A stretch of 64,000 nt of DNA. It comes from Ruegeria sp. A3M17. Its GTDB lineage: Bacteria > Pseudomonadota > Alphaproteobacteria > Rhodobacterales > Rhodobacteraceae. This document shows positions 1 to 64,000 of this stretch, piece by piece; position 1 is the first letter of the stretch, and the number at the start of each line of letters is the position of its first letter. The stretch lies in assembly GCF_003318255.1 (NCBI RefSeq), contig NZ_QOCF01000008.1:62001-126000 (forward strand), read 5' to 3'. Below the pieces are notes generated by a model. That model was given only the letters and a program-made list of their open reading frames with translations. It was not told where the DNA came from and ran no database searches. The translations under genes and the position numbers were made by a program.

Positions 1-1872
1 TCGTTGATGCTGCGACTTTCGCTAAACGTGTCTTCGACCAAACTGATCATCGGTCAGGGCCATACCGGCCCCAGTGCTGCCGGAGACGTGATCGAAGGCT
101 TTGCGAATTTTGTCATGGGCGGCAGCATCTTTCTGGGCCTTGTTGTCTTTGGTGTGCTGCTGATCGTGAACTTTATGGTCATCACCAAGGGCGCGGCCCG
201 CATGGCCGAAGTCGGCGCGCGATTTGCTCTGGACGGAATGCCTGGCAAACAGCTGGCCATCGACAGTGACATGTCCGCCGGAGCCATTGATCATCAACAA
301 GCGAAAGAGCGCCGCGAGCGTGAACAACAGGAAACCACGTTCTTCGGTTCGCTCGACGGGGCCTCGAAATTCGTCAAGGGGGATGCGGTTGCGGGGCTGT
401 TGATCACGCTTCTGAACCTTGTGATGGGCCTGATTATGGGCGTGATCGTGCAGGGAATGCCCATCTCTGCCGCGTTTGAGACCTATGCCATCCTAACTGT
501 CGGCGACGGGCTGGTTTCGCAAATTCCCGCTGTGATCATCTCGATCGCCTCGGCACTATTGCTGGCGCGGGGAGGCACTCAAGGCGCAACCGACAGCGCT
601 ATTTTTTCGCAACTGGGTCGGCACCCAGCCGCTTTGGGCACGGTGGCCGCGCTGATGGTCTTGTTTGCGCTGGTGCCCGGCCTGCCCTTTCTGCCCTTCA
701 TCCTTGGCGCGGGCGTTCTGGGGTATTCCGCCTATTCGGTACACCGCAAACAGAAGGCCAAAGCAAACGCGGAACAGACGCCGACATCAGAGGATGAAAC
801 CCCGGTTTCCCAGGCCATCGGGGACATTCTGGATCTGGATGATGTTCATCTGGAGTTCGCTCCTGATCTTGTAAGCATGGTTCTTAACCCCGGCACTGGA
901 CTGGATGCCCGGATTGCCAATATGCGCACATATGTCGCCTCAGGCTTTGGACTGATCCTGCCTGACATCCGCCTGACAGACCGGGCGGAACTGCCACTGG
1001 GAACCTATGTGATCAAGGTACAGGGGGTCGAGCAGGCACGCGGTGTTCTCAACCCCGATCTGGTATTGGCGCTGGTGCAGGACGGCCATGACATGCTGCC
1101 TGAAGGCAATGATGTGACCGAACCTGTTTATGGCGCCCCGGCGCGCTGGATACTGCCAAAGGATCAAGAAGCCGCAGCGCTGAGCGGCGCGACCATCGTT
1201 TCGCCCCCTGAGATTTTGGCGACCCATCTGCTTGAGATTATCAAACAGAACTTCGCGCGGCTGCTGACTTTGAAATCCCTGCGCCGCCTGCTGTCCGAGA
1301 TGACACGGCTTAGCGATCCGGTTCGGGCCGAAGCGAACCGCAAGCTGCTAGACGAGCTGATCCCGGACAAGGTGCCGATCGACACGCTGCATTCCGTGTT
1401 GCGCCTGTTGCTGGAGGAAAAAGTCTCGATCCGTAACATGGCCCTGATCCTTGAAACAGTGGCTGAGGCGCGCCTGACCACGACCCAACCCGAAGGGATT
1501 TGCGAGCTGGTCCGACAAAGATTGGGATTCCAGTTGGTTGCCGACATGAAGCGAGGGGACGGATCCATTCCACTGATCCAGCTTGCGCCTGAATGGGAAG
1601 ACACGTTTGCCTCGTACCAGATCGACGCGCCCAACGCCGGATTGGATGTCGCCCTGCCGCCGAACCTGTTCAACAAACTGGCAGATGGAGTCGTCGAAAC
1701 TGTCTCGCAATCCGCCGATCACGGGGTGTTCCCGGCGGTCGTGACCTCGACCCGCCGACGTCGATTGCTGCGCACGATCATGCAGGCGCGAGGGGTGTGG
1801 AATCCGGTCCTGTCCTTTGAGGAAATCGGGCTCGAGGCCAGACCCGCATTGGTCGGAACGATACCCGCATGA
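1..1872 (+). CDS. flhA: Flagellar export gate protein FlhA (5' end cut by window)
   Basis: Inner-membrane core of the flagellar type III export apparatus; its cytoplasmic domain receives chaperone-substrate complexes. The frame is open from base 1, so the true start lies upstream. About 623 residues are visible against a family length near 690-700, so roughly 70 N-terminal residues are missing. The visible part carries transmembrane helices over about the first 240 residues (for example around the NPTQ-less segment 'LLITLLNLVMGLIMGVI' and the 'IPAVIISIASALLLARGG' stretch typical of FlhA/InvA proteins), then the large soluble domain. The stop overlaps the fliR start by four bases (ATGA), indicating translational coupling in flhA-fliR-flhB. 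Confidence 0.95.
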   Translation, partial: SLMLRLSLNVSSTKLIIGQGHTGPSAAGDVIEGFANFVMGGSIFLGLVVFGVLLIVNFMVITKGAARMAEVGARFALDGMPGKQLAIDSDMSAGAIDHQQAKERREREQQETTFFGSLDGASKFVKGDAVAGLLITLLNLVMGLIMGVIVQGMPISAAFETYAILTVGDGLVSQIPAVIISIASALLLARGGTQGATDSAIFSQLGRHPAALGTVAALMVLFALVPGLPFLPFILGAGVLGYSAYSVHRKQKAKANAEQTPTSEDETPVSQAIGDILDLDDVHLEFAPDLVSMVLNPGTGLDARIANMRTYVASGFGLILPDIRLTDRAELPLGTYVIKVQGVEQARGVLNPDLVLALVQDGHDMLPEGNDVTEPVYGAPARWILPKDQEAAALSGATIVSPPEILATHLLEIIKQNFARLLTLKSLRRLLSEMTRLSDPVRAEANRKLLDELIPDKVPIDTLHSVLRLLLEEKVSIRNMALILETVAEARLTTTQPEGICELVRQRLGFQLVADMKRGDGSIPLIQLAPEWEDTFASYQIDAPNAGLDVALPPNLFNKLADGVVETVSQSADHGVFPAVVTSTRRRRLLRTIMQARGVWNPVLSFEEIGLEARPALVGTIPA

Positions 1873-2642
1873 TCGCCGTGCCTCCAGCGTTGCTGCCGGA
1901 ACTGGCAGATGGTCTGTGGCACCTCTTTGCCGTCTTCCTGCGCGTGTCGGCGATGGTATCGCTATTACCCGCCTTCGGGGAACGCAGCATTCCAACCCGC
2001 GTCAAGCTGGGGATCGCCGCGGCATTTACACTGATCGTTACGCCCGCTGTTCCTGCACCCGACCTGGGCCAAGGGTTGTTGCCTTTGGTGCGGATGATTG
2101 GCACCGAAACACTTGTCGGATTGGCAATGGGCATTGGTTTGCGTTTGTTCGTGCTGGCCTTGCAAACTGCGGGGTCCATCGCGGCGCAATCGACATCGCT
2201 GTCGCAGATTCTAGGCGGGGCCGCTGTCGATCCTGTTCCGGCGATGGGCTATCTGTTGACACTCGCAGGTCTGACATTGGCGGTTCTGCTGGGCCTGCAC
2301 ATCCGCGTCGCGCAGTTCTTGATCCACAGTTACACGCTGTTTCCGATGGGCGTTGTTCCGCTGGCACCGGATCTGTCGCAGTGGGGCGTGAAACACATCG
2401 CGCGCAGTTTTGGTCTGGCGTTCAGCCTGGCTATGCCCTTTGTCATCGCGTCGCTGATCTATAACCTTGCGCTAGGGGTCATAAACCGGGCGATGCCTCA
2501 GTTGATGGTGGCCTTTGTCGGCGCCCCTGCGATCACCTTCGCGGGTTTGTTTCTGCTGTTTGCGGGCACCCCTTTGATCTTGTCGGTGTGGTCCGATGCC
2601 CTGTTCGCCTTCATTGTGAACCCGCTTGAGGCCACCAGATGA
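1869..2642 (+). CDS. fliR: Flagellar export apparatus protein FliR
   Basis: Polytopic inner-membrane protein that forms the FliP-FliQ-FliR export channel. The 257 residues match the usual FliR length, with about six hydrophobic segments and the family-like stretch 'MVSLLPAFGERSIPTRVKLG' near residues 28-47. Both ends overlap neighbours by four bases (ATGA with flhA, ATGA with flhB), as expected for a coupled operon. The partner fliQ is on the opposite strand at 7308-7580; fliP is not in the window. Confidence 0.94.
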   Translation: MIAVPPALLPELADGLWHLFAVFLRVSAMVSLLPAFGERSIPTRVKLGIAAAFTLIVTPAVPAPDLGQGLLPLVRMIGTETLVGLAMGIGLRLFVLALQTAGSIAAQSTSLSQILGGAAVDPVPAMGYLLTLAGLTLAVLLGLHIRVAQFLIHSYTLFPMGVVPLAPDLSQWGVKHIARSFGLAFSLAMPFVIASLIYNLALGVINRAMPQLMVAFVGAPAITFAGLFLLFAGTPLILSVWSDALFAFIVNPLEATR

Positions 2643-3724
2643 GCGGTCAGGACGACGACAGTGACAAGTCCTTTGAGGCGACACCGCAAAAGCTGCAGAA
2701 GGCGCGCAAAAAAGGGGAAATCGCCAAGTCCAACGATCTGAACGTCGTGGCGGCCTATGTCGGTTTGCTGATTGCCATGCTTGCAGCGGGGCAATTCGCT
2801 GTGGACCGTATGGGCACATTGTTCATCGTGTTGATTGATCAGGCAGATGATTTTGGCCAACTGCTGACAACAGGTTCGGCTTCCAGCCCCGTGGGGGGGA
2901 TGCTGCAGACGGCTGCTTGGTCTGTTTCGATCCTGTTTGGCCTGCCTGCTGCCGCCGTCCTGCTCAGCCTGATTTCGCAACGTGCGCTTGTTTTTGCGCC
3001 CACCAAGCTGAAACCCAAGCTGTCGCGCATTTCGATACCGTCCAATGCGAAGAACAAATTCGGACGCAGCGGCTTGTTCGAATTTGCCAAGAGCTTTGCA
3101 AAACTGGTGATCTATTGCACATGCCTGGCTCTTTTTCTGCGCGCCAATCTCAGCGAGATTCTGTCCGCAAGCGCGACTCAAGCTCAGTCTTCAGTGATGT
3201 TTATGATGAATCTGCTGTTTCGGTTCATGTTCATCGTCATTGCGGTGGCTCTGGCCATCGGGGTGATCGATTACATCTGGCAATACGCCGAGCACATGCG
3301 CAAGAACCGGATGTCGCGCAAGGAAATCCAGGATGAGACCAAAGATGCCGAAGGCGACCCGCATGTAAAACAGCAGCGCCGCCAGCGCGCCCAGGACATC
3401 GCGACCAATCAGATGATGACCGAAGTACCAAAAGCTGATGTCGTGATCGTCAATCCGACCCATTTTGCCGTCGCGCTGAAATGGTCCCGGACCGCCGGAT
3501 CAGCGCCCGTCTGCGTGGCCAAAGGCGTAGATTCAGTCGCTGCCGCCATCCGCGAGGCCGCCAGGCAGGCCGGCGTCCCAATCCACCCGGATCCACCAAC
3601 GGCTCGTGCGTTGCATGTCACTGTTGAGATCGGGCAGCAGATCTCGGAAGAACATTACCGCCCCGTTGCCGCTGCGATCCGGTTTGCCGAGGCGATGCGC
3701 AAACGGGTGAAGGGGCAAATCTGA
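2639..3724 (+). CDS. flhB: Flagellar export switch protein FlhB
   Basis: Membrane protein that controls the change of export substrate from rod/hook to filament. The N-terminus has the family signature of a basic, Lys-rich segment after 'FEATPQKLQKARKKG', followed by four hydrophobic segments and a cytoplasmic domain. The autocleavage motif NPTH is present at about residues 272-275, followed by FAVAL as in functional FlhB proteins. Length 361 residues is normal. The start overlaps the fliR stop by four bases, and the stop shares one base with the next small gene. Confidence 0.96.
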   Translation: MSGQDDDSDKSFEATPQKLQKARKKGEIAKSNDLNVVAAYVGLLIAMLAAGQFAVDRMGTLFIVLIDQADDFGQLLTTGSASSPVGGMLQTAAWSVSILFGLPAAAVLLSLISQRALVFAPTKLKPKLSRISIPSNAKNKFGRSGLFEFAKSFAKLVIYCTCLALFLRANLSEILSASATQAQSSVMFMMNLLFRFMFIVIAVALAIGVIDYIWQYAEHMRKNRMSRKEIQDETKDAEGDPHVKQQRRQRAQDIATNQMMTEVPKADVVIVNPTHFAVALKWSRTAGSAPVCVAKGVDSVAAAIREAARQAGVPIHPDPPTARALHVTVEIGQQISEEHYRPVAAAIRFAEAMRKRVKGQI

Positions 3725-4068
3725 TGAAACGCAAACAGCTGCAAGATCTGGCCAAAGTGACCGAAGCCTCGTTTCAGCGAGAGTACCAATCCCTGCGCCC
3801 GGTGCTGGAGGCCGAGGCACAGGTACAACAACAATTGGCCCGACTTGACGCCCAAGTCCAACAAACCCGGCAAAAGACAGCGTCTGCAGAAGGGTATCGT
3901 GTTACCGGAACGGATGTTCTCTGGAACGGGTGGGAATCGGCGACACGCAGGCAGCTCAACATGCAACTTGCGCGGTTACGAGCACAAAAGCTGACAGCCC
4001 TTGTTAATCTGCGCGTTGCGTTCGGGCGCAAGCAGGCGGTTTCCAATTTATACAAGAAACACCGGTAA
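3724..4068 (+). CDS. Small helical protein in the flhB operon, FliJ-like
   Basis: A 114-residue, highly charged and Gln-rich protein with no hydrophobic segment, predicted to be mostly helical and coiled-coil (residues 1-60 and 75-110 are rich in Q, E, K, R, A, L). It starts one base inside the flhB stop (TGATG), so it is almost certainly co-translated. FliJ, the coiled-coil stalk of the FliI ATPase, is otherwise missing from the visible flagellar genes, and FliJ/YscO proteins are very divergent small coiled coils. I infer a FliJ-like export role from size, composition and position only; no sequence motif proves it. Confidence 0.6.
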   Translation: MKRKQLQDLAKVTEASFQREYQSLRPVLEAEAQVQQQLARLDAQVQQTRQKTASAEGYRVTGTDVLWNGWESATRRQLNMQLARLRAQKLTALVNLRVAFGRKQAVSNLYKKHR

Positions 4069-4105
4069 GGACCCGCCCGTGATCCAACCAGGGCCCGCCG
4101 ACCCG

Positions 4106-4633
4106 TCAACTATCCTGACGGTTCACACTCATGATCAGAACCTTTGAGACATCGTCACCCAAATCTTTGCGCGCCTCATCCAGCAGTGCCTCGCGCAAGA
4201 CGGCCAAATTGTCCGACCGGGTGAAGTTCCCTTCAAAACCACCGGTATTGGCGTGGTCGAACAGCACCTGCAAAAAGCGATCACGCAGCTTGGGTTCCGA
4301 GGCATAGAACGGCTCGGCCATTCCAGGTGTTACCTCAAGGCTTAGCGACATGGTGACAAGTGCTGCAATCCGATCCGATTCCACGATCGGAACCACGAAT
4401 TGCTTGGTCAGCTTCAGATACTCATAAGAACCCGAACTTTCCTTTTTATGCGATTTGCCGGATTTTTTTGCCGTGGCTTTCGGGTCTTTCTTCTTAGTCT
4501 TTTCTTGTTTTGACTCGGCGTTCATATCTTTGGCAACTTCTGCCTTATTGTCCGAAGGGGCCAGAAACATGCCTGCCGCGATGCCGCTACCCAAGCCCGC
4601 GAAAAGAAGGACGACCGGGATCAGTTTTTTCAT
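4106..4633 (-). CDS. fliL: FliL-family flagellar basal body-associated protein
   Basis: FliL proteins sit next to the stator and are anchored by one N-terminal helix with a periplasmic domain. The chosen start (MKKLIPVVLLFAG) is preceded by a GAGGAGAGAG ribosome site, giving 175 residues; a longer frame upstream has no support because it runs into flgH. A single N-terminal membrane segment (about residues 4-26) is followed by a Lys/Ser-rich linker with many K residues (about 40-68), then a folded domain with the FliL-like pattern 'YLKLTKQFVVPIV'. It is the last gene of the minus-strand flagellar operon and converges with the FliJ-like gene. Confidence 0.7.
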   Translation of the reverse strand: MKKLIPVVLLFAGLGSGIAAGMFLAPSDNKAEVAKDMNAESKQEKTKKKDPKATAKKSGKSHKKESSGSYEYLKLTKQFVVPIVESDRIAALVTMSLSLEVTPGMAEPFYASEPKLRDRFLQVLFDHANTGGFEGNFTRSDNLAVLREALLDEARKDLGDDVSKVLIMSVNRQDS

Positions 4634-4643
4634 CACTCTCTCC

Positions 4644-5378
4644 TCAGAATGGCAAAATTGAATCCAGGATTTGCTGCCCGTAACGGGGCTGCTGAACGTC
4701 AGTGATCTGACCACGACCACCGTAGGACACACGCGCAGACGCAATTTTGTCATAGGTAATCTCATTCTGACGTGAGATATCCTGTGGACGCACATATCCG
4801 GCGACCAAAAGCTCACGCAGTTCAAAGTTGACGCGCAATTCCTGCGACCCCGAGATCGAAAGCACCCCGTTTGGCAAAACATCAATCACGGTTGCGGCCA
4901 CCCGCAGGGTCAGCTTTTCCTTGCGCTTTACTGATCCTTTGCCTTTGCTGGTCGACGAGGAATCGATCGAAACGGCTTCGTCCAGGGATGCGCCGTTTGG
5001 CAGGTGCTCGGCCGCGCGTTGCGGCAAACCAAACAGCCCCGGCACCTCAAGACTTTCCGAGCCGGTACGGGATCGGTTCGTGTCATTCGATATCTCGGCC
5101 TTTTCGTCCAGCTTGATCACGACCGTCATGATGTCCCCTTTCTTGATTGCGCGCTGATCTCCCAGCAGGGACTGCTGGCCACCGCTCCAAAGCGAGGATT
5201 TGTCAACGTTGCGCGCTGGCTGCGTATGTAAGGGCAAGCCCGGCCAAAGCATCGCCACATGTTCCGGCGACTCATCATTGGACGTAAAGCTTGGCGGTTT
5301 GCCAAGGTGATCCACGCGGCCACAGGCCGACACGGTGAGAACGGCAACCAACAGAGTTTTAGAAAGTGCAGACATCAT
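4644..5378 (-). CDS. flgH: Flagellar L-ring lipoprotein FlgH
   Basis: Outer-membrane ring of the basal body. The N-terminus is a lipoprotein signal ending in the lipobox-like TVSAC (Cys near residue 19). The mature protein shows the FlgH signature 'LLGDQRAIKKGDIMTVVI' and the C-terminal 'RPQDISRQNEITYDKIASARVSY' type segment (only partly quoted). The 244-residue length is typical. The start is one of two adjacent ATG codons and overlaps the end of flgA; fliL follows after 10 bases. Confidence 0.95.
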   Translation of the reverse strand: MMSALSKTLLVAVLTVSACGRVDHLGKPPSFTSNDESPEHVAMLWPGLPLHTQPARNVDKSSLWSGGQQSLLGDQRAIKKGDIMTVVIKLDEKAEISNDTNRSRTGSESLEVPGLFGLPQRAAEHLPNGASLDEAVSIDSSSTSKGKGSVKRKEKLTLRVAATVIDVLPNGVLSISGSQELRVNFELRELLVAGYVRPQDISRQNEITYDKIASARVSYGGRGQITDVQQPRYGQQILDSILPF

Positions 5379-5794
5379 TTTACCTCAATCTGGCCATTCG
5401 ACCGGATACGTCCGGTGACGGTTGTGCGTGACGACAGGTTCATGACCCGGATTCGATCCCCGACCGCGCCGCGACCCAATGCGCGACCTTCGGCGGTGAT
5501 GGACAGGGGGCGGCGGTCAAAAACAAGAACGACAAGATCGTTTCGATCCACAATTGCCGGCGGACCAAAATCACCCTCACGAATAGGACGCCCGGGGTAC
5601 AGAGCAACGCGCGCCTCTTGCCCGACCAGAAAGTCCACATTACTCACCGCATTTGGAACCATCTGATCCTTGGTTTCCAGGTCAGTGGCTGAAATGATTT
5701 CCTTGGCCCGGATGGTGCGTTTCGACACCACGATTTCAGCCATTGCCGGGATCGGAGCCGTCAAGGCCAGAACAAAGCTCAGAACCCGCATCAC
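5375..5794 (-). CDS. flgA: Flagellar P-ring assembly chaperone FlgA
   Basis: Periplasmic chaperone required for polymerising FlgI into the P ring. A signal peptide (MMRVLSFVLALTAPIPAMA) ends at an AxA-type site, and the mature protein carries one SAF-like domain starting at 'VVSKRTIRAKEIIS' and ending with 'RIRSNGQIEVK'. At 139 residues it is the short form without the long N-terminal extension of enteric FlgA. The start overlaps flgG by four bases (ATGA) and the end overlaps flgH. Confidence 0.9.
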   Translation of the reverse strand: MMRVLSFVLALTAPIPAMAEIVVSKRTIRAKEIISATDLETKDQMVPNAVSNVDFLVGQEARVALYPGRPIREGDFGPPAIVDRNDLVVLVFDRRPLSITAEGRALGRGAVGDRIRVMNLSSRTTVTGRIRSNGQIEVK

Positions 5795-6576
5795 CGCACC
5801 TGCGTCGTTGCGCCCATCATCTGATCGACGGCGGATATGACCTTGGCATTCATTTCATATCCCCGCTGAGCCTCGATCAGTTCGGTAACCTCGCGCACCG
5901 CATCGACCGAGCTGTCCTCAAGATAACCCTGCCGCAGCGTGCCCATCCCGTCCTCTCCGGGTGCGCCAACCACGGGCGCGCCCGAGGCTTCGGTTTCCTT
6001 GAACAGGTTGCTGCCGATCGCCTCGAGTCCCTTGGCGTTGGAAAAGCTGGCCAGAGTAAACTCTCCCAGCAATTGCCCCTCTGGCGCGTCGTCGAAATAG
6101 GCATAAACCTCGCCCGCGGGGTTGATCGAGATCGACCGTGCATCGTCAGGAATGGTGATTTCGGGTGCGACGGCAAACCCGTCCGAGGTTACGATCAACC
6201 CCTCTGCGGATCGTTTCAGGCTCCCATCGCGGGTATAGCCGGACTGGCCATTGGGCAGGGTCACTTCCAGGTAACCACGCCCTTCGATTGCAACATCCAG
6301 ATCGCTTCCGGTGGCTGACAGCGCGCCCTGCGACAGCTGCGCGGTCACCGCCGCCGGGCGGACACCCAAGCCTAATTGGATACCAGTAGGAAGCACTGTT
6401 CCGTCATTCGCATTGACCGCACCCGCCCGCGCCATCTGCTGATAGTGCAGATCGGCGAACTCAGCCCGCCGCGCGTTGTACCCCGTGGTGTTCATGTTCG
6501 CGAGGTTGTTCGAGATCGTCTCGACCCGCATTTGCTGCGCCGTCATGCCTGTTGCCGCAATTTTCAATGCTCGCAT
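5791..6576 (-). CDS. flgG: Flagellar distal rod protein FlgG
   Basis: Distal rod subunit linking the basal body to the hook. The N-terminus has the rod/hook signature 'ISNNLANMNTTGYNARRAEF', and the C-terminus has the coiled segment 'ELIEAQRGYEMNAKVI' that packs with it. The length of 261 residues matches FlgG. A ribosome site (AAGGAGAAT) precedes the start. It lies 21 bases after flgF and overlaps flgA. Confidence 0.97.
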   Translation of the reverse strand: MRALKIAATGMTAQQMRVETISNNLANMNTTGYNARRAEFADLHYQQMARAGAVNANDGTVLPTGIQLGLGVRPAAVTAQLSQGALSATGSDLDVAIEGRGYLEVTLPNGQSGYTRDGSLKRSAEGLIVTSDGFAVAPEITIPDDARSISINPAGEVYAYFDDAPEGQLLGEFTLASFSNAKGLEAIGSNLFKETEASGAPVVGAPGEDGMGTLRQGYLEDSSVDAVREVTELIEAQRGYEMNAKVISAVDQMMGATTQVR

Positions 6577-6597
6577 GTCAAATTCTCCTTGTTCAAA

Positions 6598-7308
6598 TCA
6601 GCGCATCAGCGCCTTGAGCGCGCCGCGCACCCGTTCGTCTTCAGCCTCCAGAAAGCTCTGACCCAATTCATAGGCGCGCTGAATTTCGACCATGCGCGAG
6701 ACCTGCGCGATGGCATTCACATTCGATCCTTCGAGAAAACGGTGAATGACCAAGGGTTCTTCGACTGTTTCAATGTCACCCTCGGCCCGGAACTGCGTGC
6801 TGCCTTCACGCATCAGCGAGTTGGGATCGGAAACGCGGTAAACCCCGATCTGGCCCAGCAATTGCCCGTCGACACTCAGCGTGCCGTCGCTGCCGACATC
6901 AATGGATGCCGCGTCCGGCGGGATAAAAACGGGCGCGCCATTGCTGTCCAGCACGCGGTGCCCATCCATGGTCACCAGATCCCCGTCCGCACTGGACGAG
7001 AAAGCACCTGCCCGGGTCAGCCGATTGCCCGCCGGGGTTTCGACCATAAAGAACCCATCCCCTTCGATGGCAAAATCGAACTGCCCTCCGGTTTCGGTCA
7101 GCACGCCTTGCTGCAGCGAAGTATTGCGCACTTCAGCACGGCTCATGGACAGGGACGGGTTTCCGGGCATGTCGCGGACGAATTCCGAGAACACCAAACC
7201 TTGCGCGCGGTAGCCAGTGGTGTTGGCATTGGCGATGTTGTTCGCCACCAGCCGCATTTCGTTCATCAGACCCGATTGCCGGGACAGGGTGACATAGGCG
7301 GTATCCAT
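6598..7308 (-). CDS. flgF: Flagellar proximal rod protein FlgF
   Basis: Proximal rod component. The start chosen is MDTAYVTLSRQ, with AGGAGGTCGC upstream and its ATG sharing one base with the fliQ stop (TGATG); a longer frame exists but only reads fliQ in another frame. The 236-residue protein has the rod signature 'NNIANANTTGYRAQG' and the C-terminal 'RMVEIQRAYELGQSF'. It is distinguished from FlgG by its shorter length and weaker C-terminus. Confidence 0.93.
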   Translation of the reverse strand: MDTAYVTLSRQSGLMNEMRLVANNIANANTTGYRAQGLVFSEFVRDMPGNPSLSMSRAEVRNTSLQQGVLTETGGQFDFAIEGDGFFMVETPAGNRLTRAGAFSSSADGDLVTMDGHRVLDSNGAPVFIPPDAASIDVGSDGTLSVDGQLLGQIGVYRVSDPNSLMREGSTQFRAEGDIETVEEPLVIHRFLEGSNVNAIAQVSRMVEIQRAYELGQSFLEAEDERVRGALKALMR

Positions 7309-7580
7309 CAGCGACCTCCTGCGATTAATGGGATAAGTGTCCCGGTGAAAAACGTGACCAGCGTCTGGGCCATGAATCCCATGGAAATCCAGAACACGAT
7401 GACGATGGCGATCAGTTTGGGCACGAAGGTCAGCGTCATCTCCTGCACCGAGGTCAGCGCCTGGAACAGGCCAACGATCAGGCCCGAAACCAGCGCCACC
7501 GCCAGGATCGGAACCGAGGTGATGACCGCGACCCACAGCGCCTGACGCACGATGTCATAGAACAGGCCTTCGCTGAGCAT
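7308..7580 (-). CDS. fliQ: Flagellar export apparatus protein FliQ
   Basis: Small two-helix membrane subunit of the FliPQR export gate. The 90 residues contain two hydrophobic helices (about 15-38 and 52-76) separated by the conserved polar 'FQALTSVQEMTLTFVPKL' loop, which is diagnostic for FliQ/SctS. It sits between fliE (4-base gap) and flgF (1-base overlap), an arrangement usual in Rhodobacteraceae. Confidence 0.96.
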   Translation of the reverse strand: MLSEGLFYDIVRQALWVAVITSVPILAVALVSGLIVGLFQALTSVQEMTLTFVPKLIAIVIVFWISMGFMAQTLVTFFTGTLIPLIAGGR

Positions 7581-7584
7581 TGCG

Positions 7585-7875
7585 TCAGACCGGCATCCGC
7601 AGGATTTCCTGATAGGCCTCGACCACCTTGTTGCGCACGATCACAGCTGTTTCCACAGCCAGTTCTGTCTGCGCCAGCGCCTGAACCAAGGCATGCGGAT
7701 CGGCTTGTCCTGTCATCGCAGCCTGTGACATCTGCTCGGACTGTTTCAGCGTCGCGGCAAAGTCCTGAAACCCTGCCCGCAGCCCCTGGGCCATTCCGGC
7801 ATGGTCTGGATCAGCTTGCGTCGCCGGGCGCGCGCCCGCGTAACTCTGGGCCGCATTTATTGCTCGGATATCCAT
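7585..7875 (-). CDS. fliE: Flagellar MS ring-rod junction protein FliE
   Basis: Adapter between the MS ring and the proximal rod. The 96 residues end with the FliE signature 'AVIVRNKVVEAYQEILRMPV', and the central segment 'FAATLKQSEQMSQAAMTGQ' also fits the family. No signal peptide is present, consistent with export by the flagellar apparatus. It lies 11 bases downstream of flgC. Confidence 0.95.
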   Translation of the reverse strand: MDIRAINAAQSYAGARPATQADPDHAGMAQGLRAGFQDFAATLKQSEQMSQAAMTGQADPHALVQALAQTELAVETAVIVRNKVVEAYQEILRMPV

Positions 7876-7886
7876 TCTGGTGTCCT

Positions 7887-8273
7887 TTATTTTCTAAGAA
7901 GGTCCATCAGGCTCGACGACATCTGACGTGTCTGATCGAACATCTTGAGGTTGGCTTCGTAACTGCGTTGCGCCTCGCGGGCGTCGGCAATCTCGATCAT
8001 CAAATCGACGTTCGAGCCGCGAAAATGGCCTGTGTCATCGGCCATCGGATGGCTTGGGTCATAGATGCGCGACAGCGCGCGGCGGTCCAGCTTGATCCGC
8101 CCTGCCTGCACCTTTTCGTTGCCGTCTTTGTTCACAGCCTCAAACGGGACTGTCTTGCGACGATAACCCGGTGTGTCCGCGTTCGAGATGTTTTCGGACA
8201 CATGGCGCAAACGCGCGGCCTGCGCGCGCAAGGCGCTGGCAGAGGCGGTCAGAGAATGGGAAAAGTCACTCAT
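7887..8273 (-). CDS. flgC: Flagellar proximal rod protein FlgC
   Basis: Rod subunit of 128 residues. The N-terminal signature 'HVSENISNADTPGYRRKTVPF' and the C-terminal 'DAREAQRSYEANLKMFDQTR' are both present and are expected to form the rod coiled coil. It follows flgB by 13 bases and is followed by fliE, the standard flgB-flgC-fliE order. Confidence 0.97.
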   Translation of the reverse strand: MSDFSHSLTASASALRAQAARLRHVSENISNADTPGYRRKTVPFEAVNKDGNEKVQAGRIKLDRRALSRIYDPSHPMADDTGHFRGSNVDLMIEIADAREAQRSYEANLKMFDQTRQMSSSLMDLLRK

Positions 8274-8286
8274 CCTACGGCCCCCC

Positions 8287-8673
8287 TTATGCCCGGCCGA
8301 CGCTGCTGCGCAGAATGTTCATTGAAGATTTGTAGATCGCCAGGGCGCGGTCATGCTGACGCTTGACCTCAACGCCCTTTAGCATCTCTTCCTCGACGGA
8401 AACGCCATTGCCGTTTGGGTCACCCGAAGGGGTGGCTTCAATCTCAGCCCAGGGTTTTGGGCCCCCAATACCATTGAGGTGACCCACCCGTGTAGCAGTC
8501 ATGGCGACCTCACGACCCGAGCTTTCGAATGTTTTTTGAAAGGACTCGATATCGCGAGGCTGGTAGCCCGGCGTATCCGCGTTGGCTATGTTGCGCGCAA
8601 TGACGGATTGCCGTTGCCCGGCATGGGTTGCCATTGCGTACGCAGTCTTAAAGACGTTCAGGTCAGAGAACAT
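8287..8673 (-). CDS. flgB: Flagellar proximal rod protein FlgB
   Basis: First gene of the minus-strand basal-body operon. The start at MFSDLNVFKTAY is preferred over a site nine codons upstream because it has a GAGGGAGAAG ribosome site and gives the usual FlgB length (128 residues). The N-terminal rod motif 'IARNIANADTPGYQPRD' is present, and the C-terminal helix contains 'QHDRALAIYKSSMNIL'. It diverges from fliI across 86 bases, which must hold promoters for both directions. Confidence 0.94.
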   Translation of the reverse strand: MFSDLNVFKTAYAMATHAGQRQSVIARNIANADTPGYQPRDIESFQKTFESSGREVAMTATRVGHLNGIGGPKPWAEIEATPSGDPNGNGVSVEEEMLKGVEVKRQHDRALAIYKSSMNILRSSVGRA

Positions 8674-8759
8674 CGGGGCTTCTCCCTCGATCAATTTCAA
8701 TCAAGGCTTAACCCCGATTCCTTTAAAAACCGTTTTCAGAAACCGTTGGAGAACCCACG

Positions 8760-10094
8760 ATGTCCGATCTCGACCCAATGCTATTGAAATGTGAATTCGA
8801 CCGCCTGACCGCCACACGCCATATGGGGCATGTGGCCAGCGTAGCGCGCGGGGTCATAGAGGTTGAAGGCCTCGCAGCGCATGCGCGGATCGGGGATCAT
8901 GTGACCTTACGCCGACGCAATGGGCCGGATCTGGCAGGCGAGATATTGCATGTCGAATCGGATCTGCTTCACATGCTGCCCGCCGCCGCACCGGACGGGG
9001 TCTGCCTTGGTGACAGAGTGATTCTGAACCAAACACCAGCCTTTGCGCCGGGAATGCACTGGTTGGGACGGGTGGTCGACCCGTTTGGCAATCCATTGGA
9101 CGGAAAACCGCTACTGTCTGGAGTTCAGGAGCAGGACATAATGCAAGCCCCGCCACCTGCGGTCGATCGCAAACCTTTGGGCCAACGGATGGAGACTGGT
9201 CTTGCGATGCTGAACACTATGCTGCCCATCGTTCAGGGTCAGCGCATTGGACTGTTCGCCGGCTCTGGCGTGGGAAAGTCCACGCTGCTTGCAACGCTGG
9301 CGCGGTCGATGCAGGCGGATGTGGTTGTCGTCGCGATGGTCGGTGAGCGTGGGCGCGAAGTGAACGAGTTTGTCGAACACGCGTTGGGTGCCGAAGGGAT
9401 GAAGCGGTCGGTCGTGGTGGCCGCAACGTCTGATCAATCCGCCCTTGCGCGCCGCCGTTGTGCCTGGTCCGCGATGTCGGTGGCGGAATACCTGCGCGAC
9501 CGGGGCCTGAATGTCCTGTTCCTGGCCGATTCCGTCACCCGTTTTGCCGAAGCGCATCGCGAGATTGCCGTTACTACAGGCGAACAACCGTCGCTGCGCG
9601 GGTTTCCACCTTCGGTGACCCCATTGATTGCAGGGCTTTGCGAGCGCGCGGGTCCAGGCACCGGCGAGCAGGGCGACATCACGGCCGTGTTCAGTGTTTT
9701 GGTCGCAGGATCGGACATGGATGAACCCATAACCGATATCCTGCGCGGTGTTCTGGACGGCCATATCGTCCTGAGCCGCGAGATTTCCGAGCGTGGCCGG
9801 TTTCCGGCGATCGACCTCAGCCGCTCTGTCTCACGCAGCCTTCCCGGTGCGGCCACTGAAGAAGAAAACCAGTTGATCTCGCAAGCCCGCCGACTGGTTG
9901 GCAGCTATGAACAGTCCGAGGTGATGATCAAAGCCGGGCTCTATTCCGAGGGCGCCGATCCGCTGTTGGATCAGGCCGTGCGCGTGCATGATGAACTGGA
10001 CGCCTTTTTCGCCAAGCCCGAAGCAGATGGAATCAAAAACAGCTTTGACCGCCTGCAACTGATCCTGCGCCGCGCCGGAGCCGCCTTGGTGTAG
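8760..10094 (+). CDS. fliI: Flagellum-specific ATPase FliI
   Basis: ATPase of the flagellar type III export apparatus that helps unload substrates from chaperones. The 444-residue protein has an F1-beta-like fold: Walker A 'GSGVGKST' at about residues 167-174, Walker B around 'LNVLFLADSVTRFA' (about 255), and the FliI/SctN signature 'PSLRGFPPSV'. The start ATG is preceded by GGAGAA. It diverges from flgB and is followed by motB after a gap containing a CtrA-type box. Confidence 0.97.
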   Translation: MSDLDPMLLKCEFDRLTATRHMGHVASVARGVIEVEGLAAHARIGDHVTLRRRNGPDLAGEILHVESDLLHMLPAAAPDGVCLGDRVILNQTPAFAPGMHWLGRVVDPFGNPLDGKPLLSGVQEQDIMQAPPPAVDRKPLGQRMETGLAMLNTMLPIVQGQRIGLFAGSGVGKSTLLATLARSMQADVVVVAMVGERGREVNEFVEHALGAEGMKRSVVVAATSDQSALARRRCAWSAMSVAEYLRDRGLNVLFLADSVTRFAEAHREIAVTTGEQPSLRGFPPSVTPLIAGLCERAGPGTGEQGDITAVFSVLVAGSDMDEPITDILRGVLDGHIVLSREISERGRFPAIDLSRSVSRSLPGAATEEENQLISQARRLVGSYEQSEVMIKAGLYSEGADPLLDQAVRVHDELDAFFAKPEADGIKNSFDRLQLILRRAGAALV

Positions 10095-10120
10095 CAGCGA
10101 TATCGCGACAGTTTTAAACG

Positions 10121-10135
10121 TTAAGCCCGCCTTAA
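10121..10135 (+). promoter_or_regulatory. CtrA-type binding site upstream of motB
   Basis: The sequence reads TTAA, seven bases, TTAA, a perfect match to the alphaproteobacterial CtrA consensus TTAA-N7-TTAA. It lies 47 bases before the motB start in the non-coding gap after fliI. CtrA controls flagellar genes in many Rhodobacteraceae, so the placement is meaningful; binding itself is inferred. Confidence 0.65.
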
Positions 10136-10181
10136 GACCTGCGCTGCTACCCCGGTAGCGGGTGATAAAAAGGTAGTGGAG

Positions 10182-11018
10182 ATGGGTGCGCAATCCAATG
10201 CGGCGCCAATCATCATCAAGAAGAAACGTGTGTCCGGTGGCGAAGGTCACCACGGTGGCGCGTGGAAAGTTGCGTATGCCGACTTTGTCACGGCCATGAT
10301 GGCGTTCTTCATGTTGATGTGGCTGCTGAATGCAACGACGGAAAAACAACGCAAAGGGCTGGCGGACTATTTCTCGCCAACGATTCCCGTGAATCCGGTG
10401 TCTGGCGGCGGTGACGGCGCCTTTGGCGGCAATAACATGTTCTCGGAAAAATCCATGGTGATGGATGGTTCGGGCGCCAGCCAGAAAAGCCCGACGGTCG
10501 CCCGGCAGGCACGCGGATCGGCTGGCGTGAACGCAGACGGCGGCAAAGAGACCACCGAGGATTTTTCGACACTCGAAGCCGAGCTTCTGGGACGCATGGG
10601 CGAAAGTCTGGTTTCGGACAAGGTCCGGAAGCATATCGTCACGCGCGTCACTGACGAAGGCCTGGTTGTCGAGCTGTTCGATACAGAGGATCAACCGCTG
10701 TTCGAATCGGGAACCGACAAGCCCACTGCCATGATGCGCGCGCTCGCCTTGCTGGTGGCGCGATCTTCGGACCTGGTGCAGAACTCCATTGCTGTCGAAG
10801 GACATGTGCGTGCCTCGCCGGTCGTTCTGGCGCAAAACCCGGCCTGGGATTTGTCGACGACTCGCGCTCAGACCGTGCGCCAGATGTTGCAGGGCAAGGG
10901 TCTGGCCGCCGAAAGGCTGGATCGGGTCACGGGCCACGCGGACCGCGAACTGACGACCAAAAACCCGATGGCAGTTCGCAACAACCGGATCGAGATCATT
11001 TTTCTGCGCACGCACTAG
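10182..11018 (+). CDS. motB: Flagellar motor stator protein MotB
   Basis: Peptidoglycan-anchored half of the proton-driven stator. The ATG start giving MGAQSNAAP is preferred to a GTG two codons upstream because AAGG is eight bases before it. A single membrane helix (about residues 30-52) contains the proton-binding Asp in 'AYADFVTAMM' (D34). A linker is followed by an OmpA-like domain with 'DLSTTRAQTVRQML' and 'NNRIEIIFL' near the C-terminus. No motA is in the window; the partner must be encoded elsewhere. Confidence 0.93.
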   Translation: MGAQSNAAPIIIKKKRVSGGEGHHGGAWKVAYADFVTAMMAFFMLMWLLNATTEKQRKGLADYFSPTIPVNPVSGGGDGAFGGNNMFSEKSMVMDGSGASQKSPTVARQARGSAGVNADGGKETTEDFSTLEAELLGRMGESLVSDKVRKHIVTRVTDEGLVVELFDTEDQPLFESGTDKPTAMMRALALLVARSSDLVQNSIAVEGHVRASPVVLAQNPAWDLSTTRAQTVRQMLQGKGLAAERLDRVTGHADRELTTKNPMAVRNNRIEIIFLRTH

Positions 11019-11047
11019 ACCCCAAAGGATAGAACGCATTTTACCTG

Positions 11048-11062
11048 TTAGCGTGCTGTTAA
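11048..11062 (+). promoter_or_regulatory. Near-consensus CtrA box upstream of flgE
   Basis: TTAG, seven bases, TTAA: one mismatch to TTAA-N7-TTAA. It lies 55 bases before the flgE start, a distance similar to the site before motB. Binding is inferred. Confidence 0.45.
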
Positions 11063-11116
11063 GGGCCAGTACGTTAGCTGTTGCATCACGTTTTGACGCA
11101 ACAGAAGGGCGTGCCA

Positions 11117-12412
11117 ATGACAATTTCCTCTTCGCTGAATGCCGGTGTGGCCGCTTTGAAGGCCAACGCGAACCGTCTGGCGACCATCTCTGACAACATC
11201 GCCAATTCGTCCACCTTTGGCTACAAGCGGGTCGAGACCGACTTTCACTCGATGGTCACGTCCGGTCAGGGGGGAAGCTATTCGGCAGGCGGTGTCAGAA
11301 CCACAAGTCAGCGCATGATCGACCAGCGCGGATCGCTGGTGACGACAAATAATTCAACCGATTTGGCGGTGCGCGGCCGTGGCCTGCTGCCCGTGCGGCC
11401 CAGCTCTCAGGTTGCATCCAACTCGAACGAGATGTTGCTAACCACAACCGGTTCGTTCCGCACCAATGAGCAGGGCCATTTAGTCACGCAATCCGGACTT
11501 GTTTTGTTGGGTTGGCCCGCCGATCCGGACGGATCGATCCCCAATGTGCCAAGGGATACGCCAGCTGCGCTGGAACCCGTCAAACTCAGCGTCAATCAAT
11601 TGACCGGCTCGCCGACCACAAGCATGAACCTTCGAATGAACCTTCCGGCCACGGCGACAGATGCGGGCGCGCCGGGTGATGCACAGCCTTTGTCGGTCGA
11701 GTATTTTGATAATCTCGGAAAATCAGAGTCCGTAAACATTGAACTGGTCCCGACCGTGCCCGGAACAGGTTCCAGCAATGAATGGACCATGACGTTGCGC
11801 GATACCGCATCGGGCGGTGCGGTGATCGGTGAGTACCGCCTGACCTTTACCGACAGCCGAACCGCGGGCGGGACACTAGCCAGCGTCACGGCCATTTCGG
11901 GCGGCGCTTACGATCCGGCAAATGGCAGTTTTGTGGTGAACGTGGATGGCGGACCGATGGAGATCAATATCGGTCAGATCGGCGACAAAAATGGGATTAC
12001 GCAGCTGTCTGATACGTTTGCCCCGGTGTCGATCACACGCGACGGTGCCCCGGTTGCAACGATGACCGGTGTAAAGGTGGATGAAAACGGATATGTCTAC
12101 GCGCAATACGACAGCGGTGTCAGCCGGCGCGTGTACCAGATACCGCTTGTCGATGTTCCCAATCCTAATGGGTTAACGGCGCTGGACAACCAAACTTACG
12201 CCCCGTCCCGCGATAGTGGAACGTTCTTCCTGTGGAACGCGGGCGATGGGCCGACCGGCGATCTGGTATCCTTTGCGCGTGAGGAATCCACGACCGATGT
12301 CGCAACTGAACTGACCTCGATGATCCAGACGCAACGGGCTTTTTCTTCTAGCGCCAAGGTTATCCAGACAGTCGACGAGATGCTTCAGGAAACGACAAAC
12401 ATCAAACGTTGA
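11117..12412 (+). CDS. flgE: Flagellar hook protein FlgE
   Basis: Hook subunit exported by the flagellar apparatus. The start MTISSSLNAGV is chosen because AGAAGGG lies eight bases upstream and it matches FlgE N-termini; a longer frame starts in the promoter region. The 431-residue protein carries the rod/hook motif 'ISDNIANSSTFGYKRVETDF', a large variable middle domain, and the C-terminal 'MIQTQRAFSSSAKVIQTVDE' segment. It begins a flgE-flgK-flgL-flgI cluster, with flgK 34 bases downstream. Confidence 0.95.
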   Translation: MTISSSLNAGVAALKANANRLATISDNIANSSTFGYKRVETDFHSMVTSGQGGSYSAGGVRTTSQRMIDQRGSLVTTNNSTDLAVRGRGLLPVRPSSQVASNSNEMLLTTTGSFRTNEQGHLVTQSGLVLLGWPADPDGSIPNVPRDTPAALEPVKLSVNQLTGSPTTSMNLRMNLPATATDAGAPGDAQPLSVEYFDNLGKSESVNIELVPTVPGTGSSNEWTMTLRDTASGGAVIGEYRLTFTDSRTAGGTLASVTAISGGAYDPANGSFVVNVDGGPMEINIGQIGDKNGITQLSDTFAPVSITRDGAPVATMTGVKVDENGYVYAQYDSGVSRRVYQIPLVDVPNPNGLTALDNQTYAPSRDSGTFFLWNAGDGPTGDLVSFAREESTTDVATELTSMIQTQRAFSSSAKVIQTVDEMLQETTNIKR

Positions 12413-12446
12413 TGCAGGGCTTTGAGCTAGAGAAAGGACCTGTCCG

Positions 12447-13898
12447 ATGAACATGACGACAGCATTGAACAATGCGTTGGGCGGTCTGACCGCCGCAAGC
12501 CGCGGGGCCGCGGTTGTCTCGGGCAATATCGCCAATGCCCTGACACCGGGTTATGCACGTCGCTCGCTGGAATTGGCAACAAGTCCGATCTCAGGCAATG
12601 GCGTGCGCACCGTCGGTGTGACGCGCCATCAGGACCCGGCCCTGATCGCCAACCGGCGCGATTCCGACGCAAATCTTGCCGGTACAAGCGCAATCTCAGA
12701 GTTCTACACGCGTTTTGAAAAGGCCGTGGGTTCGGTTGATGACCCCAAATCCTTCGCGTCTCGGTTGACTGATTTTGAGAACAGCATGACAACGGCCGCC
12801 AGCCTGCCCGATTCCAAAGTGCGGCTGGATCAGGCGGCCCGCGCTGCCCGGGATTTGGCGGACAGCCTTAACGCGGCATCCGAGGGTTTGCGTCGGGCGC
12901 GGTCGGACGCAGACCGGACCATCGGCATGCAGGTTAACCGCCTGAACCAGTCCTTGCAGGATATCGAAAACCTGAACAACAAGATCCCCAGCATCAAGAA
13001 TTCTGGCGGCGATATCAACGCTCTGCTGGATCAGCGCCAGGTATTGATTGATCAAGTGAACGAGCTGATGTCGGTCAATGTCGTAGCGCGGGATAACAAC
13101 CGTGTGTCGTTATATTCAGACGGCGGCCTGATCCTTTTAGAGGGGCAGGCAGCAGAATTCAGTTTTACGACTACCGGCGAAACCAAGCCGCACATGACAA
13201 TTGCCAACAGCCTGCTGTCCGGGCTTGAAATGAACGGGCAGCCTGTGCGCACCGGCGGCAATAGTGCGCAGCTTAGGGGCGGGGCGCTGGCGGCTCAGTT
13301 CGAAATTCGTGATGAACTGGCGGTTGAGGCTCAAGTACACTTGGACACCGCCGCCCAAGACCTGATCGAACGGTTCGAGACCGCCGGTCTTGATCCGACC
13401 GTCGCGGCAACTGATCCCGGCGTGTTCACCGATGATGGCAATCGCTACGACGCGACTGCGGCAATCGGATTGGCTTCGCGCATACGCTTGAACGTGGCGG
13501 TGGACCCCGATGCTGGTGGTGACAGCTGGAAGTTGCGGACGGGCCTCGGCGCCGCCATTCCGGGAAATCCGGGCGATGCAACGCAGCTGAGAGCCTTTGG
13601 CGCGATCCTGAACGATGCCCGCCCCGTTGCCGGGGGCCTCTATGGCACCGGCAACATGCGTGCCGCGGAGATTACCGAAGCGCTGCTGTCTAAAGCCGGA
13701 GCAAATGCCCATGCCGCCGAGGGACGCATGACATTCGCCAAGCACTCGCAGCTGGAAATGGCCAAGATCGAAGCCGAACGCGGCGTGGATACTGACGCCG
13801 AACTGCAAAATCTGATGCAGATCGAAAAGACATATGCCGCGAATGCGCGGCTCATCTCGACCGTGGATGAGATGATGGACACTCTGCTGAGGTTATGA
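12447..13898 (+). CDS. flgK: Flagellar hook-associated protein 1 FlgK
   Basis: Junction protein between hook and filament. The 483 residues start with an FlgE/FlgK-type N-terminal helix and 'VVSGNIANALTPGYARRSLE', and end with 'NLMQIEKTYAANARLISTVD', the classic FlgK C-terminus. AAGGAC lies upstream of the start. The stop overlaps the flgL start by four bases (ATGA). Confidence 0.94.
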   Translation: MNMTTALNNALGGLTAASRGAAVVSGNIANALTPGYARRSLELATSPISGNGVRTVGVTRHQDPALIANRRDSDANLAGTSAISEFYTRFEKAVGSVDDPKSFASRLTDFENSMTTAASLPDSKVRLDQAARAARDLADSLNAASEGLRRARSDADRTIGMQVNRLNQSLQDIENLNNKIPSIKNSGGDINALLDQRQVLIDQVNELMSVNVVARDNNRVSLYSDGGLILLEGQAAEFSFTTTGETKPHMTIANSLLSGLEMNGQPVRTGGNSAQLRGGALAAQFEIRDELAVEAQVHLDTAAQDLIERFETAGLDPTVAATDPGVFTDDGNRYDATAAIGLASRIRLNVAVDPDAGGDSWKLRTGLGAAIPGNPGDATQLRAFGAILNDARPVAGGLYGTGNMRAAEITEALLSKAGANAHAAEGRMTFAKHSQLEMAKIEAERGVDTDAELQNLMQIEKTYAANARLISTVDEMMDTLLRL

Positions 13899-14908
13899 CG
13901 ATGAATTTGACATCCATAGGTGATTTGGCGCGCGGATTGACGCTGAGAACCAGGTCGACCGAAATCAAAAACCAGATTGAAACACTGTCCTACGAATTGT
14001 CATCCGGACGGGTTCAGGACCTGTCCGGCCATCTGGACGGCGATTATTCTCACCTGCTGGATCTGGATCGCAGCCTGTCCAGACTGGAGGCGTTCAAAGT
14101 ATCGACCGCCGAAGCCGGGTTGTTCACGGATGCGATGCAGCTGAGCCTGAACACAGTTGCCGGCGCTGTTGAGGGGATTACCGCCTCACTTCTGTCCTTT
14201 GGCACCTCAAATCAGGCGGTGACCCATGAAAACGCATCCGCTCAGGCCAAAAACGAACTGGACGCGATCGTATCCGCTTTGAACACGCGTGCCGGGGGGC
14301 GCAGCCTTTACTCGGGCACCGCAACGGATGTCTCTCCGCTTCCGTCCGCTGACACGCTGATCACCGCGCTAGAGGTCGAGTTGACGGGAGCAGCCACTGT
14401 CGCGGACATCCGGCAGAGGGCAGAGGATTGGTTCAACGATCCTACCGGGTTCGATGCGGTAATTTATCAGGGATCCGGCACAAAACTGGCCCCCATGCAG
14501 ATATCCGAGAATGAAAGCGTTTCAATTCCTGTGACAGCGACCGACCCAGCCATCAAAGCCGCACTTCGCGACGTCGCAGTCGCAGCCGTGGTCGCGGACA
14601 GCGGTCTGAATGTCCCGATGCAACAAAGAACGGCCTTGTTCAAACAATTGGGCGTCGATCTGGTCAACGCCAAGGATCAATTGGTGGGGCTGCGCGCCGA
14701 TGTCGGCGCGACCGAAGCCCGAATCGAACAGGCGCAAACGCGAAATAATGCGGCGCGGACTAGCCTGCAAAGCAGTCGAAGCACGTTGATCGCCGCGGAT
14801 CCTTATGAAACCGCCACTCAGTTGCAAACCGTACAGTTCCAACTGGAAAGCCTGTATTCGGTCACCGTTCGCAATGCGAACCTGTCGCTGGTGCATTTCC
14901 TGAGATGA
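13895..14908 (+). CDS. flgL: Flagellar hook-associated protein 3 FlgL
   Basis: Second hook-filament junction protein, flagellin-like. The N-terminal 'TEIKNQIETLSYELSSGRV' resembles the D0/D1 helices of FlgL/flagellin, and the C-terminal region 'QAQTRNNAARTSLQSSRS' supplies the pairing helix. Length 337 residues fits. Its start overlaps flgK and its stop overlaps flgI, both by ATGA, showing tight coupling. Confidence 0.9.
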   Translation: MTMNLTSIGDLARGLTLRTRSTEIKNQIETLSYELSSGRVQDLSGHLDGDYSHLLDLDRSLSRLEAFKVSTAEAGLFTDAMQLSLNTVAGAVEGITASLLSFGTSNQAVTHENASAQAKNELDAIVSALNTRAGGRSLYSGTATDVSPLPSADTLITALEVELTGAATVADIRQRAEDWFNDPTGFDAVIYQGSGTKLAPMQISENESVSIPVTATDPAIKAALRDVAVAAVVADSGLNVPMQQRTALFKQLGVDLVNAKDQLVGLRADVGATEARIEQAQTRNNAARTSLQSSRSTLIAADPYETATQLQTVQFQLESLYSVTVRNANLSLVHFLR

Positions 14909-15999
14909 GAGTTCTTGTTTTTCTTCTGATGTTGCTTCCTGGCCTGACCTCTGCCGGCGCAATCCGACTGAAAGATCTGGTGGATTTCGACGGGGTTCGC
15001 GGAAACGATCTGGTCGGCTATGGTCTGGTTGTGGGGCTGAATGGAACCGGTGACGGGCTCAGGAATTCGCCCTTTACCGAAGAGATCATGTCCAACATTC
15101 TCGAAAGGTTGGGCGTCAACGTCAACGGCGAGGATTTCCGCCCCAAAAACGTGGCCGCCGTTCTGGTGACATCAAGCCTACCGCCCTTTTCGCGCGTTGG
15201 AGGGCAGATCGACGTGACGGTCTCTGCCATCGGGGATTCCAAAAGTCTGCTGGGCGGTACGCTGATCATGACGCCATTGAACGCCGCCGACGGGCAAATA
15301 TACGCAGTTGCGCAAGGCACCGTTTTGGCAGGCGGCGTGTCGGCTGAGGGAGAGGCCGCCTCGGTGGTGCAGGGCGTTCCTACATCTGGTGTGATCCCGT
15401 CCGGGGCAAGGGTGGAGAGAGAGATAGACTTTGAACTTTCGGCGCTTACCCAGATGCGCCTTGCTTTGCGAGAGCCTGACTTTACTACGGCAGGCAGGAT
15501 CGAGCTTGCCATTAATACCGAGTTCAACAGCGCAGTGGCCATCATGCGCGATTCCGGGACGGTGGAGCTGAACATAGCGGCAACGCAGGCAATTTCGACC
15601 GCCCACGCGCTTGGGCGGATCGAGAACATTCTGGTCCAACCCGAAACCAAGGCCCGCGTCGTGGTCGATCAGCGTTCGGGCACGATTGTGATGGGGCAGG
15701 AAGTGCGGATATCCCGCGTGGCGGTCTCGCAGGGCAATCTTACGCTGACGGTCGAAGAGGCGCCGATTGCGGTTCAACCCAACCCGTTCGCACGCGGCGA
15801 GACCGTTGTGGTGCCCAGAACAATCGCGGGAATAGAAGAAGAGGAAGGCACCGGGCTGGCTGAAATACCCGAAGCGGCAACCCTGTCCGAAGTCGTCGCA
15901 GGTCTGAACGCGCTTGGGGTGTCGCCCCGGGACATGATCGACATTCTGAAGACGATCAAAGCCGCCGGAGCGTTGCACGCCGAATTTATTGTACGCTGA
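14905..15999 (+). CDS. flgI: Flagellar P-ring protein FlgI
   Basis: Periplasmic ring protein of the basal body, assembled with help from FlgA (encoded at 5375-5794). A signal peptide (MRVLVFLLMLLPGLTSAGA) is followed by the family opening 'IRLKDLVDFDGVRGNDLVGYG', quoted in part, and 'GLNGTGDGLRNSPFTEE'. The C-terminus ends 'ILKTIKAAGALHAEFIV', typical of FlgI. The 364-residue length is normal. It is the last flagellar gene in the window and converges with the next operon. Confidence 0.97.
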   Translation: MRVLVFLLMLLPGLTSAGAIRLKDLVDFDGVRGNDLVGYGLVVGLNGTGDGLRNSPFTEEIMSNILERLGVNVNGEDFRPKNVAAVLVTSSLPPFSRVGGQIDVTVSAIGDSKSLLGGTLIMTPLNAADGQIYAVAQGTVLAGGVSAEGEAASVVQGVPTSGVIPSGARVEREIDFELSALTQMRLALREPDFTTAGRIELAINTEFNSAVAIMRDSGTVELNIAATQAISTAHALGRIENILVQPETKARVVVDQRSGTIVMGQEVRISRVAVSQGNLTLTVEEAPIAVQPNPFARGETVVVPRTIAGIEEEEGTGLAEIPEAATLSEVVAGLNALGVSPRDMIDILKTIKAAGALHAEFIVR

Positions 16000-16061
16000 G
16001 GAACTCCGATCAGCAGGTCACTGCCAAGACTGGCCGAGGTGCCAAACGGCCCCTCCAAAAC

Positions 16062-16706
16062 TTATTTGGATTTCCAACTGTTCAGCCACTTTCGGAACCT
16101 GCTGCCCTGCTCTTCTATGGCGTCGCCGGCGGCATAAATGCCATCTTCCATATTCTCGATCACGGGATCGACCCGCGCCTCACGAAACCGGCGCCAGCGG
16201 ACCCAAAGGGCCCAAACAATCGCGAAGAAAACGGTCAGGAAAATGATATTGAACCAGGGAATAATTCGAACGTCAGGACTGTCGACTGCCCAGATCTTCA
16301 CTGCATTCGGGAAAATCGACAGGAACTCACTGCGCCAGCCGTAATGGCGTACGACAACCCAACGGGGCGCCTCGGTCGTCGATTTCTGGTCCGCCGCTTC
16401 GGCTTGCAGGTTCGACGAATTCAGCTTGAAATAGGGCGGCCAGCCCCAGCCCGTGTCTTCGTTCCGATACACCATGACCTTGCCGTTGGTCTTGCGGGTC
16501 TGAATGAAAAACACATCGCGGTTTGGCGTTGTCGCATCACTGCCAACGTCATGAACAGACCAGAAGATGCTGTTCTCACCAGGGTCGATCCGTTTCTCAT
16601 AGGTATCCGAAATCCGAACCACATCGTGCTGCGGAAGGGTGTAATTCAACACCGCCGCAATTGTGCCCCAAAACAGGATGATGATAGCCCATTTGACGTA
16701 ACGCAT
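16062..16706 (-). CDS. DUF1523-family membrane protein
   Basis: A 214-residue protein beginning MRYVKWAIIILFWG with GAGGG upstream. It has one N-terminal membrane helix (about 5-24), an extracytoplasmic domain of about 125 residues rich in W and aromatic residues ('GWGWPPYFKLNSS'), then a second helix near residues 150-172 and a charged cytoplasmic tail. I recognise the overall pattern as the DUF1523 family of Rhodobacteraceae, whose function is unknown. It is the last gene of the eight-gene minus-strand operon starting at 23234. Confidence 0.75.
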   Translation of the reverse strand: MRYVKWAIIILFWGTIAAVLNYTLPQHDVVRISDTYEKRIDPGENSIFWSVHDVGSDATTPNRDVFFIQTRKTNGKVMVYRNEDTGWGWPPYFKLNSSNLQAEAADQKSTTEAPRWVVVRHYGWRSEFLSIFPNAVKIWAVDSPDVRIIPWFNIIFLTVFFAIVWALWVRWRRFREARVDPVIENMEDGIYAAGDAIEEQGSRFRKWLNSWKSK

Positions 16707-16717
16707 CAGCGAAACCC

Positions 16718-16984
16718 TCACATGAAGTTCGTAACATAAATCAGGATTGCGATCAGGCCCAGCGGCACCACGTAAATCCCAAGGATCAGTTTGCGTCGAA
16801 ATGATCCGTCGTATTTTTTTAGCCCGCGCTGGACAAATGCATCGCGGTCGCCGGTCATTCCCTTTTTCTCCCAATGGGCGATCAGTTTGCCACGTCGCAC
16901 CCGGCGAGAATAGATTGATACGCCCACATAAATGACCGTCAGAACGACCAGCAACGGGATCAAAAAACGCAGTGCGACGAACAT
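16718..16984 (-). CDS. Small two-helix membrane protein
   Basis: An 88-residue protein with hydrophobic helices at about residues 4-24 and 66-86, and a basic, hydrophilic loop between them ('RRVRRGKLIAHWEKKG'). Its start directly abuts the stop of the DUF6638-like gene (no spacer), and DUF1523 follows after 11 bases. I do not recognise a family. By position it is a membrane component of the same operon. Confidence 0.7.
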   Translation of the reverse strand: MFVALRFLIPLLVVLTVIYVGVSIYSRRVRRGKLIAHWEKKGMTGDRDAFVQRGLKKYDGSFRRKLILGIYVVPLGLIAILIYVTNFM

Positions 16985-18322
16985 TTAACTTCTCCCTACT
17001 GCGCCCCAAGGGCCGACGCGTGCGATGATGTCTTCGCTGACCCGGTCATTGCCGCTCATATCCGGTTCGTGGCCGAATAGTGCGGCCCGGGCGCCAGCCT
17101 TATCCACCTGATACTCGCGCGCAAGGAAGTCGGCAACATAGGCTTTTTTGGCCTCGGGCCAAGTCGCATAGGTGCGGTAGAACAGTTCCTTATGGCAAAT
17201 GAACACCTGACGCGGGTCCAACGGGGCCAGTTCCGCCAATAACATGTTCACCAGATCGCGGTTCGGTGTGTTGGTCGCCCGCAGCGTATAGAAATAGGCC
17301 GGGTGATCCGAGGTGATACGCGGCCACGGTCCGCCATCCTTCGCCCAGCGCAACAGCTGCGCCAAACCGTTATAAGCCTCGGGCAGACGATCCGCGTGGT
17401 TTCGCGCCAACCGTCGCATGTCACCGCGATCCAACCCTGTCAGGTCAACGCCTGCATCGGCAGCGGCATCCACGGTCAGAAAGTCCATTTTTTGCTGCAA
17501 GATCGCGGCGGAATTCACGCCGCGCGCCTCGATGATCGTTTCGACCAAGCCGTTTAGCCCCAGGAACTTGGCAATCTGGTTCCGCTGCGACGGTTCAAAA
17601 ACGTATTTGATCGGCATATCGTCGGGCTTTTCGCCCATGCAGATCGCCGCCGGATGATCCAGATCGGGGAACAGGTAGAGCCCGCCGAAATGCGCCGTCC
17701 AGAAATTGCGCTGCTCGAACGCAGTATGACGTAGGCGGACGGGGTTGCGGGTGACGTCGCCGGTTTCCTTGGCCGTTTCGATCATCTTGGCGATCAGCAC
17801 ATCATCGAACCAGGCGTCTTCTTCGGTTTTGAAGCGCTCGACCATGCCCGCCAGTTGCTGTGCCTTGCGCAGGGTGCCGCCTGCGGTGTCGGCCTCAATC
17901 TCGATCTTGCGCAGGTTCAGCAGATCGCGCGGTGTGGTGAGTTTGATGACCGAGTTCACCAGCTCTCCGGCCACTGCATCGGTCGCTGTCAGAGCGAACA
18001 GCTGCGCCTCGTTCATCTCGATGAATTCGCGCAGGATATCGCGCGAGGTCGAGAATTTGACGTTCAGCAAAGGCGCGCGTTTCTGTTCGGTCGTCAGCAG
18101 GATGAACTGCCGGTTGACCCCGTTGGGGTTGAGGTAAAGCTCATCCTCCAGCTCAATCCCCACCTCCGGCGAATAGCCCGAGATATCGACATGGAAATCC
18201 GTCAGCGCCGTGGTCTTGCCTGCCAGATGCTGCAGCGCGCGGTTATAGCGCTCGACCAGAGCCGGGCTGGAGATGTGGACGAGATTGCCAAACATCAGGC
18301 CTTTTTCGATGAGGCGGATCAT
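16985..18322 (-). CDS. DUF6638-like protein of unknown function
   Basis: A soluble protein of about 445 residues with no signal peptide or membrane segment. The start MIRLIEKGLMFG is preferred to an ATG two codons earlier, because its ATG shares ATGA with the stop of the upstream gene and AAAGGA lies just before it. I believe it matches DUF6638, named from memory. Visible features are the N-terminal 'FGNLVHISSPALVERYNRAL', 'DISGYSPEVG', and a helical C-terminal half with 'WPEAKKAYVADFLAREY'. No catalytic motif is evident. It is the sixth gene of the operon. Confidence 0.75.
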   Translation of the reverse strand: MIRLIEKGLMFGNLVHISSPALVERYNRALQHLAGKTTALTDFHVDISGYSPEVGIELEDELYLNPNGVNRQFILLTTEQKRAPLLNVKFSTSRDILREFIEMNEAQLFALTATDAVAGELVNSVIKLTTPRDLLNLRKIEIEADTAGGTLRKAQQLAGMVERFKTEEDAWFDDVLIAKMIETAKETGDVTRNPVRLRHTAFEQRNFWTAHFGGLYLFPDLDHPAAICMGEKPDDMPIKYVFEPSQRNQIAKFLGLNGLVETIIEARGVNSAAILQQKMDFLTVDAAADAGVDLTGLDRGDMRRLARNHADRLPEAYNGLAQLLRWAKDGGPWPRITSDHPAYFYTLRATNTPNRDLVNMLLAELAPLDPRQVFICHKELFYRTYATWPEAKKAYVADFLAREYQVDKAGARAALFGHEPDMSGNDRVSEDIIARVGPWGAVGRS

Positions 18323-18777
18323 TGGCATCCTTTCTGTCCGGCGCTCTTTTCCTCAACGTTCCAGAGAAACTCTTCCTGTTGGGCCAGTCGGACAAATTGA
18401 CCTTTAGAAAGCAATTCACCGCTACCAGAACTACGGCGACTGATTGAAAGCGTTGCCAGACAAAACAAGACACTCAAGACCAATATTGCCCAGAGACCAA
18501 CAATTCCGGACATCACACCAACAAGAACAATGAATATGGAAAGTGCCCCCATGCTTAGAAAGTAGTCTAAGCTTTCTACACCTCCGGTCAAAACGATTGA
18601 TATCGCTACTGGGACGAGGGGGACGACTGTGAAAAACAACGCCACAGTATTCAATACTGCGCGAAGCCTAAGTCGGTTTAGTTTTTCTGAACCTGTTTTT
18701 CCTGTACGCCAGCCAACAAGGCAGGACACCGCCATGCTGGAAATGGCGAACACAAAAAATCCCAGACCGTCGATCAC
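18319..18777 (-). CDS. Membrane protein, about three helices, operon member
   Basis: The frame is best started at a GTG (VIDGLGFFVFAISS) because this codon overlaps the AAA+ ATPase stop as GTGA and is preceded by a purine-rich GGAGGGGAAGG site; this gives 152 residues. Hydrophobic segments lie at about residues 4-22, 38-62 and 70-108. The C-terminal 35 residues are hydrophilic ('KGQFVRLAQQEEFLW'). The family is not recognised. The codon use is more AT-rich than in the flanking ATPase, which may suggest faster divergence. Confidence 0.6.
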   Translation of the reverse strand: MIDGLGFFVFAISSMAVSCLVGWRTGKTGSEKLNRLRLRAVLNTVALFFTVVPLVPVAISIVLTGGVESLDYFLSMGALSIFIVLVGVMSGIVGLWAILVLSVLFCLATLSISRRSSGSGELLSKGQFVRLAQQEEFLWNVEEKSAGQKGCQ

Positions 18778-20705
18778 CCCTTCCCCTCCAAATACCGTCG
18801 CTTGGCTTCTTCCATCCGGCCCATCTCGCGGACGGCGTTCTCGATGGCGACCTCGTCGCTCTTGTCGGCATAGCGGAACTCGCTGTCGGCGTAGCGGTTG
18901 ATCTCCTGGATCACCATCTCGACCGTGATCGGCTGGCGCAGGTCCTCGATCATGGCTTTCTTGGTGTCGTAGTCGCGGAACAGGAACAGGTCGGGGTTCT
19001 CCATCCACTCGTCGGGCAGTTCGAAATCCATCGCGCGGACCTTGACGGCGTCGGTGATGTTCTTGATCGCGCGGCCGGTGAACCGCTCATCCGCCTGTTG
19101 GATCGCCTTGAGGTAGGTGCCCATCTTGGCAATCGTATCCATCTGGCCGATATCGCCGGACACCCGGTCATAGACCTGCAGCAGAGCGTCCTCATGCGGG
19201 CGCGAGTGGCTTTCGAAACTGGCGGCGACAGCCTTTTTGATCTCCTGCGCGGCATAGGCTTCGTGTTCGCCCAGCGGGACGTCGTGGTTGCGGCCCATCA
19301 GCAGGTGCAGGATGTCGATGTAATCCTCGCGCGTTTGCGGCCCGTCGACCAGGAACCGAGCGCCCGCCCGCTGGCGCAGGGCGTCGTCCACATTCTCTGG
19401 GTAGTTCGAGAACATGCCAAAGGTGCAGTTGCCACGCACGACGGTGTTGGCACCCGCAAAGCTCTCCATCAGCACGGCGGTGATTTCTAGCTGACCGGCT
19501 GACGACTGCCGATCGCCGCGTTTACCCGCCAGCTGGTCGATATCGTCGATGGTACCAAAGCCGATAACCGAGGGGTCAAGGATCGTATCAATAAACGCCT
19601 TAGCATTCTGGCCAGATTTGCCCTGATAGCTGTCGATGTTGTCGGTGCTCAGGTTCTGATAACGGAACGGATAACCCGCGTTCTTGCAGTAATCGTTGAT
19701 CAGCCCGGCCATCATCTGGATCAGGGTGGTTTTACCAGTGCCCGGTTTGCCGTCGCCCATGAAGGTAAAGATGAACCCGCCGAGTTCCGCAAACGGGTTC
19801 AGGCGGCGGTCGAAGTCATAGGCCATCACCATCTTGGCCAGCTTCATCGCCTGGTACTTGGCGATATGGTTGCCGACCACCTCATTCGGTTTCTTGAACG
19901 TCATGGTGAGGGTGGTGGATTTGGCTTTGGAGGCGGGCTCAAAACCCCGGATCGTCAGATCATCAGCCTCGATGTGCCATGCGGCGTTCTGGAACGGGGC
20001 CAGATGGCCTGCGGATTGCGCGCGCAGCGCGGCCTTTTCCATCAGTTGCTCGGCATAGGCGCTGGTGGCGGCAATCAGGTGGGCATCGTCGGGGGCATGT
20101 TTGGCCAGCGTCTGGTCCAGTTCCCACAGCGCGCCGTGCAGGGCGAGCTGGCCGTTATCGGTCAGAACCTCTTCGATCTCACCAATATCAACGGTGGTTT
20201 CACCCAGATGCGAGGACATCAGATAAGCCAGCGCATTTCCGAAGGTGTGCGAGGTGATCAGAGCCTCCGCCGTCAGAAGTTCCGAGAATTCGGTCTTGCG
20301 CGCGGCGGGCAAGTCCCCGGCCAAGTTCGCGCGTTTCAGATCAGCCAGCGAGGTCTGTTCCGCATAGGTCTCAGCCACAGCCAAGGCGATGGCAATGGCA
20401 CGGCGGATGGCCTGCTGCGTGGTCGCCTGAGGCGGCGAGACCAACACATCGCCATCATCCGAGGCCTCGATCCGTTCGATCAGATGCACTCCGGCTGCGC
20501 GCGCGGTTCGGCGTGTCACCAGCCCCGGCGTCGTCGACCGAAACCGCCGTCCAGTGGAAACGCCCGGGGACCGCTCGGTCGCCACCTCAACCGCTTTGGC
20601 TATCCGCGGCGCGTGTTCAAACCCGTTCAGCAAGGCGGTCGCCGCTGGATAGTGTTTGCGAATGTCGTCTTCGCGCAATTCCATCTGATCTGACGTCAAA
20701 CTCAT
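18774..20705 (-). CDS. AAA+ ATPase of an uncharacterised operon
   Basis: A 643-residue protein. The N-terminal half (1-280) is helical and unrecognised. The C-terminal half is an AAA+ module: Walker A 'GDGKPGTGKTT' at 317-327, Walker B 'IGFGTIDDID' at 381-390 with the acidic pair, a sensor-1-like Asn in 'FGMFSNYPEN' (about 434), an arginine-finger-like 'RQRAGARF' (444-451), and a sensor-2-like 'RFTGRAIKN' near 541-549. It therefore has all parts of an active ATPase. Its stop overlaps the next membrane gene. AAA+ proteins of this kind often remodel protein complexes, which here is inference; the substrate is unknown. Confidence 0.85.
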   Translation of the reverse strand: MSLTSDQMELREDDIRKHYPAATALLNGFEHAPRIAKAVEVATERSPGVSTGRRFRSTTPGLVTRRTARAAGVHLIERIEASDDGDVLVSPPQATTQQAIRRAIAIALAVAETYAEQTSLADLKRANLAGDLPAARKTEFSELLTAEALITSHTFGNALAYLMSSHLGETTVDIGEIEEVLTDNGQLALHGALWELDQTLAKHAPDDAHLIAATSAYAEQLMEKAALRAQSAGHLAPFQNAAWHIEADDLTIRGFEPASKAKSTTLTMTFKKPNEVVGNHIAKYQAMKLAKMVMAYDFDRRLNPFAELGGFIFTFMGDGKPGTGKTTLIQMMAGLINDYCKNAGYPFRYQNLSTDNIDSYQGKSGQNAKAFIDTILDPSVIGFGTIDDIDQLAGKRGDRQSSAGQLEITAVLMESFAGANTVVRGNCTFGMFSNYPENVDDALRQRAGARFLVDGPQTREDYIDILHLLMGRNHDVPLGEHEAYAAQEIKKAVAASFESHSRPHEDALLQVYDRVSGDIGQMDTIAKMGTYLKAIQQADERFTGRAIKNITDAVKVRAMDFELPDEWMENPDLFLFRDYDTKKAMIEDLRQPITVEMVIQEINRYADSEFRYADKSDEVAIENAVREMGRMEEAKRRYLEGKG

Positions 20706-20758
20706 TTCAAAACCGCCCTTGCTTCATCTTTTCAAAAACACTCCCGCCGGAGGCCAAA

Positions 20759-21877
20759 CTAATAGAGCAACACCTGCCCGGCTTTGCTGACCACGAATTT
20801 GCGCACATCCCCAAATCCCGGCGGGTTACGCTCAGCCAGCACCTGAAACGGGCGCTGGGGCAGAATGATCGACCTCTGAGTACGGGTGGCCCCGGTTTCG
20901 GCCCCCTGCCCGCCGAACGGGTCGAGCGCGAAGACCTCGCGCTCGACTGTGGAAAACCACCCGGCACGCTCTTCGATCACCTCTTCGCTTTCCAACTCTT
21001 CTGTGGTCCAAGCCAGTGCCCAGTCCTGACCTTGCGGTGCCTGTGCGTCCTCAAGAACCTGCCGCAACGGGCCGGTTTGCTCGGTGTAGGCCGAGGAATA
21101 CATCGGACCTACGTGGATGCGGCGCAGGTGTTTGGGGTGCAGGTCGTCGAAGTCCTGATCGAACCCTTTGGCGATGGTCACCAGTTTCAGCCCGCCTAAG
21201 CTTTGCGCCATCAGATGCGCCTGCACTTCTGGCCAGCGGCGTTGGTCTTTGGGCAGAGCGGTTTTGCCGCTGTCCTCCAACTGCATCAAATAGATGACCG
21301 GCAGGTTGATCTGACTGTCATAAACCGCCCAGTGGACCATGAACTTGCGCCGCTCGCCTTCATTTCCGATCCAGTGACATTCCGGATCATTGCGGGCCCA
21401 GAACAGCTGACCTTTCAGCAATTCCTCGTAATAGAGCCTTTGGGATAGCGCGAATTGCAGCTTGGTGGGAATTTCCTGATCGCCGATGATGGTGCGGACC
21501 ATGTCGGTTTTCAGGTCATCTTCAGAGGGCATATTCGCCAGATGCACCTGCGCCTGTTGCGCGTCATTGGCCATGGTCAGCAACTCGGCCGCCACCGGAA
21601 ACCCGCTGTCGCGCTTGTCCATGGCGAGACTGCCAAAGAACCGCCCCGTATCGCGCCCGACCAGCAAGTATTTCATGCTGAGCGCGCGGAAGGTGTAGAG
21701 CAGCCCTGAAAGGTAGCGCGACACGATCCGCACCTCTTGTTTGCTGATCGCGCCCTCCGCCTCCATCGTCGCGGCCACGCGCAGGAGATGGACAGTGATC
21801 ACCTCGAATTTGCGGAAGTACCGGCGAGAGGCGAAAGTGTCAGTCAGGCCGACGTGGTCTTGGGTGGGGTCACTCAT
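20759..21877 (-). CDS. Uncharacterised protein upstream of the AAA+ gene
   Basis: A 372-residue soluble protein without signal peptide or obvious membrane segment. The N-terminal third is helical ('FRKFEVITVHLLRVAATME'), and the remainder is mixed. I recognise no family or catalytic motif. Its ATG overlaps the stop of the 86-residue membrane protein upstream (ATGA), and 53 bases separate it from the AAA+ gene. Its co-translation with these genes suggests an accessory or adaptor role, which is inference only. Confidence 0.75.
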   Translation of the reverse strand: MSDPTQDHVGLTDTFASRRYFRKFEVITVHLLRVAATMEAEGAISKQEVRIVSRYLSGLLYTFRALSMKYLLVGRDTGRFFGSLAMDKRDSGFPVAAELLTMANDAQQAQVHLANMPSEDDLKTDMVRTIIGDQEIPTKLQFALSQRLYYEELLKGQLFWARNDPECHWIGNEGERRKFMVHWAVYDSQINLPVIYLMQLEDSGKTALPKDQRRWPEVQAHLMAQSLGGLKLVTIAKGFDQDFDDLHPKHLRRIHVGPMYSSAYTEQTGPLRQVLEDAQAPQGQDWALAWTTEELESEEVIEERAGWFSTVEREVFALDPFGGQGAETGATRTQRSIILPQRPFQVLAERNPPGFGDVRKFVVSKAGQVLLY

Positions 21878-22134
21878 AAACGGTTCCCAAACCTATCGAA
21901 AAGCCATGGACGATGTTTCTTTTCGATTTTCAGCATTTCTTCTTTGAGCATCCTCAGCGAATACAGAAGTAGCCAAAAACTACCGAGTACAACGGATATG
22001 CCCACTAGCTGGAAGAGGAAATCGTTTTCACTCAAAAACCTTTGAGTTACGAAAAATACGAAAAGCATCGCTCCAACTATGCACCCGAACATCGCTAGCA
22101 GCTTGAGGAGCAGAATGAATACGTCTTTCGTCAC
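21874..22134 (-). CDS. Small two-helix membrane protein
   Basis: An 86-residue protein with hydrophobic segments at about 5-28 and 38-61, and a charged C-terminal tail ('MLKEEMLKIEKKHRPW'). It lies 20 bases downstream of the coiled-coil gene and overlaps the next gene by four bases. The sequence is relatively AT-rich. No family was recognised. It is one of four membrane proteins in the operon. Confidence 0.65.
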   Translation of the reverse strand: MTKDVFILLLKLLAMFGCIVGAMLFVFFVTQRFLSENDFLFQLVGISVVLGSFWLLLYSLRMLKEEMLKIEKKHRPWLFDRFGNRL

Positions 22135-22154
22135 GTCAAATCTCGCCGATTAGC

Positions 22155-23234
22155 TCAACCCCCATACAAATTCTTATCGTGCTTCTCGACAATCGAGGCA
22201 AACCGGCGGGCAAAGCGTTCATCCGCCTTGGCCTTTTTCTCCAGCACGTCGCGGGCAAAGACCATGTGGTCCTCATGCGCCTCAAGCATGTCGGCCATCT
22301 TCTGGTTGGTCGCGGTGCCGATGGCGGCCATGGCGGTCTGCGCCTCCTGGTCCGTCTGCACGCCGATCTCGTTGATGCGGTGGGCCACGTCCTGCTGCTG
22401 CGCAGTTTTCAGCGATTTGGTCAGGGCGTCATACAGCACCACGCGCTGCTGCGTGTCTGTCTGCAGCTTGTTGATCAATACCATCTGCGTCGCCGCCTGG
22501 TTCTGCAGTGAATCAACCCAGGTCTTGCCCTTTTCGATATAGCGTTCGAGCGTTTGGCTTTTGGCCAGCTTGACCTGCTCTTCCTGAACCTTGGCATTGT
22601 ATTGCTTGTTCAGCTCGGCCAGTTCGGTTTCCAATTGGGTCCGCGCGGCCGCGTCCTGTTCGACGCTGATTTTGTTCTCCAGAGTGATAATCGTCGGGTC
22701 CATGCCCTGAATTTCAGCCCGCAAAGCCTCCAGTTCGGCCACCGTCGCCTCGCGGTCGTCCAGCGTGCCGGTCAGGTTTTCCTCGACCTTCACGCGCTGT
22801 TCTTCCAACACGGATAGCTGCCCTTGCAGCAATTGAACGATAACGTCGGATTTGGCGATCAGGTCCTGCAGCTTGTCGTCGATATTGGCGGTGCGCATGC
22901 GTTCCTGCCGCATCGACTCGGATTTGCCCTTGGAGAAGATGCCGACAAACGTCTCCCACCCGGATTTCGAGCGCATCTCGTCGAAGTCCTTGGAAAAGGC
23001 GCTGGTGACGTCGTCCAGACCCATGATCAGCTCGGCGATATTGGCGTTCATCACCTCGGTATGGGCGTGAACATCCTCAAGCGTGGCGTTTTCGATGTCG
23101 ATGTCGGCCTCGGCAGAGCCGATCTTAGAACGCGCGGCTTCGATCCGGGATGTCAGCCCTTCGATCTGAGACTGGCTTTCGCGCACTTTTTGCTGCGTTT
23201 CCTCAATCAACGCATCAAACTGCTGGTTCGACAT
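22155..23234 (-). CDS. Long coiled-coil protein, first gene of the operon
   Basis: The start MSNQQFDALIEETQQK has AGGAATAGGACAG upstream and gives 359 residues; the longer frame runs into the promoter. Almost the whole chain is predicted helical coiled coil rich in E, Q, A, K and L, broken near residues 90-105 by 'WETFVGIFSKGKSE'. The layout, with a short 'F-x-KGK' break, long coiled coils and a C-terminal helical bundle, recalls TelA/toxic-anion-resistance proteins, but I see no proof of homology. No signal peptide or membrane helix is present, so it is likely cytoplasmic or membrane-associated through its operon partners. Confidence 0.8.
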   Translation of the reverse strand: MSNQQFDALIEETQQKVRESQSQIEGLTSRIEAARSKIGSAEADIDIENATLEDVHAHTEVMNANIAELIMGLDDVTSAFSKDFDEMRSKSGWETFVGIFSKGKSESMRQERMRTANIDDKLQDLIAKSDVIVQLLQGQLSVLEEQRVKVEENLTGTLDDREATVAELEALRAEIQGMDPTIITLENKISVEQDAAARTQLETELAELNKQYNAKVQEEQVKLAKSQTLERYIEKGKTWVDSLQNQAATQMVLINKLQTDTQQRVVLYDALTKSLKTAQQQDVAHRINEIGVQTDQEAQTAMAAIGTATNQKMADMLEAHEDHMVFARDVLEKKAKADERFARRFASIVEKHDKNLYGG

Positions 23235-23517
23235 CTGTCCTATTCCTTTTTTAATTATGCACCCAACAAGATAGGAGATGTTACGATCATTTACATCCCC
23301 TTGGGCATCCAATCCTGTGGAACTTTGGCAAACTCCGCGAAAAAAAGATAGGCGGGTTGACACTTTGACCTCAGATCGCATGAATGCGCCCCGGTAGGCA
23401 AAAAACGTCACGTTTACCATACGAAAACTGGATTGATCTGACCCCACGGGTGGCCATAGACAATCCGGGAGGCACATGTTTGAGTGCTAACAAATTTTTA
23501 TTGCCGGAGGCTGACCC

Positions 23518-24993
23518 ATGCTGGACGCGACAACCGACCTGAAATCAATCCTGAAAAACCCCGATCTGCTTGTAACCAAAGCCTATATCGGCGGTCAGTG
23601 GGTCGACGGGGACAATGGCACCTTTGCCGTGACCAACCCTGCGCGCGGCGACGTCGTAGCCGAAGTCGCAGACCTGAGCCGCGCGCAGGTCGCCGGCGCG
23701 ATCGCACAAGCTGAGGCTGCGCAAAAGGAATGGGCCAAGCTGACCGGCAAGGAACGCGCCGTGATTCTGCGTCGCTGGTACGACCTGATGATGGAAAACG
23801 CCGAAGATCTGGGCAAGATCCTGACCGCCGAGCAAGGCAAGCCGCTGGCCGAGGCCGTTGGTGAGATCGGCTATGGCGCGTCGTTCATCGAGTTCTTCGG
23901 CGAAGAGGCCAAGCGCGTTTATGGCGAGACGATCCCGGGCCATCAGCGCGACAAGCGGATCATGGTGCTGAAACAGCCGATCGGTGTTGCGGCCTCGATC
24001 ACGCCGTGGAACTTCCCCAATGCGATGATCACCCGCAAGGCCGCTCCGGCGCTGGCGGCGGGCTGCGCCTTTGTTGCGCGCCCGGCCAAGGAAACACCGC
24101 TGTCCGCATTGGTTATGGGCGTTCTGGCCGAACAGGCCGGTATCCCTGCGGGCGTGTTCAACGTATTGCCGTCCTCCAGCTCCAGCGAGATTGGCAAGGA
24201 ATTCTGCGAAAACCCCGGCGTGCGCAAGCTGACCTTCACCGGCTCGACCGAAGTGGGTCGCATCCTGCTGAAACAAGCCGCTGATCAGGTCATGAAATGC
24301 TCGATGGAACTGGGAGGCAACGCGCCATTCATCGTGTTCGACGATGCAGATCTGGATGCGGCTGTCGAAGGCGCAATGATGTGCAAGTTCCGCAACAACG
24401 GCCAGACCTGTGTCTGCGCCAACCGCATCTATGTGCAGGCGGGCGTGTACGATGAATTCGCGGCCAAACTGAAAGCCGCTGTCGAGGCGCTGAAAATCGG
24501 TGATGGTCTGGCTGAGGGCACGACAACCGGCCCGCTGATCAACGCCGAAGCAGTGATCAAGGTCGAAGAGCACATCAAAGACGTCACCGACAAGGGCGGC
24601 GCGGTTCTGACCGGTGGTCAGCCACACGATCTGGGCGGCACCTTCTTCCAGCCAACCATTGTAACCGGCGTGACGCAGGACATGATGGTGGCGCAGGATG
24701 AGACCTTTGGCCCACTGGCGCCCCTGTTCAAGTTCGAAGACGAAGACGACGTGATCGCGATGGCCAACGACACGATCTTTGGTCTGGCGTCTTACTTCTA
24801 CGCCAAGGACCTCAGCCGCGTGTACAAAGTGGCCGAGGCTCTGGAATACGGCATCGTCGGCGTCAACACAGGCATCATCTCGACCGAGCTGGGCCCGTTT
24901 GGCGGCGTTAAGCAGTCCGGCCTGGGCCGCGAAGGCAGCCACCACGGTTTGGAAGACTATCTTGAGATGAAATACGTCTGCCTGTCGGTCTGA
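23518..24993 (+). CDS. gabD: Succinate-semialdehyde dehydrogenase, GabD type
   Basis: NAD(P)-dependent oxidation of succinate semialdehyde to succinate, the last step of GABA degradation. The 491 residues form a complete aldehyde dehydrogenase: 'TPWNFPNAMITRKAAPALAAG' region, general-base Glu in 'MELGGNAPF' (about 264), and nucleophilic Cys in 'NGQTCVCANR' (about 297), with a second Cys two residues later as in GabD enzymes. GGAGG precedes the start. The related enzyme glutarate-semialdehyde dehydrogenase cannot be excluded. A hairpin at 25002-25026 follows. Confidence 0.9.
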   Translation: MLDATTDLKSILKNPDLLVTKAYIGGQWVDGDNGTFAVTNPARGDVVAEVADLSRAQVAGAIAQAEAAQKEWAKLTGKERAVILRRWYDLMMENAEDLGKILTAEQGKPLAEAVGEIGYGASFIEFFGEEAKRVYGETIPGHQRDKRIMVLKQPIGVAASITPWNFPNAMITRKAAPALAAGCAFVARPAKETPLSALVMGVLAEQAGIPAGVFNVLPSSSSSEIGKEFCENPGVRKLTFTGSTEVGRILLKQAADQVMKCSMELGGNAPFIVFDDADLDAAVEGAMMCKFRNNGQTCVCANRIYVQAGVYDEFAAKLKAAVEALKIGDGLAEGTTTGPLINAEAVIKVEEHIKDVTDKGGAVLTGGQPHDLGGTFFQPTIVTGVTQDMMVAQDETFGPLAPLFKFEDEDDVIAMANDTIFGLASYFYAKDLSRVYKVAEALEYGIVGVNTGIISTELGPFGGVKQSGLGREGSHHGLEDYLEMKYVCLSV

Positions 24994-25001
24994 TCTGAAA
25001 A

Positions 25002-25026
25002 GGCCCCGGTGCTGCGTGCCGGGGCC
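25002..25026 (+). terminator. Hairpin after gabD
   Basis: Perfect 8-bp stem GGCCCCGG/CCGGGGCC with a nine-base loop, just after the gabD stop. There is no strong T run, so termination is likely but not certain. Confidence 0.5.
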
Positions 25027-25033
25027 ATTACGT

Positions 25034-25073
25034 TTGTCACAAAACTGCAAACAAACCGTCACATCCCTGCAAT
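25034..25073 (+). promoter_or_regulatory. Tandem Pho-box array
   Basis: Four 7-base units at an exact 11-base period: TTGTCAC (25034), CTGCAAA (25045), CCGTCAC (25056) and CTGCAAT (25067), each separated by four bases. This is the arrangement of two adjacent PhoB boxes (consensus CTGTCAT-N4-CTGTCAT). It lies 49 bases before a secreted phytase-like gene, so phosphate-starvation control is the natural reading. Confidence 0.65.
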
Positions 25074-25121
25074 GACCCGCGTTCATCCCCCTCTCATCCA
25101 AGTGAGAGAGGATACCACCCG

Positions 25122-27305
25122 ATGTCATTGCACTGTGTCTGCCTGACATCTGCCCTTGCCCTGACCGCCGGTCAGGCTGTGGCAGAAATGAATTTCAACC
25201 GAATTGCGTCTTTCCCCGTCGTCAAAAACATGGCCGAGGGGGCGGATGCCACCCGCGAAACCTCGCCCGAGATCATCGCAACGACTGCTGATGGCATGAC
25301 GCTGGTCTATACCGACAGCCCACTGGGTATGATTGGCATGGTCGACATCACCAACCCAGCGAACCCCGCGCCGCTGGGCACGATGGACGTGGGTGGTGAG
25401 CCGACATCCGTGGCGATTGTTGGTGCGACGGCTTTTGTGGGCGTGAACACATCGGAAAGCTATACTGCCCCTTCGGGCAGGCTGATCTCGGTCGATATTG
25501 CGGGCAAGGCCGAAACCGGTGCCTGTGATCTGGGTGGTCAGCCCGACAGTGTCGCGATTGCCCCGGATGGCAGCTTTGTTTCCGTAGCCATCGAGAATGA
25601 GCGTGACGAAGACATGAACGACGGGGTCCTCCCGCAGCTGCCCGCCGGGACACTGGCGCTGGTGCCGTTGAAAGACGGCGCACTGGATTGTGCGGGCATG
25701 AAGATGGCCTCGCTGACAGGGCTGGCCCACGTTGCCCCCACTGATCCCGAGCCAGAGTTTGTCGACATCAACACCCTGGGTGAAACCGTCATCACCTTGC
25801 AGGAAAACAACCACATCGCGGTTGTCGACAAGGATGGCAACGTGGTCAGCCATTTCTCGGCAGGCAGCGTGGATCTGGAAGGCATAGACGCCACGGATGA
25901 GCGCGGCGCGCTGATCTTCACCGAAAGTAAACTGGGCCGTCTGCGCGAACCAGACGCGGTGAAATGGATCGACGACACCCATTTCGCCACCGCCAACGAA
26001 GGCGACTATCAGGGCGGTTCGCGCGGCTGGACGATCTTCCACAAGGACGGCACCGTTGTTTACGAAAACGGTACCGAGTTTGAGAAGGCCATCATCCAGA
26101 TCGGTCACTACCCCGACAAACGCTCGGACAGCAAAGGTGTTGAGCCTGAAAGTGTGACCGCAGCGACCTTTGGTGACACACCAATGATCTTTGTAGGGGC
26201 CGAGCGCGCCTCGGTCGTGGGTGTCTATGACGCCACCGACCCAACCAACCCGGTTCTGGAACAGCTGCTGCCTTCAGGCGTTGGTCCCGAAGGTTATGTT
26301 GCGATCCCGGAACGTAACCTGCTGATCTCGGCCAATGAAAAGGACCTGATCGAAGACGGTGGACCGCGCGCGCATGTGATGATCTACGAATATCAGGACG
26401 CCCCGGCCACCTATCCGCAATTGACGTCCGCGGGGGCGGATGAGCTGATCGGCTGGGGCGCGCTGTCCGGTCTGGTGGCAGATGAGGGCGGTATGATCTA
26501 TGCGGTCAACGACAGTTTTTACGGCTTCCAACCCTCGATTTTCAAGATCGACCCCAGCCAGAAACCCGCCCGCATTGTGGATGTGATCCGCATCCACCGT
26601 CAGGACGGCAACCCAGCGCAAAAACTGGATCTGGAGGGCATCACGCTGGACGGTAAAGGCGGGTTCTACGTCGCCTCCGAAGGCCGCACCGACCGTGTTA
26701 TCCCGCATGCGATTTACCACGTGTCCGCTGATGGCCTGATCAAGGACCGCAAAGGCGAGATCGGCCTGCCACCTGAGCTTATGGCCGTCGAAAAACGCTT
26801 TGGGTTTGAGGGCATCACCCGCGTTGGCAACACCCTGTGGATGGCCGTTCAGCGCGAATGGAAGGACGACCCTGAAAACCACGTGAAACTGGTGGCCTAC
26901 AACCTTGAGACCAAGGAATGGGGCGCGGTGCACTATCCCAAAGCGGACCCGGAAAAGGGCTGGGTCGGTCTGTCGGAAATCGTGGCCTTTGGCGACCACG
27001 TCTATGTCATCGAGCGTGACAATCAGCACGACCACCGCGCCGTGACCAAAAAGGTCTACCGCATACCGTTGTCTGACATGACCCCGGCCCCGCTGGGCGA
27101 CCTCCTGCCCGTGGTCAGCAAGCAAGAGGTCCGCGACCTGCTGCCCGGCCTGACCTCAACCGGCGGTTACGTTCTGGACAAGATCGAAGGCCTGGCCATC
27201 CTGCCCTCGGGCGAGGCGTTTGTGATGACCGACAATGACGGAGTCGACGACGCCTCCGGCGAGACTATGTTCTGGTCGATTGGGTCGGTGACTGCTGGGA
27301 ATTGA
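25122..27305 (+). CDS. Secreted phytase-like esterase with beta-propeller
   Basis: A 727-residue exported protein. The signal peptide (MSLHCVCLTSALALTAGQAVA) has GAGAGAGGA upstream. Residues about 30-430 form YVTN-like beta-propeller repeats ('VDITNPANPAPLGTMDVGG', 'VYDATDPTNPVLEQLLP'), as in choice-of-anchor-I alkaline phosphatase relatives. Residues about 440-720 match the 'esterase-like activity of phytase' domain ('YAVNDSFYGFQPSIFKID', 'DLEGITLDGKGGFYVASEG', 'KIEGLAILPSGEAFVMTDNDG', each partly quoted). It probably acts on organic phosphate esters in the periplasm or outside. The upstream Pho-box array supports this. The exact substrate is unknown. Confidence 0.85.
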   Translation: MSLHCVCLTSALALTAGQAVAEMNFNRIASFPVVKNMAEGADATRETSPEIIATTADGMTLVYTDSPLGMIGMVDITNPANPAPLGTMDVGGEPTSVAIVGATAFVGVNTSESYTAPSGRLISVDIAGKAETGACDLGGQPDSVAIAPDGSFVSVAIENERDEDMNDGVLPQLPAGTLALVPLKDGALDCAGMKMASLTGLAHVAPTDPEPEFVDINTLGETVITLQENNHIAVVDKDGNVVSHFSAGSVDLEGIDATDERGALIFTESKLGRLREPDAVKWIDDTHFATANEGDYQGGSRGWTIFHKDGTVVYENGTEFEKAIIQIGHYPDKRSDSKGVEPESVTAATFGDTPMIFVGAERASVVGVYDATDPTNPVLEQLLPSGVGPEGYVAIPERNLLISANEKDLIEDGGPRAHVMIYEYQDAPATYPQLTSAGADELIGWGALSGLVADEGGMIYAVNDSFYGFQPSIFKIDPSQKPARIVDVIRIHRQDGNPAQKLDLEGITLDGKGGFYVASEGRTDRVIPHAIYHVSADGLIKDRKGEIGLPPELMAVEKRFGFEGITRVGNTLWMAVQREWKDDPENHVKLVAYNLETKEWGAVHYPKADPEKGWVGLSEIVAFGDHVYVIERDNQHDHRAVTKKVYRIPLSDMTPAPLGDLLPVVSKQEVRDLLPGLTSTGGYVLDKIEGLAILPSGEAFVMTDNDGVDDASGETMFWSIGSVTAGN

Positions 27306-27327
27306 GCAGCCCGCAATATGCAGGAAG

Positions 27328-27349
27328 GCCCCGTGCATAGGTGCGGGGC
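27328..27349 (+). terminator. Hairpin after the phytase-like gene
   Basis: GCCCCG/CGGGGC stem of six pairs with a ten-base loop, 22 bases after the stop, followed by TTCATT. A weak terminator candidate. Confidence 0.35.
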
Positions 27350-27393
27350 TTCATTACGCGAGAATTTCCCAGCCCAAGGTGGCCTCGCCACAT

Positions 27394-28173
27394 CTACTGA
27401 TCGACAGTTGATGGTGATGCCCCCTCTGATAGTGCATCCTCAAACATCTGTGCGATTTGCGCGTCGCTCGGCAAGGATTGATCATTGGTCGTTTCCGAGA
27501 ACCAAAGGAATCTACCCGGTTTCTGTTCGGATTGATAAATGCGCAGAACAAGCTCGGCCTGCGAGATGTCAAAAGCGTGCGGGTCAGCCACCCGAAACAG
27601 GAAAACGCCGCTATAGGCCTGCTTGGGAAACTGCAGAAACGATTGCGCGTCATGATAAGCCAACCAGTGCGTCTCGTTGAACAGAACAAACTCCACGTCA
27701 TCAGTGACCTGTTTCGTGACCAGCGGCCGCCCATTTGCATCCTGCACATATCCTGACAAACTGGTCAGGTCGAACGGTCCAGCTCGGTAAATCTCTTCTG
27801 CAGGGCCCTGTCCCACGCGAACTTCGGCGATCTTCGACACATGTCCGCCTTCAATCATCTCGGCGCATACCAATGCGCAGTCCGGAGATTGTGACCCGAC
27901 GACCAGAACACTTGCATCCTGCATGGTGAGGGCCTCAGGCAATACCGCATCTGACAGAAACTCGTCCGTTTCTATGTCTAGCAGGAGGCTGTTCAGAACA
28001 GGGATTCCAAAGATGCCGAAAACCGCAAGAACAAGCATTCCGCCCCCCACGATCTTTGATCCACGTCCTTTCCGAAAAAGCAAAAATGCCCCAATCAGGC
28101 AAAAAAGACCCACAGCGATATACGGCGACAAAACGAGCAGGGCATATAGGATGCCAAGATCACCTTCACCCAT
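27394..28173 (-). CDS. Uncharacterised membrane-anchored protein
   Basis: The start MGEGDLGILYALL has GAGGAG upstream and gives 259 residues; a longer frame has no ribosome site. Hydrophobic helices lie at about residues 7-32 and 40-66 near the N-terminus. The rest is a soluble domain that is probably extracytoplasmic, with Cys residues in 'SPDCALVCAEM'. I recognise no family. It stands alone between converging genes, with codon use similar to its neighbours. Confidence 0.65.
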   Translation of the reverse strand: MGEGDLGILYALLVLSPYIAVGLFCLIGAFLLFRKGRGSKIVGGGMLVLAVFGIFGIPVLNSLLLDIETDEFLSDAVLPEALTMQDASVLVVGSQSPDCALVCAEMIEGGHVSKIAEVRVGQGPAEEIYRAGPFDLTSLSGYVQDANGRPLVTKQVTDDVEFVLFNETHWLAYHDAQSFLQFPKQAYSGVFLFRVADPHAFDISQAELVLRIYQSEQKPGRFLWFSETTNDQSLPSDAQIAQMFEDALSEGASPSTVDQ

Positions 28174-28279
28174 GTGGCACTCCTCACTTCGGTCTGATTG
28201 CTTGCGGGTGACCTTCTCACTCAATGCCAGATGCAGCAAGCAGGTTCGGTGACTTGAAAATCACTTCGCAGACAAACAA

Positions 28280-28307
28280 CGCCCCGCGTCTGGAGGAACG
28301 CGGGGCG
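28280..28307 (-). terminator. Terminator-like hairpin after hsp20
   Basis: Ten-pair stem with arms CGCCCCGCGT/ACGCGGGGCG and an eight-base loop; in the minus-strand direction it is followed by a T-rich GTTGTTTGTC. It lies 52 bases beyond the Hsp20 stop. Confidence 0.6.
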
Positions 28308-28359
28308 TATGGTGCGATAATCCAGAGAGGAACGATTATCGCGGCGTATAGCGGTCGCC

Positions 28360-28827
28360 TTAGTTCACGGCTTTGGCGTCGACCACGTCCTTTTCGATGG
28401 CATTGGCCGAAGAAATCTCGATCCGGCGCGGTTTCAGTGCTTCGGGCACTTCGCGCTTCAGGTCGATGTTCAGCATCCCGTCTTCGTGATTGGCGCCGGT
28501 GACGCGCACGTGATCGGCCAGCGCAAAGCGGCGTTCGAACGCGCGGGTGGCGATGCCACGATGCAGATAGCTGCGCTCTTTGTCTTCGGCGGCTTTTTTG
28601 CCCGCGACGATAAGGGCGTTTTCTTTCATTTCGACCGACAGGTCATTTTCCGAAAAACCGGCGACAGCAACCGAGATCCGATAGGTGTCGGCATCGGTCT
28701 TTTCGATGTTGTAAGGCGGGTAGCTCGGCTGAGCCACATCATTGGTCAGCACGCGATCCATCATGTCGGCGATCTGGTCGAAACCAACGGTGGCACGGTG
28801 CAGGGGTGCAAAATCAAAACTACGCAT
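28360..28827 (-). CDS. Small heat-shock protein, Hsp20/IbpA type
   Basis: ATP-independent chaperone that holds unfolding proteins. The 155 residues contain an alpha-crystallin domain (about 38-135) with 'YRISVAVAGFSENDLSVEM', 'RSYLHRGIATRAFERRFAL' and 'HEDGMLNIDLKREVPE', and a C-terminal IxI motif (IEI within 'KPRRIEISS') used for oligomer assembly. It closely follows class A bacterial small heat-shock proteins. The leader RNA can fold a ROSE-like hairpin over the ribosome site, and a sigma-32-like promoter overlaps the stop of the upstream protease gene. Confidence 0.95.
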   Translation of the reverse strand: MRSFDFAPLHRATVGFDQIADMMDRVLTNDVAQPSYPPYNIEKTDADTYRISVAVAGFSENDLSVEMKENALIVAGKKAAEDKERSYLHRGIATRAFERRFALADHVRVTGANHEDGMLNIDLKREVPEALKPRRIEISSANAIEKDVVDAKAVN

Positions 28828-28925
28828 GTGTCATATCCTCATATCAGAGCGATCTGTGTTCTGCCCTCCGTTCGGACGGGCATCTGGTTGATACGGGCCC
28901 CGTTCGTGGCGACCCGATACAGTTC
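28828..28925 (-). ncRNA. Probable ROSE-like RNA thermometer in the hsp20 leader
   Basis: In the minus-strand leader, AUCGCUC (28853-28847) can pair with the Shine-Dalgarno GAGGAU (28840-28835) across a six-base loop, leaving one bulged G opposite the ribosome site. This is the hallmark of ROSE elements (conserved UYGCU facing the SD). The leader length (about 95 bases) and the small heat-shock gene behind it also fit. Folding of the 5' part was not computed. Confidence 0.5.
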
Positions 28926-28954
28926 ACATGGGTAGCAGTTTGACCGAGTTCAAC
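28926..28954 (-). promoter_or_regulatory. Sigma-32-like promoter for hsp20
   Basis: In the minus-strand direction GTTGAA (28954-28949) and CCCATGT (28932-28926) are separated by 16 bases, close to the alphaproteobacterial RpoH pattern (CTTGAA and CCCATnT). It overlaps the end of the protease gene at 28950. The match is approximate. Confidence 0.4.
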
Positions 28955-29765
28955 CCCCGCCCGAGCTGATGAATTTCGCGCCGGAATTCGACTTGTCGGA
29001 CCCGACCTGCAACCGGCGGATCGTTGCCTGTGGACGCGGGGCATCGCGCCGCAAGTCCGCCTTGAGTTCGGCAACGATTCCAGACAGTTCCATCCCGTAT
29101 CCGGCCACACGACCCCCGTAGGTTCCGATCGCTGAGACAACTGACAGGATCTGCCAGCGTGGGCCATTTCTGGCCAGCAATGCCGAACCGGACGAGCCAA
29201 AGGTGATGTCGCAGTTGAAGGTAATCAACCCTTGCTGGCGACCCAGGATACGGCAAGATCTTTCCCGCGTGATCGCCTGGGACCGGCCGCGCCCGTAGGA
29301 GGCCAGGCTGACCTCGGTTCCGGCAACGCGCCCCTTATGCAAGGCAAACGGATTGGCGATGGAATAGGGGATAGGCTGTTCCAAACGCATCAGCGCAACA
29401 TCGGCGCGGACAGTATCCGGTGACAACCGGGCATTGCTGACATAATCGGGGTTCACGGCAATCTGCACGACCTTGCGATCTGCCAGCGCTTCACCATGAC
29501 TCAAACCGGCGCGGAACGTCACCTTTCCCGGCTCGTAGGGTTTGCCGCTGGCCTTGTCCACCGCACAGTGCGCAGCAGTCAAAACCAGATCCTGCGCAAT
29601 CAGGGTGCCGGTGCAAAACCCCTGATCGCCTATGTCCAGACGTCCAACAGCCTCCCATCCGTAAAGATCATCGCGATCCGTCAGCTTGCGCTTGGCGGTC
29701 TGGGCGTAAGTTGCAGTGGCGGAAATTGAAAGGAACAAAAGAAAATTCAGAACTAAACGACTCAT
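28950..29765 (-). CDS. Secreted trypsin-like serine protease (copy B)
   Basis: A 271-residue S1-family protease with a signal peptide (cleavage near 'TATYAQ'). The catalytic triad is complete: His66 in 'TAAHC', Asp122 in 'ADVALMRL', and Ser192 in 'GSSGSAL', where the usual GDSGGP is GSSGSA. Cys pairs flank the His and Ser regions. It is the downstream member of a tandem pair; its start overlaps the stop of the other copy by four bases. The triad positions are identical in the two proteins, suggesting tandem duplication. The substrate is unknown. Confidence 0.88.
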   Translation of the reverse strand: MSRLVLNFLLFLSISATATYAQTAKRKLTDRDDLYGWEAVGRLDIGDQGFCTGTLIAQDLVLTAAHCAVDKASGKPYEPGKVTFRAGLSHGEALADRKVVQIAVNPDYVSNARLSPDTVRADVALMRLEQPIPYSIANPFALHKGRVAGTEVSLASYGRGRSQAITRERSCRILGRQQGLITFNCDITFGSSGSALLARNGPRWQILSVVSAIGTYGGRVAGYGMELSGIVAELKADLRRDAPRPQATIRRLQVGSDKSNSGAKFISSGGG

Positions 29766-30556
29766 GGTTTAATAAACCTTGCTCCAATATTGCGACGTGT
29801 CCCACCTTGGGAGGAAGACACGCCAAATCCGCGACCAGCTGACAACTCTGCCTGCAGCAGTTCCAATGAATCCTCGACCGCTGTGCCGATCGCCACGCGC
29901 TGCCCGTTGAATTCGGCCTTGGCCGCAACGACCGAAACGATGCGCGGCCGGTCCCCTTCAAAAGAAAAGACCGGCGCGCCTGACGACCCGAATTCGACGT
30001 CACAGGACAACACCAAAACGTTGGATGTGCGCGTCATGACCGAGCACACTTCTTGCAGCGAGGGGGCCTCGGCCCGGTCCTGCGCGTAAGACACGACCCC
30101 CACTTCGGCACCTCGGGACGGGCGGTCTCCGGTCTCGAACGGAATTACGCTCGTGCTGCGGATCGGTTGCCACAACTCAATCAGCGCGATGTCATTGTAT
30201 AGCCGCGAGGCTGTTGCTTCGGTGCTGTATTCATAGGCCGGGTGAACAACAGCGCGACGTGCGGCCCGATAGGCCGATGCGCGCCCAAGACGCCAGGCGG
30301 CCAGAAACTCGACCTCTGCTAGGTCAATCCGCTGACCGGTCACCTTATCGAACAGACAATGAGCAGCCGTTAAAACCTGGGTCGGAGAAATCAGTGTCCC
30401 GGTGCAAAACCCGGCGCCGTCCCTGATGTCCAAGCGCCCGACCGCCATCCACGCGCGCCCCGCATCGGTGGTGTCCAGGCTTTTCAACCCGGTATCCTGA
30501 GCTGCGGCGGACAACGGCATCAAAGCCAGCGCCAATGCTGTGATCCAGTTTCGCAA
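29762..30556 (-). CDS. Secreted trypsin-like serine protease (copy A)
   Basis: A 264-residue S1-family protease with signal peptide MRNWITALALALMPLSAAAQ. The triad is His66 ('TAAHC'), Asp122 ('NDIALIEL') and Ser192 ('GSSGAPV'). It shares layout and several segments ('AVGRLDI', 'GFCTGTLI') with the neighbouring copy, to which it is translationally coupled by ATGA. No propeptide or C-terminal anchor is visible, so it is probably periplasmic or released. Confidence 0.88.
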   Translation of the reverse strand: MRNWITALALALMPLSAAAQDTGLKSLDTTDAGRAWMAVGRLDIRDGAGFCTGTLISPTQVLTAAHCLFDKVTGQRIDLAEVEFLAAWRLGRASAYRAARRAVVHPAYEYSTEATASRLYNDIALIELWQPIRSTSVIPFETGDRPSRGAEVGVVSYAQDRAEAPSLQEVCSVMTRTSNVLVLSCDVEFGSSGAPVFSFEGDRPRIVSVVAAKAEFNGQRVAIGTAVEDSLELLQAELSAGRGFGVSSSQGGTRRNIGARFIKP

Positions 30557-30674
30557 ACGGCACTCCGGCTTTGCTGTTGACGTATTTTCCTACGTCTCCG
30601 GTGCGGCAAAAATAGGGCGATGACGCCCGCGTCCGTTTAACGTGGCGAGTGGTGCGCAGTTGCATCAGCATGGT

Positions 30675-31991
30675 CTATCTAAGGATCGGAACCTCAGGTT
30701 TGGCTGGTTCACGCAATGCCCGCGGAACCGGGCCGCCGGTTGCCCAGTCCAAAAGCTCGACCGTGTGCAGCACGGGAATGTTTGTACCAGAGCCGATCTG
30801 CATCATACATCCGATATTGCCCGCCGCGATCACGTCCGGTTTTTTGGCTTCCAGCGTTTTGATCTTGCGGTGCTTCAGCTTGCCCGAAATCTCGGGTTGC
30901 ATCAGGTTGTATGTTCCCGCGCTGCCGCAGCACAAATGACTGTCTGTAGGCTCTAACACGGCGAAACCAGCCTGTTTCAGCAGGTTTTTGGGATGCGATT
31001 TGATCTTTTGACCGTGCTGCAAAGAACAGGCTGCATGATATGCAACCGTCAGGCCCTTGTCTTCGCCTTGTGGCAGCTCCAGCTGGATCAGCAGTTCGCT
31101 GATATCCACTGCAATCGACGACACCCGCGCTGCGTCTTCGGCCATGGGATCATTGCGAAACATATGGCCATAATCCTTGACCGTCGTTCCGCAGCCAGAG
31201 GTGTTGATGACAATGGCGTCCAGCCCGTCGCCGTTCATTTCTGCGTTCCAGGCCCTGATATTGGCTTTTGCGGCCTCATGGCTTTCGCGGGTCTTGCCCA
31301 TGTGATGGGTCAACGCGCCGCAGCACCCTGCCCCTTTGGCCACGACGACTTCGCATCCCATCCTGGTCAAAAGTCGAATAGTTGCGTCGTTAATGTCAGT
31401 ATTCAAAGCTTTTTGCGCACAACCCGTCATCAGTGCAACACGCTTGCGCTGTGGTCCTTTTGCTGGAAATCTCTGCGGGTCGTCATTGCGACTGACGGGC
31501 GGGATATGTTTGGGTGCCATGTCCAGCATGGCACGCAACCGGGCGTCGGGCATCAGAAAGCGGAATGGCCGCCCCAGCTTCGCCCCGATCAAAGCCCAGC
31601 GGAACCGCATCGGATAAGGCAGAATCTGTGCCAGCACCCAACGCAATGCACGATCCGAGAAGGGGCGTTTATAGTTCTCTTCGATGTATTCGCGCGCGTG
31701 ATCGACCAGATGCATGTAGTGCACGCCAGATGGACACGTGGTCATACAGGCCAGGCATGACAGGCAGCGGTCGATATGCTTGACCGTTTTCTCATCCGGC
31801 ACACGCTCGTTTTCTAGCATGTCCTTGATCAGGTAGATGCGCCCCCGTGGACTATCCAACTCGTCTCCAAGCACCTGATAGGTCGGGCATGTGGCTGTAC
31901 AAAACCCACAATGGACGCAGTTTCGCAGGATTTCATTTGATCTTTGTATCGCGGGATCTTGCAACTGCTTTTCGGTGAATGTCGTCTGCAT
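30675..31991 (-). CDS. glcF: Glycolate oxidase iron-sulfur subunit GlcF
   Basis: Electron-transfer subunit of membrane-associated glycolate dehydrogenase (glycolate to glyoxylate). Two 4Fe-4S motifs lie near the N-terminus: 'CVHCGFCTATCP' (about 25-36) and 'CLSCLACMTTCP' (about 75-86). Two C-terminal CCG-type domains follow, with 'GAGCCGALTHH' and 'HLCCGSAGTYN'. Length 438 residues fits. It is four bases downstream of glcE and last in the glcDEF operon. Confidence 0.96.
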   Translation of the reverse strand: MQTTFTEKQLQDPAIQRSNEILRNCVHCGFCTATCPTYQVLGDELDSPRGRIYLIKDMLENERVPDEKTVKHIDRCLSCLACMTTCPSGVHYMHLVDHAREYIEENYKRPFSDRALRWVLAQILPYPMRFRWALIGAKLGRPFRFLMPDARLRAMLDMAPKHIPPVSRNDDPQRFPAKGPQRKRVALMTGCAQKALNTDINDATIRLLTRMGCEVVVAKGAGCCGALTHHMGKTRESHEAAKANIRAWNAEMNGDGLDAIVINTSGCGTTVKDYGHMFRNDPMAEDAARVSSIAVDISELLIQLELPQGEDKGLTVAYHAACSLQHGQKIKSHPKNLLKQAGFAVLEPTDSHLCCGSAGTYNLMQPEISGKLKHRKIKTLEAKKPDVIAAGNIGCMMQIGSGTNIPVLHTVELLDWATGGPVPRALREPAKPEVPILR

Positions 31992-31995
31992 CGGC

Positions 31996-33096
31996 TTACC
32001 CCATCAACCCCGGATTAAACAAACCGCGGGGGTCAAATCTTTGACGAATACTATTGGTTAGAGCCGCAATACCGGCTGCCTCCGGTTGAAAACGCCCCAG
32101 TTCGGCCAGTGTTTCGGACCCTGCCCGCACGATGTTTGCGTTACCGTCAAACGCGCCAAATTGCGCCCGCAGATCACTACCAACCGGCACCAAGGCCCAG
32201 ATCAACCCGCCGCCCCAATCAAACAATGTCCGCTCTGCCCGGATGCGCGCAACGATGTCCGGCGCATCCGAGGGTTTGACCGAAATGCGCCAGACATCAC
32301 CGCTTTGTTCGTGGAAACCGCCTGCATCACGCAGGTCGGCCCACACTGTGCCGGGTTGGTCAAGCTCGGCAACCTCGCCGAAACCAGACAGTAGTGATTT
32401 CAGTTGGTCCGACCGGTATGTCACCGAACCCGAAAATCCTTCGAGGCGCAGTAAGGCGCACCCGATGTCCGGGTCGTACGCCGCTCCGCTGACTTCAAAA
32501 GGGGACTTCATTGCGGCGGACAGCGCTGCAATTGCGGTGGTCACATCGGGTACCTGAACAATCAGCGTTGCCGAGACTTCGGGCTTGGGCAGTACCTTCA
32601 ACGACACTTCGGTCAAAACACCCAGAGTGCCCCAAGATCCCGCCATCAGCTTGACCAGATCATAGCCGGTGACGTTCTTCATGACCCGGCCGCCATTCTT
32701 GACGACCTGCCCCATGCCATCGACATAGCGCACGCCCAACAGAAAATCGCGGCATGCCCCTGCCTGTACCCGCCGGGGCCCTGATATGTTGGCCGAAACA
32801 ACGCCGCCTATGGTCGGTGTTCCACTGGTTCCCAGCAATCCCCGGTGATCCATAGGCTCGAACGCTAATTGCTGACCTTCTGCATCTAACGCGGCCTCGA
32901 TCTCTGCCACGGGTGTTCCGGCCTTCGCTACCAAAGTCAGCGCGCCGGGTTCATAAAGTGTGACGCCGGTGAGCTCGCTGGTGTCGATCACCGCGTCTGG
33001 CCCCGCAATACCGCGCGTACCGCCTCCCTTGATACTGACCGGTTCGTTCAGCCCGGCCACCATCTCGGCCAGTTCGGCTTCTGTCTTTGGTTTCAT
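31996..33096 (-). CDS. glcE: Glycolate oxidase FAD-binding subunit GlcE
   Basis: Second flavin subunit of glycolate dehydrogenase. The 366 residues have the FAD_binding_4 (PCMH) fold start 'PVSIKGGGTRGIAG', the 'DHRGLLGTSGTPTIGGVVSAN' nucleotide-contact region (quoted in part in length limits), and the C-terminal 'RFDPRGLFNPGLMG' motif common to this family. It lies between glcD (25-base gap) and glcF. Confidence 0.95.
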   Translation of the reverse strand: MKPKTEAELAEMVAGLNEPVSIKGGGTRGIAGPDAVIDTSELTGVTLYEPGALTLVAKAGTPVAEIEAALDAEGQQLAFEPMDHRGLLGTSGTPTIGGVVSANISGPRRVQAGACRDFLLGVRYVDGMGQVVKNGGRVMKNVTGYDLVKLMAGSWGTLGVLTEVSLKVLPKPEVSATLIVQVPDVTTAIAALSAAMKSPFEVSGAAYDPDIGCALLRLEGFSGSVTYRSDQLKSLLSGFGEVAELDQPGTVWADLRDAGGFHEQSGDVWRISVKPSDAPDIVARIRAERTLFDWGGGLIWALVPVGSDLRAQFGAFDGNANIVRAGSETLAELGRFQPEAAGIAALTNSIRQRFDPRGLFNPGLMG

Positions 33097-33121
33097 GACA
33101 ATTCTTCTTTGTTAGAGCCGA

Positions 33122-34570
33122 TTATTCTGCGGCAATCCTCGCGTTGCGTCGGGACTTCGACGCCTGCAATGGGAACACCTTGGCGGGGTTCAGCAACCAC
33201 TTTGGATCGAACACGTCCTTTACGGCCATTTGCGCCTCAAGGTCCGCAGGCGCGTATTGGTGGGACATCAAATCGCGCTTTTCGATCCCAACCCCGTGCT
33301 CACCTGTCAGGCAGCCACCCACATCAACGCAAAGCTTCAGGATATCGGCTCCGAACGCCTCGCATTTTTCAAGATCACCGGGTTTGTTGGCGTCGAACAG
33401 GATCAACGGGTGCATGTTGCCATCACCTGCATGAAACACGTTGCCGACCGGCAGGCCGTATTCTTCGCTCATTTCACCAATCCGGCGCAGCACTTCCGGC
33501 AAGGACGACACCGGGATCGTACCGTCCAGACACATGTAATCGTTCAACTGTCCCATCGCACCAAAGGCCGACTTGCGCCCCAGCCAGATTTTCGCGCTTT
33601 CCTCAGCGGATTGGCTTTCGCGCAGTTCGACCGGATTGTGACGCTTGGCGATTTCGATGATTTTTGACAATTGATAGTCCATCTCGGCCTCGGACCCTTC
33701 GACCTCGACAATCAGCAAGGCGGTGCAATCAGGGTAGCCTGCATGGGAGAAGTTTTCGCAGGCTTTGATGCACAGAGTATCCATGAATTCGATCGCAACC
33801 GGCATGATACCGGACTTGATAATGTCCGAGACGCATTGCCCGGCAACCTCATTGTCATCAAACCCCATCAGCACGGGCCGCGCGCCTTCGGGTTTGCGCA
33901 AAATCCGCAGCGTGGCTTCAGTCACCACGCCCAACTGCCCTTCAGACCCGCAGATGACTCCCAACAGGTCCAAGCCGCCAGAGTCCAGATGCGCGCCGCC
34001 AATCTCGACCACGCTGCCATCCATCAGCACCATCTTTACGCCCAGTAGGTTGTTGGTGGTCACGCCGTATTTCAGACAATGCGCCCCGCCTGAGTTCATG
34101 GCGATGTTCCCAGCAATGGCACAGGCGAGCTGTGAGGACGGATCTGGCGCATAGAAGAAGTCGTCTTCCTCGACCGCTCCGGTCACACTCAGGTTCGTGC
34201 GGCCTGATTGAACGCGAATGAAGCGGTTGTCATAGTCGACCTCAAGCACCTCATTCATCCGGGCGACGCCAAGGATGACGCAATCTGCGGTTGGCAACGC
34301 GCCACCGGCCAAGGAAGTACCCGACCCGCGCGGAACCACAGGGACACCTTCTTCATTGCAGATGCGTAAAACGTCCGAGACCTCTTGCGTGGTCGACGGT
34401 AGAACCGCCAGCATCGGAGGGCACCGATACGCCGTCAGCGCGTCACATTCATAAGCTCGAGTCTCGGACGGTTCGTGAATCACCGCGTCCTCGGGCAAAA
34501 CTTGCAACAAACGTTGAAGAACTACGGCCTTGCGGCGCAGAACGTCAGGATTTGGCGTTGGCATTTCCAT
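33122..34570 (-). CDS. glcD: Glycolate oxidase catalytic subunit GlcD
   Basis: FAD-linked catalytic subunit oxidising glycolate (and D-lactate) to the keto acid. The start MEMPTPNPDVL has AGGGGATCG upstream and gives 482 residues; 38 extra codons upstream would cross the operator-like palindrome. Visible motifs are 'VPRGSGTSLAGGALPT' (FAD pyrophosphate loop), 'AGNIAMNSGGAHCLKYG', 'GEHGVGIEKRDLM' and 'FDPKWLLNPAKVFP'. It is first in glcDEF, with an inverted repeat directly upstream. Confidence 0.95.
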   Translation of the reverse strand: MEMPTPNPDVLRRKAVVLQRLLQVLPEDAVIHEPSETRAYECDALTAYRCPPMLAVLPSTTQEVSDVLRICNEEGVPVVPRGSGTSLAGGALPTADCVILGVARMNEVLEVDYDNRFIRVQSGRTNLSVTGAVEEDDFFYAPDPSSQLACAIAGNIAMNSGGAHCLKYGVTTNNLLGVKMVLMDGSVVEIGGAHLDSGGLDLLGVICGSEGQLGVVTEATLRILRKPEGARPVLMGFDDNEVAGQCVSDIIKSGIMPVAIEFMDTLCIKACENFSHAGYPDCTALLIVEVEGSEAEMDYQLSKIIEIAKRHNPVELRESQSAEESAKIWLGRKSAFGAMGQLNDYMCLDGTIPVSSLPEVLRRIGEMSEEYGLPVGNVFHAGDGNMHPLILFDANKPGDLEKCEAFGADILKLCVDVGGCLTGEHGVGIEKRDLMSHQYAPADLEAQMAVKDVFDPKWLLNPAKVFPLQASKSRRNARIAAE

Positions 34571-34584
34571 GGTCGATCCCCTAT

Positions 34585-34605
34585 TTGGTAAAATAATATT
34601 ACCAA
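34585..34605 (-). promoter_or_regulatory. Palindrome upstream of glcDEF, possible operator
   Basis: Perfect inverted repeat TTGGTAA, seven bases, TTACCAA, ending 15 bases before the glcD start in AT-rich sequence. The TGGT/ACCA half-sites recall GntR/FadR-type operators, the regulator family of GlcC. No such regulator gene is in the window. Confidence 0.45.
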
Positions 34606-34650
34606 TTTCTTCATCTGGCAAGTTCTCATGTCTGGTCCTAAGGTCGCAGC

Positions 34651-35361
34651 ATGACTTGGATTGATCGGGCACAATTGTTTTCACCGCTGGATTATGCGGC
34701 CATTGCCGTGTTGCTGATCACCTGGCTGTGGATCGGTTGGCGAATCGAAAATCCCTCACCCAATAAGCATTCCGTCACGGTGATGATGGATGACTATCGT
34801 CGAGAATGGATGCGGGAAATGGTCACCCGGCAACCCCGAATGTTTGACGCGCAGGTGGTCGCGGCGATGCGGCAGGGCAGCACGTTTTTTGCATCGACCA
34901 CGATGATCGCCATCGGGGGCGGATTGGCCCTGCTGGGCAATACCGAAAGTCTTGCCGGCGTGGCCAATGATCTGGCCATCGGCAGCGCACCGGCGATGGT
35001 GTGGGAGATCAAGATTCTGATCATCATCCTTTTTCTGGCCAATGCATTCCTGAAATACGTCTGGGCACATCGGTTGTTTGGCTATTGCGCGGTTCTGATG
35101 GCCTCGGTGCCCAATGAACCGTCGGACCCACAAGCCTATCCGCGCGCAGCACAAGCGGCCGAGATCTGCGTCACCGCGGCGCGCAGCTTTAACCGCGGTT
35201 TGCGCGTGACCTATTTTGCTCTGGCTTCCGTTGCCTGGATACTTGGGCCTGTGGCGCTGTTACTGGGCACGGCGATCACGTTTGGTGTCCTATACCGGCG
35301 CGAGTTTGCGTCGCATTCCCGGCTGGTCCTGCTGTCCCAACCGAGCGACACGGATTCGTGA
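34651..35361 (+). CDS. DUF599 membrane protein
   Basis: A 236-residue protein with four predicted membrane helices (about 14-30, 82-100, 116-136 and 187-215). The soluble first loop has 'YRREWMREMVTRQPRM' and later 'GSTFFASTTMIAIGG', the pattern I associate with DUF599. AAGG precedes the start. It diverges from glcD, sharing the 80-base promoter gap, but no functional link is shown. Confidence 0.8.
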   Translation: MTWIDRAQLFSPLDYAAIAVLLITWLWIGWRIENPSPNKHSVTVMMDDYRREWMREMVTRQPRMFDAQVVAAMRQGSTFFASTTMIAIGGGLALLGNTESLAGVANDLAIGSAPAMVWEIKILIIILFLANAFLKYVWAHRLFGYCAVLMASVPNEPSDPQAYPRAAQAAEICVTAARSFNRGLRVTYFALASVAWILGPVALLLGTAITFGVLYRREFASHSRLVLLSQPSDTDS

Positions 35362-35396
35362 TCGCGAAGCCGACGGACACAGCCTAGGATCGCCTG

Positions 35397-35744
35397 ATGC
35401 GGTATCTGATTCTCAGCCTTCTTCTGACCAGCCCGGCGATTGCCGACCCTTCTGTGATTGAAAACGTGGCGGCCAGTCACAGCGGTGACACGTGGCGATT
35501 CGACGTGACAATCCGACATCCTGATTCCGGTTGGGATCACTATGCCGATGGCTGGCGTGTTCTGAACATGGACGGCAATGAACTGGGTATGCGTGTCCTG
35601 CATCATCCGCATGAGAATGAGCAGCCCTTTACTCGCTCGCTATCCGGCGTGACGATTCCAGATGGCGTGACGCAGGTTCAGATCCAGGCGCGGTGCAGTG
35701 TCGACGGCTGGGGTGATCAGACAACGCTGGTCACACTGAACTGA
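35397..35744 (+). CDS. Small secreted protein of unknown function
   Basis: A 115-residue protein with signal peptide MRYLILSLLLTSPAIA and a mature beta-rich domain ('TWRFDVTIRHPDSGWDHY', 'IQARCSVDGWGDQTTLVTL'). The pattern of alternating strands suggests a small immunoglobulin-like or transthyretin-like fold, but no family is recognised. AGGAT precedes the start. It follows the DUF599 gene by 35 bases and converges with the flavodoxin gene. Confidence 0.7.
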   Translation: MRYLILSLLLTSPAIADPSVIENVAASHSGDTWRFDVTIRHPDSGWDHYADGWRVLNMDGNELGMRVLHHPHENEQPFTRSLSGVTIPDGVTQVQIQARCSVDGWGDQTTLVTLN

Positions 35745-35747
35745 CCC

Positions 35748-36233
35748 TCAGAACACACCCAGCGCCAGACCTGCGCCCAATGCCGCACCGATATCACGAC
35801 ATTGATCCAGTTGATCTTGCGGGATGGTCTTTTCGGCCAGAATAGCCTCGGGCGTTTGCGCATGGGTGCAGATGATCAGCGGAGGATGAACTTCTTTCAA
35901 TCGCCAACCCGTGGCGATGCGCGCGGTTTGCCGGGCTGCGTTTTCGCCATCGGACCCGGCACAAATCATCTGTGCATAGGGTCGCCCTTCGATCTTGCCC
36001 AGCACAGGATAGTAGCAGCGGTCGAAGAACTCTTTCATCTGTCCGGAAATGGCCGCCAGATTCTCGGGCGCGCAAAAGATAAACCCATCCGCGCGCAGCA
36101 AATCCTCAGGGGTCGCCTGATCTGCAGTTTTCAGAACCGTGTCCGCCTCGTCCTGCGCTCCCGACTCGGCGGCTTGGGCCATTTGACGGGCTCCGCCGGT
36201 GCGCGAATGGTAGACGATCAGAAGCTGCGCCAT
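35748..36233 (-). CDS. Flavodoxin-family protein
   Basis: A 161-residue FMN-binding-fold protein. The phosphate loop is 'VYHSRTGGARQMA' (about residues 7-19), followed by 'FIFCAPENLAAISGQMKEFFDRCYY' (partly quoted region around 50-75), as in NADPH-dependent FMN reductase/WrbA-like proteins. It lies two bases downstream of rlmH and is probably co-transcribed. The redox partner is not known. Confidence 0.85.
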   Translation of the reverse strand: MAQLLIVYHSRTGGARQMAQAAESGAQDEADTVLKTADQATPEDLLRADGFIFCAPENLAAISGQMKEFFDRCYYPVLGKIEGRPYAQMICAGSDGENAARQTARIATGWRLKEVHPPLIICTHAQTPEAILAEKTIPQDQLDQCRDIGAALGAGLALGVF

Positions 36234-36234
36234 G

Positions 36235-36705
36235 TCAGACCCGGTGATAGGGACCGCCCGACAGGATGGTCGCGGCCCGGTAAAGTTGCTCGGCCAGCAT
36301 CACACGGACCAGCATATGGGGCCAGACCATCGACCCGAATGAGATGGAAAAATCGGCCTCGGCCCGCAGATCAGGGTCTATTCCGTCCGCACCGCCAATG
36401 ATCAATGCCAGATCTTGCCGCCCAGCATCTCGCCAACCACCCAGTTTTTTTGCGAAATCAGGCGAGGACATCACCCGCCCACGTTCATCCAGCGTGCAGA
36501 TCACCGCACCCTTGGGCAGTGCCTTGCGCAGTAACGCGGCCTCGGCACCCATCCCGGCATTTTTCTTGTCCTCAACTTCGATCACCCGTGCTGGACCAAG
36601 ACCCAGCGCGCGGCCGGTTCGGTCAAATCGGGTCAGATAATCGTCAAGCAGGGACTTCTCCGGTCCGGCACGCAATCGCCCGACCGCACAAATGCTTATA
36701 CGCAT
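36235..36705 (-). CDS. rlmH: 23S rRNA pseudouridine-1915 N3-methyltransferase RlmH
   Basis: SPOUT-class enzyme that methylates pseudouridine 1915 in helix 69 of 23S rRNA. The 156 residues end with the invariant block '[16 protein letters not shown]' and include '[10 protein letters not shown]' for SAM binding. It lies downstream of rsfS, the standard rsfS-rlmH pair, with a GC hairpin (36719-36740) between them. Confidence 0.97.
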
Positions 36706-36718
36706 ATTTCTCTCGCCT

Positions 36719-36740
36719 CCGGCCTGTTAATGCAGGCCGG
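36719..36740 (-). repeat. Hairpin between rsfS and rlmH
   Basis: Perfect 8-bp inverted repeat CCGGCCTG/CAGGCCGG with a six-base loop and no T tract. It may modulate the rlmH/rsfS ratio or be a weak terminator. Confidence 0.4.
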
Positions 36741-36749
36741 GATAGCGCC

Positions 36750-37109
36750 TCAGTTGGCCGAGGCGCTGCCGCCCTGAGGCAGCCACATCTTTTCCAGCTG
36801 ATAGAATTCACGCACTTCGGGGCGGAAGATATGGACGATAACATCGCCCGTATCGATCAGCACCCAGTCGCCGGCATCCTTGCCTTCGACCTTCGAGGTG
36901 AAACCGAATTCCTGCTTGATGCGATCCGTCAGCTTTTCCGCCATGGCCGAGACCTGACGTGTCGAACGCCCGGACGCAATAACCATGTGATCCGCGACAG
37001 ACGACTTGCCTTGCAGGTCGATCTGCACGACATCTTCGGCCTTGTCATCGGAAAGTGAGGAAAGGATACGCTCAAGCAGCTTGTCGCTGATTGACTGAGA
37101 GTGGGCCAT
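36750..37109 (-). CDS. rsfS: Ribosomal silencing factor RsfS
   Basis: Binds L14 of the large subunit and blocks subunit joining during starvation. The start MAHSQSISDK is preferred to a TTG nine codons earlier; it gives 119 residues, the usual length. Family motifs 'KAEDVVQIDLQGKSSVADHMVIASGRSTRQV' (seen in pieces at about 20-50), 'DWVLIDTGDVIVHIF' and 'REFYQLEKMW' are present. It is followed by rlmH. Confidence 0.95.
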   Translation of the reverse strand: MAHSQSISDKLLERILSSLSDDKAEDVVQIDLQGKSSVADHMVIASGRSTRQVSAMAEKLTDRIKQEFGFTSKVEGKDAGDWVLIDTGDVIVHIFRPEVREFYQLEKMWLPQGGSASAN

Positions 37110-37273
37110 TACATTGGCCCCATCATCGGCGGGCAAACCCGCCTGTGTATGTAGAGACAGGACATAGTCCTCCTTTGTTGCGCGCCGCCAAACCCCGGCG
37201 CAGGGGTACTAATAAGGTAACAAGGGGAATGCAACATTTCAATGAAGCGGCGCTTTTGGGGCCGCACGGGCGC

Positions 37274-38626
37274 TCACTCTTTGGCGATCTGTTGCGAGTC
37301 TGCGCCGTCGGGCAGCAGCCGAACCTCGCGCTGGGGGAAGGGAATCGATATCCCCTCGTGCTTGAAAGCGTCCCAAAGGGCGAGGTAAACATTGCCCCGA
37401 ATGTTGGTCAGCCCCTTGGTCGGATCACTGATCCAGAACCGCAGCACGTAATCCACGCTGCTGTCCCCGAACCCGGTGATATGGCAGACTGGCTCATGCG
37501 AACCCCCGCTGAGAACACGTTTCACTGTTTTGACCGACCGGATCGCCGTGGCGCGCACCTGATGCGGGTCGTCGTCGTAGCTGGTTCCAAAATCCAGATC
37601 CAGACGCACATAACGGTCCGAATGCGACCAGTTCACCACCTGATTGGTGATCAGATCCTCGTTCGGGATCAGGTATTCACGCCCATCCCGCGTCACGACC
37701 GATACATACCGCGCGCCCAGCGCGTTGATCCATCCGAAGGTGTCACCCAACGAGATCACGTCGCCCGGTTTGATCGAGCGGTCCATCAGGATGATGATCC
37801 CAGAGATCAGGTTCGACACCACCTTTTGCAGGCCAAACCCGATGCCCACGCCGATCGCGCCTGACAACAGCGCGATGCCAGTCAGATCAAACCCAAGCGT
37901 GCGGATGGCCGCCATAAAGACAGCTCCGTACAGCAGAACTTGAATGCCTTTGGCCAACAGAACCTGCATCGAAGGCGTGATGTCGTCATTCCTCTGCAAT
38001 CCCCGCTCTGCCGTGCGGGTCCCGATACGGGCCAGCGTCAGCAGCACGCCGATCAGCAGTATGGCCTTTAGAATCCCCAGCGCCGAGATGTGCAGATCAC
38101 CGATGGAAATTGCGACGCCGTCCAGAAACTCGGCCACATCATCCGTCAAATTCAGAGCAACCAGCGTTGCATAGACCCACATTGCCCATTTGAATATCCG
38201 CCGCAGCGTACGGTTGCGGACAAGTCGCGCCACCAGCGCGATCGCCAGCCAAGCGGCGGCCAATGTCGCGATCACGCCGATAATGTAACTGTGCGACGGC
38301 CAGGTCACATTCTGCATGATCAGGTACAGCGTCCAGGACAACAAAACGAAATAGACCAGTGTTAGGCGCTGCATCAGCTGGACCAGAGTGCGCAGCCGCC
38401 ATTTGGGCCAGCCGGTGCGGGCACGTGCCCAGGTTTCCCACCGGTTTTGCGTAACCAGCTTGAGCACATATGCCAAAGCCCACAGGGCGAGGATGATGAC
38501 CAACTGGTGCCGCCGCCAACCCGGCGTAACAATCAGATCGACAAGTTTGCCAAACTGCACGGAAAACCCCGCGACCATGTTTTCATAGAGTTCCGACAGC
38601 GAACTGGGGATCAGGTCTTGGTTCAT
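37274..38626 (-). CDS. Mechanosensitive ion channel, MscS family
   Basis: Small-conductance mechanosensitive channel that releases solutes on hypo-osmotic shock. The start MNQDLIPSSL has CAGGAGA upstream; this gives 450 residues. There are several N-terminal membrane helices (about 40-210), then the MscS core: pore helix region 'GAIGVGIGFGLQKVVSNLISG' (partly quoted), beta domain 'GDVISLGDTFGWINALG', and 'IPNEDLITNQVVNWS'. It is longer than E. coli MscS because of extra N-terminal helices. Confidence 0.93.
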   Translation of the reverse strand: MNQDLIPSSLSELYENMVAGFSVQFGKLVDLIVTPGWRRHQLVIILALWALAYVLKLVTQNRWETWARARTGWPKWRLRTLVQLMQRLTLVYFVLLSWTLYLIMQNVTWPSHSYIIGVIATLAAAWLAIALVARLVRNRTLRRIFKWAMWVYATLVALNLTDDVAEFLDGVAISIGDLHISALGILKAILLIGVLLTLARIGTRTAERGLQRNDDITPSMQVLLAKGIQVLLYGAVFMAAIRTLGFDLTGIALLSGAIGVGIGFGLQKVVSNLISGIIILMDRSIKPGDVISLGDTFGWINALGARYVSVVTRDGREYLIPNEDLITNQVVNWSHSDRYVRLDLDFGTSYDDDPHQVRATAIRSVKTVKRVLSGGSHEPVCHITGFGDSSVDYVLRFWISDPTKGLTNIRGNVYLALWDAFKHEGISIPFPQREVRLLPDGADSQQIAKE

Positions 38627-38728
38627 ACAGGTCTCCTGACCCGCAGCTTGGACAGCAACTCGGGGTGATGCAAGCCCGAGGCCGGATTGAACCTTGATTG
38701 ACAGGCACACGCGATATATCTGAGGCGC

Positions 38729-38827
38729 ATGAGAGTCTATTTGGCCCCCGCTCCGACACTGCAAGACCGCACGCGCCTGCGTGAACGGTTCTTTGGGGCC
38801 GCCCGCACGGTTCTGGCCCGCCTATAA
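38729..38827 (+). CDS. Possible 32-residue small ORF upstream of leuC
   Basis: An ATG frame of 32 codons ending in TAA 52 bases before leuC. The product starts [16 protein letters not shown] and contains five Leu and seven Arg residues, giving a very basic peptide. A GAGG stretch lies close upstream. It could be a leader peptide for leuC or a chance ORF; the Leu codons are not consecutive as in classic attenuators. Confidence 0.25.
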
Positions 38828-38879
38828 GCGACGCCCAGCCACTCGCCAGCTATTTCTCATTACATACGGGAGAGGACCG

Positions 38880-40283
38880 ATGTCCCCCAAAACACTCTAT
38901 GACAAGATCTGGGATGCCCATGTCGCGCACGAAGCGGATGATGGCACCTGCCTGCTTTATATCGACCGCCATCTGGTGCACGAAGTCACCAGCCCGCAAG
39001 CCTTTGAAGGGCTTCGCATGTCGGGTCGTCCGGTGCGCGCGCCGGAAAAGACCATCGCTGTGCCGGATCACAACGTTCCGACCACTGCGGATCGCGTAAA
39101 CGGCATCGAAAACCCCGAATCGCGTATTCAGGTCGAAGCGCTGGACAAGAACGCCAAGGATTTCGGCATTCACTATTACCCGGTGAATGACATTCGTCAG
39201 GGCATCGTGCACATCGTCGGCCCCGAACAGGGCTGGACCCTGCCCGGCATGACCGTTGTATGTGGCGACAGCCACACGGCCACCCACGGCGCGTTTGGTG
39301 CTTTGGCCCACGGCATCGGCACGTCCGAGGTCGAACATGTTCTGGCCACGCAGACTCTGATCCAGAAGAAATCCAAGAACATGAAGGTGGAAATCACTGG
39401 CAAATTGCAGCCGGGTGTGACCGCCAAGGATATTACTCTGGCTGTCATTGGTGAGACCGGCACAGCCGGCGGCACCGGCTATGTCATCGAATATTGCGGC
39501 GAAGCGATCCGTGATCTGTCGATGGAAGGCCGCATGACCGTCTGCAACATGGCCATCGAAGGCGGCGCCCGCGCGGGCTTGATCGCGCCGGACGAGACCA
39601 CCTATGAATATGTCAAAGGCCGCCCCCACGCGCCGAAAGGCGCACAGTGGGAAGCCGCGCTTACATGGTGGAAAACGCTGTTTACCGACGATGACGCGCA
39701 TTTTGACAAGGTCATCACCCTGCGCGGTGAAGACATCGCGCCTGTCGTGACCTGGGGCACCAGCCCCGAGGACGTTCTGCCGATCACCGCGACCGTTCCA
39801 AACCCCGAAGATTTCGAAGGTGGCAAGGTCGACGCGGCACGCCGCTCGATCGAGTACATGGGTCTGGAAGCCGGTCAAAAGCTGAGCGACGTCGAGATCG
39901 ACACTGTGTTTATCGGATCCTGCACCAATGGCCGCATCGAAGACCTGCGCGCCGCTGCGGAAATCCTGAAGGGCAAGAAGGTCAAGGACGGTATCCGCGC
40001 AATGATCGTGCCCGGCTCGGGCCTTGTTCGTGCGCAGGCCGAAGAGGAAGGTCTGGCTGAGATCTTCAAGGCGGCCGGTTTCGAATGGCGTCTGGCTGGA
40101 TGTTCTATGTGTCTGGCGATGAACCCGGACCAATTGGAGCCCGGTGAACGCTGTGCCGCGACCTCGAACCGCAACTTCGAAGGCCGTCAGGGCCGGGGCG
40201 GACGTACCCATTTGCTGAGCCCTGCAATGGCTGCCGCTGCGGCAATCACAGGACGGCTGACAGACGTGCGTGAATTGATGTAA
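38880..40283 (+). CDS. leuC: 3-isopropylmalate dehydratase large subunit LeuC
   Basis: Aconitase-family enzyme isomerising 2-isopropylmalate to 3-isopropylmalate in leucine synthesis. The start [11 protein letters not shown] has GGGAGAGGA upstream; 467 residues. Fe-S ligands are in 'GSCTNGR' (about 346-352) and 'CSMCLAMN' (about 406-413), and the substrate region '[12 protein letters not shown]' is intact. LeuD is encoded after an intervening membrane-protein gene. Confidence 0.98.
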
Positions 40284-40320
40284 GGTCCCATCACATCTAG
40301 ATATTTGAGGGATTGAAAAC

Positions 40321-40875
40321 ATGAGTGACTGGGTCAAATGGCTCCTGCTGGGGCTGCTATCGATAGCATTTGGCGTCTTTGCGCTGGGTAATGCTATTGC
40401 CGCATCGGTTGCGGTGACGCTCGTGACCGGTGTGTTGCTGCTGATAGCGGGAGCATTTCAGGTCGTCGGCGGCTTCACCGTCGAAGGTACCGGCAACAAG
40501 ATTCTGTCGCTCATTATGGGTGCGGTGATGCTATTTCTGGGCTGGAATTTCATGTCCGAGCCTCTTGAGGGCACCATCACATTGGCAATCGTTGTCATGA
40601 TCCTATTTATGGCTGGCGGAATCGCCCGGATCATCCTGTCCTTTCAGATGCGTGGAACCCAGTTCTTCTGGCCGACGCTCATCTCGGGCATCTTGTCCGT
40701 CATACTAGCCGTCATTATCTGGAACTACGCGGCTCAGGAAAAAACAGTTCTCTTGGAATTGCTGGGGATTTTCCTGGGCATTGAGATGCTGTTCAACGGG
40801 TTTGGATTGGTCTTCATGGCGTTCTTCGTCAAGAACGCTCCCAACGACGCAACAACAGAAGCGAAACAAGCTTAA
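40321..40875 (+). CDS. HdeD-like (DUF308) membrane protein
   Basis: A 184-residue protein with six hydrophobic helices (about 8-28, 32-54, 60-78, 86-106, 116-136 and 142-168), the three-fold paired-helix pattern of DUF308/HdeD proteins, including 'LLLIAGAFQVVGGF'. HdeD is linked to acid resistance in E. coli; a role here is not evident. It is inserted between leuC (38 bases) and leuD (42 bases), on the same strand, and is likely co-transcribed with them. Confidence 0.82.
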   Translation: MSDWVKWLLLGLLSIAFGVFALGNAIAASVAVTLVTGVLLLIAGAFQVVGGFTVEGTGNKILSLIMGAVMLFLGWNFMSEPLEGTITLAIVVMILFMAGGIARIILSFQMRGTQFFWPTLISGILSVILAVIIWNYAAQEKTVLLELLGIFLGIEMLFNGFGLVFMAFFVKNAPNDATTEAKQA

Positions 40876-40917
40876 ACGCGGGACACGGGCGCGGCCCTCT
40901 CTCGCAGGAGTGTAGAC

Positions 40918-41523
40918 ATGGAAAAGTTTGACAAAGTCCACGGGGTGGCCGCCCCAATGCCGCTGATCAATATCGACACCGATATGATCATCCCGAAAGT
41001 GCACCTGAAAACCATCAAACGGTCCGGCCTTGGTGTCGTGCTGTTTGATGAGATGCGCTATCATGAACATGGCGGCGAAAACGAAGATTTCGTGCTGAAC
41101 AAACCCGCCTATCGTCAGACAGAGATTCTGGTTGCCGGCGACAATTTCGGCTGTGGCTCATCCCGAGAACACGCGCCATGGGCGATCAAGGATTTCGGCA
41201 TCAAGGTTGTGATCTCGACCAGCTTTGCCGACATCTTCTTTAACAACTGCTTCAAGAACGGCATTCTGCCCATCGTGGTCGAAGAAGAACACCACGCGAT
41301 CCTGATGGAAGATGCGCATAAAGGTGAAAACGCCCGCATGACCGTGCATCTGGAGGATCAGCAGATCACCACCTCGGATGGCGTTGTGATCGAGTTCAGT
41401 GTCGACCCACATCGCAAGCATTGCCTGCTGAATGGTTTGGACGATATCGGCCTGACAATGGAGAAAGATCACCACATCGACAAATTCGAGGATCACGCAA
41501 GCCAGGCCCGCCCCTGGGTGTGA
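40918..41523 (+). CDS. leuD: 3-isopropylmalate dehydratase small subunit LeuD
   Basis: Small subunit that completes the LeuC active site. The 201 residues contain '[13 protein letters not shown]', '[17 protein letters not shown]' and '[17 protein letters not shown]', all family signatures. CAGGAG lies before the start. A strong terminator at 41558-41580 follows. Confidence 0.98.
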
Positions 41524-41557
41524 TTCCAAGAGCGAATCTGTGGATACTCAACCTATC

Positions 41558-41580
41558 GGGGTCGCCTGGGCGACCCCTTT
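41558..41580 (+). terminator. Terminator after leuD
   Basis: Stem GGGGTCGC/GCGACCCC (eight pairs) with a CTGG tetraloop region, followed by TTTCGCGTTCTT. It lies 35 bases after leuD. Confidence 0.75.
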
Positions 41581-41852
41581 CGCGTTCTTGGGGTCGATGT
41601 CTCGGCAACCACAACATGTGGTGCTCCCCTTCTGATACACGCCGAATTTGCGACGGAAATGATGCAAAGGCGCACCAGTTTTGCCATCTTTTTGCCTGAA
41701 ATTCCGTGTTTTCTGCAGCTTGGCTTGAGCGGATTGCCGCTTATCGTCAGTGTTGGCGATAATAGAGGCACCCGTCGATAAATAATGATCGGGCACAAGT
41801 TGGGACGAAACCGTCAAAGAAGCGGTCAATCCGGTTTGAAAGGGTTTGGATA
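41581..41852 (+). other. Gap between leuD and the next membrane-protein gene
   Basis: About 270 bases without a convincing gene. On the minus strand a frame reading 41548-41916 contains a Lys- and Cys-rich stretch (with CCGC) but lacks a good start and ribosome site. The last 60 bases before 41853 should hold the promoter of the following gene, but no clear -35/-10 pair is visible. Confidence 0.4.
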
Positions 41853-42683
41853 GTGATTGCGCGCACAACAGGGGCGGCGATTCGGGGATTATTGGTCGCA
41901 CTAATGGTGCTGACACCCGCGTTGTACCTGCCTGTAACGTCTACGAATGGGACCGAGATTGTCGTCTTTCTCGCCATTCTTGCGTTTTTCCTGACATTCG
42001 CTGAATATAACTCTGCTTTTCCCAGCTTTATCGAATTCCGCGATGCGCCGCCTGTCAACCGTTTGCGCTTTGTCGGGCTGATGTCGATGATTACGTTCCT
42101 AACGTTGATCTGCAAAAACGCATATACGCCGACCAGCCTGACGACGATCTTCTATTCCTTCGGCGTGGGTGTCGCGAATGTGGTCGACTTTCCCTATTCG
42201 CCAGTACGGCTGATCATCCTGATGCTGCCGACTGATGCAAGCGCGCCCCTGATCGAACTTGTCCGTATTTCTGCCAGCGTCGCGTATGTCGCTGCTTTGG
42301 TGACGATCGCCAGCTTTGCCTACGCGGTGAAAGTGCGCGGCTGGCCGACCGGAAACGGCGCCTTCAATGTCTGGACAAATCTTCCGCTGTTCGACCCCAC
42401 CAAAGGCGGTGACGTGGTCACGCGCCTGCAGCGCGACGGACGGCTGAACATTTGCATCGGTATTCTGTTGCCGTTCCTGATCCCTGCGCTGATCAAACTG
42501 TTGACCGACTATGCCGAACCGATCTCTCTGAGCAATCCTCAGACCCTGATCTGGACGCTCAGCGCCTGGGCCTTCCTTCCGGCCAGCATGATCATGCGTG
42601 GCATGGCGACTCTGCGCATTGCCAATCTGATCGTCGAAAAACGGCGCGCCTATTCCACAGCCGAGTCTACCCAAACCGCATGA
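41853..42683 (+). CDS. Uncharacterised polytopic membrane protein
   Basis: A 276-residue protein starting at GTG with AAGGG upstream. About six hydrophobic segments are seen (near residues 12-28, 35-50, 72-88, 138-160, 203-222 and 234-252). No family motif is recognised. Its stop overlaps the start of the next gene (ATGA), so the two are co-translated. Its placement between leuD and leuB may be historical rather than functional. Confidence 0.75.
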   Translation: MIARTTGAAIRGLLVALMVLTPALYLPVTSTNGTEIVVFLAILAFFLTFAEYNSAFPSFIEFRDAPPVNRLRFVGLMSMITFLTLICKNAYTPTSLTTIFYSFGVGVANVVDFPYSPVRLIILMLPTDASAPLIELVRISASVAYVAALVTIASFAYAVKVRGWPTGNGAFNVWTNLPLFDPTKGGDVVTRLQRDGRLNICIGILLPFLIPALIKLLTDYAEPISLSNPQTLIWTLSAWAFLPASMIMRGMATLRIANLIVEKRRAYSTAESTQTA

Positions 42684-43711
42684 TCCGCATTCTGATCCTG
42701 CTGCTGTTGCCCGTTGTGGCGCAGGCAGAGACGATCCGTATAGCCACTTACAACACAGAACTCAGCCGCGATGGCCCGGGGTTGCTGTTGCGGGATATTC
42801 ACCGCGGTGATGATCAGGTGATGGCGGTTGTTGCCGTTTTAGCAGAAGCTCGACCCGATATCATTGCGTTGCAGGGGATCGACTGGGATTTCGAGGGGCT
42901 GGCGCTGGCGGCGCTGGAAAATCGGTTGCGTGAGGCCGGATTGGACTATCCCTACACTTTCGCAGCCCAACCAAATTCCGGCCTGGAAACGGATCTTGAT
43001 CTGAACGGAGATGGTCGAACCCACGGCCCTGGTGACGCGCAGGGTTGGGGTCGCTTCACCGGACAAGGTGGGCTGGCCGTGATGTCCCGTTATCCCATCG
43101 CTTCGGATCAAGTTCAGGACCTATCCAAACTGCTATGGCTGGAACTGCCCGGCGCTGAACTGCCCCAACATGACGCAGGTCCCTACCCGTCAGAACAGGC
43201 GCAGAACGTTCAGCGCCTCTCATCCGTGGCGCATTGGATTGTGCCCATCGAAACTCCGGCAGGGCAGCTGGATTTGATGACCTTCCACGCCTCGCCCCCG
43301 GTGTTTGACGGGCCAGAGGATCGCAATGGACTGCGAAACCGGGATGAAATTCGCCTTTGGTCCGCAGTCATGGACGGGGACGTCGGCCGCAAACCCGATC
43401 GTCTGTTTGTCATCGCGGGTGACGCCAATCTGGACCCAGTGCGGGGTGATGGACGCAAAGAGGCGATCCAAGAATTTTTGAACGACCCCCGCCTTCAGGA
43501 TCCTTCACCCGAAGACCCCTCAGGCGATTTGACTACGGTGGTTTGGAAAACGGTTGGTCCAATGCGGGTCGATTACGTTCTGCCTTCGATCCATTGGCAG
43601 GTAGTGGATTCCGGGGTTCACTGGCCCCCCGCAGGCACCGAAGAACGCAAAACCGCCGAAAGCGCCAGCCGTCACCGGCTGATCTGGGTCGACCTGACAC
43701 TGCCTCGCTGA
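42680..43711 (+). CDS. Secreted endonuclease/exonuclease/phosphatase-fold protein
   Basis: The start MIRILILLLLPVVAQA overlaps the preceding stop by four bases and supplies a signal peptide; 343 residues. The EEP fold is shown by 'IRIATYNTELSR' (metal-site Asn), 'ARPDIIALQGIDWD' (Gln in place of the usual Glu), 'FVIAGDANLDPVRGDG' (catalytic D-x-N) and 'SRHRLIWVDLTL' (final His). It resembles exported nuclease/phosphatase relatives. The Glu-to-Gln change could affect metal binding. The substrate is unknown. Confidence 0.85.
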   Translation: MIRILILLLLPVVAQAETIRIATYNTELSRDGPGLLLRDIHRGDDQVMAVVAVLAEARPDIIALQGIDWDFEGLALAALENRLREAGLDYPYTFAAQPNSGLETDLDLNGDGRTHGPGDAQGWGRFTGQGGLAVMSRYPIASDQVQDLSKLLWLELPGAELPQHDAGPYPSEQAQNVQRLSSVAHWIVPIETPAGQLDLMTFHASPPVFDGPEDRNGLRNRDEIRLWSAVMDGDVGRKPDRLFVIAGDANLDPVRGDGRKEAIQEFLNDPRLQDPSPEDPSGDLTTVVWKTVGPMRVDYVLPSIHWQVVDSGVHWPPAGTEERKTAESASRHRLIWVDLTLPR

Positions 43712-43877
43712 TACGGCCCTTTGCGCCATGATCCAGCCTGCAAAACAGGCCTGACGCAATTTTCAGACGCTAACGGAAACAAACCTCTATTTTCCTTGCC
43801 CTCAGGCGGGATCGTCTCATTGACCCGATGCCGTGCAGGCGCTAGGGCCTGTGCTGTAAAACGCAAGGAGATCCTTC

Positions 43878-44981
43878 ATGTCCAACCCCTCGCTCCTCAT
43901 CCTGCCCGGAGACGGAATTGGCCCCGAAGTCATGGCCGAAGTGCGCAGAGTCATCAACTGGTTCGGTGCAAAACGCGGCCTGGAATTCGACGTGAGCGAG
44001 GATCTGGTCGGTGGTACCGCGTATGACGCGCATGGCAAGCCCCTGTCGGACGAGACGATGGCCAAAGCGCAAGAAGTCGACGCCGTTCTTCTGGGTGCTG
44101 TTGGCGGCCCGAAATACGACGATCTGGATTTCAGCCTCAAGCCCGAGCGTGGCCTGCTGCGCCTGCGTAAGGAAATGGACCTGTATTCCAACCTGCGCCC
44201 GGCACAGTGCTTTGACGCGTTGGCTGATTTCTCGTCGCTGAAGAAAGACATCGTTGCCGGCCTCGATATCATGATCGTGCGCGAGTTGACCTCGGGCGTC
44301 TATTTCGGCGAGCCGCGCGGCATCTTCGAGGAAGGCAATGAGCGTGTGGGTATCAACACCCAGCGTTATACCGAATCTGAGATTGAACGCGCCGCGCGCT
44401 CAGCCTTTGAACTGGCAATGCGCCGGAACAAAAAGGTCTGCTCAATGGAGAAGGCCAACGTCATGGAATCGGGCATCCTGTGGCGCGAAGTTGTGAACCG
44501 TGTGGCTAAGGATTACCCCGAGGTCGAGCTGAGCCATATGTATGCGGACAATGGCGCGATGCAGCTGGTACGCGCGCCCAAGCAGTTCGACGTCATCCTG
44601 ACCGATAACCTGTTTGGCGACATCCTGTCGGACTGTGCCGCGATGCTGACCGGCTCGCTGGGAATGCTGCCGTCGGCCTCGCTGGGTGCTCCGATGGCGA
44701 ATGGCCGCCCCAAGGCGATGTACGAACCGGTCCACGGCTCGGCCCCGGATATCACCGGACAAGGCAAGGCCAACCCGATCGCCTGTATCCTCAGCTTTGC
44801 CATGGCGCTTCGCTATAGCTTTGATCAGCTTGAAGAAGCAGATCGTCTGGAAGCCGCGATCGAGAAGGTGCTGGCCGACGGTGTTCGCACCGGCGATCTG
44901 CTGGCCGACGAAGGTGTCACGCCGGTTTCGACCACGGAAATGGGCGACGCCATTTTGGGTGCTCTCGACGACAGCCTCTGA
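43878..44981 (+). CDS. leuB: 3-isopropylmalate dehydrogenase LeuB
   Basis: Oxidative decarboxylation of 3-isopropylmalate, the third step of leucine synthesis. The 367 residues start '[15 protein letters not shown]', include '[14 protein letters not shown]', '[20 protein letters not shown]' and '[18 protein letters not shown]', all diagnostic (each given within length limits). AAGGAG precedes the start. A strong terminator follows. Confidence 0.98.
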
Positions 44982-45002
44982 TCAGACCCACATTCAATTG
45001 AA

Positions 45003-45031
45003 AAGGCGGTGCTCAGCGCACCGCCTTTTTT
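45003..45031. terminator. Bidirectional terminator between leuB and the PBP gene
   Basis: Ten-pair stem AAGGCGGTGC/GCACCGCCTT with a five-base loop and a T6 run on the + strand; the A-rich 5' side can serve the minus strand. It overlaps the stop of the converging PBP gene. Confidence 0.85.
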
Positions 45032-47216
45032 AGTTTCCACCGAAGATGTTGTTCAGCAGGTTGTTGATGGCCCGGTCCAACCCAGTTTCATTCTTACGGC
45101 GCTGCTGCTGCGGCTGAGCTGTTCTAACCGGTGGGTCCGGGGCCAGCATCGGCAACGGTGTCGGCGTCATACCTTCGGTCACGCGCAGCATGGTTTCTTT
45201 CCAGATTTCCGCAGGCAAACCGCCTCCGGTCACACCGGACAGCGGCGTGTTGTCGTCATAGCCCATCCAGATGCCCGTCACGTAATCGGCCGTGAACCCG
45301 ATGAACCACGCATCCCGCGCAGCCTGCGTTGTGCCGGTTTTACCCGCCACCTGCCAACCGGGCAGTTGCGCCCGTGCGCCGGTGCCTTCGGACACCACCC
45401 GCTCCATCATCCACGTCAGTTGCTTGGCTGCTTTGTCGTTGATGACCCGCTCACCAATGCCTGTTGTCGTCACCATGACAGGGGTAACATCGCCTAACAA
45501 CTTCAGTTCCGTCAGCCCATACGGTTCCACCGCCGAACCGCCATTCAGGATACCCGCATAGGCCCCTGTCATCTCGATCAGCGTGCTTTCCGACGCGCCC
45601 AGCGCCAAAGCGGGACCCTGCGCCAGATCGCTATCAATACCGAACTCGCTGGCCACCGTGCGGACATTGTCCAGCCCTGCGATCTCAGCCACTTTCACCG
45701 CCGGGATGTTCAGCGAGTTTTTCAACGCGTCCGCCAGCGTGACACGCCCGTAAAACTTGTTGGTGTAGTTCTTGGGACACCATTGCCCAGAGCCCGGAAT
45801 GTTCACGCAGTACGGCTCATCCACCACCGTATCCAATGGCGAATATCCCAGCTCAAGCGCGGTGGCATACACGAAGGGTTTGAATGAGGACCCCGTTTGC
45901 CGCAGCGCCTGCGTGGCGCGGTTGAATGCACCGGACACGCGGGTCTTTCGCCCGCCAACCATGCCACGGACGGCCCCGTCCGCCGACATCACCACGATCG
46001 CGGCCTGCGCCTTTGATCCTTCGCGGACCTTTTCCTGAAAGATGAACTGCAGCGCCTCTTCGGCCGATTTCTGGATACGTTGATCCAGCGTGGTGCGGAT
46101 CACCACGTCTTCGGTTGTGTTGCGTGTAAAGAACTCGGGCCCGCTGGCCATCACCCAATCGGCGAAATAGCCCCCCGCCCGCGCAGCAGCGGCTTCGGAC
46201 AGTTGCCCGGGATTGCTGCGCGCATTGCTGGCTTGGGCCGAGGTCAGATACCCCTGTGCCTCCATCAGGCCAACTACCAGCCGCGCCCGGTCCTGCGAAC
46301 GTTGAAGGTTATTCGTCGGTGCATAGCGCGTCGGTGCCACCAGTAGACCAGCCAACATCGCGGCCTGCGACGGGCTGACTTCTGCCGCCGAGATCCCGAA
46401 ATAACGTTGGCTTGCGGCCTCGAACCCGCGCGCACCCGCGCCAAGGAAGGCCCGGTTCAGGTAGATGGTCAGGATCTCGTCCTTGGAATACTTGACCTCC
46501 ATCGCCATCGCATAGACCGCCTCTTTGGCCTTGCGCCAAAGCGAGCCCTGGCGGCAATCGGATTCATATGCAGCCTCGGATTCCCATTCACTGGGCTCAT
46601 AAGGCACACCTAGGCACAACAGCTTGGCCGTCTGCTGCGTGATGGTCGACCCACCATGCCCCGACAGCGGTCCGCGCCCTTCGCTCAGGTTGATGCGCAC
46701 AGCGCTTGCGACACCGCGCGGGCTGACGCCGAAATGGCGATAGAACCGCTTGTCCTCGGTCGCGACGACGGCGTTTTTCAGATGCGGCGAGACGGTATCG
46801 GCGGTGATCACCCCACCAAATTGGTCTCCACGCCAGGCAAAGACCTTGCCGTCCCGATCCAACAGGGTCACCGACCCGCGCGCGCGACCGTCTAGCAAGG
46901 CATCGACGTCAGGCAGAGAGGAGTAGACAACCCCAACCGCCAAAGCCAACAGCATGGCAGCCACCGCGCCCACACGCCAGGTCACACCCCAAATCAACCG
47001 CCAAATCCAACGGAACATGCGTCGAAAGAAGCCGCCGCCGCCACCGGACATCTTGCGGGTTTTCTTTCGGGCGGTTTTGCGAGTCGACGTTTTACGCGCC
47101 GTCGCCTTTTTGCCAGCGGGCTTTGTCGTCCGCTTTGTCGCAGCGGTTTTACGCCCCTTTGAAGGGTATCTTTTGTCTGCAACAAGCGATGTCTTGCGAC
47201 GCCTGGACTCAGTCAT
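45030..47216 (-). CDS. Bifunctional penicillin-binding protein (class A)
   Basis: Peptidoglycan glycosyltransferase and transpeptidase anchored in the inner membrane. With the start MTESRRRKTS it has about 728 residues. The cytoplasmic tail (about residues 1-60) is strikingly rich in K, R and T. One membrane helix follows (about 75-97), then the GT51 domain ('ATEDKRFYRHFGVSPRG', 'GGSTITQQTAKLL'). The transpeptidase domain has SxxK in 'GSSFKPF', SxN in 'KNSLNIP', and KTGT in 'GKTGTTQAARD'. It lacks a long C-terminal extension apart from a Gln/Arg-rich end. The ribosome site is weak, so the exact start is uncertain. Confidence 0.92.
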   Translation of the reverse strand: MTESRRRKTSLVADKRYPSKGRKTAATKRTTKPAGKKATARKTSTRKTARKKTRKMSGGGGGFFRRMFRWIWRLIWGVTWRVGAVAAMLLALAVGVVYSSLPDVDALLDGRARGSVTLLDRDGKVFAWRGDQFGGVITADTVSPHLKNAVVATEDKRFYRHFGVSPRGVASAVRINLSEGRGPLSGHGGSTITQQTAKLLCLGVPYEPSEWESEAAYESDCRQGSLWRKAKEAVYAMAMEVKYSKDEILTIYLNRAFLGAGARGFEAASQRYFGISAAEVSPSQAAMLAGLLVAPTRYAPTNNLQRSQDRARLVVGLMEAQGYLTSAQASNARSNPGQLSEAAAARAGGYFADWVMASGPEFFTRNTTEDVVIRTTLDQRIQKSAEEALQFIFQEKVREGSKAQAAIVVMSADGAVRGMVGGRKTRVSGAFNRATQALRQTGSSFKPFVYATALELGYSPLDTVVDEPYCVNIPGSGQWCPKNYTNKFYGRVTLADALKNSLNIPAVKVAEIAGLDNVRTVASEFGIDSDLAQGPALALGASESTLIEMTGAYAGILNGGSAVEPYGLTELKLLGDVTPVMVTTTGIGERVINDKAAKQLTWMMERVVSEGTGARAQLPGWQVAGKTGTTQAARDAWFIGFTADYVTGIWMGYDDNTPLSGVTGGGLPAEIWKETMLRVTEGMTPTPLPMLAPDPPVRTAQPQQQRRKNETGLDRAINNLLNNIFGGN

Positions 47217-47341
47217 GCTCAAACTCTGCCCGGTTATCATTTTGAGGCACCATACCCTGCCGCTGGCGCGAAGTAGAGGTATGAAATTCCGCCAACCGGC
47301 CTCAATAGTTCGCCCGCTTTTTGGGCAAAAACGTTATTTTG

Positions 47342-47356
47342 TGCAAAAATTGTGCA
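47342..47356 (+). promoter_or_regulatory. TGCA-N7-TGCA motif upstream of glnK, possible NtrC site
   Basis: Two TGCA half-sites separated by seven A/T-rich bases lie 120 bases before glnK. NtrC sites have TGCAC half-sites around a short spacer, so the match is partial. The gene pair behind it is NtrC-controlled in many bacteria. Confidence 0.3.
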
Positions 47357-47475
47357 CCTCACCCCCCTTTTCCCCTGCGTTCACTCACCCCGACCGTTTC
47401 TTACTGCGGTCAGTCACGCTCTCTTTCTGCAAGTGCAAACAAACCGGTTCCGCCGGACAGGAAGAGGGGACAGAC

Positions 47476-47814
47476 GTGAAACTGATCATTGCGACAATCA
47501 AGCCGTTCAAGCTGGAGGAGGTGCGCGAGGCGCTGACCGAGGCCGGCGTGCGCGGCATGATGGTGACCGAGATCAAGGGCTTCGGCTCGCAATCAGGCCA
47601 CACCGAAATCTATCGTGGGGCCGAATATGCGGTGAATTTCGTGCCCAAGATCAAACTCGAAATCGTGGTGCCGGCCACGATGGCCGACCAGATCGTCGAA
47701 ACCATCACCAAAACCGCCAAGACCGGCAAGATCGGTGATGGCAAGATTTTCGTCCTTGATGTCGAGCAGGCGCTGCGCGTGCGGACCGGGGAAACCAACG
47801 AAGAGGCGCTGTAA
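47476..47814 (+). CDS. glnK: Nitrogen regulatory PII protein GlnK
   Basis: Trimeric signal protein that reports nitrogen status and blocks AmtB when nitrogen is ample. The GTG start (reading VKLIIATIKPFKLEEV) has GAAGAGGGG upstream and gives the standard 112 residues. Tyr51, the uridylylation site, is present in 'YRGAEYAVNF'. The C-terminal 'VLDVEQALRVRTGE' is the family signature. It is 33 bases upstream of amtB, which favours the glnK over glnB name. Confidence 0.95.
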   Translation: MKLIIATIKPFKLEEVREALTEAGVRGMMVTEIKGFGSQSGHTEIYRGAEYAVNFVPKIKLEIVVPATMADQIVETITKTAKTGKIGDGKIFVLDVEQALRVRTGETNEEAL

Positions 47815-47847
47815 GCGCCGCCACTCCAAAGCATTCGAGGACTAACA

Positions 47848-49158
<1,311 letters not shown>

Positions 49159-49180
49159 GGCCTAAGCCACAAAGATTGAC

Positions 49181-49211
49181 AACCCCGGCGCAATGCCGGG
49201 GTTGTTTTGTT
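49181..49211 (+). terminator. Terminator after amtB
   Basis: Perfect nine-pair stem AACCCCGGC/GCCGGGGTT with loop GCAAT, followed by the T-rich GTTTTGTTT, 22 bases after the stop. Confidence 0.85.
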
Positions 49212-49262
49212 TGAGCGTCATCCTCGGTTACTCTGATCCCAGCCGCTCAAGGAGATACTGAT

Positions 49263-49652
49263 ATGGCCGAGGCACCCGAAACACTTGTTGGCACCAGCCT
49301 GAAATGGACCGGCGTTCATCACTCTGAACTTGGTGATTTCAAAAATCTGTCCACCCATACAGTCAGCTACGAAACAGAGACAACGTGCTATGTGACTTCC
49401 GGGGGCAAGCTAGTTGGTGAGGCCCAATACACATACAAACGACTCGATGAGCAGATGGGAATCTGCGTCTACCGGCCGCACGAGTATCAGGGCCGGTCAG
49501 ACGTCGTTCTGAACGCGATTTTCGATTTCCGAGCAATGAAGGATCGAGCGGTGTTAACCGCTGGCGGAGAACCGTTTGCCGTCGCGGACGGAGACATGGA
49601 ATTTGTCGAAACACCGCCGCGCCCGGACAGCCTGGGCGCAACCAGTTCTTAG
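49263..49652 (+). CDS. Small uncharacterised protein
   Basis: A 129-residue soluble protein with no signal peptide. Alternating strands ('LKWTGVHHSELG', 'THTVSYETETTCYVTSGG', 'AQYTYKRLDEQMGICVY', 'VVLNAIFDFRAMKDRA') suggest a small beta-barrel, and the pattern is reminiscent of MoaF/calycin-like proteins, but I cannot assign it. GGAGA lies before the start. It converges with the aminotransferase gene with a one-base gap. Confidence 0.75.
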   Translation: MAEAPETLVGTSLKWTGVHHSELGDFKNLSTHTVSYETETTCYVTSGGKLVGEAQYTYKRLDEQMGICVYRPHEYQGRSDVVLNAIFDFRAMKDRAVLTAGGEPFAVADGDMEFVETPPRPDSLGATSS

Positions 49653-49653
49653 T

Positions 49654-50838
49654 TTACACGCCGACGTCGACGATCGCTTTGGCCAATATCGGCACGGTTG
49701 TCGCGTTCAGTCCGGCGACATTCAGGCGGCTGTCTCCAACCATATAGATGCCATGATCCACCCGGAGTTTTTCGACCAGTTCCGGAGCCGCTCCAAGGCG
49801 CGAGAACATGCCGCGATGCTGAGCGACAAAGCCGAAGCGATCCGAACCGCTCAGGCGCTGCAATTCGTCGGCCAGCTGCTGGCGTAAGCCCAGCATGGAC
49901 AGGCGGATCTCTTCCAGTTCTGCTTCCCAATCGGCGCGTAGGGCGTCGTCGTTCAGAATCGTTGTCACCACGCGCGCGCCGTGATCCGGCGGGAAAGAGT
50001 AGTTCTGGCGGTTCAGGAACGCCAGAGTGGACTGGTTCAGAGTCGTTTGCGACGGATCATCGCTGATCGCCATCAGCAGACCTGTGCGCTCGCGGTAGAC
50101 ACCGAAGTTCTTTGAACACGACGCCGCAATCAGGCATCGCTTGACGGACGAGGCTACCAGACGAACTGCCTGCGCGTCCTCCTCCAGACCGTCGCCAAAG
50201 CCCTGATAGGCGATGTCGATCATGGCAACGAGACCGCGCTCGTTGATTAGGTTCACGACCTCCTGCCACTGCACAATGTTCAGGTTGGCACCGGTCGGGT
50301 TGTGGCAGCAGCCATGCAGCAGAACCACATCACCTGCTTTCGCAGTCTTCAGGTCCTCGATCATACCGTCGAAATCGACGCCACGGGTTTCACCGTCGAA
50401 ATACCGGTATTGGACTGTCTCCATCCCCAGGTAGTTCAGGATCGACAGGTGGTTCGGCCATGTCGGGTTCGACACGAACACGCGGGCCGACGGGTTGGCC
50501 ATACGGATCATTTCAAACGCCTGACGGCAAGCACCGGTCCCGCCCGGTGTCGCAACGGCGGCGATGTTGCCGCGCGGCACGGATGTGCCAAGAATTAGGC
50601 CAATCATCGCATCCGCGTAAGCCGGATCACCCGCCAAACCGGTGTAGGCCTTGGATTCCTGCTCTTCGAGAATACGCTTTTCGGCCGCTTTCACCGCACG
50701 CATCACCGGGGTCACGCCCTCGGCATTTTTGTAAACACCAACTCCCAGGTCGATCTTTTGATCGCGCGGGTCTTCGCGATACGCCTGCATCAGCGCCAGA
50801 ATCTTGTCGGCAGGCTGCGGTTTGAGGTTTTCGAACAT
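49654..50838 (-). CDS. Aspartate/aromatic amino acid aminotransferase
   Basis: PLP enzyme of the AspC/TyrB group (class I, subgroup I-gamma by its N-terminal motif), 394 residues from MFENLKPQPADKIL. The catalytic Lys is K243 in 'SCSKNFGVYRERTG', with the substrate-binding Arg following. 'CCHNPTGANLN' and 'NVAGLN' are further signatures, and the N-terminal 'KIDLGVGVYKN' is diagnostic. Aspartate or aromatic specificity cannot be told from the sequence. It shares TGATG with the upstream sulfurtransferase gene. Confidence 0.94.
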   Translation of the reverse strand: MFENLKPQPADKILALMQAYREDPRDQKIDLGVGVYKNAEGVTPVMRAVKAAEKRILEEQESKAYTGLAGDPAYADAMIGLILGTSVPRGNIAAVATPGGTGACRQAFEMIRMANPSARVFVSNPTWPNHLSILNYLGMETVQYRYFDGETRGVDFDGMIEDLKTAKAGDVVLLHGCCHNPTGANLNIVQWQEVVNLINERGLVAMIDIAYQGFGDGLEEDAQAVRLVASSVKRCLIAASCSKNFGVYRERTGLLMAISDDPSQTTLNQSTLAFLNRQNYSFPPDHGARVVTTILNDDALRADWEAELEEIRLSMLGLRQQLADELQRLSGSDRFGFVAQHRGMFSRLGAAPELVEKLRVDHGIYMVGDSRLNVAGLNATTVPILAKAIVDVGV

Positions 50839-51692
50839 CAGTTCTCTCCGGTTGCGACGGGCAGGGTCGGGAAGGCACCCCATTCAGCCCAGGAGCCGTC
50901 ATAAAGCGAGTGGTCTTTCTTGCCCATACGTTCAAGCGCAAGGCTGAGGATCGCGGCGGTCACACCTGACCCGCAGGATGTGATGGCCGGTTTGGACAGG
51001 TCGACGCCAGCGGCCTCGAAGATGGCGCGGCATTCCTCAGGGGATTTCATCGTGCCGTTCTTGTTCAGCAACGTGCCAAAGGGCACATTGCGCGACCCTG
51101 GAATACGGCCTGGGCGCAGACCTTCGCGCGGTTCTGTCCCGGTTCCGGCAAAGCGGTCCGCAGAGCGCGCGTCGATGACCTCGTGATCGGCCAGCTTGGC
51201 GGCGGCAGACACCTGTGTGACATCACGGACCAGATGGTTCTGGACCCGAACGGTCATGTGGCGGTCGCGGATCACCGGCGGCAGGTCTTCGATCTCATGC
51301 CCTTCGGCCTGCCATTTCGGCAGACCACCATCCAGAACGGCGATGTTTTCCTGCCCCATCAACCGAAACAACCACCAGACACGGGCCGCGGACATCAGGC
51401 CAGCCCCATCATAGACAACGACCTGATGGCCATCCCCTACGCCCATCGCCCGCAGGCGGGACATGAACTTTTCGACCGGAGGTGCCATATGCGGCAGGTC
51501 CGAGCGGTGGTCCGAAATATCATCGATGTCAAAGAACCGTGCGCCGGGGATATGAGCGGCATCGTATTCGGTCTTTGCGTCGCGTCCTTGCTGTGGCAGA
51601 TACCATGACCCATCCAGCACCCGCAGATCCGGGTCCTTGAGATGGGCAGCAAGCCATTCGGTAGAAACGAGGGTTTTCGGATCGTCCTGCAT
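50838..51692 (-). CDS. sseA: 3-mercaptopyruvate sulfurtransferase
   Basis: Two-rhodanese-domain enzyme transferring sulfur from 3-mercaptopyruvate. The start MQDDPKTLVST with AGGGGAGG upstream gives 284 residues. The inactive N-terminal rhodanese domain is at about 10-135; the active domain carries Cys240 in 'CGSGVTA', the MST-type loop (CGSGV rather than the CRKGV of rhodanese). The aminotransferase next to it can supply 3-mercaptopyruvate by cysteine transamination, which gives the pair a plausible shared function. Confidence 0.92.
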   Translation of the reverse strand: MQDDPKTLVSTEWLAAHLKDPDLRVLDGSWYLPQQGRDAKTEYDAAHIPGARFFDIDDISDHRSDLPHMAPPVEKFMSRLRAMGVGDGHQVVVYDGAGLMSAARVWWLFRLMGQENIAVLDGGLPKWQAEGHEIEDLPPVIRDRHMTVRVQNHLVRDVTQVSAAAKLADHEVIDARSADRFAGTGTEPREGLRPGRIPGSRNVPFGTLLNKNGTMKSPEECRAIFEAAGVDLSKPAITSCGSGVTAAILSLALERMGKKDHSLYDGSWAEWGAFPTLPVATGEN

Positions 51693-52300
51693 AAAAGCCT
51701 CCCCTAAACGCGTTTGGTTTTTCCCTATACGCGCGCGCATGCGGGTTCAAGACTGGATGGGATGATGACGCTAACGGACGCCTCTGAACCTGCGGTTCCG
51801 GGCGATTGGGGCCAATTTGAGCAAAACCAACAGGCCCAAGCGCACCCGTAACTCAGTTTAACTTCCGCACACGGTTTGCCCATATGCACATTTGGAGTTG
51901 TAACCACCAGAAATGGTCATGGGCGTAAGAGTGCCGTTATGCTTTGTGGACTTGCGCCTGCATGATTTTTTCACTCCGCCAAGGGTTGAACTCAAAAAAA
52001 CGCACTTTCCGCCGTAAAATGGCCGGTTTTCCCTACGTCATTGTACCCCGGAGTATCTGTGAAAGCGCCCATGTTCAGGCCGTGAAACAGCCAATACAAC
52101 ATCGGTGCTGGAGCCAAGGGAAACGGGCAAATTGGAAGAATAATAAGTGCATTCCCCCGCGGTCTGAAAAATTTTAAACAGCGCGGAATAACTTTCATAA
52201 CACATTGTAAATGAAAGAAAAAACCACAATCATCAGGGTAGCAGACCAAACAACCCGGACCCTGGTGCACGTTAAAGCACTCACTCGACAGGAGAACGAA
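51693..52300. other. 608-base gap without a convincing gene
   Basis: This stretch is more AT-rich than its surroundings, especially 51900-52250. A + strand frame of 77 codons at 51944-52177 and a 29-codon frame near 51762 have no support from family likeness. The right end must contain the promoter of the LysM/solute-binding gene. I see no tRNA or clear hairpin terminator. Confidence 0.5.
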
Positions 52301-53407
52301 ATGAATACCCCTGGAACTAAGTTTGGCCTAGTGGCCCTGGGTTTGGCTGCCTTGATCTCACCGATAAGCGCTGCGGCGCAGGTCGCGTGCGAATCGTATA
52401 CAGTAGAAGCAGGTGATACGCTGGCGACTATTTCCGAAACGGCATATGGATCTCGGGACTACCAAATCATCTTCAACGCGAACAGAAACGTCATTGCCGG
52501 AAATCCGAACAACCTGACGCCTGGTACTGTTCTGAATTTACCATGCGCCGACGGTCGCTTGACCGCCGCATCGCAGTTCAACGAAGTTGTCGAGCGAGAG
52601 GAAGAAAAGGCCGCGAAGATCAAAGCCAGAAACGTTTATGAACCACCGATTCGTCTTTTGGCCGGTAACGATTGGGCACCCTATACGGACGAAGGTCTTT
52701 CGGGTGGCGGCTTTTTGATGCGGTTGTCGACAACGGCCCTACATCGTGCTGGCAACAAGCGCGAATACAACCAGGGTTGGGTGAACGATTTCAACTCGCA
52801 TCTTTACACACTTCTGCCCGCCGGAGCGTATGACATCGCCGTTGCCTGGGTTGTGCCAGATTGCGCAAAAAACCCCGATGCCATGGGCGAAGACAGCCTT
52901 TATCGCTGTAACGGGTTCTACGCGTCACAGCCATTGTATGAATCGGTTGTTGGGTATTTCACTCTGCCCGACAGCAAATATGCTGGCGCAGCCTCCATCG
53001 AAGAGCTGGAAGGGGCCGTATTTTGTCGTATGGACGGGTTCTTTACAAATGACCTGGAAGAGGCCGGTCTGGTCGAACCCAAAATCACGCTTGTTCGCCC
53101 TCGCACCCCGGAAGAGTGCATCGAGGCGGTCATGAACGGAACGGCGGACGCCACCGGGATGGCCATCCAGCAAGCCAACGGTGCAATTGCGGCTTTGGGT
53201 TTGGAGAACGAGGTGGTTCAGAATGAGAACTTCACCCATCTGTCCACCATTCGCCTGCTGGCCCATAAATCCAACCCGTACGGGCTGCAGTATATCTCGA
53301 TGCTGAACAATGGCCTGAACGAAATGCGGCAGTCGGGCGAGTGGTACGATATCGTTTCCAGCTCGCTGTCCGAGTACAGCTCTAAGCTGCAGTCTGCGTC
53401 GAACTGA
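52301..53407 (+). CDS. Exported LysM and solute-binding fusion protein
   Basis: A 368-residue exported protein; start MNTPGTKFGL has AGGAG upstream. The signal peptide ends near 'SAAAQ'. Residues about 32-80 form a LysM domain ('YTVEAGDTLATISETAYG', 'NPNNLTPGTVLNLP'), flanked by two Cys (C30, C82) that may form a disulfide. Residues about 115-365 resemble a family-3 periplasmic substrate-binding domain ('LLAGNDWAPYTDEGLSGGGF', 'GAYDIAVAW', 'CIEAVMNGTADATGMA'). Joining a peptidoglycan-binding domain to a solute-binding domain is unusual. No transporter genes are adjacent. Confidence 0.85.
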   Translation: MNTPGTKFGLVALGLAALISPISAAAQVACESYTVEAGDTLATISETAYGSRDYQIIFNANRNVIAGNPNNLTPGTVLNLPCADGRLTAASQFNEVVEREEEKAAKIKARNVYEPPIRLLAGNDWAPYTDEGLSGGGFLMRLSTTALHRAGNKREYNQGWVNDFNSHLYTLLPAGAYDIAVAWVVPDCAKNPDAMGEDSLYRCNGFYASQPLYESVVGYFTLPDSKYAGAASIEELEGAVFCRMDGFFTNDLEEAGLVEPKITLVRPRTPEECIEAVMNGTADATGMAIQQANGAIAALGLENEVVQNENFTHLSTIRLLAHKSNPYGLQYISMLNNGLNEMRQSGEWYDIVSSSLSEYSSKLQSASN

Positions 53408-53428
53408 TCGGTTCGTGCAAAAGAACCC

Positions 53429-53455
53429 GTACACAGCGCGCCCTGCGCTGTGTAC
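53429..53455. terminator. Terminator-like hairpin between converging genes
   Basis: Perfect 11-pair stem GTACACAGCGC/GCGCTGTGTAC with a five-base loop. T-rich sequence follows in the minus direction. It lies between the LysM gene and the XRE-cupin gene and may serve both. Confidence 0.6.
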
Positions 53456-53537
53456 CACCTCGCCAAAAAGTCATAGCTTTGTATTTGGGTCACATATTTG
53501 TTTCATGTCACCCACCCTTTCCAGCGAGCGCGTTGCC

Positions 53538-54092
53538 TCAGGTGACCTCGGCTGGTTGCGCATAGTGATGCATGTTCAAAAACGCCGCGCCATTCGTCCC
53601 GGCCCGGTAACCATGCGGCAGATCAGCTGCAAAGCGCAGGCCCTGCCCGGCCTGCAGCGGAACCCAATCACCGTCGCGCAGAATCTCAAGCGATCCGTTC
53701 AGCACAAACACCTCTTCGGTCACCCCTGCGGCATGGGCTGCGGATTCGTGGCTTTGGTTTGGGGCAAGGTCGACGTGAAACGTTTCGGCGCCCAGCGCGG
53801 GATCGAAGGGAAAGACGATCTTGACCTCGATGCTGCCGGGAAAGGTCACGGTGTGGAACACGTCTGGCATGGCGGTGTCCCGCAGGGCCGCCGTTCCAAT
53901 CAATGCACTCAGCGGCAGCTGAAACCCTTTGGCGATTTTCCACAGAGTTGCGATGGTCGGGCTGGATTCGCCACGCTCAATCTGACCCAGCATGGCCTTG
54001 CTGACACCCGTCATCTCGGCCACCTTGGACAGGCTCAGCCCCGAGGCCGCCCGCACATCGCGTAGTTTCAGCGTAATTTCGTCCGGTGCCAT
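53538..54092 (-). CDS. XRE-family regulator with cupin domain
   Basis: A 184-residue transcription factor. The helix-turn-helix lies at about 12-60 ('LSLSKVAEMTGVSKAMLGQI', then 'SSPTIATLWKIAKG'). The cupin domain is at about 105-175 ('EEVFVLNGSLEILRDGDWVPL', 'LRFAADLPHGYRAG'). The start MAPDEITLKL has GAGAGACG upstream. It diverges from ilvD, with a perfect 13-base inverted repeat between them, so it probably controls ilvD and itself in response to a small ligand bound by the cupin. The ligand is unknown. Confidence 0.9.
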   Translation of the reverse strand: MAPDEITLKLRDVRAASGLSLSKVAEMTGVSKAMLGQIERGESSPTIATLWKIAKGFQLPLSALIGTAALRDTAMPDVFHTVTFPGSIEVKIVFPFDPALGAETFHVDLAPNQSHESAAHAAGVTEEVFVLNGSLEILRDGDWVPLQAGQGLRFAADLPHGYRAGTNGAAFLNMHHYAQPAEVT

Positions 54093-54119
54093 CTTGATCG
54101 TCTCTCGAATCCTCTTGTG

Positions 54120-54154
54120 CGTTATAGCGCACATGTGGTACGTGCGCTATAACG
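54120..54154. promoter_or_regulatory. Long perfect inverted repeat, probable operator of the XRE-cupin regulator
   Basis: Arms CGTTATAGCGCAC and GTGCGCTATAACG (13 bases each, perfect) with a nine-base spacer. It lies 28 bases before the regulator start and 45 before ilvD, the position of an operator controlling both divergent genes. Confidence 0.7.
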
Positions 54155-54199
54155 TACGCAACCCGAATATCGCAACCGGGGCAAAAGGGAAACAGCATC

Positions 54200-56032
54200 A
54201 TGCCATTGTACCGATCCAGAACCTCTACCCACGGCCGCAACATGGCCGGTGCCCGCGGCCTGTGGCGCGCCACCGGTATGGGTGACGACGATTTCGGCAA
54301 ACCGATCATTGCCATCGTCAACTCGTTCACCCAATTCGTGCCGGGTCACGTGCACCTGAAGGATCTGGGCCAGATGGTCGCGCGCGAGGTTGAGGCCGCA
54401 GGCGGTGTTGCGAAAGAGTTCAACACAATCGCGGTCGATGACGGTATCGCCATGGGCCATGACGGGATGCTGTATTCCCTGCCTTCCCGCGAAGTGATCG
54501 CGGATTCGGTCGAATATATGGTCAACGCTCACTGCGCCGATGCGATGGTCTGCATCTCGAATTGCGACAAGATCACCCCCGGCATGCTGATGGCCGCGAT
54601 GCGTCTGAATATCCCGGCGATCTTTGTCTCGGGCGGTCCGATGGAGGCCGGCAAGATCGACATCGCTGATCTGGATGCCAAGAAGATCGATCTGGTTGAC
54701 GCAATGGTCGCCGCCGCCGACGACAGGTTCACCGACGAACAGGTCCAGCACATCGAAGAGAACGCCTGCCCAACCTGTGGCTCATGTTCCGGTATGTTCA
54801 CCGCCAACTCGATGAACTGCCTGGCCGAGGCTCTGGGGCTGGCGCTGCCGGGCAATGGTTCGACCCTGGCCACACATGCGGACCGCAAAGAGCTGTTCCT
54901 TGAGGCCGGTCGCCGGATCGTCGAGATCACCAAGCGCCACTACGATCTGGACGAAAAAGGCTTCCTTCCGCGCGAAATCGCCACGTTTGACGCCTTTGAA
55001 AACGCGATGAGCCTGGATATCGCCATGGGCGGTTCGACCAACACGGTGTTGCACCTGCTGGCCATCGCCCATGAGGGCGAAGTGCATTTCACCATGACCG
55101 ACATGGACCGCCTGAGCCGTCAGGTGCCGTGTCTGTGCAAGGTCGCGCCCAATACTGAGAATGTTCATATGGAGGACGTGCACCGCGCCGGTGGCATCTT
55201 CTCGATCCTTGGCGAACTTAGCCGCGCCGGGCTGCTGCACGAAGATTGCAGCACCGTGCATTCGGCAACCATGGGCGAAGCGATTGCCAATTGGGACATC
55301 AAGGTCGCCAACAACCCCGCAGCGCAGGACCTGTTCAAGGCCGCGCCCGGCGGCGTACGCACGACACAAGCGTTCAGCCAGTCGAACCGGTACAAGGAAC
55401 TGGACACCGACCGCGAAGGCGGCGTGATCCGGTCCAAGGAACATGCGTTCAGTCAGGATGGCGGTCTGGCGGTCCTGTTCGGCAACATCGCGCGCGAAGG
55501 CTGTATCGTGAAAACGGCAGGCGTTGATCCCAACAGCCTGACGTTCACCGGCTCTGCCTATGTCTGCGAAAGCCAGGATCAGGCCGTGAACGACATCCTG
55601 ACCGGCAAGGTCAAAGAAGGCGACGTAGTGGTGATCCGCTATGAAGGCCCGCGCGGCGGTCCGGGGATGCAGGAAATGCTGTATCCGACCTCGTACCTGA
55701 AGTCCAAGGGTCTGGGCAAAGCCTGCGCCTTGCTGACCGATGGGCGTTTCTCGGGTGGCACATCGGGCCTGTCGATCGGCCACGTTTCACCTGAGGCCGC
55801 CGAGGGTGGCGAAATCGGGCTGGTAAAGCAGGGCGACAAGATCGAGATCGACATCCCCAACCGGACAATTCATCTGGCCGTGTCAGACGAAGAACTGGCC
55901 GCCCGCCGCGAAGAGCAAGACGAAAAGGGATGGGTTCCCGCCGCACCGCGCAAGCGCAAGGTATCCACCGCGCTCAAAGCCTATGCCAAGCTGGCGACAA
56001 GTGCCGCGAAAGGTGCCGTGCGCCAAGTCTGA
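54200..56032 (+). CDS. ilvD: Dihydroxy-acid dehydratase IlvD
   Basis: Fe-S enzyme dehydrating 2,3-dihydroxy acids in valine, isoleucine and leucine synthesis. The 610 residues include Fe-S ligands in '[10 protein letters not shown]' (about 120) and '[14 protein letters not shown]' (about 190), and the signature '[19 protein letters not shown]'. AAGGGA precedes the start. Regulation by the divergent XRE-cupin protein is inferred from the shared operator-like repeat. A terminator follows at 56079. Confidence 0.98.
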
Positions 56033-56078
56033 CGAAGCGGTTTCCAAATTACCCAAACTGCAATAACTTCAAAGGTCC

Positions 56079-56110
56079 CGCTAGTTCGTCTAGCGAGGCC
56101 TTTTTCTTTT
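56079..56110 (+). terminator. Terminator after ilvD
   Basis: Stem core CGCTAG/CTAGCG with loop TTCGT, extended imperfectly by GG/CC pairs, then TTTTTCTTTT. It lies about 47 bases after the ilvD stop. Confidence 0.75.
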
Positions 56111-56147
56111 GTATTCAACGACATCCACAACACAATCGGTGAGAAGC

Positions 56148-56597
56148 ATGACATTCTGGCGTCCGCATAACGGTATCCGTGTCAAAGCCATCGGCTTACA
56201 TTGGCGGGGGGACCGCCTTCTTGCTGCTGAAGTCCCAAATGACGACGGTCGCATCAAGGGTGTTCGCCCGTTGGGCGGATCGGTCGAATTCGGCGAAACA
56301 TGGAGTGACGCGCTGAAACGTGAGTTCCGGGAAGAACTCGATGTGACAGTTGAAGTCAGTGGGCAACCGCTGGTGATCGAAAATCTGTACCAGCATGAAG
56401 GGCATCAGGGGCATGAGATCATCTTTGTGGCCGAGATTCAGTGCCCCGAGCTTTTGAATTGGCCCGACGCGCCGATTTCATTCACCGAAGACAATGGCCT
56501 GAGATGGACGGCAGGATGGTTCAGTCTGGATGCGCTGGATATCGGCGGCCCAGAGCTATACCCGACCGGCCTGAAAGATTACCTGATCAATCGCTGA
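56148..56597 (+). CDS. Nudix hydrolase
   Basis: A 149-residue protein starting MTFWRPHNGIRVK with GAGAAG upstream. The Nudix box is present: G-x5-E-x7-RE-x2-EE in 'GGSVEFGETWSDALKREFREE' (about 45-65, one residue over the limit if extended), giving a Mg-dependent pyrophosphohydrolase. The substrate cannot be told from sequence. It starts just after the ilvD terminator and is followed by a converging sulfotransferase gene. Confidence 0.9.
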   Translation: MTFWRPHNGIRVKAIGLHWRGDRLLAAEVPNDDGRIKGVRPLGGSVEFGETWSDALKREFREELDVTVEVSGQPLVIENLYQHEGHQGHEIIFVAEIQCPELLNWPDAPISFTEDNGLRWTAGWFSLDALDIGGPELYPTGLKDYLINR

Positions 56598-56606
56598 ACC
56601 GTTCGC

Positions 56607-57425
56607 CTAATCGCCCAGCTTGGCGTGAACCTCGTCCAGATCAATCTCACCGATTGGCATCTTGTTGGCCGGGTTCTCAAAATCGTATTTGAACAGCTCG
56701 AAATCGTGTTTGTAGATTTCGTAGACCAGGTGCATCGACAGGTCGTCAAAGTAGTCCTCGACCGGATGCGCACGTTTTGGGCCGTGGCCTTCGGATTCGT
56801 TGAATCGCGGGATCTCGGTCAGATTCACCTTGTGCGGTGTCTCTAACCGATCAAGGACACCTTGCATCCCGTCGTTGAACTTTTCGGTCCAGAAAATCTG
56901 ATCGTACTGGCCACCGTTCACGATGAAGGTCGAGACATGCCCTGACATGGCCGACCAGTGAATATCGGGGTCCATAGGACGGCGCCAACGAATCGAATCG
57001 CGTGCGAACAGCAGAAACCGGCGGAAGCTGGCGATCTGATCGAACTCACCCTTGCCGTCATCACCGCCAACCTCGATCCCGTAGTTGTAGATTAACGTCG
57101 GCACCAGATTGCCGCGATACCGCTTGCCGTTGCGCTGGATCCCGCAGATTTTGTCGAAGAAGGAACTGAGGATCCGGGTGTAGGGGTTCCGCACGCAGGT
57201 AAAGGCCAGAGATTTGTGATCTCGAACATTGCCCGTGATCTGCTCTTGGCTCGGACCGAAGGCCCATTTGTGCATCCCGCCCTTTGCGTCATGGATATCA
57301 CCGTCAAAAAACTGCCCGTGATCCGAATAAAACATGATCTGACCAATGGTCGAACAGGCGCATTTCGGCACCACACGGTAAACCATGCTTTCGCTCTCGG
57401 TCATCCATGTACCGGGAAAACCCAT
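56607..57425 (-). CDS. Sulfotransferase family protein
   Basis: A 272-residue PAPS-dependent sulfotransferase-like protein of the carbohydrate-sulfotransferase type. The 5'-phosphosulfate motif is 'VVPKCACSTIGQIM' (about 18-31), and the 3'-phosphate motif is 'CVRNPYTRILSSFFDK' (about 77-92). AAAGGAGG lies before the start. It diverges from a GT14/DUF5928 glycosyltransferase; together they suggest a sulfated surface glycan, which is inference. Confidence 0.82.
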   Translation of the reverse strand: MGFPGTWMTESESMVYRVVPKCACSTIGQIMFYSDHGQFFDGDIHDAKGGMHKWAFGPSQEQITGNVRDHKSLAFTCVRNPYTRILSSFFDKICGIQRNGKRYRGNLVPTLIYNYGIEVGGDDGKGEFDQIASFRRFLLFARDSIRWRRPMDPDIHWSAMSGHVSTFIVNGGQYDQIFWTEKFNDGMQGVLDRLETPHKVNLTEIPRFNESEGHGPKRAHPVEDYFDDLSMHLVYEIYKHDFELFKYDFENPANKMPIGEIDLDEVHAKLGD

Positions 57426-57569
57426 CTGCTGTGCCTCCTTTGCCGATCTGGTCTCATAATTGACGCGTCAGCATTTGAAACCAAAAAACCAAAAATATTC
57501 TATTTATTCAATCGCTCATCCTCAGTATCACGGTTGGAAACGGGCAGAAACGGAAAACAATAGGCCAAA

Positions 57570-59147
57570 ATGGCAAGAATTGCCTACATATTGCTATGTC
57601 ACAAAGACCCTGACGCGATCATCGCGCAGGCCGAGCAACTGACCGCCGCCGGGGATTGCATAGCGATCCACTTTGACGCGCGGGCCAGTGCGGCCGCCTA
57701 CGCACGCATTCGCGAGGCTTTGAAAGACAACCACAATGTCACCTTTGCCAGCAAGCGCATCAAATGCGGCTGGGGGTCGTGGTCGCTGGTTCAGGCCACG
57801 CTGAATGCCCTGCAGGCCGCTGTGGATGCGTTTCCCCGCGCCACTCATTTCTACATGGTGTCGGGTGACTGCATGCCGATCAAATCGGCGGAATACATCC
57901 ACGACTTTCTGAATCAGCACGACGTGGATTTTGTCGAAAGCCATGATTTCCTGGAAAGCAACTGGATCAAGACCGGCATGGTTGAGGACCGGCTGATCTA
58001 TCGGCATTATTTCAACGAACGCACACAGGCCAAGCTATTTTACGGGTCGTACAATCTGCAAAAACGGTTTGGTCTGACGCGCGAGATTCCGTCAGACGTT
58101 CAGATAATGATCGGCAGCCAATGGTGGTGCCTGCGTCGCAGGACCATCGAAATGATTCTGGATTTTCTGCAAAAGCGCCCGGATGTGAAACGGTTTTTCT
58201 CGACCACCTGGATTCCGGACGAGACCTTTTTTCAGACTCTGGTACGCCACCTGATCCCCAAGACCGAGATCGACAACCGCACTCCCACATTTCTGATGTT
58301 CTCGGATTATGGCATGCCGGTGACGTTCTACAACGATCACTATGACTTGCTGCTATCGCAAGATTACCTGTTCGCCCGCAAGATCAGCCCCGAAGCCCAT
58401 GAGCTGAAGGACAGGCTGGGTCAGATGTACGCAACCGAAGGCATGACGTTTCACATCTCGGACGAGGGGCGCAACCTGTACAGCTTTTTAACCGGACGCG
58501 GCCGGGTGGGACGGCGCTATGCGCAGCGGTTCTGGGAGGCGGGCAATTCACTGGGTCCCGAGCGCGAAGTGTTTCTGATCGTGAGCAAGAAATGGCATGT
58601 CGCCAAGCGGTTGGTGGACCAGATCGTCTCGGAAACCGACATTCCCTGCGTCGAATACCTGTTCAACGAAGAAGACACTTCTTTACCTGATCTGGGTGGC
58701 ATCGAATCGTCTCTGGCCAAGCGCACGCGGCACCGGCGCGCGGTGGCCCGCATGCTGTTTGAAAGCTTTGATTCCAACAAGTTGGTCTTGTGCGTGGATC
58801 CCGCAGATCTGGATATCATTCAGGATTTCTGCTCGGTTCAGGCCCGCAGCCATGTACTGGAAATTGAGTGCGAGTATTCCGACGACTATCTGATCGGCCA
58901 CGCCCGCCGCGTTGGGTTGGCCGGGGAAAGCAGTCCTCGGGAAACTGTGGCCCGTCTGATCCCGGCGCTGCGCAGTTCACTGGTGCACGAATCCGAATTG
59001 ATCCGCGAGGCAGAGTTCGACGGATACCTGCGTATCCGCGAGACCAACTCAAATATTGAGAATGAGACCGCGATCGCCGAGTTTCTGGGCGTGTCGCGGG
59101 ACAAGGCTCAAGCGATCATAAGCCTTGATTATCTTTTTGCCGATTAA
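57570..59147 (+). CDS. GT14-like glycosyltransferase with C-terminal DUF5928
   Basis: A 525-residue protein. Residues 1-260 resemble core-2/I-branching beta-1,6-N-acetylglucosaminyltransferases (GT14): 'AYILLCHKDPDAI', 'CIAIHFDARAS', 'ATHFYMVSGDCMPIKSAEYI', 'IGSQWWCLRRRTIEMI', 'PDETFFQTLV'. Residues about 330-520 form a separate domain I recognise as DUF5928 ('EREVFLIVSKKWHVAKRLVD', 'NKLVLCVDPADLDII'). No signal peptide or membrane helix is visible. Its divergence from a sulfotransferase gene suggests joint action on a glycan. Confidence 0.85.
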   Translation: MARIAYILLCHKDPDAIIAQAEQLTAAGDCIAIHFDARASAAAYARIREALKDNHNVTFASKRIKCGWGSWSLVQATLNALQAAVDAFPRATHFYMVSGDCMPIKSAEYIHDFLNQHDVDFVESHDFLESNWIKTGMVEDRLIYRHYFNERTQAKLFYGSYNLQKRFGLTREIPSDVQIMIGSQWWCLRRRTIEMILDFLQKRPDVKRFFSTTWIPDETFFQTLVRHLIPKTEIDNRTPTFLMFSDYGMPVTFYNDHYDLLLSQDYLFARKISPEAHELKDRLGQMYATEGMTFHISDEGRNLYSFLTGRGRVGRRYAQRFWEAGNSLGPEREVFLIVSKKWHVAKRLVDQIVSETDIPCVEYLFNEEDTSLPDLGGIESSLAKRTRHRRAVARMLFESFDSNKLVLCVDPADLDIIQDFCSVQARSHVLEIECEYSDDYLIGHARRVGLAGESSPRETVARLIPALRSSLVHESELIREAEFDGYLRIRETNSNIENETAIAEFLGVSRDKAQAIISLDYLFAD

Positions 59148-59155
59148 TCTGGAAC

Positions 59156-59185
59156 GTCCAGCGGCGCGCCGAGGCGCCGCCGGAC
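59156..59185. terminator. Convergent terminator hairpin
   Basis: Twelve-base arms with one mismatch (GTCCAGCGGCGC and GCGCCGCCGGAC) around a six-base loop, lying between the glycosyltransferase and ALDH7 stops. No T run is present. Confidence 0.55.
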
Positions 59186-59192
59186 AATTGGT

Positions 59193-60704
<1,512 letters not shown>

Positions 60705-60707
60705 ATC

Positions 60708-61814
60708 TCAGGCCGCCTTATTCTGTTCGGTTACGTCACCGGCGCGATAGAGCCGGCCAAATTCGGTGTTCAGGAAATCGGACAGGTTCACCTGTTCCTG
60801 CCGGACAAAGCCCTTCGCAGGCAGCGCGCCGGTCCGCATCAGATCAACCACACCCAGAACGCCTGCGGCAGTAGTGACCTGAATAGCGCTCCAAATCTGT
60901 CCGTTGATCGTGCGGGCAAAGCTTTTGTTGATCAGGGATTTCTCGCGCAGCGCGCCGTCGATCATTCCCTTTGCTGTGCAATAGACCAAAACCACATCCT
61001 GATCGGTGCGCGGCAGCGCGGTCTCAAAAATGTCCTTCAACAGGTCGCGGCGATGTTCCAGGCCAAGGTCCTTCAGAAGCAATTTCAGGATATCGCAATG
61101 GCCCGGGTACCGGATTGAGCGGTAAGACACCGCCCGCGCCTTGCCGTCCAGTGTTTCGGGTAAAGTCCCCAACCCACCAGAGGTGTTGAAGCATTCGTAC
61201 TCCACCCCGTCATGGCCAAGCAGCTCATAATCCTCCAGCGGAGCGGTCTTGACCCGTTCACCATTCACGATGGCATCGCAAGGATTGCAGTATTCGTTGA
61301 TCAACCCGTCGGTGGACCAGGTCAGATTGTATTTTAGCGCGTTGGTCGGATAGAGCGGCAGCGCCCCGACCCGCATATGCAAGCTGTCGATTTCATCAAA
61401 TTCCACAGCCAGAGATGCCCCTGCGATACCGACAAATCCCGGCGCCAGACCGCATTGCGGCATGAATGCCGTATCACTGCCTTGTGCCAAGTCACGCACC
61501 GCATTGGTCGCGGCAACGTCTTCGGTCAGGTCAAAATAGTGTGCACCAGCGGCCTTGGCCGCTTTGGCAATCTTCGGCGTCAGAAAGAACGGGGCCGCCG
61601 AGATTACGGCATCGAACCCACCCAGGCCTTCGGTCAGTTGCGCTTCGTCGCTCACATCGATCTGCCGGGTCGAAATGCCCTGCTTGTTCAATGCTGATAG
61701 CGCGGCCAAATCACGGTCGGCCACTGTGACCGAGTAATTGGCCGATGACTTCAGCAAGGTCGCGATCATCTGACCGATCTTGCCTGCTCCGATGACACAA
61801 ATGTTCCAGCTCAA
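60708..61814 (-). CDS. Saccharopine dehydrogenase-family reductase
   Basis: A 368-residue NAD(P)-binding protein with '[18 protein letters not shown]' (Rossmann GxGxxG at about 8-13), '[18 protein letters not shown]', and a saccharopine-dehydrogenase C-terminal domain ('[13 protein letters not shown]', '[18 protein letters not shown]'). Next to the ALDH7 gene it most likely converts saccharopine to aminoadipate semialdehyde in lysine degradation; lysine-ketoglutarate reductase is not in the window. Two Lrp-like sites lie upstream. Confidence 0.85.
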
Positions 61815-62231
61815 AACGCGCCTCCTCTTTCGTTTTTAAAAGTATGAGGCCGCTTCTGTCCGAAACGCAGGGGTAATCTTGACGAAATCGCGGTCATGTT
61901 TGTCATATTGACGAAAATTTTGTCAATTCGTCGTACCACCTGTGCGAGCTTCCGTACTCGGCGGTACGATGAACGACGTGATCACCCCATGGCAGCAAGG
62001 CAATTGACTCAATCAACAACGCCAGTGATTTTTATATTCAGATATTATACAGTGCGCTCAATTGGACCCTTTTGTTCGCGCATATCAATGTGTTCAATCG
62101 GTCCGCCCAGCGCGGGAAATTACGTCAGGCCGGTTTTTTTTTCCGTATGACCGATGGGTACCTGACCCAAAAACAAGCTTCTGCGTTGGGTCTTTGACAA
62201 TTTTCACGGCGAAGTTCAGGGGGGACAAGAC
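61815..62231. other. 417-base regulatory gap before the cNBD/peptidase gene
   Basis: This gap separates two divergent transcripts. Besides the Lrp-like palindromes it holds a spaced inverted repeat TCGTACC/GGTACGA (61931-61937 and 61973-61979) and imperfect direct repeats CTCAATTGGACC (62057) and TTCAATCGGTCC (62093). No coding sequence is convincing. A TTGACA at 62194 has no good -10 partner. Confidence 0.5.
61908..61926. promoter_or_regulatory. Lrp/AsnC-like palindrome upstream of the lysine-catabolism pair
   Basis: A 19-base palindrome with TTGAC and GTCAA arms around an AAAATTTT centre and one mismatch. A second TTGACGAAA copy lies at 61879, 29 bases away. The layout recalls Lrp-family operators, which often control lysine catabolism. 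No Lrp gene is in the window. Confidence 0.4.
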
Positions 62232-64000
62232 GTGCCTAAAGATCCAATTGAAAGCTCACAATCATTCAATCCATCCCAAGACGATCTGAAATTGATAGAT
62301 GAGGTCCTGCCATCCAAGGATCCATCAGTCATTTATTCGAAATTCGAGTTCTACGAAGTATCCGAAGAGATGGTCCTGCCCTCTGAGGGTATGTTTGTCG
62401 TCCTTGGCGGCATGGTTCAGCTCCGGCAGGACAAAGCGGTTCTGGCGACCGCAGACACCGGGGACTATTTTTACGAAGAACATCTCGAAATCGAGGACAT
62501 TCCCGTTAGTCTTCAGGCGCTGGCCACTCCGGGCACCCGATTGGCCTATCTGCCCAAACACCAATGGAAGGCAATCCCGAAAAAAATCAAAGATGCCTGT
62601 GAAGATACGCTATTTGGCGATCTGGTCAGTGTGCATCTGAAGAACTATCAACAGCCGATCAATTGCTGCAGCGTGACCGCGGCAGCCCTTAGCATGTCGG
62701 CGCTTGGATTCAGCTATGAAGTCAACGACATCTTTCGCGAATGCGGCTTGCCGACCTCGTTTGTCGTAAACGACGGAATATCGCTGGGCGAACTTTTCGA
62801 TGTCGCCTGCACATTCATCCATACCCAGGACCTGCGCGATGTCATTCAGGTGCAGGCCTATTTCATGGATGAGGCCACGACATCCGTGGATCTGTTGCTT
62901 GAGGCAATAGACGAATCCAATCGACTGGGTGGAAAAAACGATATCCTTGTGGCGAACTTTCAAGTCGGTGTCGCACATGGCAAGGAAAACATGCCGGGCG
63001 GCCATTTCGCCATTATCGCAAAGTGTAACCCCAGCACCGGCCTTGTTCACATGATGGACGTTCACCCGGAAAAGTACGGCAAGCTTTGGGTGACAACCAT
63101 TGATCGGCTGTGGGCCGGGATGACGGACCGCGACGGAACGTCGATGCGATCACGGGGGATGCTGCGGTTTTCGGCGCTAGACGCTGTCAAAACATACCTG
63201 CAAACTCTGAAGCAGGACTGCAATTATGTCGACAGTACAGAATACCTGGCCAAGGACCCCAAAATGCGGCGCAACCTGTTCAGGCGGGCCAGCCCGAACA
63301 TGAACTCGATGGGCGTTCTTGCCGAAAGCCTGGCCATCCTTGGCGATGAACAGGTTGACGAGGATAAACTGCTGAGGGCAACGCAAACCGATCTGGCCGA
63401 AGCGCTTAGCCGTGTGTCAACAGCCCGGGAAATGCACGCGATGGCGCAACGGTACCTCAGTCAGGAATCGGACGTGCATCTGGGCAGCTCTTTCCGCAGC
63501 TATGCCAATCGTTCGGACAAAAGCCTCAAAGCACCCGAAGACTGGTTCCGCTACCAATTGCTAGGCCTGAACGAACACAAAGATCGACGTCATCTGATGA
63601 TCAATATCGATTTCAATAAGGTACTGGGGTCAGAGGTCATTCGTCCCCCAAAGAATGCGTTCCGTGAAACGGCCCTGTTGGAGGAGTTCTGGTGCCTGTG
63701 TATCGCTTATAAGGAGGCCACCGATATGGTGACGGTTGTGGACATGAGCCCCGCGACCTCACAGGTATGGCAGGCACCGCGCGGGCATTTGTTCCGCGGC
63801 CTTCGGGACCTCAAGGACCCGGCCTTGCTCGTGATCGAAAAACAGGACCCACCCGAAGACCCCAGCGACGTAGACCAGATCGTCAAAAACAACCCGCTTG
63901 TTCTTTTTTATGCGGATGAAGATCCCTGGTCCTACATGCTGCGCAGTATCCTGGCCAATATCGGCATCACCGACATCAAGCTGATTGATGTCGAAGGGCA
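62232..64000 (+). CDS. cNMP-binding-like domain fused to a phytochelatin-synthase-like cysteine peptidase (3' cut by window)
   Basis: A frame open for 589 codons to the window end, starting at GTG with GGGGGACAAGAC upstream. Residues about 30-117 form a cyclic-nucleotide-binding-like beta-roll ('EEMVLPSEGMFVVLGGMVQL', 'DTGDYFYEE', 'LAYLPKHQW'). Residues about 138-313 match phytochelatin synthase: Gln140 and Cys146 in 'QQPINCCSVTAAAL', His258 in 'PGGHFAIIAK', Asp276 in 'HMMDVHPEKYGKLWV', then 'RSRGMLRF'. The His-Asp spacing of 18 equals that known in plant enzyme (His162/Asp180) and the Gln-Cys spacing of 6 also agrees. Residues 320-589 are unrecognised. It may be a peptidase or peptidyltransferase acting on a thiol peptide; the role of the N-terminal domain is inferred. 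Confidence 0.8.
   Translation, partial: MPKDPIESSQSFNPSQDDLKLIDEVLPSKDPSVIYSKFEFYEVSEEMVLPSEGMFVVLGGMVQLRQDKAVLATADTGDYFYEEHLEIEDIPVSLQALATPGTRLAYLPKHQWKAIPKKIKDACEDTLFGDLVSVHLKNYQQPINCCSVTAAALSMSALGFSYEVNDIFRECGLPTSFVVNDGISLGELFDVACTFIHTQDLRDVIQVQAYFMDEATTSVDLLLEAIDESNRLGGKNDILVANFQVGVAHGKENMPGGHFAIIAKCNPSTGLVHMMDVHPEKYGKLWVTTIDRLWAGMTDRDGTSMRSRGMLRFSALDAVKTYLQTLKQDCNYVDSTEYLAKDPKMRRNLFRRASPNMNSMGVLAESLAILGDEQVDEDKLLRATQTDLAEALSRVSTAREMHAMAQRYLSQESDVHLGSSFRSYANRSDKSLKAPEDWFRYQLLGLNEHKDRRHLMINIDFNKVLGSEVIRPPKNAFRETALLEEFWCLCIAYKEATDMVTVVDMSPATSQVWQAPRGHLFRGLRDLKDPALLVIEKQDPPEDPSDVDQIVKNNPLVLFYADEDPWSYMLRSILANIGITDIKLIDVEG

Follow-up and report, generated by a model that had tools for sequence, protein, structure and literature searches.

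The 64,000-nucleotide stretch of Ruegeria sp. A3M17 DNA analysed here (the window) carries on its minus strand a gene for a small heat-shock protein, hsp20 (28360..28827, 155 amino acids), whose product matches the HSP20 family (Pfam PF00011, E 5.6e-20, 71.8 bits) and has its nearest relative, among the matches listed, in Ruegeria atlantica HKCCD9103 (95% identity). Upstream of it, on the same strand, lie two trypsin-like serine protease genes in tandem with a slight overlap (28950-30556), and the hsp20 promoter overlaps the 3' end of the nearer one: a -35-like TTGAA (28949..28953, reading 28953-28949 on the minus strand) encloses the protease stop codon, TGA (28952-28950), and a -10-like CCCAT (28928..28932, minus strand) follows after a spacer of 16 nt. 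The original prediction had placed a promoter resembling the RpoH consensus across this stop codon and an AUCGCUC stretch opposite the Shine-Dalgarno sequence GAGGAU with a single bulged G, and both were found as described, the latter pairing at 28853-28847 and 28840-28835 of the minus strand.

Judging from the position of the promoter, transcription probably starts near 28921. The leader was found to form three hairpins on the minus strand, of which the two upstream ones, each with one bulged G, lay outside the original prediction. Hairpin I (28894..28916; CGGGUC-G-CC/GG-GGCCCG, bulged G at 28910) and hairpin II (28863..28881; GCCC-G-UCC/GGA-GGGC, bulged G at 28877) are both supported by folding and covariation, while hairpin III (28835..28853), the presumed thermosensor, pairs AUC-G-CUC with the Shine-Dalgarno GAGGAU and leaves the G at 28850 bulged.

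As for the promoter, we take TTGAA and CCCAT to be the consensus of RpoH (sigma-32). TTGAA-N15/16-CCCA was present in 68 of the 81 leaders compared (that of the window and those of the named loci), as against 38 of 8,100 mononucleotide shuffles, the remaining 13 leaders lacking these exact letters. The elements, their spacing and their conservation in relatives are all those expected of an RpoH promoter, and the genome encodes one RpoH above the NCBIfam cut-off as well as a second RpoH-like factor below it. Read from the promoter, transcription of hsp20 would depend on RpoH.

The folding energy of the whole leader was unexceptional (z -1.57) and, being unremarkable alone, leaves the case to be carried by cross-species comparison. 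An outer helix of the first fold was set aside because it uses bases of the -10 element, which are probably untranscribed, and the leader was refolded from its putative start. For the comparison, 71 of the 81 leaders, from Rhodobacteraceae, were aligned with MAFFT on sequence only (alignment A1); L036, L040, L044, L050, L054, L067, L088, L091, L095 and L102 were omitted, either as near-duplicates by eye or for a differing start coordinate. RNAalifold predicted the three stems from this alignment unprompted, minus two inner pairs of hairpin I, and 96.8% of the alignment's cells were paired under the structure given above. The covariation score was 0.308, compared to 0.149 in shuffles (0/500 as high) and at most 0.111 when the pairings were slid, and 10 of the 21 pairs showed changes on both sides, a count that 3 of 500 shuffles matched. 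Such changes were found in 5 of 8 pairs of hairpin I, 4 of 7 of hairpin II and 1 of 6 of hairpin III, and the support from covariation is accordingly greatest for the first two; hairpin III hardly varies, which would be expected with the ribosome site as one of its arms, and therefore contributes little covariation. In a second alignment (A2), composed of the window leader and 30 matches from other families of the class, both-side changes were seen in 16 of the 21 pairs, a count biased towards the structure since A2 was fitted to that of R1, the covariance model which we built from the 71 leaders of A1.

Turning to the Shine-Dalgarno hairpin itself, T[CT]GCT was found 5' of AGGA in all 110 leaders of orthologous genes (108 of them distinct), and a strict test for the bulged hairpin, in which the flanking pairs are also required, was passed by 78 of the 81 leaders. 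Across the window and 80 loci, 45 of 47 hsp20 starts passed this test versus 0 of 656 other gene-like starts (open reading frames of at least 150 amino acids, first ATG or GTG only), and among random 40-mers taken outside hsp20 leaders 64 of 300,000 did so. The bulged Shine-Dalgarno hairpin at hsp20 starts is beyond chance. The bulged G was equally regular in the other two hairpins, being present in 71/71, 68/71 and 71/71 rows of A1 for hairpins I, II and III, respectively, and in 31/31, 27/31 and 31/31 class rows of A2. The CC of hairpin I and two of the Gs partnering it vary no more than the Shine-Dalgarno hairpin does, though hairpin I masks nothing, and a hairpin of its form was found in 76 of the 81 leaders versus 123 of 8,100 mononucleotide shuffles.

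We searched with R1 for the distribution of the element. Within the family it matched 179 of 198 genomes, the weakest best match having an E-value of 5.5e-14; as the model was trained on the same family, this count describes distribution and is no independent proof. Hsp20 matches were obtained in 196 family genomes, 17 of which had no R1 match, so that the 19 genomes in which R1 found nothing comprise 2 with no Hsp20 match, 9 with a weak one (best E no better than 2.5e-33) and 8 with a better one. At the level of the class, where the counts include the window's genome and three others of its family, R1 matched 89 of 289 genomes at E<=0.01 and 69 at E<=1e-6, the best match of the other 20 being weaker than 1e-6. 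Of the class loci other than that of the window, the 29 with the highest scores (L123-L151) each end at most 9 nt from an hsp20 start. Four further matches in the window's own genome (L119-L122, E 0.002 to 3.1) were rejected as chance, as none lies by an hsp20 and no such Shine-Dalgarno hairpin was seen in them by eye.

Outside the class, a scan of the phylum gave R1 matches in 15 genomes, two of them below 1e-6 (G692 and G525). Of the six matches in the class to which G692 belongs, two (L157 and L165) lie at an hsp20 and the other four, which are weaker (E 6.4e-6 to 5.8e-4), lie elsewhere, for which reason only matches at or below 1e-6 were relied on. The G692 locus (L157:1501-1600, minus strand) carries the full three-hairpin element (56.2 bits) before an Hsp20 that is 51% identical to the window's, and its hsp20 may have moved between classes along with its leader. 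Several side observations were made in the course of these searches. G216, a small genome, gave seven weak R1 matches, the most of any listed genome, which may stem from chance or from a family of repeats. L085, from a record titled Nocardioides marinus, which we take to be an actinobacterium, has a typical Rhodobacteraceae hsp20 and leader, and its label is probably wrong. In Salipiger bermudensis (L047:3828-3977), RF02645, the Ruegeria cis2 sRNA, was found near hsp20 (106.2 bits).

The genome also encodes a second hsp20, equally absent from the original prediction, whose leader (G000:C8; L002:1268-1380, with a GTG start at 1378) holds a shortened element made of hairpin I and the Shine-Dalgarno hairpin only, with a bulged G in each, and a CCCATATT box. 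R1 did not match this leader in its search of the genome. The same two hairpins recurred in the leaders of paralogues: among the 30 best-scoring ones, drawn from 60 genomes with a match and counted without a shuffle control of their own, 30 of 30 had the Shine-Dalgarno hairpin and 29 of 30 a hairpin I with its bulged G. Two putative thermometers, one for each hsp20, agree with what is briefly reported in a 2011 paper on Nautella (PMC3230580).

The Rfam ROSE models did not find the element. The original prediction had proposed to check the leader with these models and to take the lack of a score as refutation; RF00435 (ROSE) gave it none, even at E 10. At both gathering and lax thresholds no ROSE match was found in the window, nor was there one at gathering thresholds in 15 further loci (14 relatives and the second hsp20 locus). 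The leader remained undetected by RF00435 at its cut-off of 45 bits, which none of 240 class genomes exceeded, and RF01832 (ROSE_2, cut-off 65 bits) had its sole match in the genome away from the leader (14.8 bits, E 5.87). We read the missing RF00435 score as narrowness of the Rfam model rather than as a refutation, since that model reached E<=0.001 in only 5 of the 240 class genomes, always at an hsp20 locus, and R1, which was built from this group, scores all five as well as the ibpA leader of E. coli. Four of the five loci scored 33.8, 33.3, 26.4 and 25.7 bits with R1 and that of G257 (L145) 45.9 bits, with E-values of 3.4e-9 or better (L113, L114, L115 and L117) and 1.1e-18 (L145); the R1 class scan itself listed three of these genomes (G257, G268 and G359), and G273 and G374 obtained an R1 score only when their loci were supplied directly. 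The ibpA leader of E. coli K-12 scored 29.5 bits with R1, all three hairpins being aligned, and 100.4 bits with RF01832. Through R1 the window leader is therefore tied by homology to the loci picked up by RF00435 with sub-threshold scores, and since R1 scores the loci of both families, we conclude that RF00435, RF01832 and the window leader represent one homologous element, though neither Rfam model detects the leader. In this way R1 joins both Rfam ROSE families in a single model, and a nearly family-wide putative thermometer is seen to escape the standard RNA library.

The anatomy of the leader, its covariation and conservation, its distribution and placement before hsp20, and its homology to known ROSE elements make it very probable that the 5' leader of hsp20, behind an RpoH-type promoter, forms a ROSE-like RNA thermometer of three hairpins, in which heat opens hairpin III for translation. 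On these grounds the thermometer originally predicted stands as an element, and its response to temperature is a predicted one. At growth temperature, AUCGCUC would pair with the Shine-Dalgarno sequence in hairpin III, the one unpaired G weakening the helix, and ribosomes would be excluded; upon warming, hairpin III would melt while hairpins I and II remained folded, allowing Hsp20 to be translated. RpoH would raise the amount of the mRNA in the heat, and the thermometer would gate its translation.

Nearest-neighbour computation gave a Shine-Dalgarno opening of 0.05 at 25 °C, 0.09 at 37 °C, 0.19 at 45 °C and 0.47 at 55 °C, absolute values that are rough because the energies omit the non-canonical contacts described for ROSE. 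The computed melting was weak across 25-42 °C (0.05 to 0.14). Removal of the bulged G of hairpin III left an opening of only 0.07 at 55 °C. Hairpin III by itself was predicted to be 42% open at 55 °C, which is near the behaviour of the full leader, and hairpins I and II stayed shut in the computation up to 55 °C. This modelled melting agrees with the picture obtained by probing of Pseudomonas elements, in which melting was seen for the Shine-Dalgarno hairpin but not for hairpin I (PMC3669281).

An alternative is that this conserved and structured 5' UTR serves chiefly mRNA stability or protein binding, such as self-repression by Hsp20, with temperature sensing playing a minor part. The core of hairpin I, conserved like hairpin III yet making no contact with the Shine-Dalgarno sequence, is in keeping with this, as is the computed opening of that sequence, which shifted by at most 0.01 once the bulged G was deleted from either upstream hairpin. 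E. coli IbpA, moreover, is described in passages of one report as binding its own 5' UTR, and repressing itself, through R93 (PMC10474464), and the Hsp20 of the window keeps the E. coli residues Y34, R93 and R97 as Y36, R95 and R99, with R100 at the position of K98. The residue match is weak support for self-binding, as R93 is said in the same report to be common in the IbpAs of alpha- and gamma-proteobacteria (PMC10474464), and in another relative (L126) the position of R97 is occupied by H. Hairpin III, on the other hand, combines U(U/C)GCU, the Shine-Dalgarno sequence and a bulged G in the way proven thermometers do, and R1 also matches the E. coli ibpA leader, which one account places among the best-studied ROSE-like thermometers (PMC3669281). 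We therefore regard a leader in which temperature counts for little as very unlikely, noting that protein binding and a thermometer are not exclusive and can both hold. An incidental bulged pairing, with control solely transcriptional, deserves almost no credence: the promoter is well conserved (68/81 leaders) and RpoH alone could account for heat induction, but none of the 656 other gene-like starts passed the strict test, and covariation and conservation extend across the class.

Within the thermometer reading, the three bulged Gs led us to a more tentative proposal, which we consider possible but doubtful. The bulged G may be a repeated module (Y-G-CC/GG in hairpin I, Y-G-UCC/GGA in II and Y-G-CU/AGG in III) that extends from Rhodobacteraceae to E. 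coli ibpA, with the 5' copies acting as putative recognition sites instead of masking the Shine-Dalgarno sequence, most plausibly for self-repression by the Hsp20 oligomer; by analogy with E. coli, we propose that the bulged Gs could exist because Hsp20 binds its own message. If so, the leader would be a two-input sensor, hairpin III reading temperature and hairpins I and II reading free chaperone. The pattern is latent in Rfam, where the bulged G appears at hairpins I and III of the RF00435 consensus and at II and III of RF01832, and a search of limited coverage among open-licence papers turned up none that takes up bulged Gs in the 5' ROSE hairpins. The function of these hairpins is called 'not fully understood' in one passage of the literature (PMC3669281); the conserved Gs offer a handle on hairpins I and II and narrow the question of their role to single testable bases.

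Compared with known systems, the leader has the features by which ROSE-like elements are described in the parts of the literature consulted, namely a place ahead of a small heat-shock gene, within its 5' UTR, and two to four hairpins, in the last of which U(U/C)GCU pairs imperfectly with the Shine-Dalgarno sequence, as a rule leaving a G bulged: it precedes hsp20 (as a 5' UTR by its putative start), pairs its Shine-Dalgarno in this manner and falls within the number of hairpins. The founding example is Bradyrhizobium hspA, of the rhizobial type, as mentioned in a paper that cites it (PMC4166951). Like the window element, RF00435 lies before hsp20, opposes U(U/C)GCU to the Shine-Dalgarno with a bulged G and has a bulged G in its consensus hairpin I (GCC...GG), but its consensus hairpin II lacks the bulged G that the window has and the lower stem of its Shine-Dalgarno hairpin is longer. 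RF01832, which includes E. coli ibpA, shares hairpin II with its bulged G (CCUGUCC...GGAAGG) and a Shine-Dalgarno hairpin with UCGCU and a bulged G; unlike the window element, the model omits hairpin I, and it leaves the window undetected. The short ROSE-like elements of Pseudomonas have two hairpins, as in the second hsp20 leader, whereas the window element has three (PMC3669281). Closest by clade is Nautella sp. R11, of the Roseobacter clade, for which a 2011 report places ROSE-like motifs ahead of ibpA and hspD (PMC3230580); the clade, the two small heat-shock genes and the class of element are alike, a comparison made with the single sentence in which that paper names the motifs, by description and not by sequence or structure. 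The original suggestion that an element in this group would be new consequently does not hold: ROSE-like thermometers are already known here and the window element is no first. What is new is the evidence from covariation, the distribution shown across the family, the joining of the two Rfam families and, as the main addition, the pattern of three bulged Gs.
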